DNA from: Planosporangium flavigriseum
GTDB taxonomy: Bacteria; Actinomycetota; Actinomycetes; Mycobacteriales; Micromonosporaceae
NCBI RefSeq assembly: GCF_011947225.1
Contig: NZ_JAATVW010000003.1
Location: forward strand, 62,001 to 126,000
Reading direction: 5' to 3'
Length of the DNA stretch: 64,000 nt
The number at the start of each line of letters is the position of its first letter. Position 1 is the stretch's first letter. Positions 1-64,000 of this stretch are shown one piece after another. Below the pieces are notes generated by a model that worked only from the letters and a program-made list of their open reading frames with translations, made no database searches and had not been told where the DNA came from. The translations under genes were made by a program, and so were the position numbers.

Positions 1-46
1 GCAGGAACGGGGACTCGGCGAGGGCAGGCTGGAGAGATTCGCTCAT
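1..46 (-). CDS. hemE: Uroporphyrinogen decarboxylase, N-terminal fragment (runs off window)
   Basis: Only the first 15 codons are inside the window, read leftwards from an ATG at 46-44. They encode MSESLQPALAESPFL. The AxSPFL stretch is typical of the N-terminus of actinobacterial HemE, the haem-pathway enzyme converting uroporphyrinogen III to coproporphyrinogen III. The divergent neighbours DUF3000 and RNase D are the usual neighbours of hemE in actinomycetes, and this supports the call more than the short peptide does. The peptide alone would be too short to identify. Confidence 0.5.
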   Translation of the reverse strand, partial: MSESLQPALAESPFL

Positions 47-223
47 CGCACGCCATCGTGCCACGCGCCGCCTGCGGCACCTCAATTAGGGACACGCGGT
101 TCACTGATCCAGCACGCGTGGTGACCGGACGAACCCGAAATGACCGACTCCCGGTGACGCAAGCGGCACGCTTCTCGGCGCGGCGGGCCCGCTTAGCGGC
201 CACTCGGGCCTACGCTTCGTCGT

Positions 224-805
224 ATGGCGCCCTCGACCGTCCCCCCGGAGGCGTTCACCCGCGCCGTCGCCCGGCTGCAAGCCGGGCAGCACCGACCCGA
301 GATCATCCTCGAGGAGGTGCCCGCGCCACAGCGGCTCGCGCCCTTCGGGTACGCGATGAGCGGCACCGTGATGCGCGACGGCGACGAGGTGGCGACGGGG
401 CGACTCATCCTGCTGCACGACCCCGCCGGACACGAGGCGTGGGAGGGCACGACGCGGCTCGTCACGTACGTGACGGCGGAGCTCGAGCCCGAACTCGCCG
501 CCGACCCGATGCTGCCCGACGTGGGTTGGAGCTGGCTGTTGGACGCCTTGGCGAGCCACGGCGCTGCCTACACCGCGATCGGCGGCACCGTGACGCAGAC
601 GCTGTCGACCCGGTTCGGCACCCTGGCCGGGCCGCCCGGCACGGCCGACGTCGAGATCCGCGCGTCCTGGACCCCGCTCGACGAGGATCTGGCCATCCAC
701 CTGGAAGGGTGGTGCGCGCTGCTCGCCCTGACCGCCGGGCTGCCGCCACCGGGCGTGACCGCGCTGCCCGAGCCGCGCCCACCCATGCCCGCTGCCCGGG
801 CCTGA
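224..805 (+). CDS. DUF3000 family protein
   Basis: A 193-residue protein of the DUF3000 family, which is restricted to actinobacteria and has no established function. It is acidic and lacks a signal peptide or membrane segment, so it should be cytosolic. The central part has many short beta-like stretches (RLVTYVTAELEPEL) and a conserved tryptophan-rich segment (VGWSWLLDAL) near residue 107. It lies between divergent hemE and RNase D, 82 bp upstream of the latter, as in many actinomycetes. The ATG start has no strong ribosome site, and a leaderless transcript is possible. Confidence 0.85.
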   Translation: MAPSTVPPEAFTRAVARLQAGQHRPEIILEEVPAPQRLAPFGYAMSGTVMRDGDEVATGRLILLHDPAGHEAWEGTTRLVTYVTAELEPELAADPMLPDVGWSWLLDALASHGAAYTAIGGTVTQTLSTRFGTLAGPPGTADVEIRASWTPLDEDLAIHLEGWCALLALTAGLPPPGVTALPEPRPPMPAARA

Positions 806-887
806 CGGGGCGCTCACCGGCACGGAGAACCCGACGCGCCGACCCAGCTGCACCTACCCGGAACGCCCGCGCCGTACCGTAGGCGAC

Positions 888-2147
888 GTGACCGACGAAG
901 CCCCCCAAAGCCGTCGGGACGCGGAAGAGCCGTCGGCGTCGCCCGCCTCGGTCCTGCTCACCGCACCCCGTGACGGCACACCGTCCCCTGTGACCACGCC
1001 GGCCGAGTTGGCGGAGGTGGCCCGGCGCTTCGCCGCCGGCACCGGTCCCGTGGCGGTGGACGCCGAACGCGCCTCGGGCTACCGGTACTCGCAGCGGGCC
1101 TACCTGGTGCAGTTGCGGCGGGAGGGCGCCGGAACGGCCCTCATCGACCCGATCCCGCTGTCCGACCTGACCGTGCTCAACGAGGCGATCGCCGACGCGG
1201 AGTGGATCCTGCACGCGGCCAGCCAGGATCTACCCTGCCTGGCCGAGGTGGGCCTGCTGCCCCAGCGGCTGTTCGACACGGAACTCGCCGCCCGGCTGGC
1301 CGGCTTCGAGCGGGTCGGCTTGGCCGCCCTGACGGAGTCGCTGCTCGGGTACGCCCTGGAGAAGCACCACTCGGCCGCCGACTGGTCGACCCGGCCGCTG
1401 CCCGAGTCGTGGCTGAGCTACGCGGCGCTCGACGTCGAACTGCTGAGCGACCTGCGCGAGGCCCTCGCGGCCGAACTGGAGCGCCAGGGCAAGGCACAGT
1501 GGGCGGCCGAGGAGTTCGCCGCGCTCGTGGCGAGCGCCGGCCAGCCGCCCCGCGTCCGCCCCGACCCGTGGCGGCGCACCTCGGGCATCCACCGGGTACG
1601 CGGAGCGCGTGCCCTCTCGCGGGTACGCGCCCTCTGGTACGCGCGGGACGCGATCGCGGCCCGCCGGGACGCCACGCCTACCCGGGTGCTGCCCGATGCC
1701 GCGATCGTCGCCGCCGCCGCGGGCGACCCGAAGGACGAACGGGCGCTCATCGCGCTGCCCGGCTTCGCCGGCCGGTCGGTACGCCGACTGGCCGGCACCT
1801 GGCTCGACGCGCTCAGTGAGGCCCGCACGCTGTCCGACTCGGAACTGCCGGTCACGCTGCCGACGGAGGGGCCACCGCCGCCGCACCGGTGGGCCGAGCG
1901 GGACCCCGACGCCGCCGCGCGCCTGGCCCGCTGCCGGGAACTGGTCAGCGGCATCGCCTCAACGCACCGGCTTCCTCCGGAAAACCTGATCACGCCCGAC
2001 ACGGTGCGCCGGCTGGCCTGGTCCCCGCCCGACCCGCTGGACGAGGAGACGGTGCGGGAGGTGCTGGCCGGGTTCGGCGCCCGGCGCTGGCAGATCGAAC
2101 TGACGGCAGCCGGCCTGACGGACGCGCTGCGCGCTCCGGCCGAGTAG
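888..2147 (+). CDS. rnd: Ribonuclease D-type 3'-5' exonuclease with HRDC domain
   Basis: A 419-residue DEDD-family exoribonuclease. The N-terminal exonuclease domain (about residues 35-210) carries the DEDDy signature: VDAER for the first Asp/Glu, an Asp in AASQDLPCL, and the final Tyr and Asp in SYAALDVELL. A C-terminal HRDC-like region starts near residue 230 (LWYARDAIAARRDATP) and would contact RNA. The first ~30 residues are low-complexity and acidic. In Escherichia coli the enzyme trims the 3' ends of tRNA and other stable RNAs. The start is GTG. The gene is followed by a stem-loop and precedes the fadAB pair. Confidence 0.9.
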   Translation: MTDEAPQSRRDAEEPSASPASVLLTAPRDGTPSPVTTPAELAEVARRFAAGTGPVAVDAERASGYRYSQRAYLVQLRREGAGTALIDPIPLSDLTVLNEAIADAEWILHAASQDLPCLAEVGLLPQRLFDTELAARLAGFERVGLAALTESLLGYALEKHHSAADWSTRPLPESWLSYAALDVELLSDLREALAAELERQGKAQWAAEEFAALVASAGQPPRVRPDPWRRTSGIHRVRGARALSRVRALWYARDAIAARRDATPTRVLPDAAIVAAAAGDPKDERALIALPGFAGRSVRRLAGTWLDALSEARTLSDSELPVTLPTEGPPPPHRWAERDPDAAARLARCRELVSGIASTHRLPPENLITPDTVRRLAWSPPDPLDEETVREVLAGFGARRWQIELTAAGLTDALRAPAE

Positions 2148-2157
2148 CCCCCTTCCG

Positions 2158-2221
2158 CGTCGATCTAGGAGGAGTGGCCCGCTGGCGCCCGTTTTGTGGC
2201 GCCATTCTTCCTAGATCGACG
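2158..2221 (+). terminator. Stem-loop downstream of rnd
   Basis: A 21-nt arm at 2158-2178 pairs with 2201-2221. The outer 13 base pairs are perfect and the inner part has two G.U pairs. It begins 10 bp after the rnd stop and has no U-tract, as is common in high-GC actinomycetes. It probably separates rnd from fadA. Confidence 0.6.
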
Positions 2222-2346
2222 TGTGCCGCCCGCGATCGGCGGCAAGATAAACCGTCAGTGTGGGTCGCGCCACAACGGTCACCTCTACCGGTGACCCTAC
2301 TGGCGAGTAACATCTGCGGAAAAGACCGTCCGCAAGGAGGCTCTCC

Positions 2347-3540
2347 GTGCCCCGTACCGTCCGCGACGTCGTCTTCGTCGACGGTGTGCGCACCCCTTTC
2401 GGCAAGGCCGGAGGGATGTACGCGAACACCCGCGCCGATGATCTCGTCATCCGCTGCATCCGTGAGCTGCTGCGGCGTAACCCGCAGCTGCCGCCCGAGC
2501 GCGTCGAGGAGGTCGCGATCGCCGCGACCACCCAGATCGGCGACCAGGGCCTGACGCTCGGCCGGACCGCCGCCCTGCTGTCCGGTCTGCCCAAGACCAC
2601 TCCCGGCTACTCCATCGACCGCATGTGCGCGGGCGCGATGACCGCGGTCACCACGGTCTCGTCCAGCATCGCCATGGGCGCCCTCGACATCGCCATCGCC
2701 GGCGGCGTCGAGCACATGGGCCGCCACCCGATGGGCGAGGGCGTCGACCCCAACCCGCGCATCATCGCCGAGAAGCTGGTCGACCCGTCCGCGCTGGTCA
2801 TGGGCTCCACCGCGGAGAACCTGCACGACCGGCTACCGGAAATCACCAAGCAGCGAGTCGACGCCTTCGCGCTCGCCTCGCAGCAGAAGACCGCGAAGGC
2901 GTACGCCAACGGCAAGCTCCAGCCCGACCTGGTGCCGGTCGCCGTGCGCGACCCGGCGACCGGCTGGGGTCTGGCCAGCGCCGACGAGGCGCCGCGCGAG
3001 ACCAGCCTGGAGAAGCTCGCCACGCTGAAGACGCCGTTCCGCCCGCACGGCCGGGTCACCGCGGGCAACGCGGCCGGCCTCAACGACGGCGCCACCGCCG
3101 CGATCATCGCGGCCGAGGACGTCGCCCGGGAGCTGGGCCTGCCGGTCGGTATGCGGCTGGTCAGCTACGGCTTCGTCGGCGTGGAGCCGGAGATCATGGG
3201 GTACGGCCCGGTCCCGTCGACGGAGAAGGCGCTGAAGATCGCCGGCCTGACCATCGACGACATCGGCCTGTTCGAGCTCAACGAGGCGTTCGCCGTCCAG
3301 GTACTGGCGTTCATGGACCACTTCGGCATCGCCGACGACGACCCGCGGGTGAACCCGTGGGGTGGCGCCATCGCCATCGGCCACCCCCTCGCCTCCTCCG
3401 GCATCCGCCTGATGACGCAGCTGTCGCGGCAGTTCGCCGAGCACCCCGAGGTGCGGTACGGCCTGACCGCGATGTGCATCGGCATCGGCATGGGCGGCAC
3501 GGTCATCTGGGAGAACCCGAACTGGGAGGGCAACAAGTGA
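2347..3540 (+). CDS. fadA: Acetyl-CoA acyltransferase (thiolase)
   Basis: A 397-residue thiolase, the usual length. It catalyses the last step of fatty-acid beta-oxidation, thiolytic cleavage of 3-ketoacyl-CoA. The acyl-accepting cysteine is in DRMCAGAMTA (near residue 95). The catalytic histidine is in GGAIAIGHPLASSG (near 348) and the second cysteine in LTAMCIGIGMGG (near 378). An AAGGAGG ribosome site lies just upstream. Its stop overlaps the GTG of the next gene by 4 bp (GTGA), so the two are translationally coupled and should form the trifunctional-enzyme complex. Confidence 0.95.
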   Translation: MPRTVRDVVFVDGVRTPFGKAGGMYANTRADDLVIRCIRELLRRNPQLPPERVEEVAIAATTQIGDQGLTLGRTAALLSGLPKTTPGYSIDRMCAGAMTAVTTVSSSIAMGALDIAIAGGVEHMGRHPMGEGVDPNPRIIAEKLVDPSALVMGSTAENLHDRLPEITKQRVDAFALASQQKTAKAYANGKLQPDLVPVAVRDPATGWGLASADEAPRETSLEKLATLKTPFRPHGRVTAGNAAGLNDGATAAIIAAEDVARELGLPVGMRLVSYGFVGVEPEIMGYGPVPSTEKALKIAGLTIDDIGLFELNEAFAVQVLAFMDHFGIADDDPRVNPWGGAIAIGHPLASSGIRLMTQLSRQFAEHPEVRYGLTAMCIGIGMGGTVIWENPNWEGNK

Positions 3541-5606
3541 CGCAGCCAACCAACGAGGTCGTCACCAAGGCACTCGTACGCTTCATCGCCGTCCCCGGCC
3601 TGGACGGCGAGGCCGCGCTCATCACGCTCGACAACGGGTTCGACCACACCAAGCCCAACACGTTCGGCCCCGGTGGTCTCGCCAGCCTGGACGCCGCGAT
3701 CTCCACCGCGCTCGAGCGCAACCCGCGGTTCATCGCGGTAACCGGCAAGCCGTACATCTTCTGTGTCGGCGCGGACGTCACCGTCATCCCGCAGGCCCGC
3801 TCCCGCTCCGAGGTGCTCGAGACCGGCCGGACCGGTCACCGCATCTTCAAGCGGCTGAAGGACTCGCAGATCCCGACGTTCGCGTTCGTCAACGGCGCGG
3901 CGATGGGCGGCGGCCTGGAGCTGGCGCTGCACTGCCACTACCGGACGCTGTCGACCGGTGCGGCCGCGCTCGCGCTGCCCGAGGTCTCGCTCGGCCTGGT
4001 ACCCGGCTGGGGCGGCACGCAACTGCTGCCCAACCTGATCGGCATCCCCGGCGCGGCGCAGGTCATCATTCAGAACCCGCTGATGATGAACAAGATGCTC
4101 AAGCCCAAACAGGCGCGGGAGATGGGCATCGCCGACGAGCTGTTCGAGGCTGCCGACTTCCTGGAGCGGTCGCTCGAATGGGCCGCCGGCGTGGTTCGCG
4201 GCGACATCACGGTGCAGCGCCCCGAGGTCGACCGGGACATGTGGGACGGCGTGCTGTTCTTTGCCAAGCAGCAGCTCGACGAGCGGCTGCACGGCGCGCA
4301 CCCCGCCGCGTACAAGGCCCTGGAACTGCTGGGCCTGGCCAAGGACGCGACGTTCTCCGACGGCACCGCCGCCGAGGACGAGGCCCTCGCCGACCTGGTG
4401 ATGAGCGAGGAGCTGCGCAGCGGCCTGTACTCGTTCGATCTGGTGCAGCGGCGGGCCAAGCGGCCGGCCGGGGCGCCGGACAAGGGCCTGGCCCGCGACG
4501 TCACCAAGGTCGGCATCGTCGGCGCCGGTCTCATGGCGTCGCAGCTCGCGCTGTTGTTCGCCCGCCGCCTGGAGGTGCCGGTCGTCCTGACCGACCTCGA
4601 CCAGGCCCGGGTCGACAAGGGCGTCGGGTATGTCCACGCCGAGATCGACAAGCAGGTGTCGAAGGGCCGCATGGACGCCGGCAAGGCCGCCAAGTACAAG
4701 GGCCTGGTCAGCGGCTCGGTCGACAAGGGCGCCTTCGCCGACGCAGACTTCGTCATCGAGGCCGTCTTCGAGGACCTGGGCGTCAAGAAGCAGGTCTGGG
4801 CCGAGATCGAGAAGATCGTCAAGCCCGAGGCCGTGCTGGCGACCAACACCTCGTCGCTGTCGGTCACTGAGATGGCCGCCGACCTGGAGCACCCCGAGCG
4901 GGTCGTCGGCTTCCACTTCTTCAACCCGGTCGCGATGATGCCGCTGCTGGAGATCGTCCGGGCGGAGAGGACCGACGACGCGACGCTCGCGACCGCGTTC
5001 GCTGTCGGCAAGAAGCTGAAGAAGTCCTGCGTACTGGTGAAGGACGCCCCGGCGTTCGTGGTCAACCGGCTGCTCACCCGGTTCCTGGGTGAGATCTTCG
5101 CCGCGGTCGACGCCGGTACGCCGCTGGACGTCGCGAACTCCGCGCTCGACCCGCTCGGCCTGCCCATGCGCCCGCTGGCGCTGCTGCAGCTCGTCGGGCC
5201 GGGCGTGGCGCACCACGTGGCCGGGACCATGCACGGGGCGTTCCCGGACCGGTACGGCGTCAGCGCCAACCTCGCCCGGATCGTCGAGGCGGGCAAGCCG
5301 GGCTTCCTCACCTCCGACGGCGAGGTCGACCCCGAGGTCGCCGCGCTGCTCCAGGTGGGCGACTCCCCGCTCACCGCGGATGAGGTCCGGACCCGGGCCC
5401 TGGACGCGCTCGCCCAGGAGATCCGCCTGATGCTCGACGAGGGCGTCGTGGCGGAGGCGCAGGACATCGACCTGTGCATGATCCTCGGTGCGGGTTGGCC
5501 GTTCCACCTGGGCGGCGTCACGCCGTACCTGGACCGGACGGGCACCTCGGAGAAGGTCACCGGTAAGCGGTTCCTGCCGAAGGGTGTGGCGAGCCTGCCC
5601 GCCTGA
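3537..5606 (+). CDS. fadB: Fatty-acid oxidation multifunctional protein: enoyl-CoA hydratase / 3-hydroxyacyl-CoA dehydrogenase
   Basis: A 689-residue two-domain alpha-subunit. The N-terminal crotonase domain (about residues 15-260) contains the oxyanion-hole segment NGAAMGGGLELAL. The NAD-binding 3-hydroxyacyl-CoA dehydrogenase domain starts near residue 320 with KVGIVGAGLMASQLA and contains VIEAVFEDLGVKK. The C-terminal dehydrogenase helices follow (FVVNRLLTRFLGEI). It performs hydration and NAD-dependent oxidation ahead of FadA. The GTG at 3537 was chosen because it overlaps the fadA stop and because the crotonase domain begins shortly after; the frame stays open further upstream but only as a shadow of fadA. 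Confidence 0.95.
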   Translation: MTQPTNEVVTKALVRFIAVPGLDGEAALITLDNGFDHTKPNTFGPGGLASLDAAISTALERNPRFIAVTGKPYIFCVGADVTVIPQARSRSEVLETGRTGHRIFKRLKDSQIPTFAFVNGAAMGGGLELALHCHYRTLSTGAAALALPEVSLGLVPGWGGTQLLPNLIGIPGAAQVIIQNPLMMNKMLKPKQAREMGIADELFEAADFLERSLEWAAGVVRGDITVQRPEVDRDMWDGVLFFAKQQLDERLHGAHPAAYKALELLGLAKDATFSDGTAAEDEALADLVMSEELRSGLYSFDLVQRRAKRPAGAPDKGLARDVTKVGIVGAGLMASQLALLFARRLEVPVVLTDLDQARVDKGVGYVHAEIDKQVSKGRMDAGKAAKYKGLVSGSVDKGAFADADFVIEAVFEDLGVKKQVWAEIEKIVKPEAVLATNTSSLSVTEMAADLEHPERVVGFHFFNPVAMMPLLEIVRAERTDDATLATAFAVGKKLKKSCVLVKDAPAFVVNRLLTRFLGEIFAAVDAGTPLDVANSALDPLGLPMRPLALLQLVGPGVAHHVAGTMHGAFPDRYGVSANLARIVEAGKPGFLTSDGEVDPEVAALLQVGDSPLTADEVRTRALDALAQEIRLMLDEGVVAEAQDIDLCMILGAGWPFHLGGVTPYLDRTGTSEKVTGKRFLPKGVASLPA

Positions 5607-5619
5607 CGGTCTTTCGGCA

Positions 5620-5665
5620 AGAGGGGCGCCCTCCTCCGCGTTTTCGTGGAGGAGGGCGCCCCTCT
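5620..5665 (+). terminator. Terminator of the fadAB operon
   Basis: An 18-bp perfect inverted repeat (5620-5637 with 5648-5665, 10-nt loop) starts 14 bp after the fadB stop. It is GC-rich and not followed by a T-run. Confidence 0.75.
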
Positions 5666-5743
5666 GCATGATCGAACAGATGTCACAGTCGACACGCCGC
5701 GGAAAGGGGTGGCGCGCCACCGGGGATTCAACAGAATCGACGG

Positions 5744-6649
5744 ATGCCTCTGCCACAGCTACAACGCATCCGTTGGGCGGTCCGCAGCGCCCTCGCGCTG
5801 GGCGTGGCCGCCTCGGTCGCAGCCAACATCCTGCACGCCCAACCCAACCCGGTCAGCCAGGTCATCGCCGCCTGGCCGCCGCTGGCGCTGCTGCTCACCG
5901 TCGAGCTGATCTCCCGAATACCGGTGCACCGCCGTTCCCTGGCCGCAGTGCGAATCATCGCGACCTCGACGATCGCCGGCATCGCCGCCTGGGTGTCGTA
6001 CTGGCACATGGTCGGCGTCGCGGCGCGGTACGGCGAGACCGGACCATCGCCGTACCTGCTCCCGCTGTCGGTGGACGGCCTGATCGTCGTCGCCAGCGTG
6101 AGCCTGGTCGAGTTGGCCGGCCGGATCCGGACGCTCGAAACAGCCGCGGCCGAGGCCGGGGTCGAGGTCACGGCCGACAATCCGGCCGAGGCCGTGGTCG
6201 AGGTCACGGCCGACAAGCCGGCCGAGGTCGAGACCGTCATTGTCGAGCCGGCCACCGTCGAGCCGGCCACCGTCGCCGTCCCGGATGACGCCCAGCCCAA
6301 GCGGTCGCCGGCACGCCGGGCCAGCCAGCCCCGCGCCACGAAGACCGCACCGGCCAAGGCCACAAAGGCCGCGCCACGTAAGCGGGCCACAACGAAGGCG
6401 ACCTCGACCACCGCTGCCCCGACTGTGACGGCCCCGGCTGTGACGGCCCCCGCCGTGACGGCCCCCGCCGAGACCCCGCCGGTGACACCGCGCCCCGTCG
6501 GCCGCGACCTGCCAGCGGCTGAGCTGCTCAAGCTGGCCGAGCAGCTGAAGGCCGAACGGCCCGGCCTGACCCAGGCTGCGATCGCCGGCGAACTGGGCGT
6601 CACCACCCACCGCCTGCAGCAGGCCAAGCGCCAAGCCGTCGCCGCCTGA
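5744..6649 (+). CDS. DUF2637 (SpdA-like) membrane protein with C-terminal helix-turn-helix
   Basis: A 301-residue protein. The first ~120 residues contain about four hydrophobic segments, including SALALGVAASVAANILHA, PPLALLLTVELISRI and LLPLSVDGLIVVASVSLVEL. These match the DUF2637/SpdA-type domain common in actinomycete plasmid-spread proteins and integrated conjugative elements. A long Thr/Pro/Ala/Val-rich linker (residues ~125-245) contains near-duplicate EVTADxPAE and TAPAV repeats. The last ~45 residues (LTQAAIAGELGVTTHRLQQA) look like a helix-turn-helix. Role inferred: membrane-anchored, possibly DNA-binding, either a relic of a mobile element or a domesticated relative. No integrase or transfer gene lies beside it. 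Confidence 0.7.
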   Translation: MPLPQLQRIRWAVRSALALGVAASVAANILHAQPNPVSQVIAAWPPLALLLTVELISRIPVHRRSLAAVRIIATSTIAGIAAWVSYWHMVGVAARYGETGPSPYLLPLSVDGLIVVASVSLVELAGRIRTLETAAAEAGVEVTADNPAEAVVEVTADKPAEVETVIVEPATVEPATVAVPDDAQPKRSPARRASQPRATKTAPAKATKAAPRKRATTKATSTTAAPTVTAPAVTAPAVTAPAETPPVTPRPVGRDLPAAELLKLAEQLKAERPGLTQAAIAGELGVTTHRLQQAKRQAVAA

Positions 6650-6659
6650 TCCGCCCTCT

Positions 6660-6715
6660 CCATGATCACCCGGAGTTTTGGGCGCCATGACACCCAAAAC
6701 TCCGGGTGATCATGG
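6660..6715. terminator. Bidirectional terminator between convergent genes
   Basis: A perfect 23-bp inverted repeat (6660-6682 with 6693-6715, 10-nt loop) lies between the DUF2637 gene and the histidine kinase. The stop codon of the kinase (6712-6710) is inside the right arm. The core TGATCACCCGGAGTT recurs near 10.85 kb. Confidence 0.8.
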
Positions 6716-7921
6716 TGAAGTCGACGGGGGAACAGCCGCTGACCCGGTAAGCAGCGGCGTAGTGGCGGCGGCCGGCAGGCGTACCGTCACCTCCAGTCCC
6801 CCACCGTCAAGAGCGACCGCGGTCACCGCGCCGCCGTGCGCGTCGCACACCGCCCGCACGATGGACAGCCCGAGCCCGGAGCCCCGCGCGCCGGTCCGTT
6901 CCCGCCCACCGCGCCGGAACGGTTCGAACAGCCCCGGTACGTCCGCGGCCTCCACCTCGAAGCCGGTGTTACCCACCACGAGCCACGCCTGGGTGTCGTC
7001 GGCCCAGGTGCGTACCCAGATCCGACCGCCCAGGTGGTTGTAGCGCACAGCGTTCTCGATGAGGTTGCCGGCGAGGCGTTCGAGCAGGCCAGGATCGCCG
7101 ACCACGGGCGCCGGGGCCAGCTCGGTCGTCACGTCCAGGCTGAGCCGGGAGGTCTCCTGGCGTACCGACGCGCACGCCGTCGACACGCCCGTGGCCAGGT
7201 CGGCCGGCACCTTGCGGGCCAGCCGCCGCCCCGCCTGGGCCTCCGTACGGGCGAGCAGCAGCAGCGAGTCCACGAGCGCGTTGGCCCGGATGGAGGCGTC
7301 GCGCACGACGGTGCCCATCCGGCGCAGGTCGGCCACGTCGGCGTCGGGGTCCGCGAGGGTCACATCGATCTCGGTACGCATGACGGTGAGCGGGGTGCGC
7401 AGCTCGTGAGACGCGTTGGCGACGAAGCGCTTCTGGCTTTCGAACGCGGTGCCGATCCGGTCGAGCATGGCGTCGAACGTGGCGGCGAGTTCGGCAACCT
7501 CGTCGTTCGCGCCGTCGTAGCGGATGCGCTCGTCGAGCGTCTCCCCCGACAGCCGCCGGGCGGCGGCGGTGACGGCGTGCAGCGGCCGCAGCGCCCGGCC
7601 GGCCACAAGGTAGGCCCCGATCACCCCGGCGGCACCGATCGCGAGCAGCGCCCCGGCACCCTTGACCAGAAGTTCCCGCTCGGCGGTGCGCATCAGCCCG
7701 TCCTGCCAGGCCCGGGCGTCCACGGTCCGCCCGTCGGCGAGCTGCACCTGAGTACCGGCGCGGAGCTGGTCGGACGGGTGCAGTGCGGAGCTGACGACGG
7801 TCCACGACAGCAGGACCAGTACCGCGCCCGCACCGATGAGCAGGATGCCGTTGAGCAGGGTGAGCCGCAGCCGCAGCGTCGGGCGGGGACGCCGTCGACT
7901 GCGCGCGTCGTAAAGGGTCAC
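6710..7921 (-). CDS. Sensor histidine kinase
   Basis: A 403-residue membrane kinase. Transmembrane segments lie near residues 20-45 (LLNGILLIGAGAVLVLLSW) and 90-110 (LLAIGAAGVIGAYLVAG), flanking a short extracytoplasmic loop of about 40 residues. A HAMP linker follows, then the H-box NASHELRTPL (phospho-accepting His) and the ATPase domain with N-box NLIENAVRYN, F-box LFEPFRRG and G-box GSGLGLSIV. It should phosphorylate the response regulator encoded just upstream, whose stop it overlaps by 4 bp (GTGA, start 7921). The signal is unknown; the small sensor loop suggests membrane or cell-wall stress, which is inference only. Confidence 0.9.
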   Translation of the reverse strand: MTLYDARSRRRPRPTLRLRLTLLNGILLIGAGAVLVLLSWTVVSSALHPSDQLRAGTQVQLADGRTVDARAWQDGLMRTAERELLVKGAGALLAIGAAGVIGAYLVAGRALRPLHAVTAAARRLSGETLDERIRYDGANDEVAELAATFDAMLDRIGTAFESQKRFVANASHELRTPLTVMRTEIDVTLADPDADVADLRRMGTVVRDASIRANALVDSLLLLARTEAQAGRRLARKVPADLATGVSTACASVRQETSRLSLDVTTELAPAPVVGDPGLLERLAGNLIENAVRYNHLGGRIWVRTWADDTQAWLVVGNTGFEVEAADVPGLFEPFRRGGRERTGARGSGLGLSIVRAVCDAHGGAVTAVALDGGGLEVTVRLPAAATTPLLTGSAAVPPSTSP

Positions 7922-8592
7922 GTGGCGGTCTCCTCGGCGCGAAGCCGGTACCCGGCTCCGACGACGGTCTCGATCAACGCCGGCTCGCCCAGCTTCTTGC
8001 GCAGCGTCATCATTGTGACCCGTACCGTCGTCGTGAACGGGTCGGCGTTGGCGTCCCACACCCGTTCCAGCAGCTCCTCGCTGGACACCACCGCTCCGTC
8101 CGCTTTGAGCAGCTCCTCCAGCACCCCGAACTCCTTGCGGGTCAGGTCAATCGGCCGGCCGGCCCTGGTCACCACGTGCCGGGCCTGGTCGAGTACGAGG
8201 TCCGCCACGGTGAGCACGGGCGGCGTGGCCGGAGTGGCCCGCCGCCCCAGCGCCTGCACCCGGGCCACCAGCTCGGCGAAGTCGAACGGCTTGGGCAGGT
8301 AGTCGTCCGCGCCGAGCTGGAGCCCCTCGACCCGGTCGGCGACGCTGCCGCTGGCCGTCAACATCAGTACCCGGGTCAGGGCCCCCGACGACACCAGCGC
8401 CGCGCAGATCTCGTCGCCGTGCATTCCCGGCAGGTCCCGGTCGAGCACCACGACGTCGTACCGCGTGATGAAGGCCATCTCGTGGCCGTCGGTCCCGTCG
8501 TAGGCCACGTCGACCGCCATACCCGCGCGCCGCAGCCCGCGCGCGATCGCGTCGGCAAGGTTGCTCTCGTCCTCGACCACGAGTACCCGCAC
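7918..8592 (-). CDS. OmpR-family response regulator
   Basis: An approximately 224-residue response regulator. The receiver domain has the acidic pocket VVEDE, the phospho-acceptor Asp in VVLDRDLPGMHG and the conserved Lys in DYLPKPFDF. A winged-helix effector domain follows, with RPIDLTRKEFGVLEELL and the recognition-wing sequence VETVVGAGYRL written here as IETVVGAGYRL. I chose the GTG at 8592, preceded by GGGAGGAG at suitable spacing; an in-frame ATG at 8622 would add ten residues. It is co-transcribed with the histidine kinase through a GTGA overlap. Confidence 0.9.
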   Translation of the reverse strand: MRVLVVEDESNLADAIARGLRRAGMAVDVAYDGTDGHEMAFITRYDVVVLDRDLPGMHGDEICAALVSSGALTRVLMLTASGSVADRVEGLQLGADDYLPKPFDFAELVARVQALGRRATPATPPVLTVADLVLDQARHVVTRAGRPIDLTRKEFGVLEELLKADGAVVSSEELLERVWDANADPFTTTVRVTMMTLRKKLGEPALIETVVGAGYRLRAEETAT

Positions 8593-8679
8593 CCGGTCAT
8601 CTCCTCCCACGCCGCCCAGCACAACGGGCCGGGCGTGAAGTCTGCGTGAGCCACGCTAGTGCGCACCGCCCCGCTCCGG

Positions 8680-8824
8680 TCAGGAGGCCCGCCAGACGCG
8701 CACCAACCCGCCCTTCGGCAGCTTCAGTTCGGCCAGCCACTCACCGAGGTCGATGACGGGCCCGGTGGGATGCCCCGTCTCGCCATTGTGCGCGCACGCG
8801 CGCTCCGACGGGGCGAGCGACGCG
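8680..8824 (-). pseudogene. Short coding-like remnant downstream of dxs
   Basis: On the minus strand a reading frame runs through the dxs-response regulator gap and ends at a TGA (8682-8680). Its last residues read GEWLAELKLPKGGLVRVWRAS. Third codon positions are almost all G or C, as in real genes here, yet the frame has no start codon except far inside, and upstream it runs into dxs in another frame. It may be the tail of a gene that has lost its 5' part. I do not recognise the sequence. Confidence 0.3.
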
Positions 8825-10765
8825 TCAGCGGCCGCTTCGGCCGTTCGAGACCACGCGCGTGCGGGGCAGCGTGGGGTCTTCCAGCCCGGTCATCCACTCG
8901 GTCACCTGTCGGGCGACGTCCTGGGCGGTGAGCCCGAGGGCCGCGAGGATCTCCGCGCGGCTGCCGTGCGGGTGCCAGTCCCGCGGTACGCCGAGGTCAC
9001 GCAGGGGAACCCACACGTCTGCGTCGCGCAGCGCCTTGGCGACCGCGTCGCCGACGCCGCCGGTGCGCACGCCGTCCTCCACGGTCACCACGAGCCGGTG
9101 CTCCCGGGCCAGCCCGACGATCTCGTCCGGCACGGGGCGGACCCAGCGCGGGTCGACGACGGTCACGCCGTACCCCTGCTCGCTCAACCGCGCGGCGACC
9201 TCGACGCCGAGGTGGGCGAACGCGCCGACCGCGACGAGCAGGACGTCGCGTCGCTCGGCCCGGGCCAGGACGTCAACGGTGCCGACGCGGTCGATCGCGG
9301 GCAGGTCCGCGGCGACCGTACCGGTCGGGAAGCGCAGGATCGTCGGGCCGTCGGTGACCGCCACCGCCTCGCGAAGCTCCTCGCGCAGGGTCGCGGCGTC
9401 GCGCGGCGCGGCGATCCGCAGGCCCGGCACCACCCCGAAGACCGACATGTCCCACATGCCGTAGTGGCTGGGGCCGTCCGGCCCCGTGATGCCCGCCCGG
9501 TCGAGCACGATGGTGACGGGCAGCTTGTGCATCGCCACGTCGAGCAGGACCTGGTCGAAGGCCCGGTTGAGGAACGTCGCGTACACCGCGACGACCGGGT
9601 GCAGCCCACCGATCGCGAGCCCGGCCGCCGAGGTGATGGCGTGCTGCTCGGCGATGCCGACGTCATAGGCGCGCTCGGGGTACCTGCGCATGAGTTTGGC
9701 GATGCCGGTCGGCTCGGCCATGGCCGCGGTGATGCCGACCACGTCCGGCCGCTCGTCGGCGATCGCGACGAGTTCATCGGCGAAGACGCTGGTCCACTTC
9801 ACCGAGGCCGGCGCGAGCAGCTTGCCGGTCTGCGGGTCGAACGCGCCCGGGCCGTGGAAACAGTCGGCCTCATGCTCCTCGGCCGGCTGGTAGCCGTACC
9901 CCTTGCGGGTGACCGCGTGCACGATGACCGGGCCGCCGAACGCCCTGGCCCGGCGCAGGGCCGACTCCATCGCGGCCAGGTCGTGCCCGTCGACCGCGCC
10001 GACGTACTTGATGCCGAGATCTTCGAACATCGCCTGCGGCGAGACGGCGTCCTTGAGGCCCTTCTTGAGGCCGTGCAGCACCTCGTAGAGCGGCCCGCCG
10101 ACCACCGGCGTGTGCCCGAGGGCCTCCTTGAACAGGTCGAGGACCTTCTCGTACCCGGGGCTCAGGCGCAGCGTCGCCAGGTGGTCGGCCAGGCCCCCGA
10201 TCGTCGGCGCGTACGAGCGGCCGTTGTCGTTGACGACGATGACCACGGGGTTCTTGGCCGCGGCGATGTTGTTGAGCGCCTCCCAGCACATGCCCCCGGT
10301 CAGCGCGCCGTCGCCGACCACGGCCACGACGTGCCGCTTCTCGCCGCGCAGCGCGAACGCCTTGGCGAGACCGTCGGCATAGGACAGCGCCGTGGAGGCG
10401 TGCGAGTTCTCGATGATGTCGTGCTCGCTCTCGCCCTGGCTCGGGTAGCCCGACAGGCCGCCGCGCTGGCGCAGCGCGTCGAAGCCCTCCTGGCGGCCGG
10501 TCACGATTTTGTGCACGTACGCCTGGTGGCCGGTGTCGAAAAGGATCTTGTCCTTGGGCGAGTCGAACACGCGGTGCAGCGCGAGCGTGAGCTCCACGAC
10601 GCCGAGGTTGGGGCCCAGGTGGCCACCGGTGCGCGAGACCTTCGCGACGAGGAAGTCGCGAATCTCGGCGGCGAGCAGGGTCAGCTGCTCACTCGTCAGG
10701 CCCCTGAGGTCGCGCGGGTCTCGGATCGTGCCGATAACACTGGCTGGGCCCTCAGAAGCGCTCAT
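8825..10765 (-). CDS. dxs: 1-deoxy-D-xylulose-5-phosphate synthase
   Basis: A 646-residue transketolase-like enzyme. It condenses pyruvate and glyceraldehyde 3-phosphate, the first step of the non-mevalonate isoprenoid pathway, which also feeds thiamine and pyridoxal synthesis. The thiamine-diphosphate site is visible in [18 protein letters not shown] (residues ~150-167). The N-terminal active-site histidine is in [11 protein letters not shown], and the transketolase-type central motif in [12 protein letters not shown] carries the catalytic Glu. I start at the ATG at 10765 ([12 protein letters not shown]); an in-frame ATG at 10801 would add 12 unconserved residues. Confidence 0.95.
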
Positions 10766-10842
10766 GACGGGCCAGTCTAGCGGGGCGTCGCATCCGATCA
10801 TCGGGACCGATCATTCCTACACATTTCCCTCACATACCCTAC

Positions 10843-10890
10843 GATCACCGGGAGTTACGGGACTGATGGCACCCGCAACTCCCGGTGATC
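10843..10890. terminator. Inverted repeat after the RNA methyltransferase gene
   Basis: Arms 10843-10861 and 10872-10890 pair with one mismatch. The stop codon of the minus-strand methyltransferase (10891-10889) falls in the right arm, and the arm begins TGATCACCGGGAGTT, almost as in the terminator at 6660-6715. It lies upstream of dxs and should stop transcription entering dxs. Confidence 0.7.
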
Positions 10891-12100
10891 ACGAGACTGG
10901 CGTGAGAAGGCCCACGAGCTCCACGTGCTGCGTCATGGGGTAGGCATCAAAACCACGCAACTTCGACAGCCGCCAGCCGCGCTCGCGGAACGTCGCCACG
11001 TCCCGGGCGAACGCGGCCGGGTCGCAGGAGACGTACGCGACCGCACGAGGGTGCCGGGCGGTCACCGCAGCGACCACCTCCCGGCCGATACCCGCCCGCG
11101 GCGGGTCCAGCACGACCAGGTCCACGCTGCGCCAGCGCGGGTTGCCCAGCACGGTGCCGACGTCCCCGGCCACCACGCGTACCTGCGGCAGGTCGGCGAG
11201 GTTGCGCCGGGCCGCGGTGACCCCGCCCGGCGAGGACTCCACGATCGTCACCCGCCCCTCCGGGCCGAGCGCGGGCGCGAGCGCCGCGGCGAACAGCCCG
11301 GCCCCGCCGTACAGGTCCCAGGCCCGCTCCCCCGGCCGGGGTTGGAGGAAGTCCAGAACCGCGCCCGCGAGCGCGTCCGGCGCGGCCGGGTGGACCTGCC
11401 AGAACCCGGTCGCGTCGATCTTCCATTCGCGGCCCACCGCACGTTCGCGGACCAGGCGCGGCCCGGAGACCAGGCGGGGTGTCCGGCCGCCCCGCGGCCT
11501 GGTGAAGATGGTGAGATCACCGCACGACGAGGCCACCACCTCAACCCCGCCACCCTTCACCGGCCAGGTGCGGTCGGTCACCGGCGCCTCCTGGATCCGC
11601 TCGTGCGCGATCAGGCAGCGGTCGATGGGGATGATGTCGTGCGAGCGGTGCTTGCGGAACCCCGGCCGGCCGGCCGCGTCCACGGCGTACTGCACCCGCG
11701 TCCGCCAACCGAGCGGCCCGCCGGGCAGCGGCTCCACGCGTACCCCGAGGTCGTCCACCTCGGCGACGGTGAAGCCGCCGATCCGGGTGAGCAACTCCCG
11801 CACCACGGCGGTCTTGAGCTCGTGCTGCGCCTCCGGCGTGGCGTGCTGCCAGTCGCAGCCGCCGCAGCGGCCCGGCTTGGCGTACTTGCACGGCTCCTCG
11901 ACCCGATCCGGCGACGGCTGGAGCACCTCGACCGCGTCGGCGCGCAGGTACCCGCGCCGACGCTCGGTGACGGCCGCGCGTACCCGCTCCCCGGGCAGCG
12001 CGTGCCGCACGAACACCACCTGACCGTCGGGTAGCCGGGCGACGCAGTGCCCGCCGTGCGCAACGGGCCCGACCGTCAAATCCAGCAGCTCATCCATCAT
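10889..12100 (-). CDS. Class I RNA uracil-C5 methyltransferase (TrmA/RlmC/RlmD family)
   Basis: A 403-residue protein with an N-terminal TRAM RNA-binding domain (LTVGPVAHGGHCVARL). A four-cysteine iron-sulphur segment follows (CKYAKPGRCGGCDWQH, residues ~70-86). The Rossmann methyltransferase domain contains the SAM motif DLYGGAGLFAAALA, the motif VLDPPRAGIG and the catalytic cysteine in AYVSCDPAAFARD. The family converts specific uridines in 23S rRNA or tRNA to 5-methyluridine; the iron-sulphur cluster favours an RlmC/RlmD-like rRNA enzyme. The ATG at 12100 overlaps the stop of the upstream transporter gene by one base. Confidence 0.85.
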   Translation of the reverse strand: MMDELLDLTVGPVAHGGHCVARLPDGQVVFVRHALPGERVRAAVTERRRGYLRADAVEVLQPSPDRVEEPCKYAKPGRCGGCDWQHATPEAQHELKTAVVRELLTRIGGFTVAEVDDLGVRVEPLPGGPLGWRTRVQYAVDAAGRPGFRKHRSHDIIPIDRCLIAHERIQEAPVTDRTWPVKGGGVEVVASSCGDLTIFTRPRGGRTPRLVSGPRLVRERAVGREWKIDATGFWQVHPAAPDALAGAVLDFLQPRPGERAWDLYGGAGLFAAALAPALGPEGRVTIVESSPGGVTAARRNLADLPQVRVVAGDVGTVLGNPRWRSVDLVVLDPPRAGIGREVVAAVTARHPRAVAYVSCDPAAFARDVATFRERGWRLSKLRGFDAYPMTQHVELVGLLTPVS

Positions 12101-14163
12101 CAACCACGGGGTGCGAACTCGTCGTCGGCGCGCCTCGGCTCGTCGGGGCGGCCGGCACCGGCGCGTGGGCCGCGCTGCGTGGTACGCCACTCGACCGGAC
12201 GCTCGATGTTCTTGCCCTGGGTCGAGCTGAGCTGCCACGGCACGCTGGTGACCATCACACCGGGCATGAACAGCAGCCGGGTCTTGATCCGCAGCGCGCT
12301 CTGGTTGTGCAGCAGGTGCTCCCACCAGTGGCCGACCACGTACTCGGGAATGAAGACGGTGACCACATCGCGGGGCGACTCACGGCGCATCGACTTCACG
12401 AAGTCGATGATCGGGTTGGTGATCTCGCGGAACGGGGAGTCCACGACCGTCAAGGGCACGCTCAGTTCGCGCCGCTCCCACTCCACCTGGATCGCCCGGG
12501 TGTCGCTGTCGTCGACGTTGACGGTCACCGCGGTCAGCGAGTCCGGCCGCGTCGCCAGGGCGTACGCGAGGGCCCGGAGCGTGGGCTGGTGCACCTTGCT
12601 GACCAGCACCACCGCGTGGTTTCGCGAGGGCAGCATCGGCTTGTCCTCCGACGGCTCCAGCTCCCGCGCCACCCGGTCGTAGTGCCGGCGGATGGTCAGC
12701 ATCAGCAGGTAGATCATGCCCATCGCGACGATCGAGATCCAGGCACCCTTGGTGAACTTGGTGACCAGCACGATGACCAGGACGAAGCCGGTCAGCCCTA
12801 AACCGAAGACGTTGATCGCGCGGGACCGCATCATCCGCCGCCGGACCGCCGGGTCGCGCTCGATGCGTAGCAGCCGGTTCCAGTGGCGCACCATGCCGGT
12901 CTGCGACAGCGTGAACGACACGAACACGCCGACGATGTAGAGCTGGATCAGGCGGGTCGTCTCGGCCCGGAACGCGAGGATCAGCACGATCGCGAAGGCG
13001 GCGAGAAACATGATGCCGTTGCTGAACGCGAGGCGGTCGCCGCGGGTGTGTAGCTGGCGGGGCAGGTAGCGGTCCTGGGCCAGGATCGAGCCGAGCACCG
13101 GGAAGCCGTTGAACGCCGTGTTGGCCGCGAGCACCAGGATCAGCGCCGTGGTGGCGATCACGAACCAGAAGCCGACCGGGAAGTGGTTGAAGACCGCGCC
13201 GGCCAACTGGGCGACCACCGTCTGCTGCACGTAGTCCACCGGCGCGGAGATGATCTGCAGATCGGCGGCGGTGCAGCCCGACTTGATCTCGTCGCACTCG
13301 ACGAACTGGACGCCGGTGATGCGCGCGAGCGTGATGATGCCGACCAGCATGGTGATCGCGATCACGCCGAGCATCAGCAGCGTCGTGGCGGCGTTGCGGC
13401 TCTTGGGCTGCTTGAACGCGGGCACCCCGTTGGAGATCGCCTCGACTCCGGTCAGCGCGGCACAGCCCGAGGAGAACGACCGGGCGAGCAGGAACACCAT
13501 GGCGAAGCCGGCGATGGAGTGCTCGGCCCGCACGTGGATGTCGGCGCTCTCGGCCCGCACCGGATCGCCGAGCCCGAAGTGCCGGAACAGCCCCCAGGCA
13601 ACCATGCCGATGATGCCGATCATGAACGCGTACGTGGGGATGGCGAACGCGGTACCCGCCTCCCGAACCCCGCGCAGGTTCAGCGCGGTCAGCACCAGCA
13701 CGAGCACCACCGCGACCAGCGGCGCGTGCTCGGCCACCCAGGGCACCGCCGACCCGAGGTTCTGCACGCCGGACGAGATGGACACGGCCACCGTCAAGAC
13801 GTAGTCCACCATCAGGGCGCTCGCCACCCCGAGCCCGTACCTGGACCCTAAGTTGACGGTCGCGACCTCGTAGTCACCGCCGCCCGACGGGTACGCGTGC
13901 ACGTTCTGCCGGTAGCTCGCGACGACCGTCAGCATCACGACGGCGACGCCGAGCCCGATCCACGGCGAGAAGACGAAGGCCGACGCACCGGCCACCGACA
14001 GGGTCAGGAAGATCTCGTCCGGCGCGTACGCCACGGACGACAGGGCATCGGAGGCGAACACGGGCAGCGCGATCCGCTTGGGCAGCAGCGTGTGCTGGAG
14101 GCGGTCGGAGCGGAACGGACGGCCGACGAGCAGCCGTTTCAGATAAGAGGTGGGACTGGCCAC
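12100..14163 (-). CDS. KimA-like (APC superfamily) potassium/proton symporter
   Basis: An approximately 687-residue transporter. The N-terminus reads SYLKRLLVGRPFRSDRL followed by FASDALSSVAYAPDEI, the hallmark of the KimA/YdaO potassium-uptake group within the amino-acid-polyamine-cation superfamily. About twelve hydrophobic segments run to residue ~480, including VDYVLTVAVSISSGVQNL. A cytoplasmic C-terminal domain of ~200 residues follows. KimA in Bacillus is a high-affinity K+:H+ symporter inhibited by c-di-AMP. The start was taken at GTG 14163; a TTG at 14196 is also possible. Two TrkA/RCK genes diverge from it, which supports a potassium role over amino-acid uptake. Confidence 0.75.
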   Translation of the reverse strand: MASPTSYLKRLLVGRPFRSDRLQHTLLPKRIALPVFASDALSSVAYAPDEIFLTLSVAGASAFVFSPWIGLGVAVVMLTVVASYRQNVHAYPSGGGDYEVATVNLGSRYGLGVASALMVDYVLTVAVSISSGVQNLGSAVPWVAEHAPLVAVVLVLVLTALNLRGVREAGTAFAIPTYAFMIGIIGMVAWGLFRHFGLGDPVRAESADIHVRAEHSIAGFAMVFLLARSFSSGCAALTGVEAISNGVPAFKQPKSRNAATTLLMLGVIAITMLVGIITLARITGVQFVECDEIKSGCTAADLQIISAPVDYVQQTVVAQLAGAVFNHFPVGFWFVIATTALILVLAANTAFNGFPVLGSILAQDRYLPRQLHTRGDRLAFSNGIMFLAAFAIVLILAFRAETTRLIQLYIVGVFVSFTLSQTGMVRHWNRLLRIERDPAVRRRMMRSRAINVFGLGLTGFVLVIVLVTKFTKGAWISIVAMGMIYLLMLTIRRHYDRVARELEPSEDKPMLPSRNHAVVLVSKVHQPTLRALAYALATRPDSLTAVTVNVDDSDTRAIQVEWERRELSVPLTVVDSPFREITNPIIDFVKSMRRESPRDVVTVFIPEYVVGHWWEHLLHNQSALRIKTRLLFMPGVMVTSVPWQLSSTQGKNIERPVEWRTTQRGPRAGAGRPDEPRRADDEFAPRG

Positions 14164-14314
14164 GGCAGCAAGAGTAGTGCTACGCGCGCGTACCAAGACG
14201 TGGGTGGGTGATCTCTACCCTGGTAGGGGTACGGGTGTACCGTCCCGCATCGCGAACGGACACGCCGTGTCATGCTCACAGCGATACCTGAGGTAGGAAG
14301 TCCGGAGGGCCAGC

Positions 14315-14980
14315 GTGCACATCGTCATCATGGGCTGCGGCCGCGTCGGCTCGACGCTGGCGTTGAGCCTGCAAGCCCGGGGCCATACCGTGGCAGTCGT
14401 CGACCGCAACGGAGACGCGTTCCGCCGCCTGGGCGCCGAGTTCTCCGGCCTGACCATCACCGGCGAGGGCTTCGACCGGCAGGTGCTGACCACGGCCGGC
14501 ATCGAACGCGCCGACGGCTTCGCCGCCGTCTCCTCCGGCGACAACTCAAACATCATCTCCGCGCGGGTGGCGCGGGAGACCTTCGGCGTACAGCGCGTGG
14601 TCGCCCGGATCTACGACCCCAAGCGCGCCGAGGTGTACGAGCGGCTGGGCATCCCCACGGTGGCGACCGTGCGCTGGACCGCAGAACGGATGCTGCGCCA
14701 GCTCGTCCAGGACGGCCCGGCCGAGGTGTGGCGCGACCCGACCAGCTCGGTGTCGATCATGGAGGTGCCGGTGCACCCCGGATGGGTCGGCCGACCGCTG
14801 CGCGCGCTGGAGGACGCTACCGGCGCCCGGGTGGCGTACGTCATGCGCTTCGGCATCGGCACGCTGCCGACCGTGTCGACGGTCGTGCAGGAGGGTGACC
14901 AGGTGTACATGCTCGTCACCGACGAGCTGGCGGCACCGGTGACGAAGATCACGGGCGCGGCGCCGGAAGGGGCACACTGA
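14315..14980 (+). CDS. TrkA-type potassium regulatory protein (RCK N and C domains)
   Basis: A 221-residue cytosolic RCK protein. The N-terminal Rossmann fold begins MHIVIMGCGRVGSTLALSL (GxGxxG dinucleotide-binding loop), and the conserved acidic residue is in VVDRNGDAF. The C-terminal RCK_C domain starts near residue 140 (SSVSIMEVPVHPGWVGRPL). Such proteins gate K+ channels and transporters in response to NAD(H) or nucleotides. No TrkH/TrkG channel gene is in the window. The start is GTG, and the stop overlaps the start of the second RCK gene (TGATG). It resembles the actinobacterial CeoB/CeoC pair. Confidence 0.9.
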   Translation: MHIVIMGCGRVGSTLALSLQARGHTVAVVDRNGDAFRRLGAEFSGLTITGEGFDRQVLTTAGIERADGFAAVSSGDNSNIISARVARETFGVQRVVARIYDPKRAEVYERLGIPTVATVRWTAERMLRQLVQDGPAEVWRDPTSSVSIMEVPVHPGWVGRPLRALEDATGARVAYVMRFGIGTLPTVSTVVQEGDQVYMLVTDELAAPVTKITGAAPEGAH

Positions 14981-15672
14981 TGAAGGTCGCAATCGCCGGA
15001 GCCGGCAACGTCGGCCGCTCCATCGCCCAGGAACTGGTGGACAACGGCCACCAGGTCATGCTGATCGAAAAGGAACCGGCCCGCCTGCTGCCGTCGCGGG
15101 TGCCCGCGGCCGAGTGGGTGCTCGCCGACGCCTGCGAGGTGTCCAGCCTGCAACAGGCCAACCTGTCCGAGTGCGACGTCGTGGTGGCCGCCACCGGCGA
15201 CGACAAGGTCAACCTGGTGGTCTCGCTGCTGGCCAAGACCGAGTTCGCCGTACCGCGGGTCGTCGCCCGGGTCAACCGCGCCGAGAACGAGTGGCTGTTC
15301 ACCGAGCAGTGGGGCATCGACGTGTCGGTGAGCAAGCCCCGCATGATGGCGGCGCTGGTCGAGGAGGCCGTGACGGTCGGCGACCTGGTCCGCATCATGA
15401 CCTTCCGCCAGGGCGCGGCCAACCTCGTGGAGATCACGCTGCCGCCGTCGGCTCCGTACGTCGGTCACCCGGTGCGCGAGGTGCCGCTGCCCAGGGACTC
15501 GGCGCTGGTGGCGATCCTGCGGGGCAAGCGGGTACTCGTACCGAGCCAGGACGATCCGCTGGAGGCCGGCGACGAGCTGGTCTTCGTGTGCACCGGCGAC
15601 GTCGAAGACGACGTCCGGGCGGTCATCCTCGGCTCGGACAGCGTTGAGCGGACCCGGTCCAGGACGTCCTGA
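14980..15672 (+). CDS. Second TrkA-type potassium regulatory protein
   Basis: A 230-residue paralogue of the preceding protein. It has the nucleotide-binding start MKVAIAGAGNVGRSIAQEL and the acidic clamp LIEKEP. The segment VVVAATGDDKVNLVVSLLAK closes the Rossmann domain. An RCK_C domain follows from residue ~145 (LVEITLPPSAPYVGHPV). The one-base overlap with the first gene implies co-translation, and the two probably assemble into a mixed gating ring. The partner transporter is not certain. The divergent KimA-like gene is the only K+ transporter nearby, so an interaction is an inference worth testing. Confidence 0.9.
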   Translation: MKVAIAGAGNVGRSIAQELVDNGHQVMLIEKEPARLLPSRVPAAEWVLADACEVSSLQQANLSECDVVVAATGDDKVNLVVSLLAKTEFAVPRVVARVNRAENEWLFTEQWGIDVSVSKPRMMAALVEEAVTVGDLVRIMTFRQGAANLVEITLPPSAPYVGHPVREVPLPRDSALVAILRGKRVLVPSQDDPLEAGDELVFVCTGDVEDDVRAVILGSDSVERTRSRTS

Positions 15673-15678
15673 CGCTCG

Positions 15679-16356
15679 TCAGGCCGACAGCGTCCGGGTC
15701 ACCCGGCGCACGGCGTACACCGTGATCACCAGAAGCAGGGCGTACGGCGGGTAGCCGAGCGCCAGCCGGGCGATGCCGAGAGCGTTGTCCTGGTTCGCGA
15801 GGTACAGCCCGCCGAGCACGGACACCTTGATCACATACACGGCGGCCCAGACGACGGTCAGCCGGCCGAACAGGCGAAGCAGCTGCGGCTCGGTGCGCCA
15901 CCGGTCGGTGCCGCCGGCGAAGGTGACCGACCACAACCAGCCCACCAGGGGCCGGCGCACGACGACCGACCCGATCAGCGCCGCCGCGTACCCGAGCGTG
16001 TAGAGGATCGTCGGCAGGTGGAAATCCTTCGCCTGCCCGGTCCTGGCCGCCAGCACGGCGCCTAATGCGATGCCGAACAGCCCGTTGAGGGCGTGCCGGA
16101 TCGGTTCCCGGCGCGACAGTCGGAAGCCCGCGATACCGAGCCCGACGACGACGGCGAGGATGACCGCCGGCCGCAGCGCCCACGCGATGTTGGCGACCAC
16201 GAAGACCGCGACCGGGATGCTCGACTCGGCCAGCCCACGGACTCCGCCAAGCTGCTCGGCGATCTGCTCGGAGAAGGACGGGAGGGCGATCTCCTCCTCG
16301 TCGTCGCCGGTGCTCGGCTGGCGGGTGCTCAGGCGGCCATCGCCGGGCTGCGTCAT
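15679..16356 (-). CDS. DUF3159 integral membrane protein
   Basis: A 225-residue protein of the actinobacterial DUF3159 family. After a ~45-residue cytoplasmic N-terminus it has about five to six hydrophobic segments, such as VAVFVVANIAWALRPAVILAVVVGLGI, YTLGYAAALIGSVVV and YPPYALLLVITVYAV. Function is unknown. Its ATG overlaps the stop of the OB-fold gene by 4 bp, placing it last in a dut-DUF3710-OB-DUF3159 operon. It ends 7 bp from the convergent trkA gene. Confidence 0.85.
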   Translation of the reverse strand: MTQPGDGRLSTRQPSTGDDEEEIALPSFSEQIAEQLGGVRGLAESSIPVAVFVVANIAWALRPAVILAVVVGLGIAGFRLSRREPIRHALNGLFGIALGAVLAARTGQAKDFHLPTILYTLGYAAALIGSVVVRRPLVGWLWSVTFAGGTDRWRTEPQLLRLFGRLTVVWAAVYVIKVSVLGGLYLANQDNALGIARLALGYPPYALLLVITVYAVRRVTRTLSA

Positions 16357-16736
16357 GGGCGCGGGACTTCCAGTTCGTAGTACGGATTGAAGATGACCTT
16401 GCGGTCGTCGCGGAACGCGATGCGCCCCCGCGCCGTGATCGAACGCCCCGGCTCGATGCCGGCGATGTGCCGGCGGCCCAGCCAGATCAGGCGGATCAGG
16501 TCACTGCCGTCGTACAGGTCCGCCTCCAGCGTCGGCAGGTTGGTGCGCGGCGTATAGACCACTGTACGCAGCCTGCCGGTGACGGTGACCAGCTGTCCCC
16601 GGCGCACATCACACGCCGGGGTGCTGCCGCTCTGCGCCGCGTCCCGCTGGAGTTCCTCGGCGTCGAGCTCCTCGGGGCTCGCGAACAGGCGGCGCACGAA
16701 CCGCCGTACCGGTGAGGACTTTTCCTCGGTGGCCAT
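16353..16736 (-). CDS. OB-fold nucleic-acid-binding domain protein
   Basis: A 127-residue protein. The N-terminal ~35 residues are charged. An OB-fold follows with QLVTVTGRLRTVVY, LEADLYDGSDLIRLIWLGRRHIAGIEPGRSITARGR as successive strands, and a conserved end, FNPYYELE. The fold resembles the anticodon/ssDNA-binding OB domains of RecG-like proteins and is a regular neighbour of DUF3710 and DUF3159 in actinobacteria. I start at the ATG at 16736, which gives the usual family length and has AAGGAGG upstream, though at a long spacing. In-frame starts at 16787 and 16802 would lengthen it. Confidence 0.75.
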   Translation of the reverse strand: MATEEKSSPVRRFVRRLFASPEELDAEELQRDAAQSGSTPACDVRRGQLVTVTGRLRTVVYTPRTNLPTLEADLYDGSDLIRLIWLGRRHIAGIEPGRSITARGRIAFRDDRKVIFNPYYELEVPRP

Positions 16737-16798
16737 GGCCTTGCTGTCACCCTCCTTGGCGGGCGATGTTCCCGCACCCGTCATCATCGCGTGACCGG

Positions 16799-17521
16799 TC
16801 AAGCCTGACGAGGGGCTTGCTCGTCGGTGACCACGGCCATCCCGTCGGTGCCGTCGCTCTGCTCCGCCTGCTGGGCGACCTCGCGGGGCAGCCGCAGCGG
16901 CAGCGGCTCACGGACCGGCATGGCCTCGCTGCCGCGGTCGACGACCAGACCCTCCAGGCACGCAGCCAGTGGGCCGGCCTGCGCCGGATCGGCGGCCGCC
17001 GGGCCCTGGAAGACGGCGCGCACCATCCACCGCGGCCCGTCGATACCGACGAACCGGATGTCCATGGCGCCTTCCGGGGTCCGGATCTGCGAGCGCAGCT
17101 CGGTGCCGTACGCCCCGTCGATCTCCTCGGACGCGAAGCCGTCACCCGCCAGCTGCTCGCGGATCTCTTCGCGCACCTCGTCCCAGATCCCCTCGGTACG
17201 CGGGGCGGCGAACACGCCGAGCTGCAACGCGCTCTCCCCGGACACCAGCACGACCTGCTGAACCTGGCCGTCGGGGGCCGCCTGTACGCGCACCTCCACG
17301 TCCGGTACCGCGGGGATCTGCATGCTGCCGAGATCGAGGCGCTCAACGCCATCCGGCGCGGCGGTCACGTCGTACGGGCCGGTCGTCGCCGACGGCACCC
17401 GTTCGCCGTTGTCCGATCCGAACTCATCGCGGGCGCGCCGGTCCCCGGCGTGCCTGGCCCGCCGCGCGTCGTCCACCTTCTGGTGGCGCCCCCCGCTCCC
17501 GCGACTCCGCGAGAAGATCAC
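16799..17521 (-). CDS. DUF3710 family protein
   Basis: A 240-residue soluble protein of the actinobacterial DUF3710 family. A basic N-terminus (~45 residues) precedes the conserved region, which contains [43 protein letters not shown] and [15 protein letters not shown]. Function is unknown. The GTG start overlaps the dUTPase stop by 4 bp (GTGA). The constant linkage dut-DUF3710-OB-fold suggests a link to nucleotide or nucleic-acid metabolism, which is inference from context only. Confidence 0.85.
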
Positions 17522-18033
17522 TCAACGTCTCCGTTCGTTCCCGACCGGTCTAGGTCGCCAGACTGGTCGCTGACCAGCCCGGCGTGTCCGCCGGTCGAAC
17601 CGTGACCCCCCACGCCCCGCCCGGACGGCGGTAGCTGGTCAACGACGTGGAAGTGTGCCCGCTCCACCTGCTGAACGACAAGTTGGGCGATGCGGTCGCC
17701 GCGACAGATCTTCGCCGTCGACTCCGGATCGTGGTTCACCAGGTTGACCATGATCTCGCCGCGGTACCCGGCGTCGACCGTCCCCGGCGCGTTCAGCACG
17801 GTCACGCCGAGGCGGGTGGCCAGCCCCGAACGCGGGTGCACCAGCCCCACGTACCCGTCCGGCAGCGCGATCTCGATCCCGGTACGGACCAGCGCGCGGC
17901 CTCCTCCCGGCGCGAGCTCGGCGTCCTCGGCCGCCACCAGATCCGCGCCGGCATCACCCGGATGGGCGTACGCCGGTAGCGGCAAGTCCGGATCAAGCCG
18001 CCGTACCGCTACCGGAACCGTCGTGTCTTCCAT
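17518..18033 (-). CDS. dut: Deoxyuridine 5'-triphosphate nucleotidohydrolase (dUTPase)
   Basis: A 171-residue trimeric-type dUTPase. It hydrolyses dUTP to dUMP and so keeps uracil out of DNA and supplies the thymidylate pathway. The five family motifs are visible: [48 protein letters not shown] and the glycine-rich tail [11 protein letters not shown] that closes over the nucleotide. A ~20-residue acidic extension follows motif five. It heads the minus-strand operon with DUF3710. Confidence 0.95.
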
Positions 18034-18084
18034 GCGCTACATCCTGCCGTGTCGACTACGCGGACTGCGTCGTACTCTCGCACC

Positions 18085-18594
18085 GTGCCACAGCAAGCCG
18101 CTGCGCAGACCGGCAACGAGGCCCCCATCCGACACGTGGAACGGCTACGCGTGCCGTGGTGGCTGTGGCCGCCCGCCCTCGCGTTCACCGCCCTGTTGGC
18201 CGCCGAGCTGCACCTCGGGGCGCCGGGGCTGCGGGCCTGGGTGCCGTACGCGATCCTGCTGCCGGCGACGGCCGCCGGCCTCTGGGCGCTCGGACGGCTG
18301 CGGGTGGCGGTCGCCGACGGCGAACTGCGCGTCGACGACGCCCGGCTGCCCGTGCGGTACGTGGCCGGGGTCACGGTGCTGGGCGTGGCGGAGAAGCGGA
18401 CGCTGCTCGGCGTGGCGGCCCACCCGTACGCGTTCGTCGTTCAGCGGCCGTGGATCAAGGGGGCCGTACAGGTGCACCTCAACGACCCGAATGACCCCAC
18501 CCCGTACTGGGTGGTCAGCTCACGGCGGCCGGCGGCCCTCGCGGCATCCCTGCTCGCCGCGCGCGCCAGCGCGGACAGCGCCCCGGCGGAGTAG
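18085..18594 (+). CDS. DUF3093 membrane protein
   Basis: An approximately 169-residue protein of the actinobacterial DUF3093 family. Two adjacent hydrophobic segments lie near the N-terminus (LWPPALAFTALLAAEL and ILLPATAAGLWAL). A conserved soluble part follows, with ELRVDDARLPVRYVAGV, PYAFVVQRPWIKGAVQVHL and PYWVVSSRRPAALAASL. Function is unknown. It is divergent from dut with a very short gap. The GTG at 18085 is preferred; an upstream GTG at 18049 is in frame. Confidence 0.8.
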   Translation: MPQQAAAQTGNEAPIRHVERLRVPWWLWPPALAFTALLAAELHLGAPGLRAWVPYAILLPATAAGLWALGRLRVAVADGELRVDDARLPVRYVAGVTVLGVAEKRTLLGVAAHPYAFVVQRPWIKGAVQVHLNDPNDPTPYWVVSSRRPAALAASLLAARASADSAPAE

Positions 18595-18601
18595 CGGAGC
18601 G

Positions 18602-19534
18602 CTAGTCCCCCGGCTCGATCACGATCGGCCGGCGCCGCCCCAGATCCGCACGGATCTCCGTGCCGAGCGAGGTGGTCGCCCGCTGGTTGAGGAAGCCCGC
18701 GACCGCGGCGCCGGTCAGCAGCGGACCGAGGGAGGTCAGGTTGCGCCCGAGCCGGCGGATCAGCCGCTCCCGCAGCTCCTTACGGGCCGCCGTACCGAGG
18801 GCGGCCGCCACCCCCCGGCCCTGGGTGAGGGGGTTGATGCCGCGCCGGCTCGCCCATGCCTGTAACAGCGCGACCGCCCGCTGCGCGCCGTTACCGGGCA
18901 CCGGCTGGCGGTAGACCTCGTGCAGCTCGGCGATGAGCTTGATCTCAACCGCGACGACGGCGACGGTCTCGGCGGCCAGCAGCACCGGCGCGGATAACAG
19001 CGTCGGCGCGGCGGCCCACTCGACGGCGGCCACGCCGCCGCTCGCCGCACCGATGCCGGCCGTGACGCGGGCGGCGTTGCGCACCAGGCGCTCGGCCAGG
19101 GCGTCGCCGTCAAGTCCGTCGTGGTGCGCCCGTAGCGCCGCAAGATCACGGACCGGAATGTGCGGGGCAGCCTCGGTCACGGCGTCGACCACCCACCGCA
19201 CGGCGGTCTTCGGGCGCAGCAGATCCTTCACGCCGCGGTCGCGGATCTCCTGGCGCACCATCCGGCCGAGCAGCTTCGCCCGCGTTTTGCGGTCGAGCGT
19301 GTCGTCGGTCAGCGCGGCGACCGCGCCGGAGAGATCAGCGCCGTCCACATGGAGGGCCCCGTCGACGTCCGAACGGTCAACAGCCGCCAGTCGGGCCGGG
19401 TCGACGTGGTCGACTCTGTCGAGCCGCACGGTGTCGTCGCCCCTGTCAACGGCGTCGCCACCATCCGTCTTCTCGGGGCCGGCACCGCCGACCCCGAACC
19501 GATTCCCCTCGGACAGCTGATCACCCTCAGACAC
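18602..19534 (-). CDS. EcsC-like predicted membrane-associated protein
   Basis: A 310-residue protein. The first ~85 residues are acidic and low-complexity, probably disordered. The rest is helical with hydrophobic stretches (AAPTLLSAPVLLAAETVAVVAV and LTGAAVAGFLNQRATTSLG) and an IKLIAELHEVYRQPVPG segment like that in EcsC-type proteins. Function is unknown. It is convergent with DUF3093 (8 bp apart). The start is a GTG. EcsC resemblance is judged by eye and is tentative. Confidence 0.5.
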   Translation of the reverse strand: MSEGDQLSEGNRFGVGGAGPEKTDGGDAVDRGDDTVRLDRVDHVDPARLAAVDRSDVDGALHVDGADLSGAVAALTDDTLDRKTRAKLLGRMVRQEIRDRGVKDLLRPKTAVRWVVDAVTEAAPHIPVRDLAALRAHHDGLDGDALAERLVRNAARVTAGIGAASGGVAAVEWAAAPTLLSAPVLLAAETVAVVAVEIKLIAELHEVYRQPVPGNGAQRAVALLQAWASRRGINPLTQGRGVAAALGTAARKELRERLIRRLGRNLTSLGPLLTGAAVAGFLNQRATTSLGTEIRADLGRRRPIVIEPGD

Positions 19535-19663
19535 GGTACCGCCCTCCCTCGTACCCGCGACCAGCCTGGCCCGCGCATCGTCACGAGGTGTCCAGACCGG
19601 TCGCCGGATCGGTCGTCGCTCCTATGCCACTACCCGAAGCGACAGCAATCTATGCCGCCTGCG

Positions 19664-19960
19664 TCAGGCGCACTCGCGACAGATCAGCTCGCCGTTGCGC
19701 TCCGCCGCCAACTGGCTGCGGTGGTGCACCAGGAAGCAGCGCGAGCAGCGGAACTCGTCCGCCTGCATCGGCAGCACCTTGACGGTTAGCTCCTCGTCGG
19801 CAAGGTCAGCTCCGGGCAATTCGAAGCTCTCCGCCACCTCGGCCTCGTCCACATCGACGATGGCCGACTGAGCGTCGACGCGTCGCGCCTTGAGCTCCTC
19901 CAGACTGTCCTCGCCGAGGTCGACCTCGTCGCGACGCGGGGCGTCGTAGTCGGTGGCCAT
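19664..19960 (-). CDS. DUF4193 zinc-ribbon-like protein
   Basis: A 98-residue acidic protein of the actinobacterial DUF4193 family. Residues 1-65 are rich in Asp/Glu. The C-terminus holds a CxxC...CxxC pair (FRCSRCFLVHHRSQL and ELICRECA), expected to bind zinc. Similar C-terminal zinc ribbons occur in small RNA-polymerase-associated proteins of actinobacteria, but no function can be read from this sequence. It is close to the principal sigma-factor region, as in relatives. Confidence 0.85.
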   Translation of the reverse strand: MATDYDAPRRDEVDLGEDSLEELKARRVDAQSAIVDVDEAEVAESFELPGADLADEELTVKVLPMQADEFRCSRCFLVHHRSQLAAERNGELICRECA

Positions 19961-20365
19961 CGGTCAGTCACACTCCCCAAATTCGTGTCGCGCCGTGCGT
20001 ACCGCCGGACGTCGTCGTTTCCGTACCCGCCCTGGAGCACTTCTCGCCGCGGCTTCCGGCACTGATCGTGCATACCTGCGCCGGAAATGTATCTTGCGAG
20101 CGCGGAACCTTACCGCTCCCGTGCGTTGGTTGTACGCCTCCGCGCGGAAACTTGTTCCCAATGTGATTCAGGCGACACCACGGTACGGGCTTAGAGGTCA
20201 AGGGAACATCCGCTCGGCGAGCCGCGCCGACTGGTCGCGCACGGCGAGCGGGTACACGCTAACCTCGGCGGCGACCATAGGCTGCACGCCGCGCCGCGAG
20301 TCAACCACCGTTGCACGCCCGCCCGGCAACTGTCGGGTGCCAGACAGTTCTACGGGAGCCGACAG
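19961..20365. other. Intergenic region without recognised gene
   Basis: A 405-bp gap between divergent DUF4193 and the LytR_C-domain gene. No coding-like frame, tRNA or strong hairpin was found. It presumably holds both promoters. A stretch around 20130-20160 (TTGTAC ... TTGTTC) is AT-richer than the surroundings but I cannot assign -35/-10 boxes with confidence. Confidence 0.4.
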
Positions 20366-20902
20366 ATGACCATTGCGAGAATTCGAGCGCTCGTCATCGT
20401 CGGCGCGCTCTTCCTCGCCGCGCTCGTGCTCGTGACGGTCAGCATCGTCAAAGACAAACAGACTCAGGCCAAGGGCGCTTCGTGCCCCAAGGACGCCGTG
20501 CGGGTGGATACCCGGCTCGCGGACTCCGAGACCATCCAGCTGAACGTATACAACGCGACAGATCGGCCCGGTCTGGCCAAAGAGATCGCCCAGGAATTCA
20601 AACAACGGAAATTCAAGGTGGACCCGGAAAAGGCGAGCAATGACCCGCTCGCTAAGCCGGTCGAAGGCGTGGCAGTTCTACGGTACGGCCCGAAGATGGT
20701 CGGCGCGGCGTGGGTAGTCCGCTCGTACTTCCTGAACGAAGCGGTCCGTGAATTCGACCCGAGCCGTCAGGACGAAACAATCGACGTCGTACTGGGCCCG
20801 TCATTCAAGAAGCTCGCCACCGAAACCGAACAGCGGCTGGCACTCGCGTCCGTCGGTCGCGCCCCGTTGCCCAAGGGCACCTGCGACATCCGCGAGACCT
20901 GA
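20366..20902 (+). CDS. Secreted or anchored LytR_C-domain protein
   Basis: A 178-residue protein with one N-terminal transmembrane or signal segment (ALVIVGALFLAALVLVTVSI, residues ~8-28). A LytR C-terminal-type domain follows, with LNVYNATDRPGLAKEIAQEF and an Arg/Lys-rich strand, then VAVLRYGPKMVGAAWVV. Stand-alone LytR_C proteins are found in actinobacteria near cell-wall genes; they lack the LytR-CpsA-Psr catalytic domain. The last residues include two cysteines overall (ASCPKD and GTCDI) that may form a disulphide outside the membrane. It abuts the next, convergent gene. Confidence 0.75.
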   Translation: MTIARIRALVIVGALFLAALVLVTVSIVKDKQTQAKGASCPKDAVRVDTRLADSETIQLNVYNATDRPGLAKEIAQEFKQRKFKVDPEKASNDPLAKPVEGVAVLRYGPKMVGAAWVVRSYFLNEAVREFDPSRQDETIDVVLGPSFKKLATETEQRLALASVGRAPLPKGTCDIRET

Positions 20903-21724
20903 TCACGGCCCGCCGGTCGCGTCGAACGCGACGAGCAGATCATGCAGGGGCCGGTACAGCGCCTCGGGGGCTGCCACCACCATCTCGCCGCTGGGCGGGG
21001 CGCCGGCCAGGCCGGTGACCCGTAGCCCGGCCTCCTCGGCCACGAGCCCACCGGCGGCGTAGTCCCACAGGTTGAGCCCCTTCTCGTACACGGCGTCCAG
21101 GGCGCCCTCCGCGGCCAGGCAGAGGTCGATCGCCGCAGCACCCATCCGCCGGACGTCGCGGACGCGCGGGAGCACCTGCGCGAGTACCCGCGCCTGATGG
21201 GCCCGGCGGGCCGCGTCGTACCCGAAGCCGGTCCCGACCAGCGCCTGACCAAGTTCCGTGACCTGCGAGCCGGCCAGCCTGCGCCCACCGGAGTACGCGC
21301 CGCCGCCCCGCGTCGCCGTCCACTCGTCGCCGGTGGCGGGATTGCGCACGACGCCAGCGACAACCACCCCGTCCACCTCCGCAGCGAGAGATACGGCATA
21401 CACCGGAAGGCCGTAGAGGTAGTTCACCGTGCCGTCGATCGGGTCGAGGATCCACCGCACCCGGCTGTCCCGGCCGTCGACGGCCCCGGACTCCTCGCCC
21501 ATGACGGCGTCGTCCGGCCGGCGGATCCGCAAATCCTCGATGACCTGCTGCTCCACCGCCCGGTCGGCGGCGGTCACGATGTCCGTGTCGGTGCTCTTGG
21601 TCGATATGCCTTCGACGCCGCGATCCCGCATCGATCGGGCCAGGTCAGCGGCTCGGCGAGCCACAGCGACGGCGATGTCGAGCAGGTCCGCCGCTGCCGG
21701 GAGCGGAGCCGGTGCATGGTCCAT
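20903..21724 (-). CDS. Inositol monophosphatase family phosphatase
   Basis: A 273-residue metal-dependent phosphatase. The family motifs are present: metal-binding Glu in MGEESG, the central WILDPIDGTVNYLYG (residues ~90-104), and the distal LNLWDYAAGGLVAEEAG near residue 216. Substrates in the family include inositol phosphate, histidinol phosphate, fructose-1,6-bisphosphate and 3'-phosphoadenosine 5'-phosphate; the sequence does not decide among them. It is transcribed away from sigA and its stop abuts that of the LytR_C gene. Confidence 0.85.
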   Translation of the reverse strand: MDHAPAPLPAAADLLDIAVAVARRAADLARSMRDRGVEGISTKSTDTDIVTAADRAVEQQVIEDLRIRRPDDAVMGEESGAVDGRDSRVRWILDPIDGTVNYLYGLPVYAVSLAAEVDGVVVAGVVRNPATGDEWTATRGGGAYSGGRRLAGSQVTELGQALVGTGFGYDAARRAHQARVLAQVLPRVRDVRRMGAAAIDLCLAAEGALDAVYEKGLNLWDYAAGGLVAEEAGLRVTGLAGAPPSGEMVVAAPEALYRPLHDLLVAFDATGGP

Positions 21725-21992
21725 GGTTACCTCCTAAGGCGCGGGTACGATACTTCCCAGCCCAAGCCCGGCGATGTGATCCGCAACAACGGAACCACCT
21801 CGTCCGCTCGCAGCAGGTCGATCCCGAATATCAGCGTTACAATTCACGCTTGCCCGCTGCGTTACGGATCGCCCCGGCCCGCGGCGTACGGGCTCCAAGA
21901 CATCAAACCCGGCCACACTCGTAAGCGGTTTCGTCCTGCGGCGAAGCTGGTCGGGGAGGCCACGCTCGCTCTTTGCCTCGGGAAGGTCGTCC

Positions 21993-23591
21993 GTGACAGC
22001 ACCCCGCCAGACCGGCGCCGACGTACGCTCACTAGCCGACTCGCTGATCGCACATGCGACCACCAAGGGTGGCCAGCTGACGTCGGCAGATGTAGCCCGC
22101 GCGGTCGAATCCGCGGAGGTGACTCCCGCTCAGGCCAAGAAGCTCCTCCGCGCTCTGGCCGAATCGGGAGTGACCGTGGTGGTCGATGACTCCGGCTCCA
22201 GCCGACGCCGGGTGGCCGCCGCCCGGTCCGCCACGCCGGCCTCCAAGGCCACCACCGCGAAGGCACCGGTAGCCACCCGAGCGGCGGCCCCGAAGCCCGA
22301 GAAGAAGGTTGCCGAGCAGGGTTCGGACGAGTCCGCCGACGCCCCGGCGCAAGCGGCCAAGACCGCCAAGAAGACCGTGGCCAAGAAGGCCACCGCCGGC
22401 GACGCCGCCAAGACCACCCGCAAGGCGGCGCCGGGCGACGCCGCGGCGAAGACCGCCAAGGCCACCCGCGGCAAGAAGGCCGACGGCGACGAGCCCGACG
22501 AGGGCGAACTTGACGCCGAGGCGTTGGCCGCCGACATCGAGGACATCGTCGAGGAGGAGCCGACCCCCGAGCTGGCCCAGGCCGCCGCGGCGGACGCCGC
22601 GGACGACTTCGACTGGGACGACGACGAGTCGGAGGCCCTCAAGGCGGCCCGCCGCGACGCGGAGCTGACCGCTTCGGCGGACTCGGTCCGGGCCTACCTG
22701 AAGCAGATCGGCAAGGTCCCCCTGCTGAACGCCGAGCAGGAGGTCGACCTGGCCAAGCGGATCGAGGCCGGCCTGTACGCCGCCGAGCGGCTGCGCGCCG
22801 TCGAGGAGAACGGCGAGGAGATCGCCATCCCGATGAAGCGCGACCTGCTCTGGATCTCCAGGGACGGCGAGCGCGCCAAGAACCACCTGCTCGAGGCCAA
22901 CCTGCGGCTGGTCGTGTCGCTGGCCAAGCGGTACACCGGGCGGGGCATGGCGTTCCTGGACCTCATCCAGGAGGGCAACCTCGGCCTCATCCGCGCCGTG
23001 GAGAAGTTCGACTACACCAAGGGCTACAAGTTCTCCACGTACGCCACCTGGTGGATCCGCCAGGCCATCACCCGCGCCATGGCCGACCAGGCCCGCACCA
23101 TCCGTATCCCGGTCCACATGGTCGAGGTGATCAACAAGCTCGGCCGCATCCAGCGCGAGCTGCTGCAGGACCTCGGTCGCGAGCCCACCCCGGAAGAGCT
23201 CGCGAAGGAGATGGACATCACCCCCGAGAAGGTGCTGGAGATCCAGCAGTACGCTCGGGAACCGATCTCGCTCGACCAGACCATCGGTGACGAAGGCGAC
23301 AGCCAGCTCGGCGACTTCATCGAGGACTCCGAGGCGGTCGTGGCCGTCGACGCGGTGTCCTTCTCGCTGCTGCAGGACCAGCTACAGCAGGTGCTGCAGA
23401 CGCTGTCGGAGCGCGAAGCGGGCGTCGTAAGGCTCCGCTTCGGCCTCACGGACGGGCAGCCGCGCACCCTCGACGAGATAGGCCAGGTCTACGGGGTGAC
23501 CCGCGAGCGGATCCGGCAGATCGAGTCGAAGACGATGTCGAAGCTGCGTCACCCGTCACGCTCTCAGGTACTCCGCGATTACTTGGACTAA
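21993..23591 (+). CDS. sigA: Principal RNA polymerase sigma factor (SigA/HrdB type)
   Basis: A 532-residue group 1 sigma-70. A long Ala/Lys-rich N-terminal extension (residues ~60-170, with repeated KTAKK-like blocks) precedes the core. Region 1.2 is [19 protein letters not shown]. Region 2 is [29 protein letters not shown] split over positions ~305-335, with the promoter-melting segment [10 protein letters not shown]. Region 4 ends [19 protein letters not shown]. It directs housekeeping transcription. A 170-bp stretch is identical at DNA level to the second sigma gene at 33 kb. The start is GTG with GGAAGG upstream. Confidence 0.95.
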
Positions 23592-23870
23592 GCGGCGGGT
23601 ACGCAGTCATCCGAACGGCCATTCCATGGTGTGTCCGTGGTCACACTAGGCGTACGTCCGTACTCAGACCTGGGTATGTGCCGTCTTGTGATCGGTTCTG
23701 TGGCAGGCTATGAAGACGTCACCGCAGCCAGCGGTGGCCGGTCGCGACGGAACTGTGACCTTCGTCCCGTAGGTGGGCCGGGAAGGCTTATCGCCCGGCC
23801 AATGTTGAACGATGTGTGAAACGGCAACGTATTAAATGCGTTCGTCGGTGACGACCAAAGGAGGATGGCG

Positions 23871-24101
23871 ATGACCCCGACTCTCACGCCGCCGCCGGAG
23901 CTGGTGGCGCCCGCCACCGATGAACGGTGCGACCGCTGCAACGCGGCGGGCAAGCTGCGGATCCGAGTGGCCGAAGGCGGCGAGCTCGTGTTCTGCGGAC
24001 ATCACGCAAACAAGTACGCCGAACAGTTGGCGAAGATCGCGGTCGACGTGGCCGTCGCTCCGGAGTTCTCCTGGCGCGGCACCGACCTGATGAACAACTG
24101 A
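23871..24101 (+). CDS. DUF7455 small zinc-finger-like protein
   Basis: A 76-residue protein with CDRCNAAGKLRIRV and VFCGHHANKYAEQL, a treble-clef-like arrangement of cysteines and histidines. Proteins of this type regularly follow the principal sigma-factor gene in actinobacteria. Function is unknown. An AAAGGAGG site six bases before the ATG at 23871 decides the start; the ATG at 23865 overlaps that site. A terminator follows immediately. Confidence 0.85.
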   Translation: MTPTLTPPPELVAPATDERCDRCNAAGKLRIRVAEGGELVFCGHHANKYAEQLAKIAVDVAVAPEFSWRGTDLMNN

Positions 24102-24118
24102 TCGGTCTGATAACGAAC

Positions 24119-24146
24119 GCAGGGCGTCCCTTCGGGGGCGCCCTGC
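24119..24146 (+). terminator. Terminator after the DUF7455 gene
   Basis: A 12-bp stem (24119-24130 with 24135-24146, one G.U pair, 4-nt loop) followed by GGCATTTT. It ends the sigA-DUF7455 region and faces the helicase gene. Confidence 0.8.
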
Positions 24147-24193
24147 GGCATTTTCCGGCAGGCACTCGCACCTGGCGGAGGCTGATCGTCGCC

Positions 24194-25918
24194 TCAGAGC
24201 GTCTGTAGCGTGGCGATCCGCTCTTCGAGCTGCTCGATCGTTGCCTGGGCGCTCGGCGGACCCCCGCACCGGCGGCGCAGCTCCGCGTGGATCTTCCCGT
24301 GCGGTAGCCCGGTCCGGTGGTGGTGCGCGGCGACCAGCGCGTTGAGCTGGCGGCGCAGGACGACCCGCCGCTCCCCCGCGGTGGTCGGTGCGGCCTGTCG
24401 AGGGGCGGCCGGCTGCTCGGCGACCGCCGTCGCCCGGTGGCGGCTCTCCGCCGCGACCTGCTCGGCCTGCCGCTTCGACAGCAGCATCGACACCTGGTCG
24501 GGCGTGAGGAGACCGGGAAGGCCGAGGTACTCCTCCTCCTCGGGCGTACCGGTCCCAACCGGCGTGCCGAACGACGCGCCGTCGAAGATCACCTGGTCCA
24601 GCTCGGCGGTGGCGCTGAGCGCCTCGAACTGCTTCTCCAGCTCCCCGCTCGCCTGCTCGTTGCGCTGAGCCCGCTCCAGCAGTTCGTCGTCGAAGCCTTC
24701 GCGCTTCTTGGGCTCGCCGAGCACGTGGTCGCGCTGGACCTCCATCTCGCTAGCCAGCCCGAGCAGGTGGGGCACGCTGGGCAGGAACACCGTCGCGGTC
24801 TCGCCGGGGCGGCGAGCCCGGACGAACCGGCCGATGGCCTGGGCGAAGTAGAGCGGGGTGGAGGCGCTCGTCGCGTACACGCCGACGGCCAGCCGCGGGA
24901 TGTCGACGCCTTCGGAGACCATCCGGACCGCGACCAGCCAGCGGTCCTCCGAGGCGGAGAACTCCGCGATCTTGCCCGACGCGCCGGCGTCGTCGGAGAG
25001 GACGACGGTCGCCTTCTCGCCGGTGATGTCGTGGAGCAGTTTCGCGTACGCCCGGGCGGACTGCTGGTCGCTCGCGATGACCAGGCCACCCGCGTCGGGC
25101 ATGCCGCCGGCCCGCTTCACGCGCAGCCGCGCGTCGGCCGCCCGCAGCACCTGCGGCATCCAGTCCCCGCGCGGGTCGAGCGCGGTCCGCCAGGCCTGCG
25201 CGACGAGGTCCTGGGTCATCGGCTCGCCGAGGCGCGCCGCCAGTTCATCACCGGCCGAGGTGCGCCAGCGAGTCTCCCCCGAGTACGCGAGGAAGATGAC
25301 CGGGCGCACGACGCCGTCGGCGAGGGCGTCGGAGTACCCGTACACGGCGTCGGCCCGCGACCGCGGCAGCCCGTCCGACCCCCGCTCGTACTCGACGAAC
25401 GGGATCGGGTTGTCGTCGGAGCGGAACGGCGTACCGGTCAGCATCAACCGGCGTACCGCCGGCTCGAACGCCGCCTTCACGCCGTCACCCCACGAGCGCG
25501 AGTCGCCCGCGTGGTGGATCTCGTCGAGGATCACCAGGGTCTTGCGGGTCATGGTGCGCCGGCGGTGCACGTCGGGCGCCATGCCGACCTGGGCATAGGT
25601 CAGCACCGCTCCGTGGAAGTCGGCCGAGGAGTGGACGTCGGAGTTGCGGAACATCGGGTCCAACTGGATCCCCACGCGCCCGGCAGCAGTGGCCCACTGG
25701 ACCTTCAGGTGCTCGGTCGGCGCGACCACCGTCACCGCGTCGACGGTTCCGTCCGCCAGCAGTTCAGCGGCGATTCGCAGCGCGAAGGTGGTCTTACCGG
25801 CGCCCGGCGTCGCGACCGCCAGGAAGTCCTCGGCGGGCCGCCGCAGGTACGACACGAGGGCCTTGCGCTGCCACGCCCGCAGATTGGGGCTGGCCTCCGG
25901 TGTTGGACGCGGCGGCAT
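24194..25918 (-). CDS. DEAD/DEAH-box superfamily 2 helicase
   Basis: A 574-residue helicase. It has Walker A in ATPGAGKTTFALRIA (residues ~40-54), motif II as DEIHHAGDSRSW, motif III as LTGTPFRSD and a motif VI-like QAIGRFVRARRPGE. A C-terminal extension of ~140 residues ends in a coiled-coil-like segment (IEQLEERIATLQ). The group resembles the XPB/RAD25-like and type III restriction-like helicases found next to sigA in actinobacteria. Its substrate is unknown, with repair or RNA metabolism possible. GGAGGGGAG just before the ATG at 25918 fixes the start. Confidence 0.9.
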   Translation of the reverse strand: MPPRPTPEASPNLRAWQRKALVSYLRRPAEDFLAVATPGAGKTTFALRIAAELLADGTVDAVTVVAPTEHLKVQWATAAGRVGIQLDPMFRNSDVHSSADFHGAVLTYAQVGMAPDVHRRRTMTRKTLVILDEIHHAGDSRSWGDGVKAAFEPAVRRLMLTGTPFRSDDNPIPFVEYERGSDGLPRSRADAVYGYSDALADGVVRPVIFLAYSGETRWRTSAGDELAARLGEPMTQDLVAQAWRTALDPRGDWMPQVLRAADARLRVKRAGGMPDAGGLVIASDQQSARAYAKLLHDITGEKATVVLSDDAGASGKIAEFSASEDRWLVAVRMVSEGVDIPRLAVGVYATSASTPLYFAQAIGRFVRARRPGETATVFLPSVPHLLGLASEMEVQRDHVLGEPKKREGFDDELLERAQRNEQASGELEKQFEALSATAELDQVIFDGASFGTPVGTGTPEEEEYLGLPGLLTPDQVSMLLSKRQAEQVAAESRHRATAVAEQPAAPRQAAPTTAGERRVVLRRQLNALVAAHHHRTGLPHGKIHAELRRRCGGPPSAQATIEQLEERIATLQTL

Positions 25919-26121
25919 GCACTCCCCTCCCGTGATGGCCGACGGCGGATCGCCGACATGAATCAGCCCCCGCGGCGGGCAGGCCACACGGGGCGAGCCG
26001 GGCTACGCGAAGGCGTCGGGAGAAGCTTAACCGCCGGGAGACGGATCGAGGCGCATCTCGTCCCGCGTGCCGGCCTTCAAATGAGGCCGGCACCGCACGA
26101 CAACGTCACGACAGAGGGCCG

Positions 26122-26433
26122 TTACTCGGGGATGACCTCGTCATAGATTCGCTTGCACTCGGGGCAGACCGGGAACCGCTGTGGATCCCGTGACGGCACC
26201 CACAGCTTGCCGCAGAGCGCTCGTACCGGAACGCCCTCGACCATCGCCTGCATGAGCTTGTCCTTGGGCACATAGTGCGAAAAACGCTCGTGGTCGCCCT
26301 CGTCGGTGCGATAGTCGACCCGTTCTTCGACGATCGTGTCGGTGCTGGACTCGGGGCCAGTGGTCACCACGCGCTCCCTCTCTACGAACTTGCTGGGAGC
26401 GGCACCCGAAGGCGCCGCCACCGGTACGGACAT
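26122..26433 (-). CDS. DUF3039 family protein
   Basis: A 103-residue cytosolic protein of the actinobacterial DUF3039 family. The conserved block runs GDHERFSHYVPKDKLMQAM, then VRALCGKLWVPSRDPQRFPVCPECKRIYD. The single Cys plus CxxC arrangement suggests a small metal-binding fold. Function is unknown. The ATG at 26433 was chosen because residues upstream are not family-like. It is divergent from psuG. Confidence 0.85.
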   Translation of the reverse strand: MSVPVAAPSGAAPSKFVERERVVTTGPESSTDTIVEERVDYRTDEGDHERFSHYVPKDKLMQAMVEGVPVRALCGKLWVPSRDPQRFPVCPECKRIYDEVIPE

Positions 26434-26488
26434 CCCAGTCTGCCAGCCGAACGGCGGTCGGTGCCGCGCCGGGCCGTAGGGTTTCGCT

Positions 26489-27406
26489 GTGGGTGACTTC
26501 TCGATCAGATTCAAGCCCGAGGTGGCGGCGGCGCTCCGCGATGGTCGACCCGTCGTGGCGTTGGAGAGCACGATCATGTCGCACGGACTGCCCCGGCCGG
26601 ACAACCTGAAGGTCGCGCAGGAGATCGAGCAGACCGTACGCAGCGCGGGCGCCGTCCCGGCCACCATCGGCATGGTCGGTGGTCAGCTCATCGTCGGCCT
26701 GGACGAGGCGCAGCTGGCCCGGTTGGCGACCGCCGACGACGTGGCCAAGCTCTCGGCGCGCGACCTGGCCGTGGCGGCCGCCCTCGGCGTCGACGGCGCC
26801 ACGACGGTCGCCGCCACCGCCGCCGTTGCGGCGCGCGCCGGCATCCCGGTGTTCGCCACGGGCGGCCTCGGCGGGGTGCACCGGGCCGCGGCGGAGAGCT
26901 TCGACGAATCCGCTGACCTGACGACGCTGGCACACACCCCGATCACGGTCGTGTGCGCCGGGGTGAAGTCGATCCTGGATGTCGGCGCGACGCTGGAGCG
27001 CCTCGAGACGCTCGGGGTGCCCGTCGTCGGGTACCGGACCCGCCGGTTCCCCGGTTTCTACCTCGCCGACAGCGGGCACGACCTGGACTGGTCGGTCGAG
27101 AGCTCGGAGGAGGTGGCTCGGATCATGCAGGCGCGCGAGAGCCACGGCGTGTCCCGCGCGGGGTTGATCGTCGCCAACCCGCTGCCGGCCGATGAGCAGC
27201 TCGACCCGGAACTGCATGATCGGGTACTGGCCGACGGGCTGGCCGGCCTCGCCCGCGCTCGCATCGCCGGCAAGGCCGTCACGCCCTACCTGCTGGCCCA
27301 CTTCCACGCCGCCACCGAGGGTCGCAGCCTCGCCGTGAACATTCGGATCATCCTGCGCAACGCGGAGCTCGCCGCGAAGGTGGCGCTGGCCTACGCCCAC
27401 CCGTGA
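26489..27406 (+). CDS. psuG: Pseudouridine-5'-phosphate glycosidase
   Basis: A 305-residue enzyme that reversibly cleaves pseudouridine 5'-phosphate to uracil and ribose 5-phosphate. Characteristic blocks are [17 protein letters not shown] near the N-terminus, [32 protein letters not shown] and [21 protein letters not shown]-terminal [20 protein letters not shown] matches family ends. The start is a GTG. It overlaps the PfkB kinase gene by 4 bp, as expected for a pseudouridine salvage pair that recycles modified RNA nucleosides. Confidence 0.92.
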
Positions 27407-28359
27407 CCACGCCCGTGACCACGCCCGTGGCAACGGTTGTGCTCGTGGTCGGCGACGTCATCACCGACGTGGTCGCCGTGCACCAACAACCCCTCGCCGT
27501 CGACTCGGACGTCCCTGCGAAGGTACGCATTCTGGGCGGGGGCTCGGCCGCCAACACCGCGGCCTGGCTCGCCGCCTCCGGCGTACCGACGGTGTTCGTC
27601 GGCGTGGTCGGTGCGGACCAAGCGGGAGCCGCTCGCGTGGCCGAGTTGGAAGCGGCGGGAGTACGCACGATCGTGCGCCGCGCCGAGGGCGCGTCCACCG
27701 GCAGCGTGGTCGTCCTGTCGAGCGCCGGGACGCGGACGATGCTGTCCGACCGCGGCGCGAACCTTCTGCTGACCACCGCGGACGTGGACGCCGGGCTGGC
27801 GTCCGGCGCGCGCCATCTACACCTCAACGGGTACACGCTGCTGGATCCCCCAGCCCGGGACGCCGGCCGGTACGCCCTGGCCGCCGCCGCCCGCGCCGGC
27901 CTGACCACCAGCCTGGCGCTGGCCGCCGCGCCGTTGCTGCGGCGCATCGGGGCCGAGGCCATGCTGTCCTGGGTACGCGGAGTCGACGTCCTCCTGGCTA
28001 ACCTCGAGGAAGCGACGGTACTGGTCGGCGACGGCTCCCCGGTCGAGGTGGCGATCCGGCTCGCTGGCTACGTGGGGCATGCCGTGGTGACGTGCGGTGC
28101 GGCCGGTGCCGTGTGGGCGACCGCGGGCGTCTCCGCCGCCTCGGCCACCTCGGCCGCCTCCGGCGGCGGCGTGATCGAGGCCCCCGCTGCGCCCGCGTCG
28201 GTGGTGGACGCGACCGGGGCCGGGGATGCGTTCGCCGCAGGGGTGCTGTCGGCGTGGCTGTCGGGCGGATCTCCGGCGCAGGCGCTCCGCGCGGGTACGG
28301 ACCTGGGTGCCGCAGCCGTCGGCGTGATCGGCGGGCGCCCTACTCCTCTGCGTCGATGA
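27403..28359 (+). CDS. PfkB-family carbohydrate kinase, likely pseudouridine kinase
   Basis: A 318-residue ribokinase-like enzyme. The N-terminal glycine-rich strand is [12 protein letters not shown], the substrate region is [18 protein letters not shown], and the C-terminal signature with the catalytic base is [16 protein letters not shown] (residues ~266-281). Sugar specificity cannot be read from sequence. Its GTGA overlap with psuG makes pseudouridine the likely substrate (PsuK role), giving the phosphate that PsuG cleaves. Its 3' end overlaps the convergent DUF3099 gene by 20 bp. Confidence 0.85.
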
Positions 28360-28696
28360 CCGTCGGCTCCCGGGCCGGGGCGATCGCGTTGGGCGGCGCC
28401 TCCTCGGCGCGGGCGCGCAGGTGCAGCTTGTTGGACAGCCGGTACTGCTCCTTGGGCGGCCGGTCGTTCGCCAGCATCACCGCGAGCCATGGCAGGAGAA
28501 TCATGGCGGTCACGCACAGGATCAGCCAGAGCGGCAACAGCGGCACGCGCAGGCTCACCAGCACGGCCGCGAGAATCAGGCAGAGCGCCCTGATCGACAT
28601 CATGATCAGGTACTTGATCTGCCGTGACCTCAGCTGATCGTCCTGGCTCGGCTCGGCGTCGGTGATGATCACCGACCGCTGCACCCGTCGTCTCAC
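28340..28696 (-). CDS. DUF3099 membrane protein
   Basis: A 118-residue protein of the actinobacterial DUF3099 family. The N-terminus (SVIITDAEPSQDDQLRSRQ) matches the family start. Two adjacent transmembrane segments follow (SIRALCLILAAVLVSL and LWLILCVTAMILLPWLAVML), then a charged cytoplasmic tail. Function is unknown. Its 3' end overlaps that of the PfkB kinase gene on the other strand by 20 bp. Confidence 0.8.
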   Translation of the reverse strand: MRRRVQRSVIITDAEPSQDDQLRSRQIKYLIMMSIRALCLILAAVLVSLRVPLLPLWLILCVTAMILLPWLAVMLANDRPPKEQYRLSNKLHLRARAEEAPPNAIAPAREPTVIDAEE

Positions 28697-28762
28697 CTGG
28701 CCGCCCCTCTGGCACTAGGCACCTCCCGAGTCTTGCACCGGGTGTGCCCATCGACCAAGGCC

Positions 28763-28793
28763 CGTGGCCGGGGCGGACGCTGCCCCGGCCACG
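28763..28793 (-). terminator. Terminator downstream of mscL
   Basis: A perfect 12-bp GC-rich stem (28763-28774 with 28782-28793, 7-nt loop) lies 14 bp beyond the mscL stop on the minus strand. Confidence 0.65.
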
Positions 28794-28806
28794 CGGGGGG
28801 GGACGA

Positions 28807-29220
28807 CTACCGGCGGTCGTCGGCGTGCGCCACTTCCGGCCGGGGGCCGGCCAGCGCGTCGCGGATCTCGCGCAGCAGCAGGATCTCCTCGCTGGGCGCC
28901 TTCGGCCGGGGCTCATGGCCGCGCGCGCGGCGCTCAGCGAGCTTGTTCATCGGCAGCACGACCAGGAAGTACAACGTGGCGGCCGTGAGCAGGAAGGTGA
29001 TCGTCGCGTTGATGAAGGCTGCGTAGTCGAACGGCTCGCCGGCGATCTTGAACTGGCCCTTCATCTGGCCGGTGCCGCCGGTGATCAGGCGGATCAGCGG
29101 TTCGAGAAACGACTTGGTGAACGTGGTGACGAGGGTGGTGAACGCCGCACCGATGACGACGCCGACGGCGAGATCGACGACGTTTCCGCGCATGACGAAG
29201 TCTTTGAAGCCGCGAAGCAT
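28807..29220 (-). CDS. mscL: Large-conductance mechanosensitive channel
   Basis: A 137-residue channel subunit, near the family length. It has the N-terminal amphipathic helix MLRGFKDFVMRGNVVDLAV, the first transmembrane helix with the pore constriction VGVVIGAAFTTLV, a periplasmic loop, and the second helix ATITFLLTAATLYFLVVLPMN. A charged C-terminal bundle follows (EEILLLREIRDAL). As a pentamer it releases solutes on hypo-osmotic shock. Confidence 0.95.
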   Translation of the reverse strand: MLRGFKDFVMRGNVVDLAVGVVIGAAFTTLVTTFTKSFLEPLIRLITGGTGQMKGQFKIAGEPFDYAAFINATITFLLTAATLYFLVVLPMNKLAERRARGHEPRPKAPSEEILLLREIRDALAGPRPEVAHADDRR

Positions 29221-29339
29221 GAACCATCTCCTGTGACCCGGGGGGAGGGACGCGAACCACCCTAACGGTCAGGTAGTCGATCACCCACTCGGTCCAACCG
29301 GTCGATGGACGAGGACTGGGGCCATCGGCAGCGCCCGTC

Positions 29340-29912
29340 TTACGTGGCCGCTTTCGCGGCGGCAGCCTTCATCTGCTGCTTGTACGACCGGACCTTGACC
29401 AGGCTCGTCTCGTCGACGATGTCGGCCACCGAGCGGTACGAACCCTCCTCGCCGTACGCGCCGGCCGCCTCGCGCCAGCCCTGCGGCTGGACGCCGTACT
29501 GCTTGCCGAGCAGCGCCGTGAAGATCTGCGCCTTCTGCTTGCCGAACCCGGGCAGCTCGGCGACGCGCTTGAGTAGCTCCTTGCCGTCCTTGGCCTCGGT
29601 CCACAGCCGCGCGGTGTCCCCGTCGTAGCGCTCCACCAGCAGCTGGCACACCTGCTGCACCCGCGCGGCCATCGCCTTCGGGAAGCGGTGCAGAGCGGGG
29701 CGCTCGGCGAACACCGCCGTCAGCGCCTCCGGGTCGTACTCGGCCAGTTCCCGCGCGTCCGGCTCGTGACCGAACCGCTGCACCAGGTCGTACGGCGCGC
29801 TGAACGCCCGCTCCAGCGGGATCTGCTGATCCAGGACCATGCCGATCAGGAGGGCGAGCGGGCTGCGCGAAAGCAGTTCGTTAGCGGCGGGCTCGATGGG
29901 CAGCGAGATCAC
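29340..29912 (-). CDS. HhH-GPD-type base-excision DNA repair protein
   Basis: A 190-residue protein of the HhH-GPD superfamily group annotated in actinobacteria as a base-excision repair protein. It starts SLPIEPAANELLSRSPLALLIGMVLDQQIP and contains a helix-hairpin-helix-like segment, LPGFGKQKAQIFTALLGKQ (residues ~130-148). No four-cysteine iron-sulphur cluster is present. The usual catalytic Lys/Asp could not be assigned by eye, so glycosylase activity is unproven. The GTG at 29912 is preceded by AGGAGG at eight bases and was preferred over an ATG at 29960. Confidence 0.8.
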   Translation of the reverse strand: MISLPIEPAANELLSRSPLALLIGMVLDQQIPLERAFSAPYDLVQRFGHEPDARELAEYDPEALTAVFAERPALHRFPKAMAARVQQVCQLLVERYDGDTARLWTEAKDGKELLKRVAELPGFGKQKAQIFTALLGKQYGVQPQGWREAAGAYGEEGSYRSVADIVDETSLVKVRSYKQQMKAAAAKAAT

Positions 29913-29969
29913 CGTGGTTACCTCCTGATGGTTCGGGCTCGGCGTACATCCTCCCATCAACGTGACTGA

Positions 29970-30911
29970 TCAGTGCGCGTCGAACAGCGCGCTGACCGAC
30001 TCGCCGCCGTGGATGCGCCGTACCGCTTCGGCCAGCGCCGGGCCGATCGACAGCACCTTCAGCTTCGGCGACGAGTGCAGGACCGGGACGCTGTTGGTGC
30101 AGACGATCTCCAGGACGTCCGGCTCGGCGCCGATGCGGTCCAGCGCGCCGTCGGAGAACAGGCCGTGGGTACACGCGACGCGGACCGAGCGCACCTTCTG
30201 CTCGCGCAGCAGGTCGAGCAGTTCGAGCACGGTGGTGCCGCGGGCGATCTCGTCGTCGAGGACGATCACGTCCCGGTCGACGACGTCACCGATGATCGCA
30301 CTGATGCGTACCTTGTCGTCTGACAGCCGCTCCTTCGCGCCCGCCGCCACCGGTACGCCGAGCATCCGCGCGAACCGGGCCGCCTCCTTGGCGTTGCCCA
30401 GGTCCGGGGAGACGACCACCGTGTCGGTCAGGTCGTACTGGCGGAAGTGCGCGGCCAGCTCGCGCAGCGCGTGCAGGTGGTCGACCGGGACGCTGAAGAA
30501 GCCGTGCACCTGCGGCGAGTGCAGCGTCATCGCGAGTACCCGGTTCGCGCCGGCGGTCTGCATCAGGTCGGCGACCAGGCGCGCCCCGATGGAGATGCGC
30601 GGCGCGTCCTTCTTGTCCGACCGGGCGTACGCGAAGTGCGGCATCACCACGGTCGTCCGGGCGGCCGAGGCGCCGCGGGCGGCGTCGAGCATGAGCAGCA
30701 TCTCGACGAGGTTCTCCTGCACCGGCGGCACGAGCGGCTGGATGATGAACACGTCGCGCTCCCGGCAGTTGGCCTGCAACTGCACTTCCAGGCAGTCGTT
30801 GGCGAACCGTTTGATCCGGGTCGGGTGCAGCGGAACTTCCAGATGCTTACAGATCTCGGCCGCCAGCTCCGTATGTGCGCTCCCACTGAAGACCGCGATT
30901 TCCGCCTGCAC
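29970..30911 (-). CDS. prs: Ribose-phosphate pyrophosphokinase
   Basis: A 313-residue PRPP synthetase with the tandem phosphoribosyltransferase fold. The N-terminal half contains IAVFSGSAHTELAAEI and FANDCLEVQLQANCRERDVFIIQ. ATP-site residues lie in FAYARSDKKDAPRISIGARL. The PRPP signature is VDRDVIVLDDEIARGTTVLEL (written here as two overlapping motifs, DVIVLDDEIARGTT). It has DD-E in the ribose-binding loop as in class I enzymes, but the overall sequence is diverged from the glmU-linked actinobacterial Prs, so it may be a second isozyme. The start is GTG with GAGGGGG upstream. Confidence 0.85.
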   Translation of the reverse strand: MQAEIAVFSGSAHTELAAEICKHLEVPLHPTRIKRFANDCLEVQLQANCRERDVFIIQPLVPPVQENLVEMLLMLDAARGASAARTTVVMPHFAYARSDKKDAPRISIGARLVADLMQTAGANRVLAMTLHSPQVHGFFSVPVDHLHALRELAAHFRQYDLTDTVVVSPDLGNAKEAARFARMLGVPVAAGAKERLSDDKVRISAIIGDVVDRDVIVLDDEIARGTTVLELLDLLREQKVRSVRVACTHGLFSDGALDRIGAEPDVLEIVCTNSVPVLHSSPKLKVLSIGPALAEAVRRIHGGESVSALFDAH

Positions 30912-31013
30912 AAACGCCCCCTCTTGCTCCAGGTTCCGCACAAAAGTACGTGAACGCTGGCTGAACGCCGAACCCGCTGCGAGGCGATCACCTGTACAGG
31001 GCAGGATGGGACG

Positions 31014-32498
31014 GTGACCGAAGCCATCCTGGCCCCCGACGGAATCGCCCGGCTCCGGGAAGCTCTCGCTGGCGCGGGATACACCTCGACCGGCATCGCC
31101 GAGCGCATCGGGCCGGCCGGCACGGCCGGGATGCGCCACAACGATCTACGGGCAGCGCTGCGCGCGACGGCCGGCGCGACCGATCCCCTCGCCACGCTGA
31201 TCCGCCTGTTCGTGTGCGGCCAGACCGAGCCGGAGCAGGCCGTGGCGGCCGCGCTGGCGCCGCTGCCGCTCGCCGACGCGCTGACCGCCGGCATCGTGGA
31301 GCGCTCGGGTGGTGGGTTGCGGGCGGCGCTGGAGATCGAGGCGTACGGCGACCAGTGGATCGTCTCCGACGTCGACGCCGCCATGCGCCCCGGCCAGCCG
31401 CTGCCGCCTGAGCACGTCCTCGGGGTCGGCGGCGCGTCGACGACCCTGGCCCAGTCGACGATCCGCAAGCCGGTCGCGACCGCCCTGGACCTCGGCACCG
31501 GCTGCGGCATCCAGGCCCTGCACCTGTCCACGCACGCGGCGCGGGTCACCGCGACCGACCTGTCCGAGCGGGCGCTGCGCTTCGCCGCGACGACCGCCGC
31601 CCTGAACGGGCTGGACTGGGAACTGCTGCGCGGCGACATGGCCGCCCCGGTGGCCGGGCGCCGGTTCGACCTCGTCGTGAGCAACCCACCGTTCGTGGTC
31701 GGCCCGGGTACGACCACGCACACGTACCGCGACTCGGGGCGCGCCGGTGACGCCGTCTGCGCCGAGCTCGTGGCGGCCGCGCCGCGGCTGCTCAACGAGG
31801 GCGGGTACCTGCAGTTCCTGGCGAACTGGCTGCACGTCGCCGGCGAGGACTGGTCCGACCGGGTCGCCGGCTGGGTCGCCGGTACCGGCCTGGACGCCTG
31901 GATCATTCAGCGAGAGGTGTCCGACCCGGTCGGGTACGTCAACCTGTGGCTCGACGACGCGTCCGAAGATCCGGCTACCCGGCCGGCCCGCGCGGCCGCC
32001 TGGCTGGACTGGTTCGACGCCAACAAGATCGAAGCGGTCGGGCTGGGCCTGATCACGCTACGCGCCGGCGGCCACGACGACCCGACCGTACGCATCGAGG
32101 ACCTGCGCCAGTCCGTCGAGCAGCCGCTCGGCGCGCAGGTGGAGCCGTGGTTCCACCGCCAGGACTGGCTGCGCCGGCAGTCCCCCGGCGACCTGCTCGG
32201 CGCCCGGCTGGTCGCCGCCGACAACCTGCAACTGCGGCAGGAGGCGACCCGCGGGCCGGACGGCTGGCAGGTCGACAGCCAGTTCCTCACCCAGCTGGAG
32301 GGGCTGCGCTGGGTCGAGCAGGTCGACCCGTTCGTCCTCGCGCTCGTGAGCGCCTGCGACGGCAACCTCGCCCTGCGCGACCAGCTCGACGTGCTCGCGG
32401 CCGCGCACGAGGCCGACCCGGCGGCGTTGAGCCAGGCCGCCGTCCCTCTCGTCGCGCACCTGGTGGAGCGCGGAATCCTGCTGCCGGTCGGAGGCTGA
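31014..32498 (+). CDS. SAM-dependent methyltransferase of the PrmC/HemK-like group with DUF7059 N-domain
   Basis: A 494-residue protein. The N-terminal ~130 residues form a helical domain (DUF7059-like). A methyltransferase domain follows with motif [15 protein letters not shown], motif [14 protein letters not shown] and the NPPF signature [12 protein letters not shown] (residues ~222-233). The NPPF motif indicates methylation of an amide or exocyclic amine, as in release-factor or N6-adenine methyltransferases. A ~200-residue C-terminal region lacks a recognised fold. The substrate is unknown. dtd starts three bases after its stop. Confidence 0.8.
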
Positions 32499-32500
32499 CG

Positions 32501-32923
32501 GTGCGCGCGGTGGTGCAGACGGTGAGCCGGGCGAGCGTCACGGTCGACGGCGAGGTGGTCGGGGCGATCACCGACGGGCTGCTGGTCCTGGTCGGGGTGA
32601 CGCACTCCGACTCCCCCGACCACGCGGAGACCCTCGCCCGCAAGGTGCACGAGCTACGCATCCTCGACGACGAGAAGTCGGCCGCCGAGGTCGGCGCCCC
32701 GCTGCTGGTGGTCAGCCAGTTCACGCTGTACGGCGACGTACGCAAAGGTCGGCGGCCGAGCTGGACGGCGGCCGCGCCGGCCGGCGTCGCCGAACCGCTG
32801 GTCGAAGCGTTCGTCGAGGCTCTCCGGGCGCGGGGCGCGCTCGTCGAGACCGGCCGGTTCCGGACCCACATGCTGGTCGAGAGCGTGAACGTCGGACCCC
32901 GGACAATCCTCCTGGAGGTGTGA
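32501..32923 (+). CDS. dtd: D-aminoacyl-tRNA deacylase
   Basis: A 140-residue DTD. It removes D-amino acids mischarged onto tRNA. The N-terminus [21 protein letters not shown] is typical (written here in the 20-residue limit as [18 protein letters not shown]). The [17 protein letters not shown] catalytic motif lies near residue 78, and the GMxV-like NVGP segment ([15 protein letters not shown]) closes the protein. The start is GTG, two bases after the methyltransferase stop, so the two are co-transcribed. Confidence 0.95.
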
Positions 32924-33038
32924 CCCGTATTACTCGCGGTTCACAGCCTCCGCATCACTTCCTCACCCTGGCTTAACGCCACCTAGGCGAAGCTGTCCCC
33001 ACATGATGCGCCGCTTTGTCAACGGGGAGGCGAGGAGA

Positions 33039-34070
33039 GTGGCTCAGCCGCTGATCGATCTGAAGTCCGAGACCCGCACCAGGCTGGACGCCTCGGGATT
33101 GGACGGCGCGGACCTCGACACGATCGAGGTGTCCGAGCAGGCTGCCGACGAGCGAGGTGTCTCGGCCGACCTGGTCCGGGCGTACCTCAACGCGATCGGC
33201 CGCACCAAGCTGCTCACCGCAGCGCAGGAGGTCGAGCTGTCCAAGCGGGTCGAGGCCGGCCTGTACGCAGAGGAGAAGCTGAGCGCGCAGGAGATCGACG
33301 ACGCCGAACTGCGCGCGGACCTGGCCATCGTGGCCGCGGAGGGTCAGTCGGCAAAGGACCACCTGCTCGAGGCGAACCTGCGCCTGGTGGTGAGCATCGC
33401 CAAGCGGTACACCGGGCGGGGCATGGCGTTCCTGGACCTCATCCAGGAGGGCAACCTCGGCCTCATCCGCGCCGTGGAGAAGTTCGACTACACCAAGGGC
33501 TACAAGTTCTCCACGTACGCCACCTGGTGGATCCGCCAGGCCATCACCCGCGCCATGGCCGACCAGGCGCGCACCATCCGTATCCCGGTGCACATGGTCG
33601 AGCAGGTCAACCGCATGGTCCGGGGCCGCCGAGAGCTGTCGATAACGCTCGGCCGGGAACCCACCATCAAGGAACTCGCCCAGCACATGGGCATCGAAGA
33701 GTTCCAGGTGATCGAGCTGATCTCCTACGACCGGGAGCCGGTGAGCCTGGACCAGACGGTGGGTGAGGACGGCGAGAGCGCGCTGGGTGACTTCGTCGCC
33801 CGCGTCGATCCACGCGAGGAGCCGGCCGACACGGGAGAGGGCGGGATGCTGCGCGGCGAGGTCGAGATCGTCCTCGCCACGCTGTCCCAGCGGGAGCAGG
33901 CGGTGATCCGGCTCCGGTTCGGCCTCGACGACGGCCGCCAGCGCACGCTCGACGAGGTGGGCCGCGAGTTCGGCCTGTCCCGCGAGCGCATCCGGCAGAT
34001 CGAGAAGGTGACGCTACTCAAGCTGCGCGACCCGGAGCGGGCGAAGAGGCTCGAGGCTTACGCCAGCTGA
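33039..34070 (+). CDS. Group 2 principal-like sigma factor (SigB/HrdD type)
   Basis: A 343-residue sigma-70 lacking the long N-terminal extension of SigA. Region 1.2 is [19 protein letters not shown], region 2.4 contains [10 protein letters not shown], and region 4 ends [20 protein letters not shown]. Group 2 sigmas recognise promoters much like SigA and act in stationary phase or stress. GGGGAGG before the GTG at 33039 supports that start; an ATG at 33003 is in frame. A 170-bp block is identical to sigA at the nucleotide level. Confidence 0.92.
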
Positions 34071-34075
34071 GGGGG

Positions 34076-34113
34076 CGCGAGAAGGGGCACCCACGGGGGT
34101 GCCCCTTCTCGCG
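34076..34113. terminator. Bidirectional terminator between sigma factor and acetyltransferase genes
   Basis: A perfect 17-bp stem (34076-34092 with 34097-34113, 4-nt loop) followed by TTTT on the plus strand. It lies between two convergent stops, 34070 and 34117. Confidence 0.9.
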
Positions 34114-34116
34114 TTT

Positions 34117-36738
34117 TCAGCGCAGGCGGCGCGGACCCGTGTCGGGGCGCGCCACCGGCGTGCCGATCCGGACATTCACGTGCAGCACCGAGATGCCGTC
34201 CGGCCGGGCCAGCACCGGGTTGAGTTCCAGCGAGTGCAGTTGCGGATGCACGTCGGCCATCCGGCCCACTCGCAGCACCAGGTCGGCGAGCGCGTCCAGG
34301 TCGACGCCCGCCGCGCCGCGGTACCCGGTCAGCAGCGGCGCGGCGCGCGGTGCGCGTACCAGCCGCGAGGCGTCCTGGTCGGTCAGCGGCGCCGGGCGCC
34401 AGGCCCGGTCACCGATCAGCTCGCTGGCGACGCCGCCGATGCCGAAGCCGACGACCGGCCCGAACGCCGGGTCCTCGGCCGCCTCCACGACACAGCCCAC
34501 GCCGGGCGGGACCATGGGCTGGACCGCGACCTTCACCCCGGCCCCGAACAGCCGCTGTAACTCGTCGTAGACGCGCATGACGTCGTCGGCGTCGGCGAGG
34601 TCGAGCCGTACGGCGCCGAGATCGATCCGGTGCCGCCACGGCGAGCGGGCGACCTTCAGCGCCACCGGGAACCCGATCTCGGCGGCCACCGCCGCCACCG
34701 CCTCGGGCGGCCCGGCGCAGGCCCGGCTCGGCACCACGTCAATGCCGTAGCAGGACAGCAATTCGTCCACCTCGCCGAGGTCGCCGAGCTCCGTCTTCGC
34801 TGCGGCGGCGAGCTCCGCGATGATCAGCCGGGCGCGGCCGGTGTCCGCGTCCGGCAACTCCGGCACGGTGCCGGACGGTTCGCGCCGCCACTCCGCGTAC
34901 GCCGCGGCGCGGCCCAGCGCGCGTACCGCCTCCTCGACGGTCGGATAGACGGGCACCGTACCCGGACCGGACCGCTCGGACTTCCACTTCGGGTCGGAGG
35001 GGAAGACCGCCAGTACGGGCTTGTCGCTGCCGGCCGCCGCCGCGTGGACCTCGTCGGCGACGACGGTGGCGGCTTCCCACTCCTCGGCGAGCGCCGGGGC
35101 GTACGCGACGACCAACGCGTCCACCCGCGGATGGTCGAGGGCGTCGGTCACCGCCTGCCGGATCGTCGCCGCGTCCGCCATCGGGCCGACGTCGTGCGGG
35201 TAGCCCGGGGCGAACTCCAGCGAGAACGCCGGCGCGGCGCCCATGGCGAGCGCGCCGAGCGCGGCGGCGTTGGTGACGAGGCCGATCCGCCGGCCGGCCG
35301 GCAGCGGCTGGTCGGCCAGCAGTAGCCCGACGTCGAACAGTTCGGCGACCGTGTCGACCCGGATGACACCGGCGCTGGCGAACAGCGCCGTCACGCCGCG
35401 CCCATCGGGGCCGGGCGCGACCGCCTGGAGCGCCGGCGGGCGTACCGCGCTGGCGACGGCGACGACCGGCTTGTGCTGGGCGAGTTCCCGCGCGATGCGG
35501 GCGAACTTGCGCGGGTTGCCGAACGTCTCCAGGTACAGCAGCACCACGTCCGTACCGGGGTCGTCGCGCCAGTACTGCAGCAGGTCGTTCCCGGACACGT
35601 CGGCGCGGTTGCCGGCGGACACGAAGCTGGACAGGCCGAGCCCGCGCCGGTCTGCCTCGCCGAGCAGCGCGGTGCCCAGCGCGGCGGACTGGCTGAAGAA
35701 GCCGACCCGGCCGGCGCGGGGCAGCAGCGGCGCAAGGGTGGCGTTGAGACCTACCGCCGTGTTGGCGATGCCCAGACAGTTGGGGCCGACCAGGCGCATG
35801 CCGTGGCTGCGCACCGAGCGCAGGAGCCTGGCCTGCTCCTCCGCCCCCTCCAGGCCGGCCTCCGCGAAGCCGGCGGACACCACGACCAGCCCATGTAGGC
35901 CGGCCGCCGCGCAGTCCGCGACGACGTCGGCCACCCCTTCGACCGGCACCGCGACGACCGCGAGGTCGACCGGGGCGGGCGCCGCGGTCAGCGTCGGATA
36001 GGCGGTCAGGCCGTCCACGGTCGGCGCCGTCGGGTGTACGGGCACGATGTTTCCGGTGAACCCGCCGCTTCGCAGGTGCCGCAGCAGCGCCGCGCCGACT
36101 CCGACGCCCCGCGACGACGCGCCGTAGACGGCGACCGCCCGCGGGCTGAGCAGCCGGGCGATCGAGGCCGCTTCGGAGCGCTGTTCGCGCCGCCACTGCA
36201 CCGTCAGCGACTCCGGCGTCGGCGCGATCGGGAACGTCAGGTGGACCACGCCGTCGGCGTACTCGCGCTCGACCGAGTACCCGGCGTCGGCGAAGACGCG
36301 CAGCATCGTCGAGTTCGTCGGCAGCACCTCGGCGACGAACCGGGTGATCTCCTCCTCGCGCGCGGCCGCGGCCAGGTGCTCCAGCAGCACCGAGCCGAGC
36401 CCGCGACCCTGGTGGGCGTCCTCGACCACGAACGCCACCTCGGCGTCGGCCGCGCCCGCACCGAGCCGGTCGTAGCGGCCGATGGCGATCAGCTCGTCGC
36501 CCAGCTCGACCACGAACGCCTCCCGGTCGTGGTGGTCGACGTTGACGAAGCGTTCCAGGTCGCGGGCCGGGATCCGCGGGTACGGGGAGAAGTAGCGCAG
36601 GTAGCGGGTGCGCTCGGAGAAGCGCGAGTGCAGCGCGACCACGGCCGGCGCGTCTTCGGGCTGCATCTGGCGTACCCGGGCGGTCGACCCGTCGGCGAGG
36701 ACGATGTCGGCGGCTCTGGTGCTTTTGCTGTTCGGCAC
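34117..36738 (-). CDS. Bifunctional GNAT acetyltransferase / ADP-forming acyl-CoA synthetase-like protein (Pat family)
   Basis: An 873-residue fusion. The N-terminal GNAT domain (residues ~15-175) has VRQMQPEDAPAVVALHSRF and the acetyl-CoA loop EDAHQGRGLGSVLLEHLA. A CoA-binding domain (SPRAVAVYGASSRGVGVG, ~200) and ligase domains (VGPNCLGIANTAVGLNA, SQSAALGTALLGEA) follow. An ATP-grasp domain ends the protein (FPVALKVARSPWRHR, LNPVLARPDG). This differs from E. coli PatZ, where the GNAT domain is C-terminal, and matches actinobacterial forms. It should acetylate lysines of acyl-CoA synthetases. The GTG start lies 4 bp beyond the acuC stop, so the gene is operonic with the matching deacetylase. 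Confidence 0.88.
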   Translation of the reverse strand: MPNSKSTRAADIVLADGSTARVRQMQPEDAPAVVALHSRFSERTRYLRYFSPYPRIPARDLERFVNVDHHDREAFVVELGDELIAIGRYDRLGAGAADAEVAFVVEDAHQGRGLGSVLLEHLAAAAREEEITRFVAEVLPTNSTMLRVFADAGYSVEREYADGVVHLTFPIAPTPESLTVQWRREQRSEAASIARLLSPRAVAVYGASSRGVGVGAALLRHLRSGGFTGNIVPVHPTAPTVDGLTAYPTLTAAPAPVDLAVVAVPVEGVADVVADCAAAGLHGLVVVSAGFAEAGLEGAEEQARLLRSVRSHGMRLVGPNCLGIANTAVGLNATLAPLLPRAGRVGFFSQSAALGTALLGEADRRGLGLSSFVSAGNRADVSGNDLLQYWRDDPGTDVVLLYLETFGNPRKFARIARELAQHKPVVAVASAVRPPALQAVAPGPDGRGVTALFASAGVIRVDTVAELFDVGLLLADQPLPAGRRIGLVTNAAALGALAMGAAPAFSLEFAPGYPHDVGPMADAATIRQAVTDALDHPRVDALVVAYAPALAEEWEAATVVADEVHAAAAGSDKPVLAVFPSDPKWKSERSGPGTVPVYPTVEEAVRALGRAAAYAEWRREPSGTVPELPDADTGRARLIIAELAAAAKTELGDLGEVDELLSCYGIDVVPSRACAGPPEAVAAVAAEIGFPVALKVARSPWRHRIDLGAVRLDLADADDVMRVYDELQRLFGAGVKVAVQPMVPPGVGCVVEAAEDPAFGPVVGFGIGGVASELIGDRAWRPAPLTDQDASRLVRAPRAAPLLTGYRGAAGVDLDALADLVLRVGRMADVHPQLHSLELNPVLARPDGISVLHVNVRIGTPVARPDTGPRRLR

Positions 36739-36742
36739 GGCG

Positions 36743-37918
36743 TCAGTCCCTTGGGTCTTTCGGGTCCAGGCCGAGCAGCGGGAACACCGCCCGTCGGGTG
36801 GCGAGGATGGACCGGTCAATGGCGTCCGGCGCGTCGAACCCCGGTGTCCAGGGGTGGTACACCGGATCGACCCCGTCGGTCATCAGGTCGGCGCTGCGGC
36901 GGTCGGGACACCGGTCGGCGGCGAGCGCCCGCCAGCTCTGCGGTATCGGGAGGGCCGGGTCCAGCGGCTCGCCGGTGACCACCGCCAGCAGGTGCGTCCA
37001 GGCCCGCGGTACGGCCTCGACCAGCGCGTACCCGCCACCGCCCAGGGCCACCCACCGGCCGCCGCACAGCTCCTCGGCGAGGTCGCGCAGGGCGAGGTAC
37101 GTGGCGCGCTGGCCGTCGACGGTCAGCCGCAAGTCGGCGAGCGGATCGAGCCGGTGCCCGTCGGCGCCGCACTGCGTGACCAGCACCTGGGGCCGGAACG
37201 TACGCAGCGCGCTGGGCACGATGGCGTGGAACGCGCGCAGCCAGCCGGCGTCGCCCGTACCCGGTGGCAGCGCGACGTTGATCGCGGTGCCCTCCGCGCC
37301 CGGCCCCCCGGTCTCGGCCGGGTACCCGGTGCCGGGGAACAGCGCCAGGGGGGTCTCGTGCAGGCTGATCGTCATGACCCTGGGGTCGTCGTAGAAGATC
37401 TCCTGTACGCCGTCGCCGTGGTGGACGTCGACGTCGACGTACCCGATCCGCTCGGCGCCCAGGTCGAGCAGGCGGGCGATCGCGACGGCCGGGTCGTTGT
37501 AGACGCAGAACCCGGAGGCCCGGTCGGGCATCGCGTGGTGCAGGCCGCCCGAGATGCTGACGGCTCTCGTGGTCTCGCCGCGCCACACCGCCTCGGCAGC
37601 AGCCAGGCTCGCGCCGGCGACGAGCGCGCTCGCGTCGTGCATGTGCGGGAAGACCGGGTTGTCGGGGGTGTTGAGCCCGTGGTCGTGCGTCCCGGTCGTG
37701 GCGTGCCGGATCGCGTCGAGGTACTCGAGCGTGTGTACCCGCAGCAGGGCGGCTTCGTCGGCCGGCTTCGGCGCTTGGAGACGCACCCCCGGGCGGTCGA
37801 GAACGCCCAGTTCACCGGCGAGAGCCATGGTCAACTCGACGCGTACGGGGTTGAGCGGGTGCTCGCCCATGTCGTAGCCGAGCAGGGCGTCGTTCCAGAC
37901 GACGGTCGTGTCGGTCAT
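36743..37918 (-). CDS. acuC: Acetoin utilisation protein AcuC-like protein deacetylase
   Basis: A 391-residue class I histone-deacetylase-fold enzyme. Zinc and catalytic residues lie in ISGGLHHAMPDRASGFCVYN (His pair) and YVDVDVHHGDGVQEIFYD (Asp and His ligands). The tyrosine lies in LGGGGYALVEAVPRAW. AcuC enzymes remove acetyl groups from acetyl-CoA synthetase and reactivate it. GGGGGAGGAACC before the ATG at 37918 fixes the start. Its neighbour is a Pat-type acetyltransferase, so the operon can both add and remove acetyl groups. An ATGA overlap links it to the rhodanese gene. Confidence 0.9.
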   Translation of the reverse strand: MTDTTVVWNDALLGYDMGEHPLNPVRVELTMALAGELGVLDRPGVRLQAPKPADEAALLRVHTLEYLDAIRHATTGTHDHGLNTPDNPVFPHMHDASALVAGASLAAAEAVWRGETTRAVSISGGLHHAMPDRASGFCVYNDPAVAIARLLDLGAERIGYVDVDVHHGDGVQEIFYDDPRVMTISLHETPLALFPGTGYPAETGGPGAEGTAINVALPPGTGDAGWLRAFHAIVPSALRTFRPQVLVTQCGADGHRLDPLADLRLTVDGQRATYLALRDLAEELCGGRWVALGGGGYALVEAVPRAWTHLLAVVTGEPLDPALPIPQSWRALAADRCPDRRSADLMTDGVDPVYHPWTPGFDAPDAIDRSILATRRAVFPLLGLDPKDPRD

Positions 37919-38763
37919 GGTTCCTCCCCCGTCGCCACCGGCCTCGACTGGTCGGTGATCCATTGACTCCACGAGCCCACATACAGGGCCGGCTCGAATC
38001 CGGCGATGGTCAGCGCGAGAACGGTCTGCGCCGCGGTCACCCCGGACCCGCAGTATGCGGCGACCGGTTGATCTTCATTCACCCCGAGGTGGGCGAATTG
38101 TCGGCGCAGCACGTCCGGCGGCTGGAGCCGGCCGGCGGCGTCGACCGTCTCGGCGGCCGGTTGGTTGCGCGCGCCCGGGATGTGACCGGCGACCGGGTCG
38201 ACCGGTTCGGTCTCGCCCCGGAACCGGGCCGGTACGCGAGCGTCGAGCAGCACCCCGTGAGCCGCCACGCCAGCGGCGCCGACCGCGTCCACGACCGGCA
38301 GCGAACCCGTCTTGACCGTCACGTCGCCGGGGACCGGGGTCGGCTCGGCCCGCGTGGTCGGGCAGGCGGCCTCGATCCAGGCGGCGTACCCGCCGTCGAG
38401 TACCCGTACGTCGGCCAGGCCGGCCCAGCGCAGGATCCACCAGGCCCGGGCGGCGGCGCCGGTCGGCGGGGCGCCTCCGGCGTCGTACACCACCACGGGG
38501 TGCCCCGCCCGTACCCCGCTCCGGCACAGCGCGACCTGCAGATTCTCGGGATCGGGCAGCGGGTGGCGCCCCCGCGAGCCGGGCGGGCCGGCGAGGTCGG
38601 CGTCGAGATCGAGGAAGACCGCGCCCGGCAGGTGGCCCGCGTCGTAGGAGGCGCGGCCACCGCCGGTGAGCGTCCAACGCACATCAAGTACGGTCGGCGG
38701 GTCGGCGCGGCCCAACTCGTCGATAAGTCCGGCCACGTCGACGAGGTGTTGCCGGTTTGTCAT
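37915..38763 (-). CDS. sseA: Rhodanese-type sulfurtransferase (thiosulfate/3-mercaptopyruvate)
   Basis: A 282-residue protein with two rhodanese domains. The first is inactive-like (VLDVRWTLTGGGRASYDAGHLPGAVFLD split around residue 25-50). The second carries the catalytic cysteine in AAYCGSGVTAAQTVLAL (near residue 236). The CGSGVTA loop matches mercaptopyruvate-type enzymes better than classical thiosulfate ones (CRKGVT). It transfers sulphane sulphur to cyanide, thiols or proteins. It heads the sseA-acuC-pat minus-strand operon and is divergent from a DtxR-type regulator. The functional connection to acetylation is unclear. Confidence 0.88.
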   Translation of the reverse strand: MTNRQHLVDVAGLIDELGRADPPTVLDVRWTLTGGGRASYDAGHLPGAVFLDLDADLAGPPGSRGRHPLPDPENLQVALCRSGVRAGHPVVVYDAGGAPPTGAAARAWWILRWAGLADVRVLDGGYAAWIEAACPTTRAEPTPVPGDVTVKTGSLPVVDAVGAAGVAAHGVLLDARVPARFRGETEPVDPVAGHIPGARNQPAAETVDAAGRLQPPDVLRRQFAHLGVNEDQPVAAYCGSGVTAAQTVLALTIAGFEPALYVGSWSQWITDQSRPVATGEEP

Positions 38764-38816
38764 GAGCCCAGTCTGTCCTACTCAGCGGGTAACATTGACG
38801 ATCGGGAGGACGCGTT

Positions 38817-39497
38817 TTGAACGACCTGGTCGACACCACTGAGATGTATCTCCGCACGATCCTCGAGCTCGAGGAGGAGGGCGTCCGGCCGCTGCGTGCC
38901 CGCATTGCGGAGCGGCTGCACCAGAGCGGGCCGACGGTGAGCCAGACGGTCTCCCGGATGGAGCGCGACGGGCTACTGACCGTGGAGGGCGACCGGCACC
39001 TCGTGCTGACCGAGGCCGGCCGCGGCTACGCCGTCTCCGTCATGCGCAAGCATCGCCTCGCCGAACTGCTGCTGGTCAACGTCATCGGCATGCCCTACGA
39101 GGAGGCCCACGAGGAGGCCTGCCGCTGGGAGCACGTCATGAGCGAGGCGGTCGAGCAGCGCGTCTACGACCTGCTCGGGCGGCCGACCCGCTCGCCGTAC
39201 GGCAACCCGATTCCGGGGCTCGGCGAGCTGGACGGCGAGGAGGTGACCGCGCCGAGCCGTGACGGCGAGCGCAATCTCGCCTTCCCCGGCCTGGCCGGGC
39301 CGGTGGTGGTCAGCCGTATCTGCGAAAGCGTGCAGACCGACGCCGACGTCCTGCGCCAACTGCACACCGCCGGGATCAACCCCGGCGCGAGGGTCACGGT
39401 GGCGCAGGAGCGGGACGCGGTGCGCGTCGACGGCGGTGGCCAGGAGATCCGGCTCCCTCGCGAGATCGCCTCGCGCGTGTTCGTCGCGCTGTCGTAA
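38817..39497 (+). CDS. DtxR/IdeR-family metal-dependent transcriptional regulator
   Basis: A 226-residue three-domain regulator. It has an N-terminal winged helix (DLVDTTEMYLRTILELEEE; RLHQSGPTVSQTVSRMERDG). The metal-binding dimerisation domain contains MRKHRLAELLLVNVIGMPYE and CRWEHVMSEAVEQRV, with the Met, Cys, Glu and His ligands of the iron-type proteins. The SH3-like third domain starts near residue 150. The Cys-Glu pair (CRWEH) resembles IdeR/DtxR (iron) rather than MntR. The start is TTG, decided by GGGAGG seven bases upstream. It is divergent from sseA. Confidence 0.9.
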   Translation: MNDLVDTTEMYLRTILELEEEGVRPLRARIAERLHQSGPTVSQTVSRMERDGLLTVEGDRHLVLTEAGRGYAVSVMRKHRLAELLLVNVIGMPYEEAHEEACRWEHVMSEAVEQRVYDLLGRPTRSPYGNPIPGLGELDGEEVTAPSRDGERNLAFPGLAGPVVVSRICESVQTDADVLRQLHTAGINPGARVTVAQERDAVRVDGGGQEIRLPREIASRVFVALS

Positions 39498-39553
39498 CCG
39501 CCTCGACCAGTCCGGCCCGCGGTCTCCGCCGGGCGGCCCGGACCAGTCGCCGC

Positions 39554-40117
39554 TCAGACGCCGTCCCGGTCGATCTTCTTCGCCAGCGCGACGAGTTTGT
39601 CACTCAACGCGCTTTCGTCGCTACCCGGCCGGCAGCGGTAACGCAGGACGAGCAGCCGGCCGTTACCTGACAGCCAGCCCACCTCGACCCCCGGCCCGGC
39701 CGGCTCGACCGCCGGCACCCCCGCTGTGTACCCAGCCTTGCCGAGTTCGGCGACCGCCGCGGCTCCCGAGGGTTTCGCGGTTGACAGGAACGCCGCCGGC
39801 TCGACGTTGACGGGCGTGACCGCGAGGGTCAGGTCCGGATAACTGCCGGCCTTCGTCTGCAGGACGCAGGTGGCCGTGGCATCGGTGGCGCCGGCCGCCG
39901 ACACGTCGAACGAGGTGCCGAGGATCTGTTCGATCACCTCGTACTCCAGCAGGTGGCAGGCTCCTCCGGGGGCGCTCGCGGGGGAGCGCGTCGACGCGGG
40001 CGTACTGGCCGCGGTGAACCGCGCCCGGGTCCCGGCGCCACAACCGGTAGCCCCGAGGACCGCGACAGCGGACGTCACGACGGCGCAGATCGTCCGAATT
40101 GACGCTGACCGCCGCAC
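39554..40117 (-). CDS. Predicted secreted lipoprotein
   Basis: A 187-residue protein. A positively charged start and hydrophobic segment are followed by a lipobox-like LGATGC, so residue ~26 cysteine should be lipidated and the protein anchored outside the membrane. The mature part has a low-complexity Thr/Ser/Pro/Ala linker and then a domain with two further cysteines (ACHLLEYEVIEQILG, ATCVLQTKAGSYPDL). It resembles DUF3558-type lipoproteins by layout, not by clear motif. Function is unknown. Confidence 0.65.
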   Translation of the reverse strand: MRRSASIRTICAVVTSAVAVLGATGCGAGTRARFTAASTPASTRSPASAPGGACHLLEYEVIEQILGTSFDVSAAGATDATATCVLQTKAGSYPDLTLAVTPVNVEPAAFLSTAKPSGAAAVAELGKAGYTAGVPAVEPAGPGVEVGWLSGNGRLLVLRYRCRPGSDESALSDKLVALAKKIDRDGV

Positions 40118-40259
40118 CGACCCTCTCCCCTCGCCCGCGGCACCACCGTACGGCCTCCGCCGCGCTGGCGGAACGGCGTCGATTCCGAGCGTAGGATCCT
40201 AGCCGCGTCGATCTGAGAGCGCAGGCATAGCGGCGAAGAATGAGCTGAACGGGGCATAT

Positions 40260-41447
40260 ATGCGATATGCCGTTATTGGCGGCGGGATCGTCGGCCTGGC
40301 GACCGCCCATGAGCTCCGCAGGGTGCACCCCGGTGCCGCGGTCACCGTCGTGGAGAAGGAGGCCGGCTGGGGCGCCCATCAGACCGGCCACAACTCGGGC
40401 GTCATCCACGCCGGCGTGTACTACGCGCCGGGCAGCCTCAAGGCCGAGCTGTGCAGGGCCGGGCGGCGGTCGATGCTTGACTTCTGCGCGGAACACGACA
40501 TCCCCTTCCAGGTCTGCGGCAAGCTGATCGTCGCCACCGACGAAGCCGAACTGCCCCGCCTCCACGCGCTGCACGAACGCGCCCGCGCCAACGACCTCGA
40601 GGTCCGGTTGATCACCCCGGAGGAGGCCCGCGAGTACGAACCGGAGGTGGCCTGCGTGGCCGCGCTCCACGTCGCCGCCACCGGCATCGTCAACTTCGGC
40701 ACGGTCTGCGCGCGCCTCGCCGAACTGCTGGAGAAGTCCGGCGCCGACATGCGTACCGGCGAGCGGGTCATCGGCATCCGCAGCGCGACCGCCGACGGAC
40801 CGGTGACCGTGCAGACCACACGCGGCGAACTCCAGGCGGACGTCCTGATCAACTGCGCCGGCCTGCACGCCGACCGGATCGCCCGGATGGCCGGGGTCCA
40901 CCCACCGGCCAGGATCGTTCCGTTCCGCGGCGAGTACTACGAACTGCGCCCCGAGCGCCGCGGCCTGGTCCGGGGGCTCATCTACCCGGTACCCGATCCG
41001 CAGTTCCCGTTCCTCGGCGTGCACCTGACCAAGATGATCGACGGAAGCGTCCACGCCGGCCCGAACGCCGTGCTCGCCCTGGCCCGCGAGGGTTACGGCT
41101 GGAGCCGGATCCGGCCGGGCGACCTGCTGGACGCGGCCACGTACAGCGGGCTGTGGCGGTTGGGGCGGCGGCACTGGCGGTACGGCGCCAGCGAGGTCGG
41201 CCGGTCGCTGTCCAAGCGGCGCTTCGCGGCCAGCCTGGCCCGGCTCGTACCCGCCATCGGCCCCGACGACCTGGTCAAGGCCGAGGCGGGCGTACGCGCC
41301 CAGGCGATCCGACCCGACGGCAGCCTCGTCGACGACTTCCTCATCGCGCGGCAGGGCCGGCAGGTGCACGTACTCAACGCGCCGTCACCCGCCGCCACCA
41401 GTTCCCTGGAGATCGCCAAGCACATCGTCGCCGGCCTGCCCGCGTAG
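40260..41447 (+). CDS. lhgO: L-2-hydroxyglutarate oxidase
   Basis: A 395-residue FAD-dependent oxidoreductase of the DAO family. The FAD-binding start is RYAVIGGGIVGLATAHELRR. The block GWGAHQTGHNSGVIHAGVYY is typical of LhgO. The adenine-binding strand ends INCAGLHADRIARMAG. The C-terminus has VKAEAGVRAQAIRPDGSLVDDF. It oxidises L-2-hydroxyglutarate, a by-product of malate and lactate dehydrogenases, back to 2-oxoglutarate and passes electrons to quinone or oxygen. It stands alone between two genes on the other strand. Confidence 0.92.
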   Translation: MRYAVIGGGIVGLATAHELRRVHPGAAVTVVEKEAGWGAHQTGHNSGVIHAGVYYAPGSLKAELCRAGRRSMLDFCAEHDIPFQVCGKLIVATDEAELPRLHALHERARANDLEVRLITPEEAREYEPEVACVAALHVAATGIVNFGTVCARLAELLEKSGADMRTGERVIGIRSATADGPVTVQTTRGELQADVLINCAGLHADRIARMAGVHPPARIVPFRGEYYELRPERRGLVRGLIYPVPDPQFPFLGVHLTKMIDGSVHAGPNAVLALAREGYGWSRIRPGDLLDAATYSGLWRLGRRHWRYGASEVGRSLSKRRFAASLARLVPAIGPDDLVKAEAGVRAQAIRPDGSLVDDFLIARQGRQVHVLNAPSPAATSSLEIAKHIVAGLPA

Positions 41448-41470
41448 CGGCGCGAAGCGCCGGATCTGAG

Positions 41471-42562
41471 CTAGTCCCGCGCCGCGCCGGTCGAACCGCC
41501 GAGCACGATCCGGGCGACGGCCCGCAGCGAGTCGGAGCCGGGTACGAAGTAACCGTCGTGCTCGACCACATTGTCGACCGGCAGCCGGCGCGCGCCGAAC
41601 GCCGCGTCGAACGGCAGGGTGCCGTGCCCGGCGCCCAGGATCCGGATCCCGGGCAGCTCGCGAGTCCAGTCCGACAACGTGCTACCCGCCCACACGCGGG
41701 CGCTGGTCCGCAGTTCGGTGGCCCGTTCGACTCCCATGCCCGGGCTGCCCAGAGCGACGATGTCCTGTACGTGCCGCCCGAGGGCCGGCGCCGCGAGCCC
41801 CGCGACGACCGATCCGTAGCTGTGCCCAACGAGGGTCACCGTCGCCATCGGACGGTACTCCCCCAGTCCCGCCACGAACCGGACCAGCGCCGCCGCCCCG
41901 TCCCGCGCCCGCTCCTCGCGGGCCGCCTCGCGCCCGATGCCCTCCGGCGGGTCGTAGCCCAGCCAGGCGATCACCGCGACGCGGGCGTTGCCGTCATCCG
42001 CCCGTACCTGCTGAAAGAGCTGCCGGGCCTGCCACGCGAGCGCCCGCCGCTCGCGACCGGCACAACCCCGGTCGAAGTTGCCCAGCCGGTTACTCAGCCC
42101 CGGGACGATGACCGCGATCCGGTCAGCCGAGGCGAGATCCCCGAGCACCTCGGCGACGCGCCCGTTGCCGCGCGGGTCGTACGCGATCAGATGGCGCTCG
42201 GGCGACCACGCGGAGCGGCGTGCGTTGGCGGCGAACCGTAGGTCCAGCGGCGCGCCGTCGAGGTTGCCGACGATGGCCGGGTACCGCTCGGCGAGCGCGG
42301 CGCGGGCCGCCGGTTCCAGACCGACGAAGAACCGGGCAATCTGGGCCGGGGTGGCCCGCCGTGGGTCCGGCAGCGGCTGCCCCGCCACCCGGTCGGCGAC
42401 CCACGCGGAGATTCCCGGCAAGTTGGCGGAGGCGCTCGCGGCCGCGGGTTCGGCCGGCCCGAACAGCCAACCACCAAAGCCGGCGACCACGGCCAGGACC
42501 GTGGTCGCCGCATCTCGGGTCAGCCGGAGCATCAGGCGCCGAGGGTCGCCGAGCAAACTCAT
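41471..42562 (-). CDS. DUF1023 alpha/beta-hydrolase
   Basis: A 363-residue secreted or membrane-linked hydrolase. An N-terminal hydrophobic segment (AATTVLAVVAGFGGWLFG) is a likely signal or anchor. The hydrolase part has RHLIAYDPRGNGRVAEVLGD, VIAWLGYDPPEGIG, and the nucleophile elbow TLVGHSYGSVVAGLAAP (Ser in GHSYG). The histidine is likely in VVEHDGYFVPGSDSL. Substrate is unknown; a lipid or ester is expected of the family. Its promoter and first codons are duplicated 3.85 kb away at 46.4 kb, where the rest of the gene is missing. Confidence 0.85.
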   Translation of the reverse strand: MSLLGDPRRLMLRLTRDAATTVLAVVAGFGGWLFGPAEPAAASASANLPGISAWVADRVAGQPLPDPRRATPAQIARFFVGLEPAARAALAERYPAIVGNLDGAPLDLRFAANARRSAWSPERHLIAYDPRGNGRVAEVLGDLASADRIAVIVPGLSNRLGNFDRGCAGRERRALAWQARQLFQQVRADDGNARVAVIAWLGYDPPEGIGREAAREERARDGAAALVRFVAGLGEYRPMATVTLVGHSYGSVVAGLAAPALGRHVQDIVALGSPGMGVERATELRTSARVWAGSTLSDWTRELPGIRILGAGHGTLPFDAAFGARRLPVDNVVEHDGYFVPGSDSLRAVARIVLGGSTGAARD

Positions 42563-42713
42563 TCATCGCCTCCTGGAGTCGGACACCTCTTGTCCGACTA
42601 CGAAGCAGCCGGTGCACGGGGTTCACGATCGCCAACCCGGACAGCCGCCGCCGATTCGCCCCAAACCGTACTGGCGCATACATCAAATCCGGGTTAGGAG
42701 GTGGAGAAAAAGG

Positions 42714-45261
<2,548 letters not shown>

Positions 45262-45437
45262 CGTGTCTCCATCTGTGCGGCGGGGCCACCTTTGCGGTTT
45301 CCGTCGGCGTCGCCCGGCTCGATCTAACCAGCTTCGCGCAGTACGTGATTGCCTGGCTTAAAGACAAATGGGAAGTCCGGAAATCGACAGCCCGATCGCC
45401 CCGGATGGCGATTTCGCCGTTGGCCGTTCGTCGTAAC

Positions 45438-45627
45438 GGTGGTTTGTTGAGGCTGGCGGGGACAGGGGCCGGCGGTAGGGCTTGTTTGCGCAGTTCAGGA
45501 GGTCGTGATGACTGCGCGTCGGACGTGCCTGCCGGCGACTGGGCCACCAGCCCCACTCCAAGCGCTTCTGACCGCCGTCACCACCGGCCAGAAATCAGCC
45601 GCTATCTCCCGCCTTAACAAACCACCG
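45438..45627. repeat. 190-bp segment bounded by 17-bp inverted repeats
   Basis: Positions 45438-45454 and 45611-45627 are inverted copies with one mismatch (outer bases CGGTGGTTTGTT). The arms are 156 bp apart, resembling a miniature inverted-repeat element, though no clear target-site duplication flanks it. It occupies most of the 392-bp gap between the UvrA-type gene and the toxin gene. Confidence 0.45.
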
Positions 45628-45657
45628 CTAGGTTGCTCCTCGCTCGTCAGTACCTAG
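45508..45657 (+). CDS. Doubtful 49-codon ORF inside the inverted-repeat segment
   Basis: An ATG preceded by TCAGGAGGTCGTG opens a frame starting MTARRTCLPATGPPAPLQAL and ending in TAG at 45655. It overlaps the right inverted repeat and the last bases of the toxin gene. The ribosome site is good but the product is short and unrecognised. It might be a transposase or other remnant. Confidence 0.2.
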   Translation: MTARRTCLPATGPPAPLQALLTAVTTGQKSAAISRLNKPPLGCSSLVST

Positions 45658-46010
45658 GTCGGCGGCCAAGCGAGCATGCGCTGGAGCCAGCTTCCAACCT
45701 CGGCCGCCTCCGATTCGGTGAGCCGACCCAGCGGCCTCTCACCCTTCAGACGCGCGGTCGAAATCGACGTGACGTCCTCGGTCCGGGCCCAACTCGTCCG
45801 GCTCAATCCCCCGTCGGATGAGTTGATCAGTACGTGGTGAGGCAGTCCGCGGTCCCGCGTCGTCAACGGGACCACCAGGGTCATGTCGATCGGGAACCGG
45901 CAGTGCAGTTCGGACGCCACGATCACGGCAGGGCGGACACCGCGCTGCTCGCTCCCGATGGGCTGGCCGAAATCCACCAGCCAGACCTGCCAGGGGCGGA
46001 CATGGCTCAC
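45654..46010 (-). CDS. MazF/PemK-type toxin endoribonuclease
   Basis: A 118-residue MazF-fold protein. The conserved start is VRPWQVWLVDFG and the core is GVRPAVIVASEL. A LVVPLTTRDRGLPHHVLI strand with the Thr of the active site follows, then the terminal helix with LTESEAAEVGSWLQ. MazF toxins cut single-stranded RNA. The GTG at 46010 overlaps the antitoxin stop by 4 bp, the usual arrangement with the antitoxin first. Confidence 0.88.
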   Translation of the reverse strand: MSHVRPWQVWLVDFGQPIGSEQRGVRPAVIVASELHCRFPIDMTLVVPLTTRDRGLPHHVLINSSDGGLSRTSWARTEDVTSISTARLKGERPLGRLTESEAAEVGSWLQRMLAWPPT

Positions 46011-46258
46011 GCCGCCGGATCCTGACGCATCCAGTCGCCTGCCGCGTTGTCCGTGAGCCGGGACTCGTTGCGGTACGAGGCCCATTCGTCCTCGTCGGCG
46101 CGCAACCGCTCATAGGCTGCCAGCGCTTCGCGCTCCTCGTGCTCCGCCAGCAGCCGACGCAGCGCCTCAGCGAGCGTCGCGCCGCCGTAGTCCTCCGACG
46201 CAAGGCGAGCGAGGCGGTCCCGCAGCTCGGTCGTGATCTTGATCGTCGTCATGCTCAT
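46007..46258 (-). CDS. Antitoxin of the MazF-type pair
   Basis: An 83-residue protein. The N-terminus MSMTTIKITTELRDRLARLA resembles a ribbon-helix-helix DNA-binding domain. The rest is a helical, charged toxin-neutralising tail (EALRRLLAEHEEREALAAYERL). It should repress its own operon and bind the toxin. Alternative starts at 46270 and 46252 exist; 46258 is a compromise. Confidence 0.8.
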   Translation of the reverse strand: MSMTTIKITTELRDRLARLASEDYGGATLAEALRRLLAEHEEREALAAYERLRADEDEWASYRNESRLTDNAAGDWMRQDPAA

Positions 46259-46380
46259 GCCAATAAGCATGACACGACGGTATGCCGATCAGCATTCTTC
46301 CACTGCCCCCTCGCCTCGGCGGCGCTAGCTGAGGTTGGCAGCGGGTCTTCGCCGAGCGCGGCGGCGACGAGGTCGGCGTC

Positions 46381-46600
46381 CTGGCGCCGGGGTCGCCGAG
46401 CAATCGCATTCATCGCCTCCTGGAGCCGGACAGCTCTTGTCCGACTACGAAGCGGCCGGTGTCCGGGTTCACGATCGCCAACCCGGACACCGGCCACCGA
46501 TCCGCCACAGACCGTACCGATGCCGTCATGCGGTCGCCGAGGGCACCGGTCCGAATAGGGATGATCGGCGCAATACTCGACACCTTCCGGCCGGGTGGGA
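46381..46600. repeat. Direct repeat copy 2 (~220 bp), with strong hairpin
   Basis: Copy of 42534-42750. On the minus strand it reads as the 5' leader and first ~8 codons of a DUF1023 gene (MRLLGDPG), after which homology stops. It contains a perfect 16-bp stem (46454-46469 with 46480-46495, 10-nt loop) that is degenerate in copy 1. It fills the 382-bp gap between the antitoxin gene and the gas-vesicle operon. Confidence 0.8.
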
Positions 46601-46640
46601 CCCGCGTCGCAGCGCCGGACGCCCCGGCTGATCCCTTCGG

Positions 46641-47609
46641 CTACCGCGAGCCGCGGCTGTCGGCTGACACGGGACGCGAGTCGTCCTCGTCGTCGGCGTC
46701 GTCGTCGTACTCGTCCTCGTCGTACTCGTACTCGTCGTCCTCGTCGTCCTCGTCGTCGGCGGTCCGATCGTCGGGCGTCGTCGGCGGCTCCTGATCGCCC
46801 TGCTCAACCTCCTCCCACTCGGCCTCCTCCGGTTGGTGGACGACCTCGCTGTCGCGGATCTCGCCGCGCCACGCCCCGGTCGCCTCGCCGTTCAACGTGA
46901 CGAACCGGCGGAAGTTCTTGAGATCCAGCCGGGCCCGACGGCCGCCGGCACGCCAGAGGTTGCCGGTCTTCTCGAACAGGCCCTGCGGGTAGTACTCCAT
47001 GACCAGCAGGACCCGGGTCAGGTCATCGGCGAGCGGGTGGAAGGTGACGACCCCCTTCGTGGAACCCTTGGCACCCTCGCTCGTCCAGACGATGCGGCGG
47101 TCCGGAATCTGCTCCTGGGTGACGGCCTTCCAGGTACGCCGGGACTTGAACACCTTGACCCGCCACGTGGTCTCGGTGTCGCTGATCCGGTCGACCCCCT
47201 CGACGCCCTTCATGAACTTCGCGAACTCCCCGTACTGGGTCCACTGGTTGTAGACCACGTCGACGGGCAGCCCGATGTCGATGTCCTCGCTGATGTGTGT
47301 CACCTTCGGCTTTCCGCCGCCCTCGCCGCCGCCGAGAGCCGACTTCACCTTCTCGGTCAGGCCGGTCATCGCCGCGCTGATACCGGCGCGCATCGGGGAC
47401 TTGCCTTCGGCGAGCCCGCGTACCCCGACGAGCGCGGCCTTCAGACCGCCACCGTCACCGCCTTCGTTCAGCCGCTCGATGAGGTTGTCGACCAGGTGGT
47501 TCGCCCGCGCCAGCGCATAGTCTCTGGCTTCCCGTCCGAGGCGTGCCATGGCCGGGTTGTCACGCAGGGCCCGGCCGAGGTCGGCGAGAGGGGAACTGGC
47601 CTCGCTCAT
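46641..47609 (-). CDS. Gas-vesicle-linked SRPBCC (polyketide cyclase/dehydrase-like) protein
   Basis: A 322-residue protein, last in the gas-vesicle operon. The N-terminal ~100 residues are helical. An SRPBCC domain follows (residues ~107-245), with SEDIDIGLPVDVVYNQWTQY, FMKGVEGVDRISDTETTWRV and RIVWTSEGAKGSTKGVVTFH. The final ~65 residues are almost all Asp, Glu and Tyr, encoded by a near-microsatellite of GAC/GAG/TAC triplets. Proteins of this layout are annotated GvpZ or similar in Streptomyces gas-vesicle clusters; the biochemical role is unknown. Its ATG overlaps the preceding stop. Confidence 0.75.
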   Translation of the reverse strand: MSEASSPLADLGRALRDNPAMARLGREARDYALARANHLVDNLIERLNEGGDGGGLKAALVGVRGLAEGKSPMRAGISAAMTGLTEKVKSALGGGEGGGKPKVTHISEDIDIGLPVDVVYNQWTQYGEFAKFMKGVEGVDRISDTETTWRVKVFKSRRTWKAVTQEQIPDRRIVWTSEGAKGSTKGVVTFHPLADDLTRVLLVMEYYPQGLFEKTGNLWRAGGRRARLDLKNFRRFVTLNGEATGAWRGEIRDSEVVHQPEEAEWEEVEQGDQEPPTTPDDRTADDEDDEDDEYEYDEDEYDDDADDEDDSRPVSADSRGSR

Positions 47610-48130
47610 GCGGTGTCCCCACCCCGTGGTGCGCTGCGGCGGCGGGCCGGTTCACGGCCGCGACCAGACTCGCGGCTCCGCGCTGTCTTCCGGCTGCGCG
47701 CCGGCTCAGGATTCTCGTCGGTAGAACGCTGGGCCGGGGTACGCCGCACCGCTTTCGCCTGCCGTTTGGTCGCGCGCGGCGACACCGACTCCTCCTGATC
47801 GGCGTCGTCGACGGGCTCGTCTTCGGACGATCCCGAGATCTCGATCAACTGCGATGTGCGCTGGTGCAGGGAGTCGGCGAGCGCGGTCGTACGGGATTCG
47901 ATGGTCGCGGCCACCGCGCGCTGCGCCGCCGCCAGCAACGGGCCACGCACCTGCGCGGCGAGCTTGGCGACCTCTGGGGACGTCGCCAGAGTCGTGATCG
48001 CCGCACGAGGGTTGCCCAGCCGGTTCCCGCTCAGCCAGAGCGCCAGGCCGATCGCGGTCTTGCCCTTCTTGGTACGGCCGAGCAGATAACCGCCCACGAC
48101 CGCCGCCGTCAGCTTCGCACTGTCCCTCAT
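47606..48130 (-). CDS. Gas-vesicle-cluster small protein (GvpY-like)
   Basis: A 174-residue protein. The N-terminus is KLTAAVVGGYLLGRTKKGK, a short hydrophobic stretch followed by basic residues. A helical middle (ALADSLHQRTSQLIEI) leads into a highly basic Arg/Ser/Pro-rich tail. It matches by layout the accessory protein found between gvpF/G and the SRPBCC gene in Streptomyces gas-vesicle clusters. Function is unknown. The basic tail next to a polyacidic tail in the following gene product suggests the two might bind each other, which is inference. Confidence 0.6.
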   Translation of the reverse strand: MRDSAKLTAAVVGGYLLGRTKKGKTAIGLALWLSGNRLGNPRAAITTLATSPEVAKLAAQVRGPLLAAAQRAVAATIESRTTALADSLHQRTSQLIEISGSSEDEPVDDADQEESVSPRATKRQAKAVRRTPAQRSTDENPEPARSRKTARSRESGRGREPARRRSAPRGGDTA

Positions 48131-48158
48131 CGTCCGTTCCCCTTCGCTCGCACCGTCG

Positions 48159-48890
48159 TCACCAGCTCCACCGCCCCGTACCGGCTTCCGGCTGCGGCAG
48201 CTCGCCGGCGATGAAGTCGAAGGCCGGAAGTGGTCCCGCGTACTCGATCCCGTAGTTCTCGCCGAGATCGGCCCGCACCTGCTCGACGAGGTCGTCGAAG
48301 TCCGCCAGCCGATCGGCACGGACCAGGAAGGCGAAGCTCGCCTGCGTGACGTCATCGGGCAGCGAGACGACGTGCGACGCCGCGAGCGGGGCGAGGACCT
48401 CCACGATCCGGTCGCTGAGTTCACTGCGGCGAGCGTCCAGCGCGTGGCTGATCTCCTCACCTATTCCGATACGGAGATCCAAGCTCTGGCCGTTGCGGCG
48501 GCCCTGCTCCATCAGGTCACGCAGGCGCGGCGCGGCGGCGAGTACCTCCCGGATCTCGGCCTCCTCGTCGGCGGACACCTCCAGCCTGACCTCGACCAAC
48601 CCGTCCAGCTCAGCGAGGCGGCCGGCCACCAGATCGGCGTCCGGATCGAGGATCTCCTCGCGTACGGCGGCCTCGTCCGGCGCCACGGTGCCGAACCGGA
48701 CCGGCAGCACCGGGCCGTCGCGCAGCAGGGCGGTGAGCACGTCGAGGTACGCGATGGCGTCCGTCTCGTGCAGCTCGGTGTCCGCGAGGTCGCTCACGGC
48801 TGCCGCGACCGGCCCGGACCGGACGAGACGGACCGCGGCGGGCGGATCGGGGTGCTCCGCGCGTACGAGGCCGTAGACCTGAACAGCCAT
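48159..48890 (-). CDS. gvpF: Gas vesicle protein GvpF/GvpL family
   Basis: A 243-residue protein of the GvpF/L family: N-terminal strand VQVYGLVRAEHPDPP, the DVLTALLRDGPVLPVRFGT core, and a C-terminal domain with GPLPAFDF. GvpF and GvpL are accessory proteins that contact GvpA during vesicle nucleation. It follows gvpA directly, the stop of gvpA abutting its ATG. It is the more gvpF-like of two paralogues by position. Confidence 0.85.
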   Translation of the reverse strand: MAVQVYGLVRAEHPDPPAAVRLVRSGPVAAAVSDLADTELHETDAIAYLDVLTALLRDGPVLPVRFGTVAPDEAAVREEILDPDADLVAGRLAELDGLVEVRLEVSADEEAEIREVLAAAPRLRDLMEQGRRNGQSLDLRIGIGEEISHALDARRSELSDRIVEVLAPLAASHVVSLPDDVTQASFAFLVRADRLADFDDLVEQVRADLGENYGIEYAGPLPAFDFIAGELPQPEAGTGRWSW

Positions 48891-49334
48891 CTAGTCCTCC
48901 TCCCGTCCGGTGCGCCGGCTGGGCGCTCGCCGACCCGAGGGTGCGCGCCGGCGGTCGTCGTCCTCACCGTTCAGGAACGCGTCGGCGGCGTCGCTGAGCG
49001 TCTCCTTCACCCCGCTCAACACGCCTTTCGTCCGGTGCTTCGCGGCCCCCTCGTTCACTCCCCTGGAGATCCCCTGCACCAGGCCGGGAAGGCCGGTGAC
49101 CTGCCCTTCCGGCTGCAGGTCCAGCCGGTTGACCGCCTCGGCGAAGCGCAGGTAGGTGTCGACGCTCGCGATGACGATGCGGGCGTCGATCGTCAACAAT
49201 TCGATACCGACGAGGGAAACGAGCACGTACGCGTCGATGACGATGCCCTTGTCGAGGATGAGTTCGAGTACGTCCGCCAGGCCGCTGGGTCGCGGAGCGC
49301 GCGTTACTCCTGAATACGAACTGATCGCTGCCAC
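48891..49334 (-). CDS. gvpA: Gas vesicle structural protein GvpA
   Basis: A 147-residue protein. The GvpA core is [19 protein letters not shown], then [20 protein letters not shown] and [13 protein letters not shown] (residues ~18-72). This is the amphipathic helix-strand-strand-helix that builds the ribbed protein shell. A long C-terminal tail (~75 residues), basic at the end, is typical of actinomycete GvpA and absent from the 70-residue cyanobacterial form. The start is GTG. It lies between gvpK and gvpF. Confidence 0.92.
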
Positions 49335-49349
49335 CTCTTTCGGTTGGGG

Positions 49350-49655
49350 TCAACCCTTCTCAGCCGGCGGTGGCGGTTCGGTCACCGCCAGCCGGTCGAG
49401 GTCGGTGTTGGACAGTCGGATGTCGTCCGCGGAGATGTCGAAGATCTCGCGGAGTTCGGTGAAGCGCTGGTCGAGCGCCAGCAGGGCCCGGCCAAGTCGC
49501 TCGATCTCGTCGTCGGTCAGCGAGCCGGCGTCCACGCGCCGCAACGCCTGGCGTTCGAGTAGCTGACGGACGATCTCCAGGAGGGCGATCACGAGCCGGC
49601 CGAGCCCGCGCCCGGCGTCCTCCGGGTCGATGTCGAACCGCAGGGGCGTGTTCAT
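49350..49655 (-). CDS. gvpK: Gas vesicle protein GvpK
   Basis: A 101-residue protein. Its core RFDIDPEDAGRGLGRLVIAL, LLEIVRQLLERQALRRVDAG and LTDDEIERLGRALLALDQR matches GvpK, a required accessory protein thought to act in early vesicle assembly. Its ATG overlaps the gvpS stop by 4 bp. Confidence 0.9.
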   Translation of the reverse strand: MNTPLRFDIDPEDAGRGLGRLVIALLEIVRQLLERQALRRVDAGSLTDDEIERLGRALLALDQRFTELREIFDISADDIRLSNTDLDRLAVTEPPPPAEKG

Positions 49656-49843
49656 CGGCCTTCTCCACCGTCCGCCAGCGTGTCCACCGCTGCCAGCAGC
49701 AGCCGGGCGTCGAGGCGGATCAGGTCGATGCCGGCGAGCCCGATGACGATGTCGCCGACGACGACCGCGCCCCGGTCGATAACCCGGTCGAGCAGGTCCA
49801 CGAGGTCGTTGGTGCCGACGCCGTGCGCGGGCAGCTCACTCAT
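49652..49843 (-). CDS. gvpS: Gas vesicle protein GvpS (GvpA-like small protein)
   Basis: A 63-residue protein. The sequence DLVDLLDRVIDRGAVVVGD and IVIGLAGIDLIRLDARLLL is a divergent GvpA fold with short ends. It overlaps the preceding gvpL by 8 bp and the following gvpK by 4 bp, matching the J-L-S-K order seen in Streptomyces, so GvpS is preferred over GvpJ/M. Such proteins probably cap or nucleate the shell. Confidence 0.8.
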   Translation of the reverse strand: MSELPAHGVGTNDLVDLLDRVIDRGAVVVGDIVIGLAGIDLIRLDARLLLAAVDTLADGGEGR

Positions 49844-50588
49844 CGGCGGTCACCGTGAGGTCCACGAAGGAGTACGGCGGCCAGGGCCCGGTCACGCGAA
49901 GCGCCAGGCCGTCGACCGCCAGCCGGTCGCCGCAGCGGTCCAGCGCTTCCACGAAGCGTGGCTGCTCGTCCCGGCGCACCAGGTAGGCGCGGTCGAGCAG
50001 GAGAGCGTCCTGCCGCTTTCCAGGCACGGTGTCGCGGGCCGTCTCGCCCAACGCCCCCTCGGTCCAAGCCACCAGCTCGAGCGCCGCGCGGCGGCGCTGC
50101 TCGAGCCGGTCGAAGTGCTGGCGTCGCCGCAGGAGGTACGCGGTGCCGGATTCAGCGGTCGATGCGTCAGCCGGCTCGGCTTCGGCATGAGGGTCGCCGT
50201 CCTCGCAGACCGTGACCCCCCACTCGTCGCAGCCGGCAACCCGCGCGAGCTGGGCACGAAGCGCGGCCACCCGGGCGGTCAGGAAACGCCTGGCCGCCTG
50301 CCGGTCCGTCACGACGGTGCCGAGCCGAAACGGAAGCGTGGCACCGCCGGACGCGGCGACGGCCCGGACCACGGCGTCGTGGCGCTGCGCGAGGGCCCCG
50401 ACCAGGCGTGGGTCGGCGGACTCGGCGACGACCGCCGCCAGGTCGGCCGTCGCCACGTCGCTGACGGCGAGGCCGAGGCCGTCCGCCGTGAGTACTTCGA
50501 CCGGTCCGTCGCCGACACCGCGAAGGGCGTCGACGGCGGTGTCACCCGGCACGGCGGCGTACAGGTAGAGGGCGCGTTCGGGGGTCAC
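49836..50588 (-). CDS. gvpL: Gas vesicle protein GvpL/GvpF family (second copy)
   Basis: A 250-residue GvpF/L-family protein. The N-terminus is ALYLYAAVPGDTAVDALRG. The conserved core contains LPFRLGTVVTDRQAARRFL. The C-terminal domain has LRVTGPWPPYSFVDLTV, with the GPWPPYSF block shared by the family. Position between gvpJ and gvpS suggests GvpL. The GTG at 50588 overlaps the gvpJ stop (GTGA). Confidence 0.88.
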   Translation of the reverse strand: MTPERALYLYAAVPGDTAVDALRGVGDGPVEVLTADGLGLAVSDVATADLAAVVAESADPRLVGALAQRHDAVVRAVAASGGATLPFRLGTVVTDRQAARRFLTARVAALRAQLARVAGCDEWGVTVCEDGDPHAEAEPADASTAESGTAYLLRRRQHFDRLEQRRRAALELVAWTEGALGETARDTVPGKRQDALLLDRAYLVRRDEQPRFVEALDRCGDRLAVDGLALRVTGPWPPYSFVDLTVTADE

Positions 50589-50938
50589 GACGGCTCCCCC
50601 TGACCGAGGCTGCGCTCCAGCGTGTCGAGGCGGGCGCGAAGGTCCCGGTTCTCGGCCTCCAGTGCGTCGCGCTCCCTGGCCGCTTTCGAGCTGAGTGAGG
50701 GGTCGTTCATCCACCAGTCGATGCCCATCTCCTTGGCGGTGTCCACCGAGGCGACGAGGAGCCGTACCTTCAAAGTCAGCAGTTCCACGTTCGCGACACC
50801 GACGACGATGTCCCCGACGATCACCACGCCCCGGTCGAGGACGCGTTCGAGGATGTCCGCGAGGGAGTCCGACGACCGCTGCCCGCCGCCGAAGCGCGAC
50901 GACGAGGTGGCGTACTTGCTTCGTGGTTCCACGTTCAT
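50585..50938 (-). CDS. gvpJ: Gas vesicle protein GvpJ (GvpA-related)
   Basis: A 117-residue GvpA-like protein. The fold reads LADILERVLDRGVVIVGDIV and VGVANVELLTLKVRLLVASV, then AKEMGIDWWMNDPSLSS. The GIDWW-containing segment distinguishes this paralogue from structural GvpA. A C-terminal coiled coil follows (RDALEAENRDLRARLDTLER). It may act at vesicle tips or in nucleation. Its ATG overlaps the gvpO stop by 4 bp (ATGA). Confidence 0.82.
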   Translation of the reverse strand: MNVEPRSKYATSSSRFGGGQRSSDSLADILERVLDRGVVIVGDIVVGVANVELLTLKVRLLVASVDTAKEMGIDWWMNDPSLSSKAARERDALEAENRDLRARLDTLERSLGQGEPS

Positions 50939-51249
50939 GAGGCATCGGTGGCGTTCCGTGAGAAGCGACGCAGTCGCTCGTACGAGGTGATGTGGCCGAG
51001 CCGGTCGGCGTCGACCCGATAGGTAGCCATGACGCTGCTGGTCGCGGGGATGCGCTCCAGCTCCGTCACGTCGACGAGGAATGACCATCCGTCACCGTCG
51101 GGCCGCGCTCCGGTCATGGCCTCCGGGGCGAGCCCGGTGAGCTCCGCGAACTCCCCCAACGCGGTCCGGGCGACCTGCGCGAGCGTGACGACACGAGGCG
51201 GTGAATCGCTTTTGTCTACTTTGTCTTGTTCGTGCCTTCGTGTCGCCAT
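50935..51249 (-). CDS. gvpO: Gas vesicle protein GvpO
   Basis: A ~104-residue protein. It contains VVTLAQVARTALGEFAELTG and WSFLVDVTELERIPATSSVM, the conserved GvpO core, then YRVDADRLGHITSYERLRRF. It is first in the operon, as in Streptomyces. The ATG at 51249 gives a typical start (MATRRHEQDK); ATGs at 51267 and 51327 are in frame. Confidence 0.88.
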   Translation of the reverse strand: MATRRHEQDKVDKSDSPPRVVTLAQVARTALGEFAELTGLAPEAMTGARPDGDGWSFLVDVTELERIPATSSVMATYRVDADRLGHITSYERLRRFSRNATDAS

Positions 51250-51604
51250 ACCAGCCGAGTTTGCCATATGGGCGGACTTCGGTAACCGTTCGGATGATGT
51301 GGGATATGGCACTAACGGCTTGTCCACTTAGTACGAATGACATATAGGCGCATCGGCAACGAGGCCGGCATTGGGGCCAACCGTGGCCGCCAGGAGGCCG
51401 TCGCCACCATCCAGATGTGACAGTCAACCGTGGAATTACGCCACTCGGAGCGACGGTGATATTACTTAAAGTAGTCTTCGCTCAAGGCGCGACCGCGACA
51501 GGGCGGCAGACGTGTGCTGATGCCCTACGCGGGGCACCTTCCGGTCATGAAGACCACGTGGGAGCCGCATGAAGAGCACGGGGACCTGTCCACGGGCGAA
51601 CCAG
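51250..51604. other. AT-richer intergenic region upstream of the gas-vesicle operon
   Basis: A 355-bp gap with lower GC than its surroundings. It must carry the gvp operon promoter on the minus strand. A candidate -10 (TATATGTCAT) is near 51340-51350. A small hairpin with arms TACTT/AAGTA lies near 51465-51475. No coding frame is convincing. Confidence 0.4.
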
Positions 51605-52569
51605 CTACTCCAGCATGGTGACCACGGTGGGACCGATGTCGTCTCCGACGAGTTCCAACGAGTTGGCGGCGCGTGCAGCGAGTTCAAGTGGTCCGACGTT
51701 CGAGGAGAGCTTTGCGTGCACGAGCCGGTCGAGACCAGCGCCAACCAGCGGCGCGACGGTGCGCAGAGTTGCGTCCATGCCGATCGACGCAGTCGTGCAC
51801 CGTGAACGACGATGTTGCGTTGGCGGTATAGCCGGCGCAGGACCGACTCAAAGACTGCCCGCACGTCGGCGAGTTCCTTATAGGGGTTGGCCAGCACAGC
51901 GGACATGCGCAGGGCTGCCGCCGCATCACTCGGATCGCGAATGGTGAGGGCCTGCCCAGCGCTGAGTGCATCAGCGACCGCTCGGCAACGGTCGAGGTTC
52001 TTGTGAAGACCCTCCAATAGGTTGCTCAGGGCGTCGGGCACAACAGGCTTGTGCCGGTATGACAGTGCCGTCAGCTCGGCGCGTGGCCACGAGCAAGTGA
52101 CGATCGCGGCCAGCCGGTCAGCCGCGACGACGCGGCCCGGCCTCCCCTCTGCGGTGTCGGATGCCTGCGACAGCAAGGACTCGATCGCTGACCATCCGCC
52201 GGAAACCGCTGGAGCCGGTGGTCCGGCGTTCAGCGGTGCCGCCATCTCCAGCGCGTCGTCGAGCAGGTCATGGCTGGACGTGGAGTACATCGTCCTCTCC
52301 CGAATCAGAGAGAGCACATCGACACCGCGTGCCGGTGGTGCCACCGGCAGTGCTGGATGGCCTGCGATCCACACCTGACCGACCGGCTCGAGCCGGGATC
52401 CGGATCCGCCGCGGGCGTAAGCGGCACGAGCCTGCAGACGCTGCACAAGAGTACCGGCGGCGCGAGCAGCCGCGGTGGGGTCCTTTGCAGTGATCGCGAA
52501 AAGGAAGGAACCGTACTGTCGGGGAGGCTTGGTGATGTCGTTAGTTACGAACCAGGAGGCGAGCCCCAA
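51605..52569 (-). pseudogene. Frameshifted gene encoding a HEPN-like (R-x4-H) protein
   Basis: Coding signal on the minus strand runs in one frame from about 52569 (GLASWFVTNDITKPP) to RQRNIVVHG near 51800. It then continues in another frame (TTASIGMDATLRTVAPLVG ... IGPTVVTMLE) to a TAG at 51607. One missing base near 51797-51800 would join the two. The RNIVVH hexapeptide fits the R-x4-H motif of HEPN domains, found in RNases of phage-defence and toxin systems. The 5' end also looks damaged: family-like sequence extends upstream of the only usable start (TTG) to an in-frame TGA. A sequencing error cannot be excluded. No partner gene is adjacent. Confidence 0.55.
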
Positions 52570-52675
52570 CGTGCGCGGCGTGGGGATCTGTGGCCAGGCT
52601 TGCAGCCAGACGCGAGGTCGGAGACGTCACGGGGTGTTATGCTTTCATGCAGAGCAGCAGACGCTCGACGTCTAA
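52535..52675 (+). CDS. Candidate small protein (46 aa) with strong ribosome site
   Basis: An ATG at 52535 sits seven bases after GGGGAGG and opens a 46-codon frame starting MSLVTNQEASPNVRGVG and ending TLDV, with TAA at 52673. A Rho-independent terminator begins four bases later. It overlaps the damaged 5' end of the HEPN-like gene on the opposite strand. The product is unrecognised, with three cysteines. It could be a real small gene or a regulatory antisense transcript. Confidence 0.35.
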   Translation: MSLVTNQEASPNVRGVGICGQACSQTRGRRRHGVLCFHAEQQTLDV

Positions 52676-52678
52676 AGC

Positions 52679-52708
52679 AGGGGAGTCGCCCACCAGGGCC
52701 ACTCCCCT
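52679..52708 (+). terminator. Rho-independent terminator
   Basis: Arms AGGGGAGT (52679-52686) and ACTCCCCT (52701-52708) enclose an inner GCCC/GGGC pairing and are followed by CTTTCTTTT. It terminates plus-strand transcription of the small ORF just upstream, the best T-run terminator in the region. Confidence 0.75.
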
Positions 52709-52895
52709 CTTTCTTTTGTCCAGAGTCGCCACGGGCCACCTCACCGTTGATCCGAACACTAGAACTGCGAACGATTCGGGCCTGCTTGGCAGATTCCACA
52801 CATTGCTGCCCCAGCGGGCGGCGGCCCGATGGGTCGGGCTGGACGATGACCACTGACACGCCCATCCCCACCCCTCCCCAAAAGAACGTCCGCTT

Positions 52896-52945
52896 CCAAC
52901 GACGGATGCCTCCCACCCGATCGGGTGGGAGGCATCCGTCGTTGG
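52896..52945 (-). terminator. Perfect 50-bp palindrome downstream of nrdJ
   Basis: The 25 bases at 52896-52920 are the exact reverse complement of 52921-52945, without a spacer. On the minus strand it is followed by TTCTTTT, so it can serve as a back-up terminator for nrdJ. Confidence 0.8.
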
Positions 52946-52992
52946 GCCCCAGCTATGGATATGTCAAACCCTGAGCACCTCTAAAAACTACT

Positions 52993-53020
52993 CATGGGAG
53001 ACATGCAGTAACTTCCCATG
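52993..53020 (-). terminator. Terminator immediately after nrdJ
   Basis: Arms CATGGGA (52993-52999) and TCCCATG (53014-53020) lie one base beyond the nrdJ stop and are followed on the minus strand by AGTAGTTTTTAG. Confidence 0.65.
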
Positions 53021-53021
53021 T

Positions 53022-55922
<2,901 letters not shown>

Positions 55923-56054
55923 GCCTTCCCCCACCATCTTCAATGCTCTCTCCGTCGGCGCGGAATCTGTCCCGCCCGCGTTATATCCGTCGTCCCTGAC
56001 ACTTCCGCTGTCCTCGCCCGCATGAGCGGGTGAGCGCCGCCGCGGTCGGCGCCC

Positions 56055-56084
56055 GTCGCGTCAGCCGCTCGCGGCTGACGCGAC
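56055..56084 (-). promoter_or_regulatory. Hairpin at the nrdR stop codon
   Basis: A perfect 14-bp stem (56055-56068 with 56071-56084, 2-base centre) covers the last codons and stop (56063-56061) of nrdR. There is no T-run. It may act as a processing, stabilising or attenuation site between nrdR and nrdJ. Confidence 0.45.
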
Positions 56085-56552
56085 CTCACGCCCCGACGCC
56101 CGCTCCTGCCGGTCGGCCCGCAGCGCGACGATCTCGCGCTCGAAGTCCCCCAGGCAGTCGAACGAGCGGTAGACGCTCGCAAACCTCAGGTACGCCACCT
56201 CGTCCAGTTCGCGCAGCGGCCCGAGGATCGCCAGGCCCACCTCGTGGCTGGGCACCTCGGCGGCGCCCCGGGCGCGGACGGCCTCCTCGACCCGCTGCGC
56301 CAGCACGGCGAGGGCGTCGTCGTCGACCGGCCGACCCTGGCACGCCTTGCGTACGCCCGAAATGATCTTCGAACGGCTGAACGGCTCCGTGACCCCGCTG
56401 CGCTTGACCACCGCGAGCACCGCCTCCTCGACGGTGGTGAACCGGCGGCCGCACTCCGGACACGAACGGCGCCGCCTGATCAACTGACCGTCGTCAGCCT
56501 CACGCGAGTCGACGACCCGGGAGTCCGGGTGCCGGCAGTACGGGCAGCGCAT
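56061..56552 (-). CDS. nrdR: Transcriptional repressor NrdR
   Basis: A 163-residue repressor of ribonucleotide-reductase genes. The zinc ribbon is [19 protein letters not shown] with [15 protein letters not shown] completing the four-cysteine site (residues 3, 6, 31, 34). The ATP-cone domain follows ([20 protein letters not shown]). Nucleotide binding to the cone controls binding to NrdR boxes. It is the first gene of the nrdRJ operon, divergent from lexA. Confidence 0.95.
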
Positions 56553-56682
56553 CGTCTCGGCCTCTCGTGCATGTCATGGACACGCTGAGCACAGCGACAC
56601 CTACCCGCCTGGGGGCATCACTGTGCATAACGTGTGGATGAACTGTGGGCGACCGACCCCAACCTGTGGACGTCTTACACCC

Positions 56683-56697
56683 ATGTAACTACTACAT
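56683..56697 (-). promoter_or_regulatory. Candidate NrdR box
   Basis: ATGTAACTACTACAT, an inverted repeat with 5-bp arms and a 5-bp centre, 130 bp upstream of nrdR. Its size and AT-rich palindromic form fit NrdR operators, but the match to the consensus is partial. Confidence 0.4.
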
Positions 56698-56882
56698 CTG
56701 GGGGTTGACGTTAGGGCGTGCACCGATCATTCGCAAGTCAACTCGCCCATGTCCGCGGCGCGTCACATCGTCTGTCGCGTGTCTAACGCTCGTAAGCACA
56801 ATCGGTCGCTGCAAGCCGCGCGCGATGGCACCATGTCGGGGCGATCCGGAGCGGCGACCCCTCCCTTCGTACGGGCGTTCTA

Positions 56883-56898
56883 TCGCACAGATGTACGA
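56883..56898. promoter_or_regulatory. LexA-binding (SOS) box 1
   Basis: TCGCACAGATGTACGA matches the actinobacterial SOS palindrome TCGAACacatGTTCGA at 13 of 16 positions and is close to symmetrical. It lies ~175 bp upstream of lexA and suggests autoregulation. Confidence 0.55.
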
Positions 56899-56956
56899 TG
56901 AGATACCAGAGATGGCCACCCCGTGTCGAGCGTCGCGCCACGACACGCCGGCGGAC

Positions 56957-56972
56957 TAGTACAGATGTTTGA
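56957..56972. promoter_or_regulatory. LexA-binding (SOS) box 2
   Basis: TAGTACAGATGTTTGA matches the Gram-positive SOS palindrome at about 13 of 16 positions and is ~100 bp upstream of lexA, at promoter distance. Confidence 0.5.
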
Positions 56973-57072
56973 AACTGTCCGGCCGTGACGCTACGGTCAA
57001 TCCGCGAATCGATCACGCATCACGGACCCGGGCCCCCACCCGGGCGGACCGATGCGACAAGGGAGGATGGAC

Positions 57073-57921
57073 GTGGCCACCGACGACCCCGCGAATGCGC
57101 TCCCAGCCGACGGCCGGGGCCCTGAGCCCGAGCACACGCCCACCGACAGCCGCCCCGCCGCGGCCCCGTCGGCTCCACGTGCCGGCCGCCCCGCGACCCG
57201 CCGCGCCGGCTCGGGCCGCCAGCGCGGTGGCCAACCTGAGATCCGCCCTGTCAAGGCGGTCGTCACCGCGTTTCCGGACGTCGCCGCGGATGACCTAACT
57301 CAGCGCCAGCGGCGGATCCTGGAGTTCATCCGGGGAGCCGTCGAACGCAACGGATACCCGCCGAGTGTGCGTGAAATCGGCGAGGCGGTGGGCCTGGTCT
57401 CCCCCTCCAGCGTCGCTTACCAGCTGAAGGAGCTGGAGCGGAAGGGCTACCTGCGCCGCGACCCCAACCGCCCGCGCGCCGTCGACGTGCGCCCACCGAG
57501 CGAACTGGTCGCAGACCAGGAGGAGGCCGCCCGGGCGGCCCGACCGGCGCCGGCGTACGTGCCGATGCTCGGTCGCATCGCGGCCGGTGGCCCGATCCTC
57601 GCCGAGCAGGCCGTCGAGGACGTCTTCCCGCTCCCCCGCGAACTCGTCGGAGAGGGCACCCTGTTCCTGCTTCAGGTCAAGGGTGACTCGATGCTCGACG
57701 CGGCCATCTGCGACGGCGACTGGGTCGTCGTGCGCCAGCAGCCGACGGCCAACAACGGCGAGATCGTCGCGGCGATGCTCGACGGTGAGGCGACCGTCAA
57801 GACCTATCGCAACCGCGACGGTCACGTATGGCTGATCCCGCACAACCCGGCCTTCGACCCGATCCCCGGCGACGACGCCACCATCCTGGGCCGCGTCGTC
57901 ACGGTCATGCGCCGGATCTGA
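57073..57921 (+). CDS. lexA: SOS-response repressor LexA
   Basis: A 282-residue LexA, longer than the usual ~235 because of a ~55-residue Pro/Ala-rich N-terminal extension. The winged-helix domain has [20 protein letters not shown] and [19 protein letters not shown]. The self-cleavage Ala-Gly bond lies in [13 protein letters not shown] (residue ~169). The catalytic serine is in [16 protein letters not shown] and the lysine in [13 protein letters not shown]. It represses the DNA-damage regulon until RecA triggers cleavage. GGGAGG six bases before the GTG at 57073 decides the start over ATGs at 57052 and 57067. Confidence 0.93.
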
Positions 57922-57929
57922 CCGCAAAA

Positions 57930-57965
57930 CGAACGGGGTGGTGGACTGTGCCACCACCCCGTTCG
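57930..57965. terminator. Bidirectional terminator between lexA and the beta-propeller gene
   Basis: A perfect 15-bp stem (57930-57944 with 57951-57965, 6-nt loop) lies between the two convergent stops. Confidence 0.85.
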
Positions 57966-57971
57966 GAAGGT

Positions 57972-59543
57972 CTAGATGCGTTCAGAGAAGTAACGGCCGT
58001 CGCCGTCGTACTCTGGGCGGTATCCGGGCTGGGCGTACTCCTGACGCCCGCCACGCTGGTCGTACCCCGACTGCGGACGGCCGCCACCGTAGACGTTCCC
58101 GCCACCACCTCCACCGCCGCGGCCAGGCTGTGCCGGCCCGCCGCGCTGCGGGCTCGCCGGCGGCACCGCGCCACGGCCCTGCCGCTGCTGCTCCGCGTGC
58201 GGCGCGACGGTCGCACGACCCGGCCGCCGACCGTCGGCGGGCGCGGCCGTGGCCCGACCCTGCCGCTGCTGCTCCGCGTGCGGCGCGATAGTGGCCCGAC
58301 CCGGTGACCGGGGATCGGCGGGGACGGGCGCCCCGGCCGGCGCCGGGCCTTGGCCGCCGCTGCCCTTACCCGGCACGCCAGCCTGACCACCCGTACCCGA
58401 CACGCTCGCCTGAGCGCCCTTACCGGGCTGGCTCGACGGGCCCTCGTCGACCGCGTTTCGCCGCGCCTTGCGGGACCGCCGGATGCCGATCACACCCGCC
58501 ACGACCAGCACGAGGCCGAGCACACCGACGCCGGCGACGATGTTGATGATCTGCGGCAGGGATAGCTTCTGGTACCAGGGACGGTTATCGGCCTTGTTGC
58601 CCGTACTACCCGCCGCCGCGGGCACCTGCGCAGCGGCCGCGGACACGGGCTGGTAACGCAAGATCTTGCTCGGGCCGTTCTGACTCGCGCAGGTCAAGAA
58701 CGATTTGCCGTCCGCGGTGTAGGCGATCCCCTCGCCCTGCGCCTCACCGGTCAGCGGCGTGATCCGCGGTTTGCCGGTGGTGATCGCCTTGACGACGTCA
58801 CCGTCGGGAACGTCCCACTCGTACGCGTCGGAGTAGGTGCGCAGCACGACCCGCTTCCGGTCGGGCGACTGGGCCGCACCGGTCACCAGGATCTGACCGG
58901 CGGCACCGAGGAAGTTGGCGGTTCCGGTGCGCTTCGGCTGCCAGGAGCCGACGTTCTTGAGCGGCACACCCTGCGCCGTGCGGGGCTGCAGCGGTGCGCT
59001 GGGCTCATAGATCTGCGCGGTCCCGCCCGCCTCCTTGGTGACGATGATCGGGACGTCGTCCGGGCCGAACAGCAGCGCCCGGGCGTCATGCGCGCCGTCC
59101 GGGTAGCTGAGGCGGTGGATGATCGGGGTGCCGCCACCGGCCGGCACCTTCCACAGCGCGATGGTCGCCCGCCGGTCGGCCTTGTTGGTCGACGGGTCGC
59201 CGGTGTCGGCCACCCACACCGTGCCGTCCGAGGCGACCGCCAGGTCCTCCGGGTCGCGGGGGCTCGCCGGGTAGGACACCGTACGGGTCACCTTGCACTT
59301 GCTGTCCAGGTAGTAGACCCGCACCGGGTTCGCCTGGTTCGGACTGGTGTTGACGACCACGTAGCCGCCGTCGGACTTCGCGGTCAGTCCGGACAAGCCC
59401 GTTAGTTGGCTGTCATTGAGGGTACAAACCGTCTCGGCTGAACCTGGACCGGCCGCCGCAGGGCTGGGCTCGGCGAGAGCCGGAGTCGCCGAACCTAAGA
59501 CGGCAACCCCTACCCCGGTGATCAGCAGGCCCAATCGTCGCAT
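57972..59543 (-). CDS. Exported beta-propeller-like protein with C-terminal membrane anchor
   Basis: A 523-residue protein. It has a signal peptide (LGLLITGVGVAVLGSATPALA, cleavage near residue 25). The extracytoplasmic region (~30-310) contains repeated blade-like segments such as DPEDLAVASDGTVWVADTGD and GEGIAYTADGKSFLTCAS. One transmembrane helix follows (INIVAGVGVLGLVLVVAGVI, ~330-350). A Gly/Pro/Gln-rich cytoplasmic tail contains two near-identical blocks, GRATxAPHAEQQRQGR. Function is unknown. The topology suggests a surface sensor or scaffold. It is downstream of hflX on the same strand. Confidence 0.75.
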   Translation of the reverse strand: MRRLGLLITGVGVAVLGSATPALAEPSPAAAGPGSAETVCTLNDSQLTGLSGLTAKSDGGYVVVNTSPNQANPVRVYYLDSKCKVTRTVSYPASPRDPEDLAVASDGTVWVADTGDPSTNKADRRATIALWKVPAGGGTPIIHRLSYPDGAHDARALLFGPDDVPIIVTKEAGGTAQIYEPSAPLQPRTAQGVPLKNVGSWQPKRTGTANFLGAAGQILVTGAAQSPDRKRVVLRTYSDAYEWDVPDGDVVKAITTGKPRITPLTGEAQGEGIAYTADGKSFLTCASQNGPSKILRYQPVSAAAAQVPAAAGSTGNKADNRPWYQKLSLPQIINIVAGVGVLGLVLVVAGVIGIRRSRKARRNAVDEGPSSQPGKGAQASVSGTGGQAGVPGKGSGGQGPAPAGAPVPADPRSPGRATIAPHAEQQRQGRATAAPADGRRPGRATVAPHAEQQRQGRGAVPPASPQRGGPAQPGRGGGGGGGNVYGGGRPQSGYDQRGGRQEYAQPGYRPEYDGDGRYFSERI

Positions 59544-59592
59544 CGCAACAGTCTTGCAGAGAGAACGCCGATTCGGGGGTTGGCCGTGCCGA

Positions 59593-61077
59593 CTATGCGG
59601 CGTGGCCTGCCGTGGGCCCGCTTACAAGCGAGTACGGAGCCAACTCCGCCGCGAGCGACTCGGGCACCCGTACGTGCATGACCGTGCCATCGCTCGTGTG
59701 CTCGGTGCCCAGCACCTCGCCCGTCGAGTGGACGCGCGCCACCAGGTCGCCACGGTCGTACGGCACGCACGCGTGCAGCTCGATCGCCGGCCAGGGCAGC
59801 CGGTCCTCGATCGCCGCCCGGACGTCGGCCAGGCCGGCACCCCTGCGGGCGGACACGAAGATCGCCTCCGGCCACTCCCGCTTGAGCCGCAGGAGCGTCT
59901 CCTCGTCAGCCGCGTCGATCTTGTTGACGACCAGCAGTTCGGCCACCGTGTCGGCGCCCACCTCCGCGAGCACCTCGCGCACCGCGCGCACCTGCTCTTC
60001 GGGGTCGGGGTGGCTCGCGTCGACCACGTGCAGGACGAGGTCGGCCTCGGACACCTCCTCCAGCGTCGAGCGGAACGCCTCGACGAGCTGGTGCGGCAGG
60101 TGGCGGACGAACCCGACGGTGTCGGAGATCGTGTAGACCCGGCCGTCGGCGGCCCGGGCCCGCCGGGTTGTGGTGTCCAGGGTGGCGAACAGGGCGTTCT
60201 CCACCAGCAATCCGGCCCCGGTCAGGCGGTTGATCAGGCTGGACTTACCGGCGTTGGTGTAGCCGGCGATCGCGACGCTCGGCACCCGGCGCTCACGGCG
60301 CCCGGCCCGCTTGGTCTCACGGATCGTCGCCATGCCCGTAATCTCCCGCTTGAGCTTTGAGATGCGGGTACGGATGCGCCGGCGGTCGGTCTCCAGCTTG
60401 GTCTCACCGGGACCACGCAGACCCACGCCACCGTTGCCGCTGGCGGAGCCACCGGCCTGCCGGCTCATCGCCTCACCCCAACCGCGCAGGCGGGGCATGA
60501 GGTACTGCAGCTGGGCCAGCTCGACCTGGGCCTTACCCTCTTTGCTCTTGGCGTGCTGGGCGAAGATGTCCAGGATCAGCGCGGTCCGGTCGATGACCTT
60601 GACCTTGACCTTTTCTTCGAGATTGCGCAGCTGGGACGGGGACAGCTCACCGTCACAGATCACGGTGTCGGCGCCGGTCGCGACGACGACATCACGCAGG
60701 TCGGCGACCTTGCCACTACCGATGTAGGTGGACGGGTCGGGCCGGCCACGGCGCTGGATCAGCCCGTCGAGCACCTCGGAGCCGGCCGTCTCGGCCAGCG
60801 CCGCCAGCTCGGTCAGGCTGTTGTCGGCGTCCGCGGCGGTGCCTTCGGTCCAGACCCCGACGAGGACGACCCGCTCCAGCCGAAGCTGCCGGTACTCGAC
60901 CTCGGTGATGTCCGACAGCTCCGTGGACAGGCCGGCGACCCGCCGCAGGGCGTGGCGCTCCTCGAGTTCCAACTCGCCCGTCGTGGCATCGTCGAACTCC
61001 CCGTCCAGCTTGAGTTCGAGGTCGAGGTCGTACGCGGATTCCAGGTTTCGTTCTCGCATCGCTTCCGATCGTGTCAT
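59593..61077 (-). CDS. hflX: Ribosome-associated GTPase HflX
   Basis: A 494-residue GTPase. The N-terminal HflX domain contains YIGSGKVADLRDVVVATGAD and DRTALILDIFAQHAKSKEGK. A glycine-rich linker precedes GPGETKLETDRRRIRTRIS. The G domain has G1 GYTNAGKSSLINRLTG, G3 DTVGFVRHLP and G4 VNKID. A C-terminal domain follows. HflX splits stalled ribosomes under stress. ATGs at 61077 and 61059 are both possible starts. It is part of the conserved miaA-dapF-hflX-lexA neighbourhood of actinobacteria. Confidence 0.93.
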   Translation of the reverse strand: MTRSEAMRERNLESAYDLDLELKLDGEFDDATTGELELEERHALRRVAGLSTELSDITEVEYRQLRLERVVLVGVWTEGTAADADNSLTELAALAETAGSEVLDGLIQRRGRPDPSTYIGSGKVADLRDVVVATGADTVICDGELSPSQLRNLEEKVKVKVIDRTALILDIFAQHAKSKEGKAQVELAQLQYLMPRLRGWGEAMSRQAGGSASGNGGVGLRGPGETKLETDRRRIRTRISKLKREITGMATIRETKRAGRRERRVPSVAIAGYTNAGKSSLINRLTGAGLLVENALFATLDTTTRRARAADGRVYTISDTVGFVRHLPHQLVEAFRSTLEEVSEADLVLHVVDASHPDPEEQVRAVREVLAEVGADTVAELLVVNKIDAADEETLLRLKREWPEAIFVSARRGAGLADVRAAIEDRLPWPAIELHACVPYDRGDLVARVHSTGEVLGTEHTSDGTVMHVRVPESLAAELAPYSLVSGPTAGHAA

Positions 61078-61209
61078 GTCGTCGCAGGAGGCGCACCTGC
61101 ATTGTCGGCCGGCCGTGGTGTCTCAATACCCCTGTACCCGACAAGATAATTACGAATATGGGCGGGGCGGGCGCTGCGGCCGTTCCGGGTGGCCTCAAAA
61201 TAGAACGCC

Positions 61210-62700
61210 GTGACCGCACGTCGTCTTCCCAGCGCCGGGTTTTCCATCACCATCCGAGTGGCCGTGACCGCGGACTCTTCCGCGATCGGCCGCCTCACCA
61301 CAGCCGTCGGCGAGGCGGGTGCCGTTGTCACCGCGCTCGACGTGGTCGACTCCGACCACACCTGCATCATCGCCGACCTCACCTGCGACACCGCCGATGC
61401 CGCCCACGCCGACCAGGTCGTTGCCGGCCTGGAAGCGTTGGACGGGGTCGAGGTCCGCAAAGTCTCCGACCGTACGTTCCTCCTCCACCTCGGCGGCAAG
61501 ATCGAGGTCCAGTCGAAGGTTGCCCTGCGTACGCGCGACGAACTGTCCCGCGCGTACACGCCTGGGGTCGCCCGGGTCTGCCTGGCGATCGCCGAGAACC
61601 CCGACGACGCCCGCCGCCTGACGATCAAGCGCAACACCGTGGCGGTCGTCACGGACGGTTCGGCCGTCCTCGGGCTGGGCAACCTCGGCCCGGCCGCCGC
61701 ACTGCCCGTCATGGAGGGCAAGGCGGCCCTGTTCAAGCGGTTCGCCGGGGTCGACGCGTGGCCGGTCGTCCTGGACACCCAGGACACCGACGAGATCGTC
61801 AACATCGTGAAGGCGATCGCGCCGGCGTACGGCGGGATCAACCTGGAGGACATCGCCGCCCCGCGCTGCTTCGAGATCGAGGCTCGGCTGCGGGAGATGC
61901 TCGACATCCCGGTCTTCCACGACGACCAGCACGGTACGGCGATCTGTGTGCTCGCCGCGCTCACCAACGCGCTTCGGGTGGTCGGCAAGCAGTTAGCCGA
62001 TGTCCGCGTGGTGGTCTCCGGCTCGGGTGCTGCGGGCACCGCCATCATGAAACTGCTGCTCCGCCAGGGAGTGGGCGACCTGATCGCCACCGACCGCCCC
62101 GGCGCCCTCTACCGGGGCATGCCCGGCCTCAGCCCGTCCTGGCAGTGGTTAGCCGACCACACCAACCGGGACAACTACGCCGGCGACCTGCGCGGCGCGA
62201 TCCGGGGCGCCGACGTGTTCATCGGGGTGAGCGCTCCCAACCTGCTCACCGGCGACGATATCGCCACGATGGCGCCCAAGTCGATCGTTTTCGCCCTCGC
62301 CAACCCCGACCCCGAGGTGGACCCCCGGGCGGCCCGCGAGCACGCGGCGATCGTGGCCACCGGCCGCTCCGACCAGCCGAACCAGATCAACAACGTGCTG
62401 GCGTTCCCCGGCGTGTTCCGCGGGATGCTCGACGCGCAGGCGCGCGGGTACACCGATGACATGGCGCTCGCGGCGGCGCGGGCGATCGCAGACACGGTCG
62501 GCGCGGACAAGCTCAACGCCAGCGTCATCGTGCCCAGCGTGTTCGACCCGCGGGTGGCGCCGGCGGTCGCGGCCGCCGTGCGCGCCGTCGCCAAGAGCGA
62601 GGCGTACGCGGCCACCGGGTTCCGGGGCGGCGTGACGAGCGACACCCCCGGAGGCGCCTTCGACGAGACGCCCGTCCTGCCGGACCCGGAGCTGTCCTGA
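61210..62700 (+). CDS. NAD-type malic enzyme with N-terminal ACT domain
   Basis: A 496-residue protein. Residues ~10-85 form an ACT domain (FSITIRVAVTADSSAIGRL), which usually binds an amino acid or other small effector. The malic enzyme N-domain has YTPGVARVCLAIAENPDDA, DGSAVLGLGNLGPAAALPVM and EGKAALFKRFAGVDAWPVVL. The metal-binding HDDQHGTAI and the NAD-binding VVVSGSGAAGTAIMKLLLRQ follow. It decarboxylates malate to pyruvate. The ACT domain implies allosteric control. The start is GTG; hflX is divergent. Confidence 0.92.
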   Translation: MTARRLPSAGFSITIRVAVTADSSAIGRLTTAVGEAGAVVTALDVVDSDHTCIIADLTCDTADAAHADQVVAGLEALDGVEVRKVSDRTFLLHLGGKIEVQSKVALRTRDELSRAYTPGVARVCLAIAENPDDARRLTIKRNTVAVVTDGSAVLGLGNLGPAAALPVMEGKAALFKRFAGVDAWPVVLDTQDTDEIVNIVKAIAPAYGGINLEDIAAPRCFEIEARLREMLDIPVFHDDQHGTAICVLAALTNALRVVGKQLADVRVVVSGSGAAGTAIMKLLLRQGVGDLIATDRPGALYRGMPGLSPSWQWLADHTNRDNYAGDLRGAIRGADVFIGVSAPNLLTGDDIATMAPKSIVFALANPDPEVDPRAAREHAAIVATGRSDQPNQINNVLAFPGVFRGMLDAQARGYTDDMALAAARAIADTVGADKLNASVIVPSVFDPRVAPAVAAAVRAVAKSEAYAATGFRGGVTSDTPGGAFDETPVLPDPELS

Positions 62701-62705
62701 CCGTG

Positions 62706-62733
62706 CGGGGGCGGGCCGCGCGGCCCGCCCCCG
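62706..62733. terminator. Terminator between malic enzyme and dapF
   Basis: A perfect 28-bp palindrome (14-bp arms 62706-62719 and 62720-62733, GC only) between two convergent stops. Confidence 0.8.
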
Positions 62734-62744
62734 TCGCGTCGCTG

Positions 62745-63662
62745 TTACGCGGCCCCGGCCTTCGCCGCCTCGACGTCCTTGCGGGCGTTCGAGCGCGGTA
62801 ACCGCACGTCGAGCGCCTCGGGGGCGACCGCTCCGGTCGCCACGATCACCGCCGGCCCGGCCAGCCAGCACGTTTCCTCGTCGAGCGTGATGGTCAGACG
62901 GCCGCCCGGCACGTCCACGGCCACCCGGCCGGTGGAAAGCCCCACGTCGGCCAGGGCCACCGCCGCGACGGCGCAGGCACCCGAGCCGCACGACAGCGTC
63001 TCCCCCGAGCCGCGCTCGTAGACGCGCATGCGTACGTGCGCGTCCACCCCGGGCAGCGGGACGCCCGGCGCGGAGAACTCGACGTTCACGCCGGTGGGGA
63101 AGTCCGCGTCGCTGAACTCCGGCGACGTGGTCAGGTCGAGCCCAGCCAGCTCCTGGGTGTCGGACACCCGGCAGACCAGGTGCGGGTTTCCCACATCGAC
63201 GGCCTCACCGAGGTAGCGGTACCCCGCCACCCTCGCCACGCTCTGCCCGTACACGCGGGGTTTGGACAGGCCCGCGGAGATCTCAGCGGGAGTGACCACG
63301 ACGCGGACGACGCCGGCGCGGGTGGCCACCGTCAGCTCGCCGCCGTCGGCGAAGCCCGCCTCGACCAGGTACCGCGAGTACACCCGCACGCCGTTGCCGC
63401 ACATCTCGGCGAACGTGCCGTCGGCGTTCCAGTAGTCCATGAACCACTCGGCCGCGCCGGCGTAGCGCGCGGCGTCCGGGTGGGCGTCGGTCCGGACCAC
63501 ACGCAGCACGCCGTCGGCGCCGATGCCGCGGCGCCGGTCACACAGCGCCGCGACCAGCCTCGGTGTGAGCGGCAGCGTTCCGTCAAGGTCGGGAAGGATC
63601 ACGAAGTCGTTGCCGGTGCCGTGCCCCTTGGCGTAGGTCACCGTGGTGCCGTCGAGTAACAC
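62745..63662 (-). CDS. dapF: Diaminopimelate epimerase
   Basis: A 305-residue enzyme converting LL- to meso-diaminopimelate for lysine and peptidoglycan synthesis. The N-terminus has VTYAKGHGTGNDFVIL. The two catalytic cysteines are in FAEMCGNGVRVYSRYL (near residue 95) and ETLSCGSGACAVAAVA (near 235). The GTG at 63662 is the best start, 8 bp after the miaA stop; longer in-frame starts overlap miaA and are not family-like. Confidence 0.93.
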   Translation of the reverse strand: MLLDGTTVTYAKGHGTGNDFVILPDLDGTLPLTPRLVAALCDRRRGIGADGVLRVVRTDAHPDAARYAGAAEWFMDYWNADGTFAEMCGNGVRVYSRYLVEAGFADGGELTVATRAGVVRVVVTPAEISAGLSKPRVYGQSVARVAGYRYLGEAVDVGNPHLVCRVSDTQELAGLDLTTSPEFSDADFPTGVNVEFSAPGVPLPGVDAHVRMRVYERGSGETLSCGSGACAVAAVALADVGLSTGRVAVDVPGGRLTITLDEETCWLAGPAVIVATGAVAPEALDVRLPRSNARKDVEAAKAGAA

Positions 63663-63669
63663 CTCGACA

Positions 63670-64000
63670 TCATGACATCGTGAGGAAGGCTTCCGCTGCG
63701 CCGCGAGCATTCTGGACGAAGTCCGGGGCGGCGGCGTCCAACCAACTGACCCGGGAATCACGCCGGAACCAGGACCGCTGGCGGCGCACGAAGCGCCGGG
63801 TGGCCCTGATCGTCTCCGCGTGCGCCTCCTCCTCGGTGCACCCACCCGCCAGGAAGCGCAGGACCTGCTGGTAGCCGAGCGCCCGGCTGGCGGTGAGCCC
63901 GTCTCGCAGGCCGCGAGTTTCGAGGTGGCGGACCTCGTTGACCAGGCCCGCCGCCCACATGTGGTCGACCCGGGTGGCGATCCGCTCGTCGAGCAGCCCC
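63670..64000 (-). CDS. miaA: tRNA dimethylallyltransferase, C-terminal part (runs off window)
   Basis: The visible 109 residues include LLDERIATRVDHMWAAGLVN, TASRALGYQQVLRFLAGG and TRRFVRRQRSWFRRDSRVSW, the C-terminal part of MiaA. The enzyme adds an isopentenyl group to A37 of tRNAs that read codons beginning with U. It needs dimethylallyl diphosphate from the pathway that dxs begins. It lies just upstream of dapF. Confidence 0.93.
   Translation of the reverse strand, partial: GLLDERIATRVDHMWAAGLVNEVRHLETRGLRDGLTASRALGYQQVLRFLAGGCTEEEAHAETIRATRRFVRRQRSWFRRDSRVSWLDAAAPDFVQNARGAAEAFLTMS

What the first reader, a model, noticed from the sequence alone, without database searches (positions are those of the whole stretch)
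46641..51249. Gas-vesicle operon with permuted order and no gvpG or gvpN
The nine genes run O-J-L-S-K-A-F then two accessory genes, with tight overlaps between most of them. In Streptomyces the order is O-A-F-G-Y-Z-J-L-S-K, so the A-F block has moved to the end. No GvpG-like or GvpN-like ORF is present in or around the operon. GvpG is needed for vesicle formation in haloarchaea, so either it is encoded elsewhere, replaced by an accessory protein here, or this operon makes something other than buoyant vesicles.
Basis: partly seen in the sequence, partly recalled or inferred. Interest (0 to 1): 0.55.

Follow-up and report, generated by a model that had tools for sequence, protein, structure and literature searches.

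The report
Gas-vesicle operon that lost GvpG
This soil actinomycete belongs to a widespread lineage of gas-vesicle gene clusters that lacks a gene thought essential (gvpG) and whose assembly protein GvpF carries instead a short conserved R-W-G-W tail, which may do the missing protein's job.

Summary
On the minus strand, 51249-46641, nine intact genes read gvpO-J-L-S-K-A-F-Y-Z, with no room for a tenth and no gvpG found in the genome. gvpN is missing too, but that is usual: 0 of 17 actinomycete genomes tried pass the GvpN cut-off. By its genus mates the genome is a Planosporangium. The order is not a local shuffle: it recurs in Frankia, Pseudonocardiaceae and three sister clusters that still have gvpG. 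The gvpG-less clusters, one isolated case apart, form one branch, and in Planosporangium all nine genes show purifying selection. New here: GvpF of these clusters ends in a tail with R-W-[GS]-[WF], present in 36 of 37 gvpG-less clusters, 0 of 98 GvpF of gvpG-bearing clusters and 0 of 1129 other Gvp reading frames. Read in one set as RW[GS]W, it held in a second set in 10 of 13 (the other three RWGF) against 0 of 54. Best reading: an operon that assembles vesicles without GvpG, the GvpF tail taking over part of its role. Absence, clade and motif are shown; vesicles and the tail's role are inferred from a correlation with one origin.

The parts
50935..51249 (-). gvpO
   Evidence: PF05800 84 bits; first gene; carries residues conserved only in the gvpG-less branch
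50585..50938 (-). gvpJ (GvpA paralogue)
   Evidence: PF00741 53.6 bits; classed J by paralogue profiles
49836..50588 (-). gvpL, GTG start
   Evidence: PF06386 168 bits; classed L
49652..49843 (-). gvpS (GvpA paralogue)
   Evidence: PF00741 46.5 bits; stands before gvpK; classed S by a one-bit margin only
49350..49655 (-). gvpK
   Evidence: PF05121 89 bits
48891..49334 (-). gvpA, major shell protein with a long C-terminal extension; GTG start taken
   Evidence: NF006872 GvpA 172 bits, cut-off 151
48159..48890 (-). gvpF
   Evidence: PF06386 154 bits; AlphaFold2 mean pLDDT 87 and Foldseek top hits GvpF 4qsg and 6l5d
48162..48176 (-). codons of the C-terminal G-R-W-S-W motif of GvpF, on a tail (residues 229-243) predicted without fold
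   Evidence: motif in 36 of 37 gvpG-less clusters and 0 of 98 GvpF of gvpG-bearing clusters; pLDDT under 50
48131..48158 (-). 28-bp gap between gvpF and Y, the place where sister clusters L091 and L092 carry gvpG
   Evidence: layouts
47606..48130 (-). Y: GvpY-like accessory gene, no Pfam or NCBIfam match over cut-off
   Evidence: homologues beside gvpG-bearing clusters
46641..47609 (-). Z: GvpZ-like accessory gene, SRPBCC domain, acidic C-terminus by eye
   Evidence: PF03364 71 bits; homologues beside gvpG-bearing clusters

Best explanation
This is a gas-vesicle operon of a distinct actinomycete lineage that assembles its shell without GvpG. Shown: the nine genes, no gvpG found in the genome, one branch of gvpG-less clusters, purifying selection, and a branch-specific R-W-[GS]-[WF] motif near the end of GvpF. 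Inferred: the ancestor had O-J-L-S-K-A-F-G-Y-Z, lost G from between F and Y, and gained the GvpF tail on the same branch. In B. megaterium GvpF is reported to bind GvpA2 first and then to be displaced by GvpG. Here the tethered Trp motif would do GvpG's part in cis, either by holding GvpA or by docking GvpF on GvpO, GvpK or GvpL. Likelihoods: a maintained gvp operon, 0.95; it makes gas vesicles, 0.7; the tail compensates for GvpG, 0.4.
For: Whole genomes: genus, 0 of 4 with GvpG over cut-off, 3 of 4 with GvpO. Family sample of 300: 78 have GvpO and 5 of these lack GvpG over cut-off, namely the 3 Planosporangium and two decayed clusters, G264 and G033. Class sample of 394: 85 have GvpO; 18 of these lack GvpG over cut-off, being all 16 GvpO-bearing Frankiaceae, this genome and the broken cluster of G394. 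Pseudonocardiaceae genomes with complete gvpG-less clusters: 12 of 13 have no GvpG over cut-off; the 13th has it in a second, G-type cluster. One branch: SH-aLRT 100, 100/100 with a mixture model on 43 rows. Motif: set 1, 23 of 24 against 0 of 44; set 2, 13 of 13 against 0 of 54; 0 of 1129 other Gvp reading frames. The stretch between the domain end and the motif varies from about 10 to 60 residues where it could be measured (33 of 36). pN/pS 0.15-0.55 for the nine genes in three species, no stops. Columns at least 90% conserved in the gvpG-less rows and different in the others and in the sisters fall in GvpO (7, one shared by one sister), GvpK (3), GvpL (2), GvpF (1), none in A, J, S (my reading). 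Passages: GvpF then GvpG on GvpA2, strong GvpG-GvpK binding (PMC11445434).
Against: Loss of gvpG and gain of the tail map to one branch, so there is one event and no independent repeat. The isolated second loss (L073, genome G065) has no motif, but that genome keeps a gvpG at another place. The final [WF] of the pattern was widened after I had seen set 2, where 3 of 13 end in RWGF. Residues fixed on a long branch are expected by descent alone. I found no report of vesicles from any organism with a gvpG-less cluster. The AlphaFold2 monomer shows the tail without fold and names no partner. No similarity between GvpG and a GvpF tail was found (hhalign).
Confidence: 0.4

Rival explanations
1. The operon assembles vesicles without GvpG because GvpG became dispensable in this lineage, through changes in GvpK, GvpO or GvpL or through host chaperones. 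The GvpF tail is an unrelated lineage feature, for example an anchor that clusters or positions vesicles.
For: Branch-specific conserved residues in GvpO and GvpK; loss and tail share one branch only.
Against: The tail is the most conspicuous new element, in a protein reported to bind GvpG and GvpA (passages), and it is absent from all 98 GvpF of gvpG-bearing clusters examined.
Confidence: 0.3
2. The gvpG-less operons no longer make gas-filled vesicles; the proteins build another assembly or only small shells, and selection keeps them for that.
For: gvpG deletion abolishes vesicles in Serratia, GvpG is listed as essential in haloarchaea, and blocking its N-terminus stops vesicles in B. megaterium. 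As of 2016 no vesicles had been seen from the S. coelicolor cluster and another function was suggested.
Against: Shell protein GvpA and the other haloarchaeal essentials (O, F, J, K, L and an S/M type) are present and under purifying selection. A 2022 review counts Streptomyces among the soil bacteria that form gas vesicles (passage).
Confidence: 0.25
3. gvpG is present but missed: unsequenced in a gap, or diverged beyond the profile.
For: The genome is a draft of 85 contigs.
Against: 99.14% complete; three species and 16 Frankiaceae agree; gvpG elsewhere lies inside gvp loci and there is no room for one here. No further conserved gene of 50 or more residues across the gvpG-less loci. The Pfam model finds gvpG in 73 of 78 GvpO-bearing genomes of the same family.
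Confidence: 0.03

Closest known systems
Streptomyces-type cluster gvpO-A-F-G-Y-Z-J-L-S-K
   Same: Same gene families apart from G, Y and Z included; no gvpN; long GvpA C-terminus
   Different: Blocks [A-F-(G)-Y-Z] and [J-L-S-K] exchanged after O; gvpG missing; GvpF carries the RWGW tail
O-J-L-S-K-A-F-G(-Y-Z) clusters of Micromonosporaceae L091, L092 (with Y-Z) and L096
   Same: Same gene order; neighbours of the gvpG-less branch in the unrooted trees
   Different: They keep gvpG after F, have S and K in one reading frame, and lack the GvpF tail
Frankia gvp cluster (reported complete in ACN14a and EAN1pec, absent from obligate symbionts; PMC4447401, PMC9956245, passages)
   Same: Same order, no gvpG, RWGW tail
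   Different: Often a longer linker and residues after the motif; the passages seen do not mention the missing gvpG
Minimal vesicle sets: haloarchaeal eight (A, O, F, G, J, K, L, M, derived from the list of non-essential genes) and B. megaterium eight
   Same: O, J, L, S, K, A, F here equal the haloarchaeal set minus G if S is counted as the M type
   Different: No G and no N; in 13 Pseudonocardiaceae clusters Y and Z are not detected either, leaving seven genes

Membership tests
Gas-vesicle (gvp) gene cluster | GvpA shell protein | tested here: met
   NF006872 172 bits over cut-off 151
Gas-vesicle (gvp) gene cluster | Accessory GvpF/L, GvpK, GvpJ/S, GvpO | tested here: met
   all over Pfam cut-offs
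Gas-vesicle (gvp) gene cluster | GvpG, required in haloarchaea and Serratia; N-terminal block stops vesicles in B. megaterium | tested here: not met
   none over cut-off in the genome; essentiality from passages and sections
Gas-vesicle (gvp) gene cluster | GvpN | tested here: not met
   none over cut-off here or in the other 16 of 17 actinomycete genomes searched, several with G-type clusters; at most 77 candidates per genome were scored
Gas-vesicle (gvp) gene cluster | Gas-filled ribbed vesicles in the cell | not testable with these tools
   needs microscopy
Streptomyces-type gvp cluster | Order O-A-F-G-Y-Z-J-L-S-K | tested here: not met
   order O-J-L-S-K-A-F-Y-Z
gvpG-less O-J-L-S-K-A-F clade (defined here) | Falls in the one branch of gvpG-less clusters | tested here: met
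gvpG-less O-J-L-S-K-A-F clade (defined here) | GvpF tail with RW[GS][WF] | tested here: met
   GRWSW at 48176-48162

The most novel reading that the evidence does not exclude
A lineage of actinomycete gas vesicles dispenses with GvpG because GvpF has acquired a tethered R-W-G-W peptide that does GvpG's work in cis. The seven genes O-J-L-S-K-A-F with this tail would then be a natural gas-vesicle set smaller than the eight-gene sets defined in haloarchaea and B. megaterium.
Probability: 0.33. Interest if true: 0.75.

Novelty: new variant of a known kind. Interest (0 to 1): 0.6.

Why it matters
GvpG is treated as an essential assembly factor and its task is unclear. A natural lineage that manages without it, with one conspicuous change in its reported partner GvpF, gives a direct handle on what GvpG does and on how small a vesicle gene set can be, which matters for acoustic reporter genes. 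The open question (what does GvpG do?) becomes testable by swapping or cutting a five-residue tail.

Tried and rejected
Considered and rejected: gvpG elsewhere in the genome (the best match is a SHOCT domain; the near-threshold 29.6-bit match in the L110 genome also ends in a SHOCT-like stretch by eye). A tenth gene conserved around gvpG-less clusters (frames of 50 or more residues of three loci against 21: nothing beyond the nine families; flanking genes are shared only among the three Planosporangium). A hidden GvpG domain in another Gvp protein (hhalign of a GvpG profile against nine families in gvpG-less and gvpG-bearing versions: best GvpK at 20% and 25% probability, alike in both). GvpY or GvpZ as the substitute: both also stand beside gvpG-bearing clusters and are not detected in 13 gvpG-less Pseudonocardiaceae clusters. 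Decay of the operon: rejected by pN/pS and intact frames. The GvpA Arg-to-Leu change of the window first looked striking, but the site varies in other clusters (R in 86 of 118 matched). Sigma-70 promoter scan: nothing. The stretch upstream of gvpO aligns poorly between the three species. The plasmid collection gave 12 records with a GvpF match; 4 of the 12 were read, all with at least pieces of gvpG and none with the tail.

Rows left out: of the 79 GvpO places, 77 were fetched (the other two are in the genomes of L110 and L111); of the 77, 7 have a gvpO without a cluster and 3 are cut by contig ends (L207, L240, L242), leaving 67. In one search I dropped L162 (same contig as L109) and the decayed L158, L080 and L097. 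The 58-row tree still holds L109 and L162 both. In the tree I dropped L114, L116, L118, L119, L158, L162 and clusters with under six of seven core genes; the tree program warned that some long branches meet there, the join of the three sisters with the gvpG-less branch among them. One search uses 43 of the 122 rows, chosen by me. L107 (Frankia QA3) is a partly broken cluster and L108 is cut by its contig; both stay in the motif count. The 44 GvpF of gvpG-bearing loci in set 1 include loci with several GvpF; the 1129 other frames include a few duplicate loci. The counts of GvpO-bearing genomes without GvpG and 42/43 are my comparison of two printed lists, and there at most 19 and 15 candidates per genome were scored for GvpG; searches scored all, and my own GvpG profile found none in the fetched Frankiaceae loci. 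Between drafts I made the odds of the best explanation agree with its parts (0.45 to 0.4, vesicles 0.6 to 0.7); no fact required it.
Full report
What is there. The operon runs on the minus strand from 51249 to 46641: gvpO, J, L, S, K, A, F, then two genes that I call Y and Z after the Streptomyces names (names recalled; GvpY and GvpZ of Serratia are other genes). Four junctions overlap by 4 bp and one by 8; the gaps are 15, 0 and 28 bp, so no further gene fits. The genome is 5.72 Mb in 85 contigs, 99.14% complete. Its genus mates G001 and G003 sit on contigs of the same lengths as Planosporangium mesophilum and P. thailandense records, so I take it as a Planosporangium of the Micromonosporaceae.

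gvpG and gvpN. A Pfam search of the whole genome for GvpG with all 51 candidates scored gives 19.8 bits at best against a cut-off of 30.6. That stretch is a SHOCT domain, which GvpG's C-terminal half resembles. None of four Planosporangium genomes has GvpG over cut-off, while three of the four have GvpO. GvpN is under cut-off in 17 of 17 actinomycete genomes tried, G-type ones included (at most 77 candidates scored in each), and over it in 3 of 3 non-actinomycete controls. Its absence here is therefore ordinary.

How wide it is. In 300 genomes of the family, 78 have GvpO and 73 of these have GvpG over cut-off. The five without are the three Planosporangium and two decayed clusters. In 394 genomes of the class, 85 have GvpO and 67 of these have GvpG over cut-off. 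The 18 without are all 16 GvpO-bearing members of one family, this genome, and a broken cluster, G394. That family is Frankiaceae, since L109, Frankia torreyi, sits on a contig of the same length as that of G466. The 15 Frankiaceae clusters not cut by a contig end all read O-J-L-S-K-A-F-Y-Z. In 200 genomes of the family of Thermocrispum (Pseudonocardiaceae) 71 have GvpO. Of 77 loci fetched, 54 have gvpG, 13 are gvpG-less with order O-J-L-S-K-A-F, 7 have a gvpO without a cluster and 3 are cut. Of the 13 genomes with gvpG-less clusters, 12 have no GvpG over cut-off; G834 has one in its second, G-type cluster. The Micromonosporaceae genome G236 likewise has a gvpG-less cluster (L082, order O-A-F-Y-Z-J-S-K-L) and, at another place, a gvpO with a gvpG beside it.

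One lineage. In a tree of 58 clusters from seven Gvp proteins, 22 of the 23 gvpG-less rows form one branch with support 100. The exception, L073, is an isolated loss next to a gvpG-bearing relative, in a genome that has gvpG elsewhere. With 122 clusters the 34 rows that carry the GvpF motif form one branch (SH-aLRT 100), and 100/100 in a mixture-model tree of 43 rows. The nearest rows are three Micromonosporaceae clusters of the same order that keep gvpG directly after F: L091 and L092, followed by Y-Z, and L096; the program flags that join as one of long branches, but the mixture-model tree, read without its root, agrees. The trees are unrooted. Since GvpG and tail-less GvpF also occur in non-actinomycete loci (L116, L118, L119), I take the state here as loss of G and gain of the tail. 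That the order came first is an inference.

The GvpF tail. Reading the ends of GvpF showed that each gvpG-less cluster of the branch in set 1 has a short motif after the folded domain. Over both sets the 36 are GRWGW 16, SRWGW 13, SRWGF 3, GRWSW 2, SRWSW 1, TRWSW 1. It follows a stretch that varies in length and sequence; in 22 of 36 it is the very end of the protein. In set 1 it is in 23 of 24 gvpG-less clusters and 0 of 44 GvpF in gvpG-bearing loci. The Pseudonocardiaceae served as a second set: 13 of 13 against 0 of 54. As first read in set 1 (RW[GS]W) the score there is 10 of 13; I widened the last place to W or F after seeing three RWGF ends. It occurs in 0 of 1129 other Gvp reading frames of these clusters. 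Four plasmid clusters read later, of 12 records matched, have at least pieces of gvpG and no motif. In the AlphaFold2 model of the window GvpF the core is confident and matches GvpF crystal structures 4qsg and 6l5d, while residues 229-243 have pLDDT under 50. That is what one expects of a short binding motif on a flexible tether; this last step is inference.

Selection and co-changes. All nine genes are open in the three species, with pN/pS 0.15-0.55 in every pairwise comparison, so the operon is in use. Columns at least 90% conserved in the gvpG-less branch but different both in most other clusters and in the three sisters number seven in GvpO (one shared by one sister), three in GvpK, two in GvpL, one in GvpF and none in A, J and S, by my reading. 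These are candidate contact sites, but one long branch can produce them without any contact.

Mechanism proposed. In B. megaterium GvpF is reported to be the first partner of GvpA2, GvpG to displace it, and GvpG to bind GvpK strongly (PMC11445434, passages). In haloarchaea GvpG binds GvpL and GvpF (PMC7688916 and PMC9501494, passages). I propose that here GvpF keeps its grip on GvpA and its own tail performs the hand-over step. Shown: absence, clade, motif, selection. Inferred: that vesicles form, and what the tail binds.

Literature. gvpG is required in Serratia (PMC4982088, section 7 and the first part of section 11) and listed as essential in haloarchaea (PMC9501494, passage of a table). 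Blocking its N-terminus stops vesicles in B. megaterium (PMC11223475, passages). No vesicles had been seen from the S. coelicolor cluster as of the 2016 paper, while the 2022 review names Streptomyces among vesicle formers. Frankia gvp clusters have been noted and are lost in obligate symbionts (PMC9956245, PMC4447401, PMC9760358, passages). None of the passages I saw mentions the missing gvpG. Searches listed no paper that, by title or start of abstract, reports a gvpG-less lineage or an RWGW tail; the library holds open-licence papers only, so this is weak evidence of absence.

Verdict. The order and the missing gvpN are shared with many relatives. The missing gvpG is real, shared by a lineage, and goes with a new motif in GvpF. 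It is a new variant of a known kind, of clear interest to people who study or engineer gas vesicles.

Noticed in passing
window 49221-49223 (GvpA residue 38): GvpA of this genome has Leu where its two genus mates have Arg (AYVLVSLVG against AYVRVSLVG). The site varies elsewhere (R 86, K 14, S 10, others, of 118 matched), but Leu is seen only here among those.
   Followed up: partly
L219, L220, L226, L227, L232-L237, L243, L249, L250: gvpG-less Pseudonocardiaceae clusters in which Y and Z were not detected nearby: apparently seven-gene clusters O-J-L-S-K-A-F.
   Followed up: partly
L091, L092, L096: GvpS and GvpK lie in one open frame, apparently an S-K fusion, in the gvpG-bearing sister clusters.
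   Followed up: no
L074 (G065), L075 (G105): Small second loci with Z, A and G but no F detected, in genomes that also have a main gvp cluster.
   Followed up: no
L239, L244-L248, L251: gvpO genes without a cluster (seven loci in six Pseudonocardiaceae genomes that also have a gvp cluster elsewhere, one of those cut by its contig).
   Followed up: no
L257 and L258 (Rhodococcus plasmids): gvpG is matched in two overlapping pieces, as after a frameshift, so these plasmid clusters look as if they are decaying.
   Followed up: no
window 45654-46270, minus strand: Two small genes beside the operon that look like a toxin-antitoxin pair (an RHH-type protein and a PemK/MazF-like protein), by eye only.
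   Followed up: no
window 53022-55943 and 40203-42562: A large ORF that looks by eye like a ribonucleotide reductase and ORFs on the other side are shared around the operon in the three Planosporangium loci, so its place seems old in the genus.
   Followed up: partly
GvpG family PF05120: The C-terminal half of a GvpG (L091) scores 25 bits against the SHOCT domain (cut-off 27), which may explain weak GvpG matches in many genomes.
   Followed up: partly
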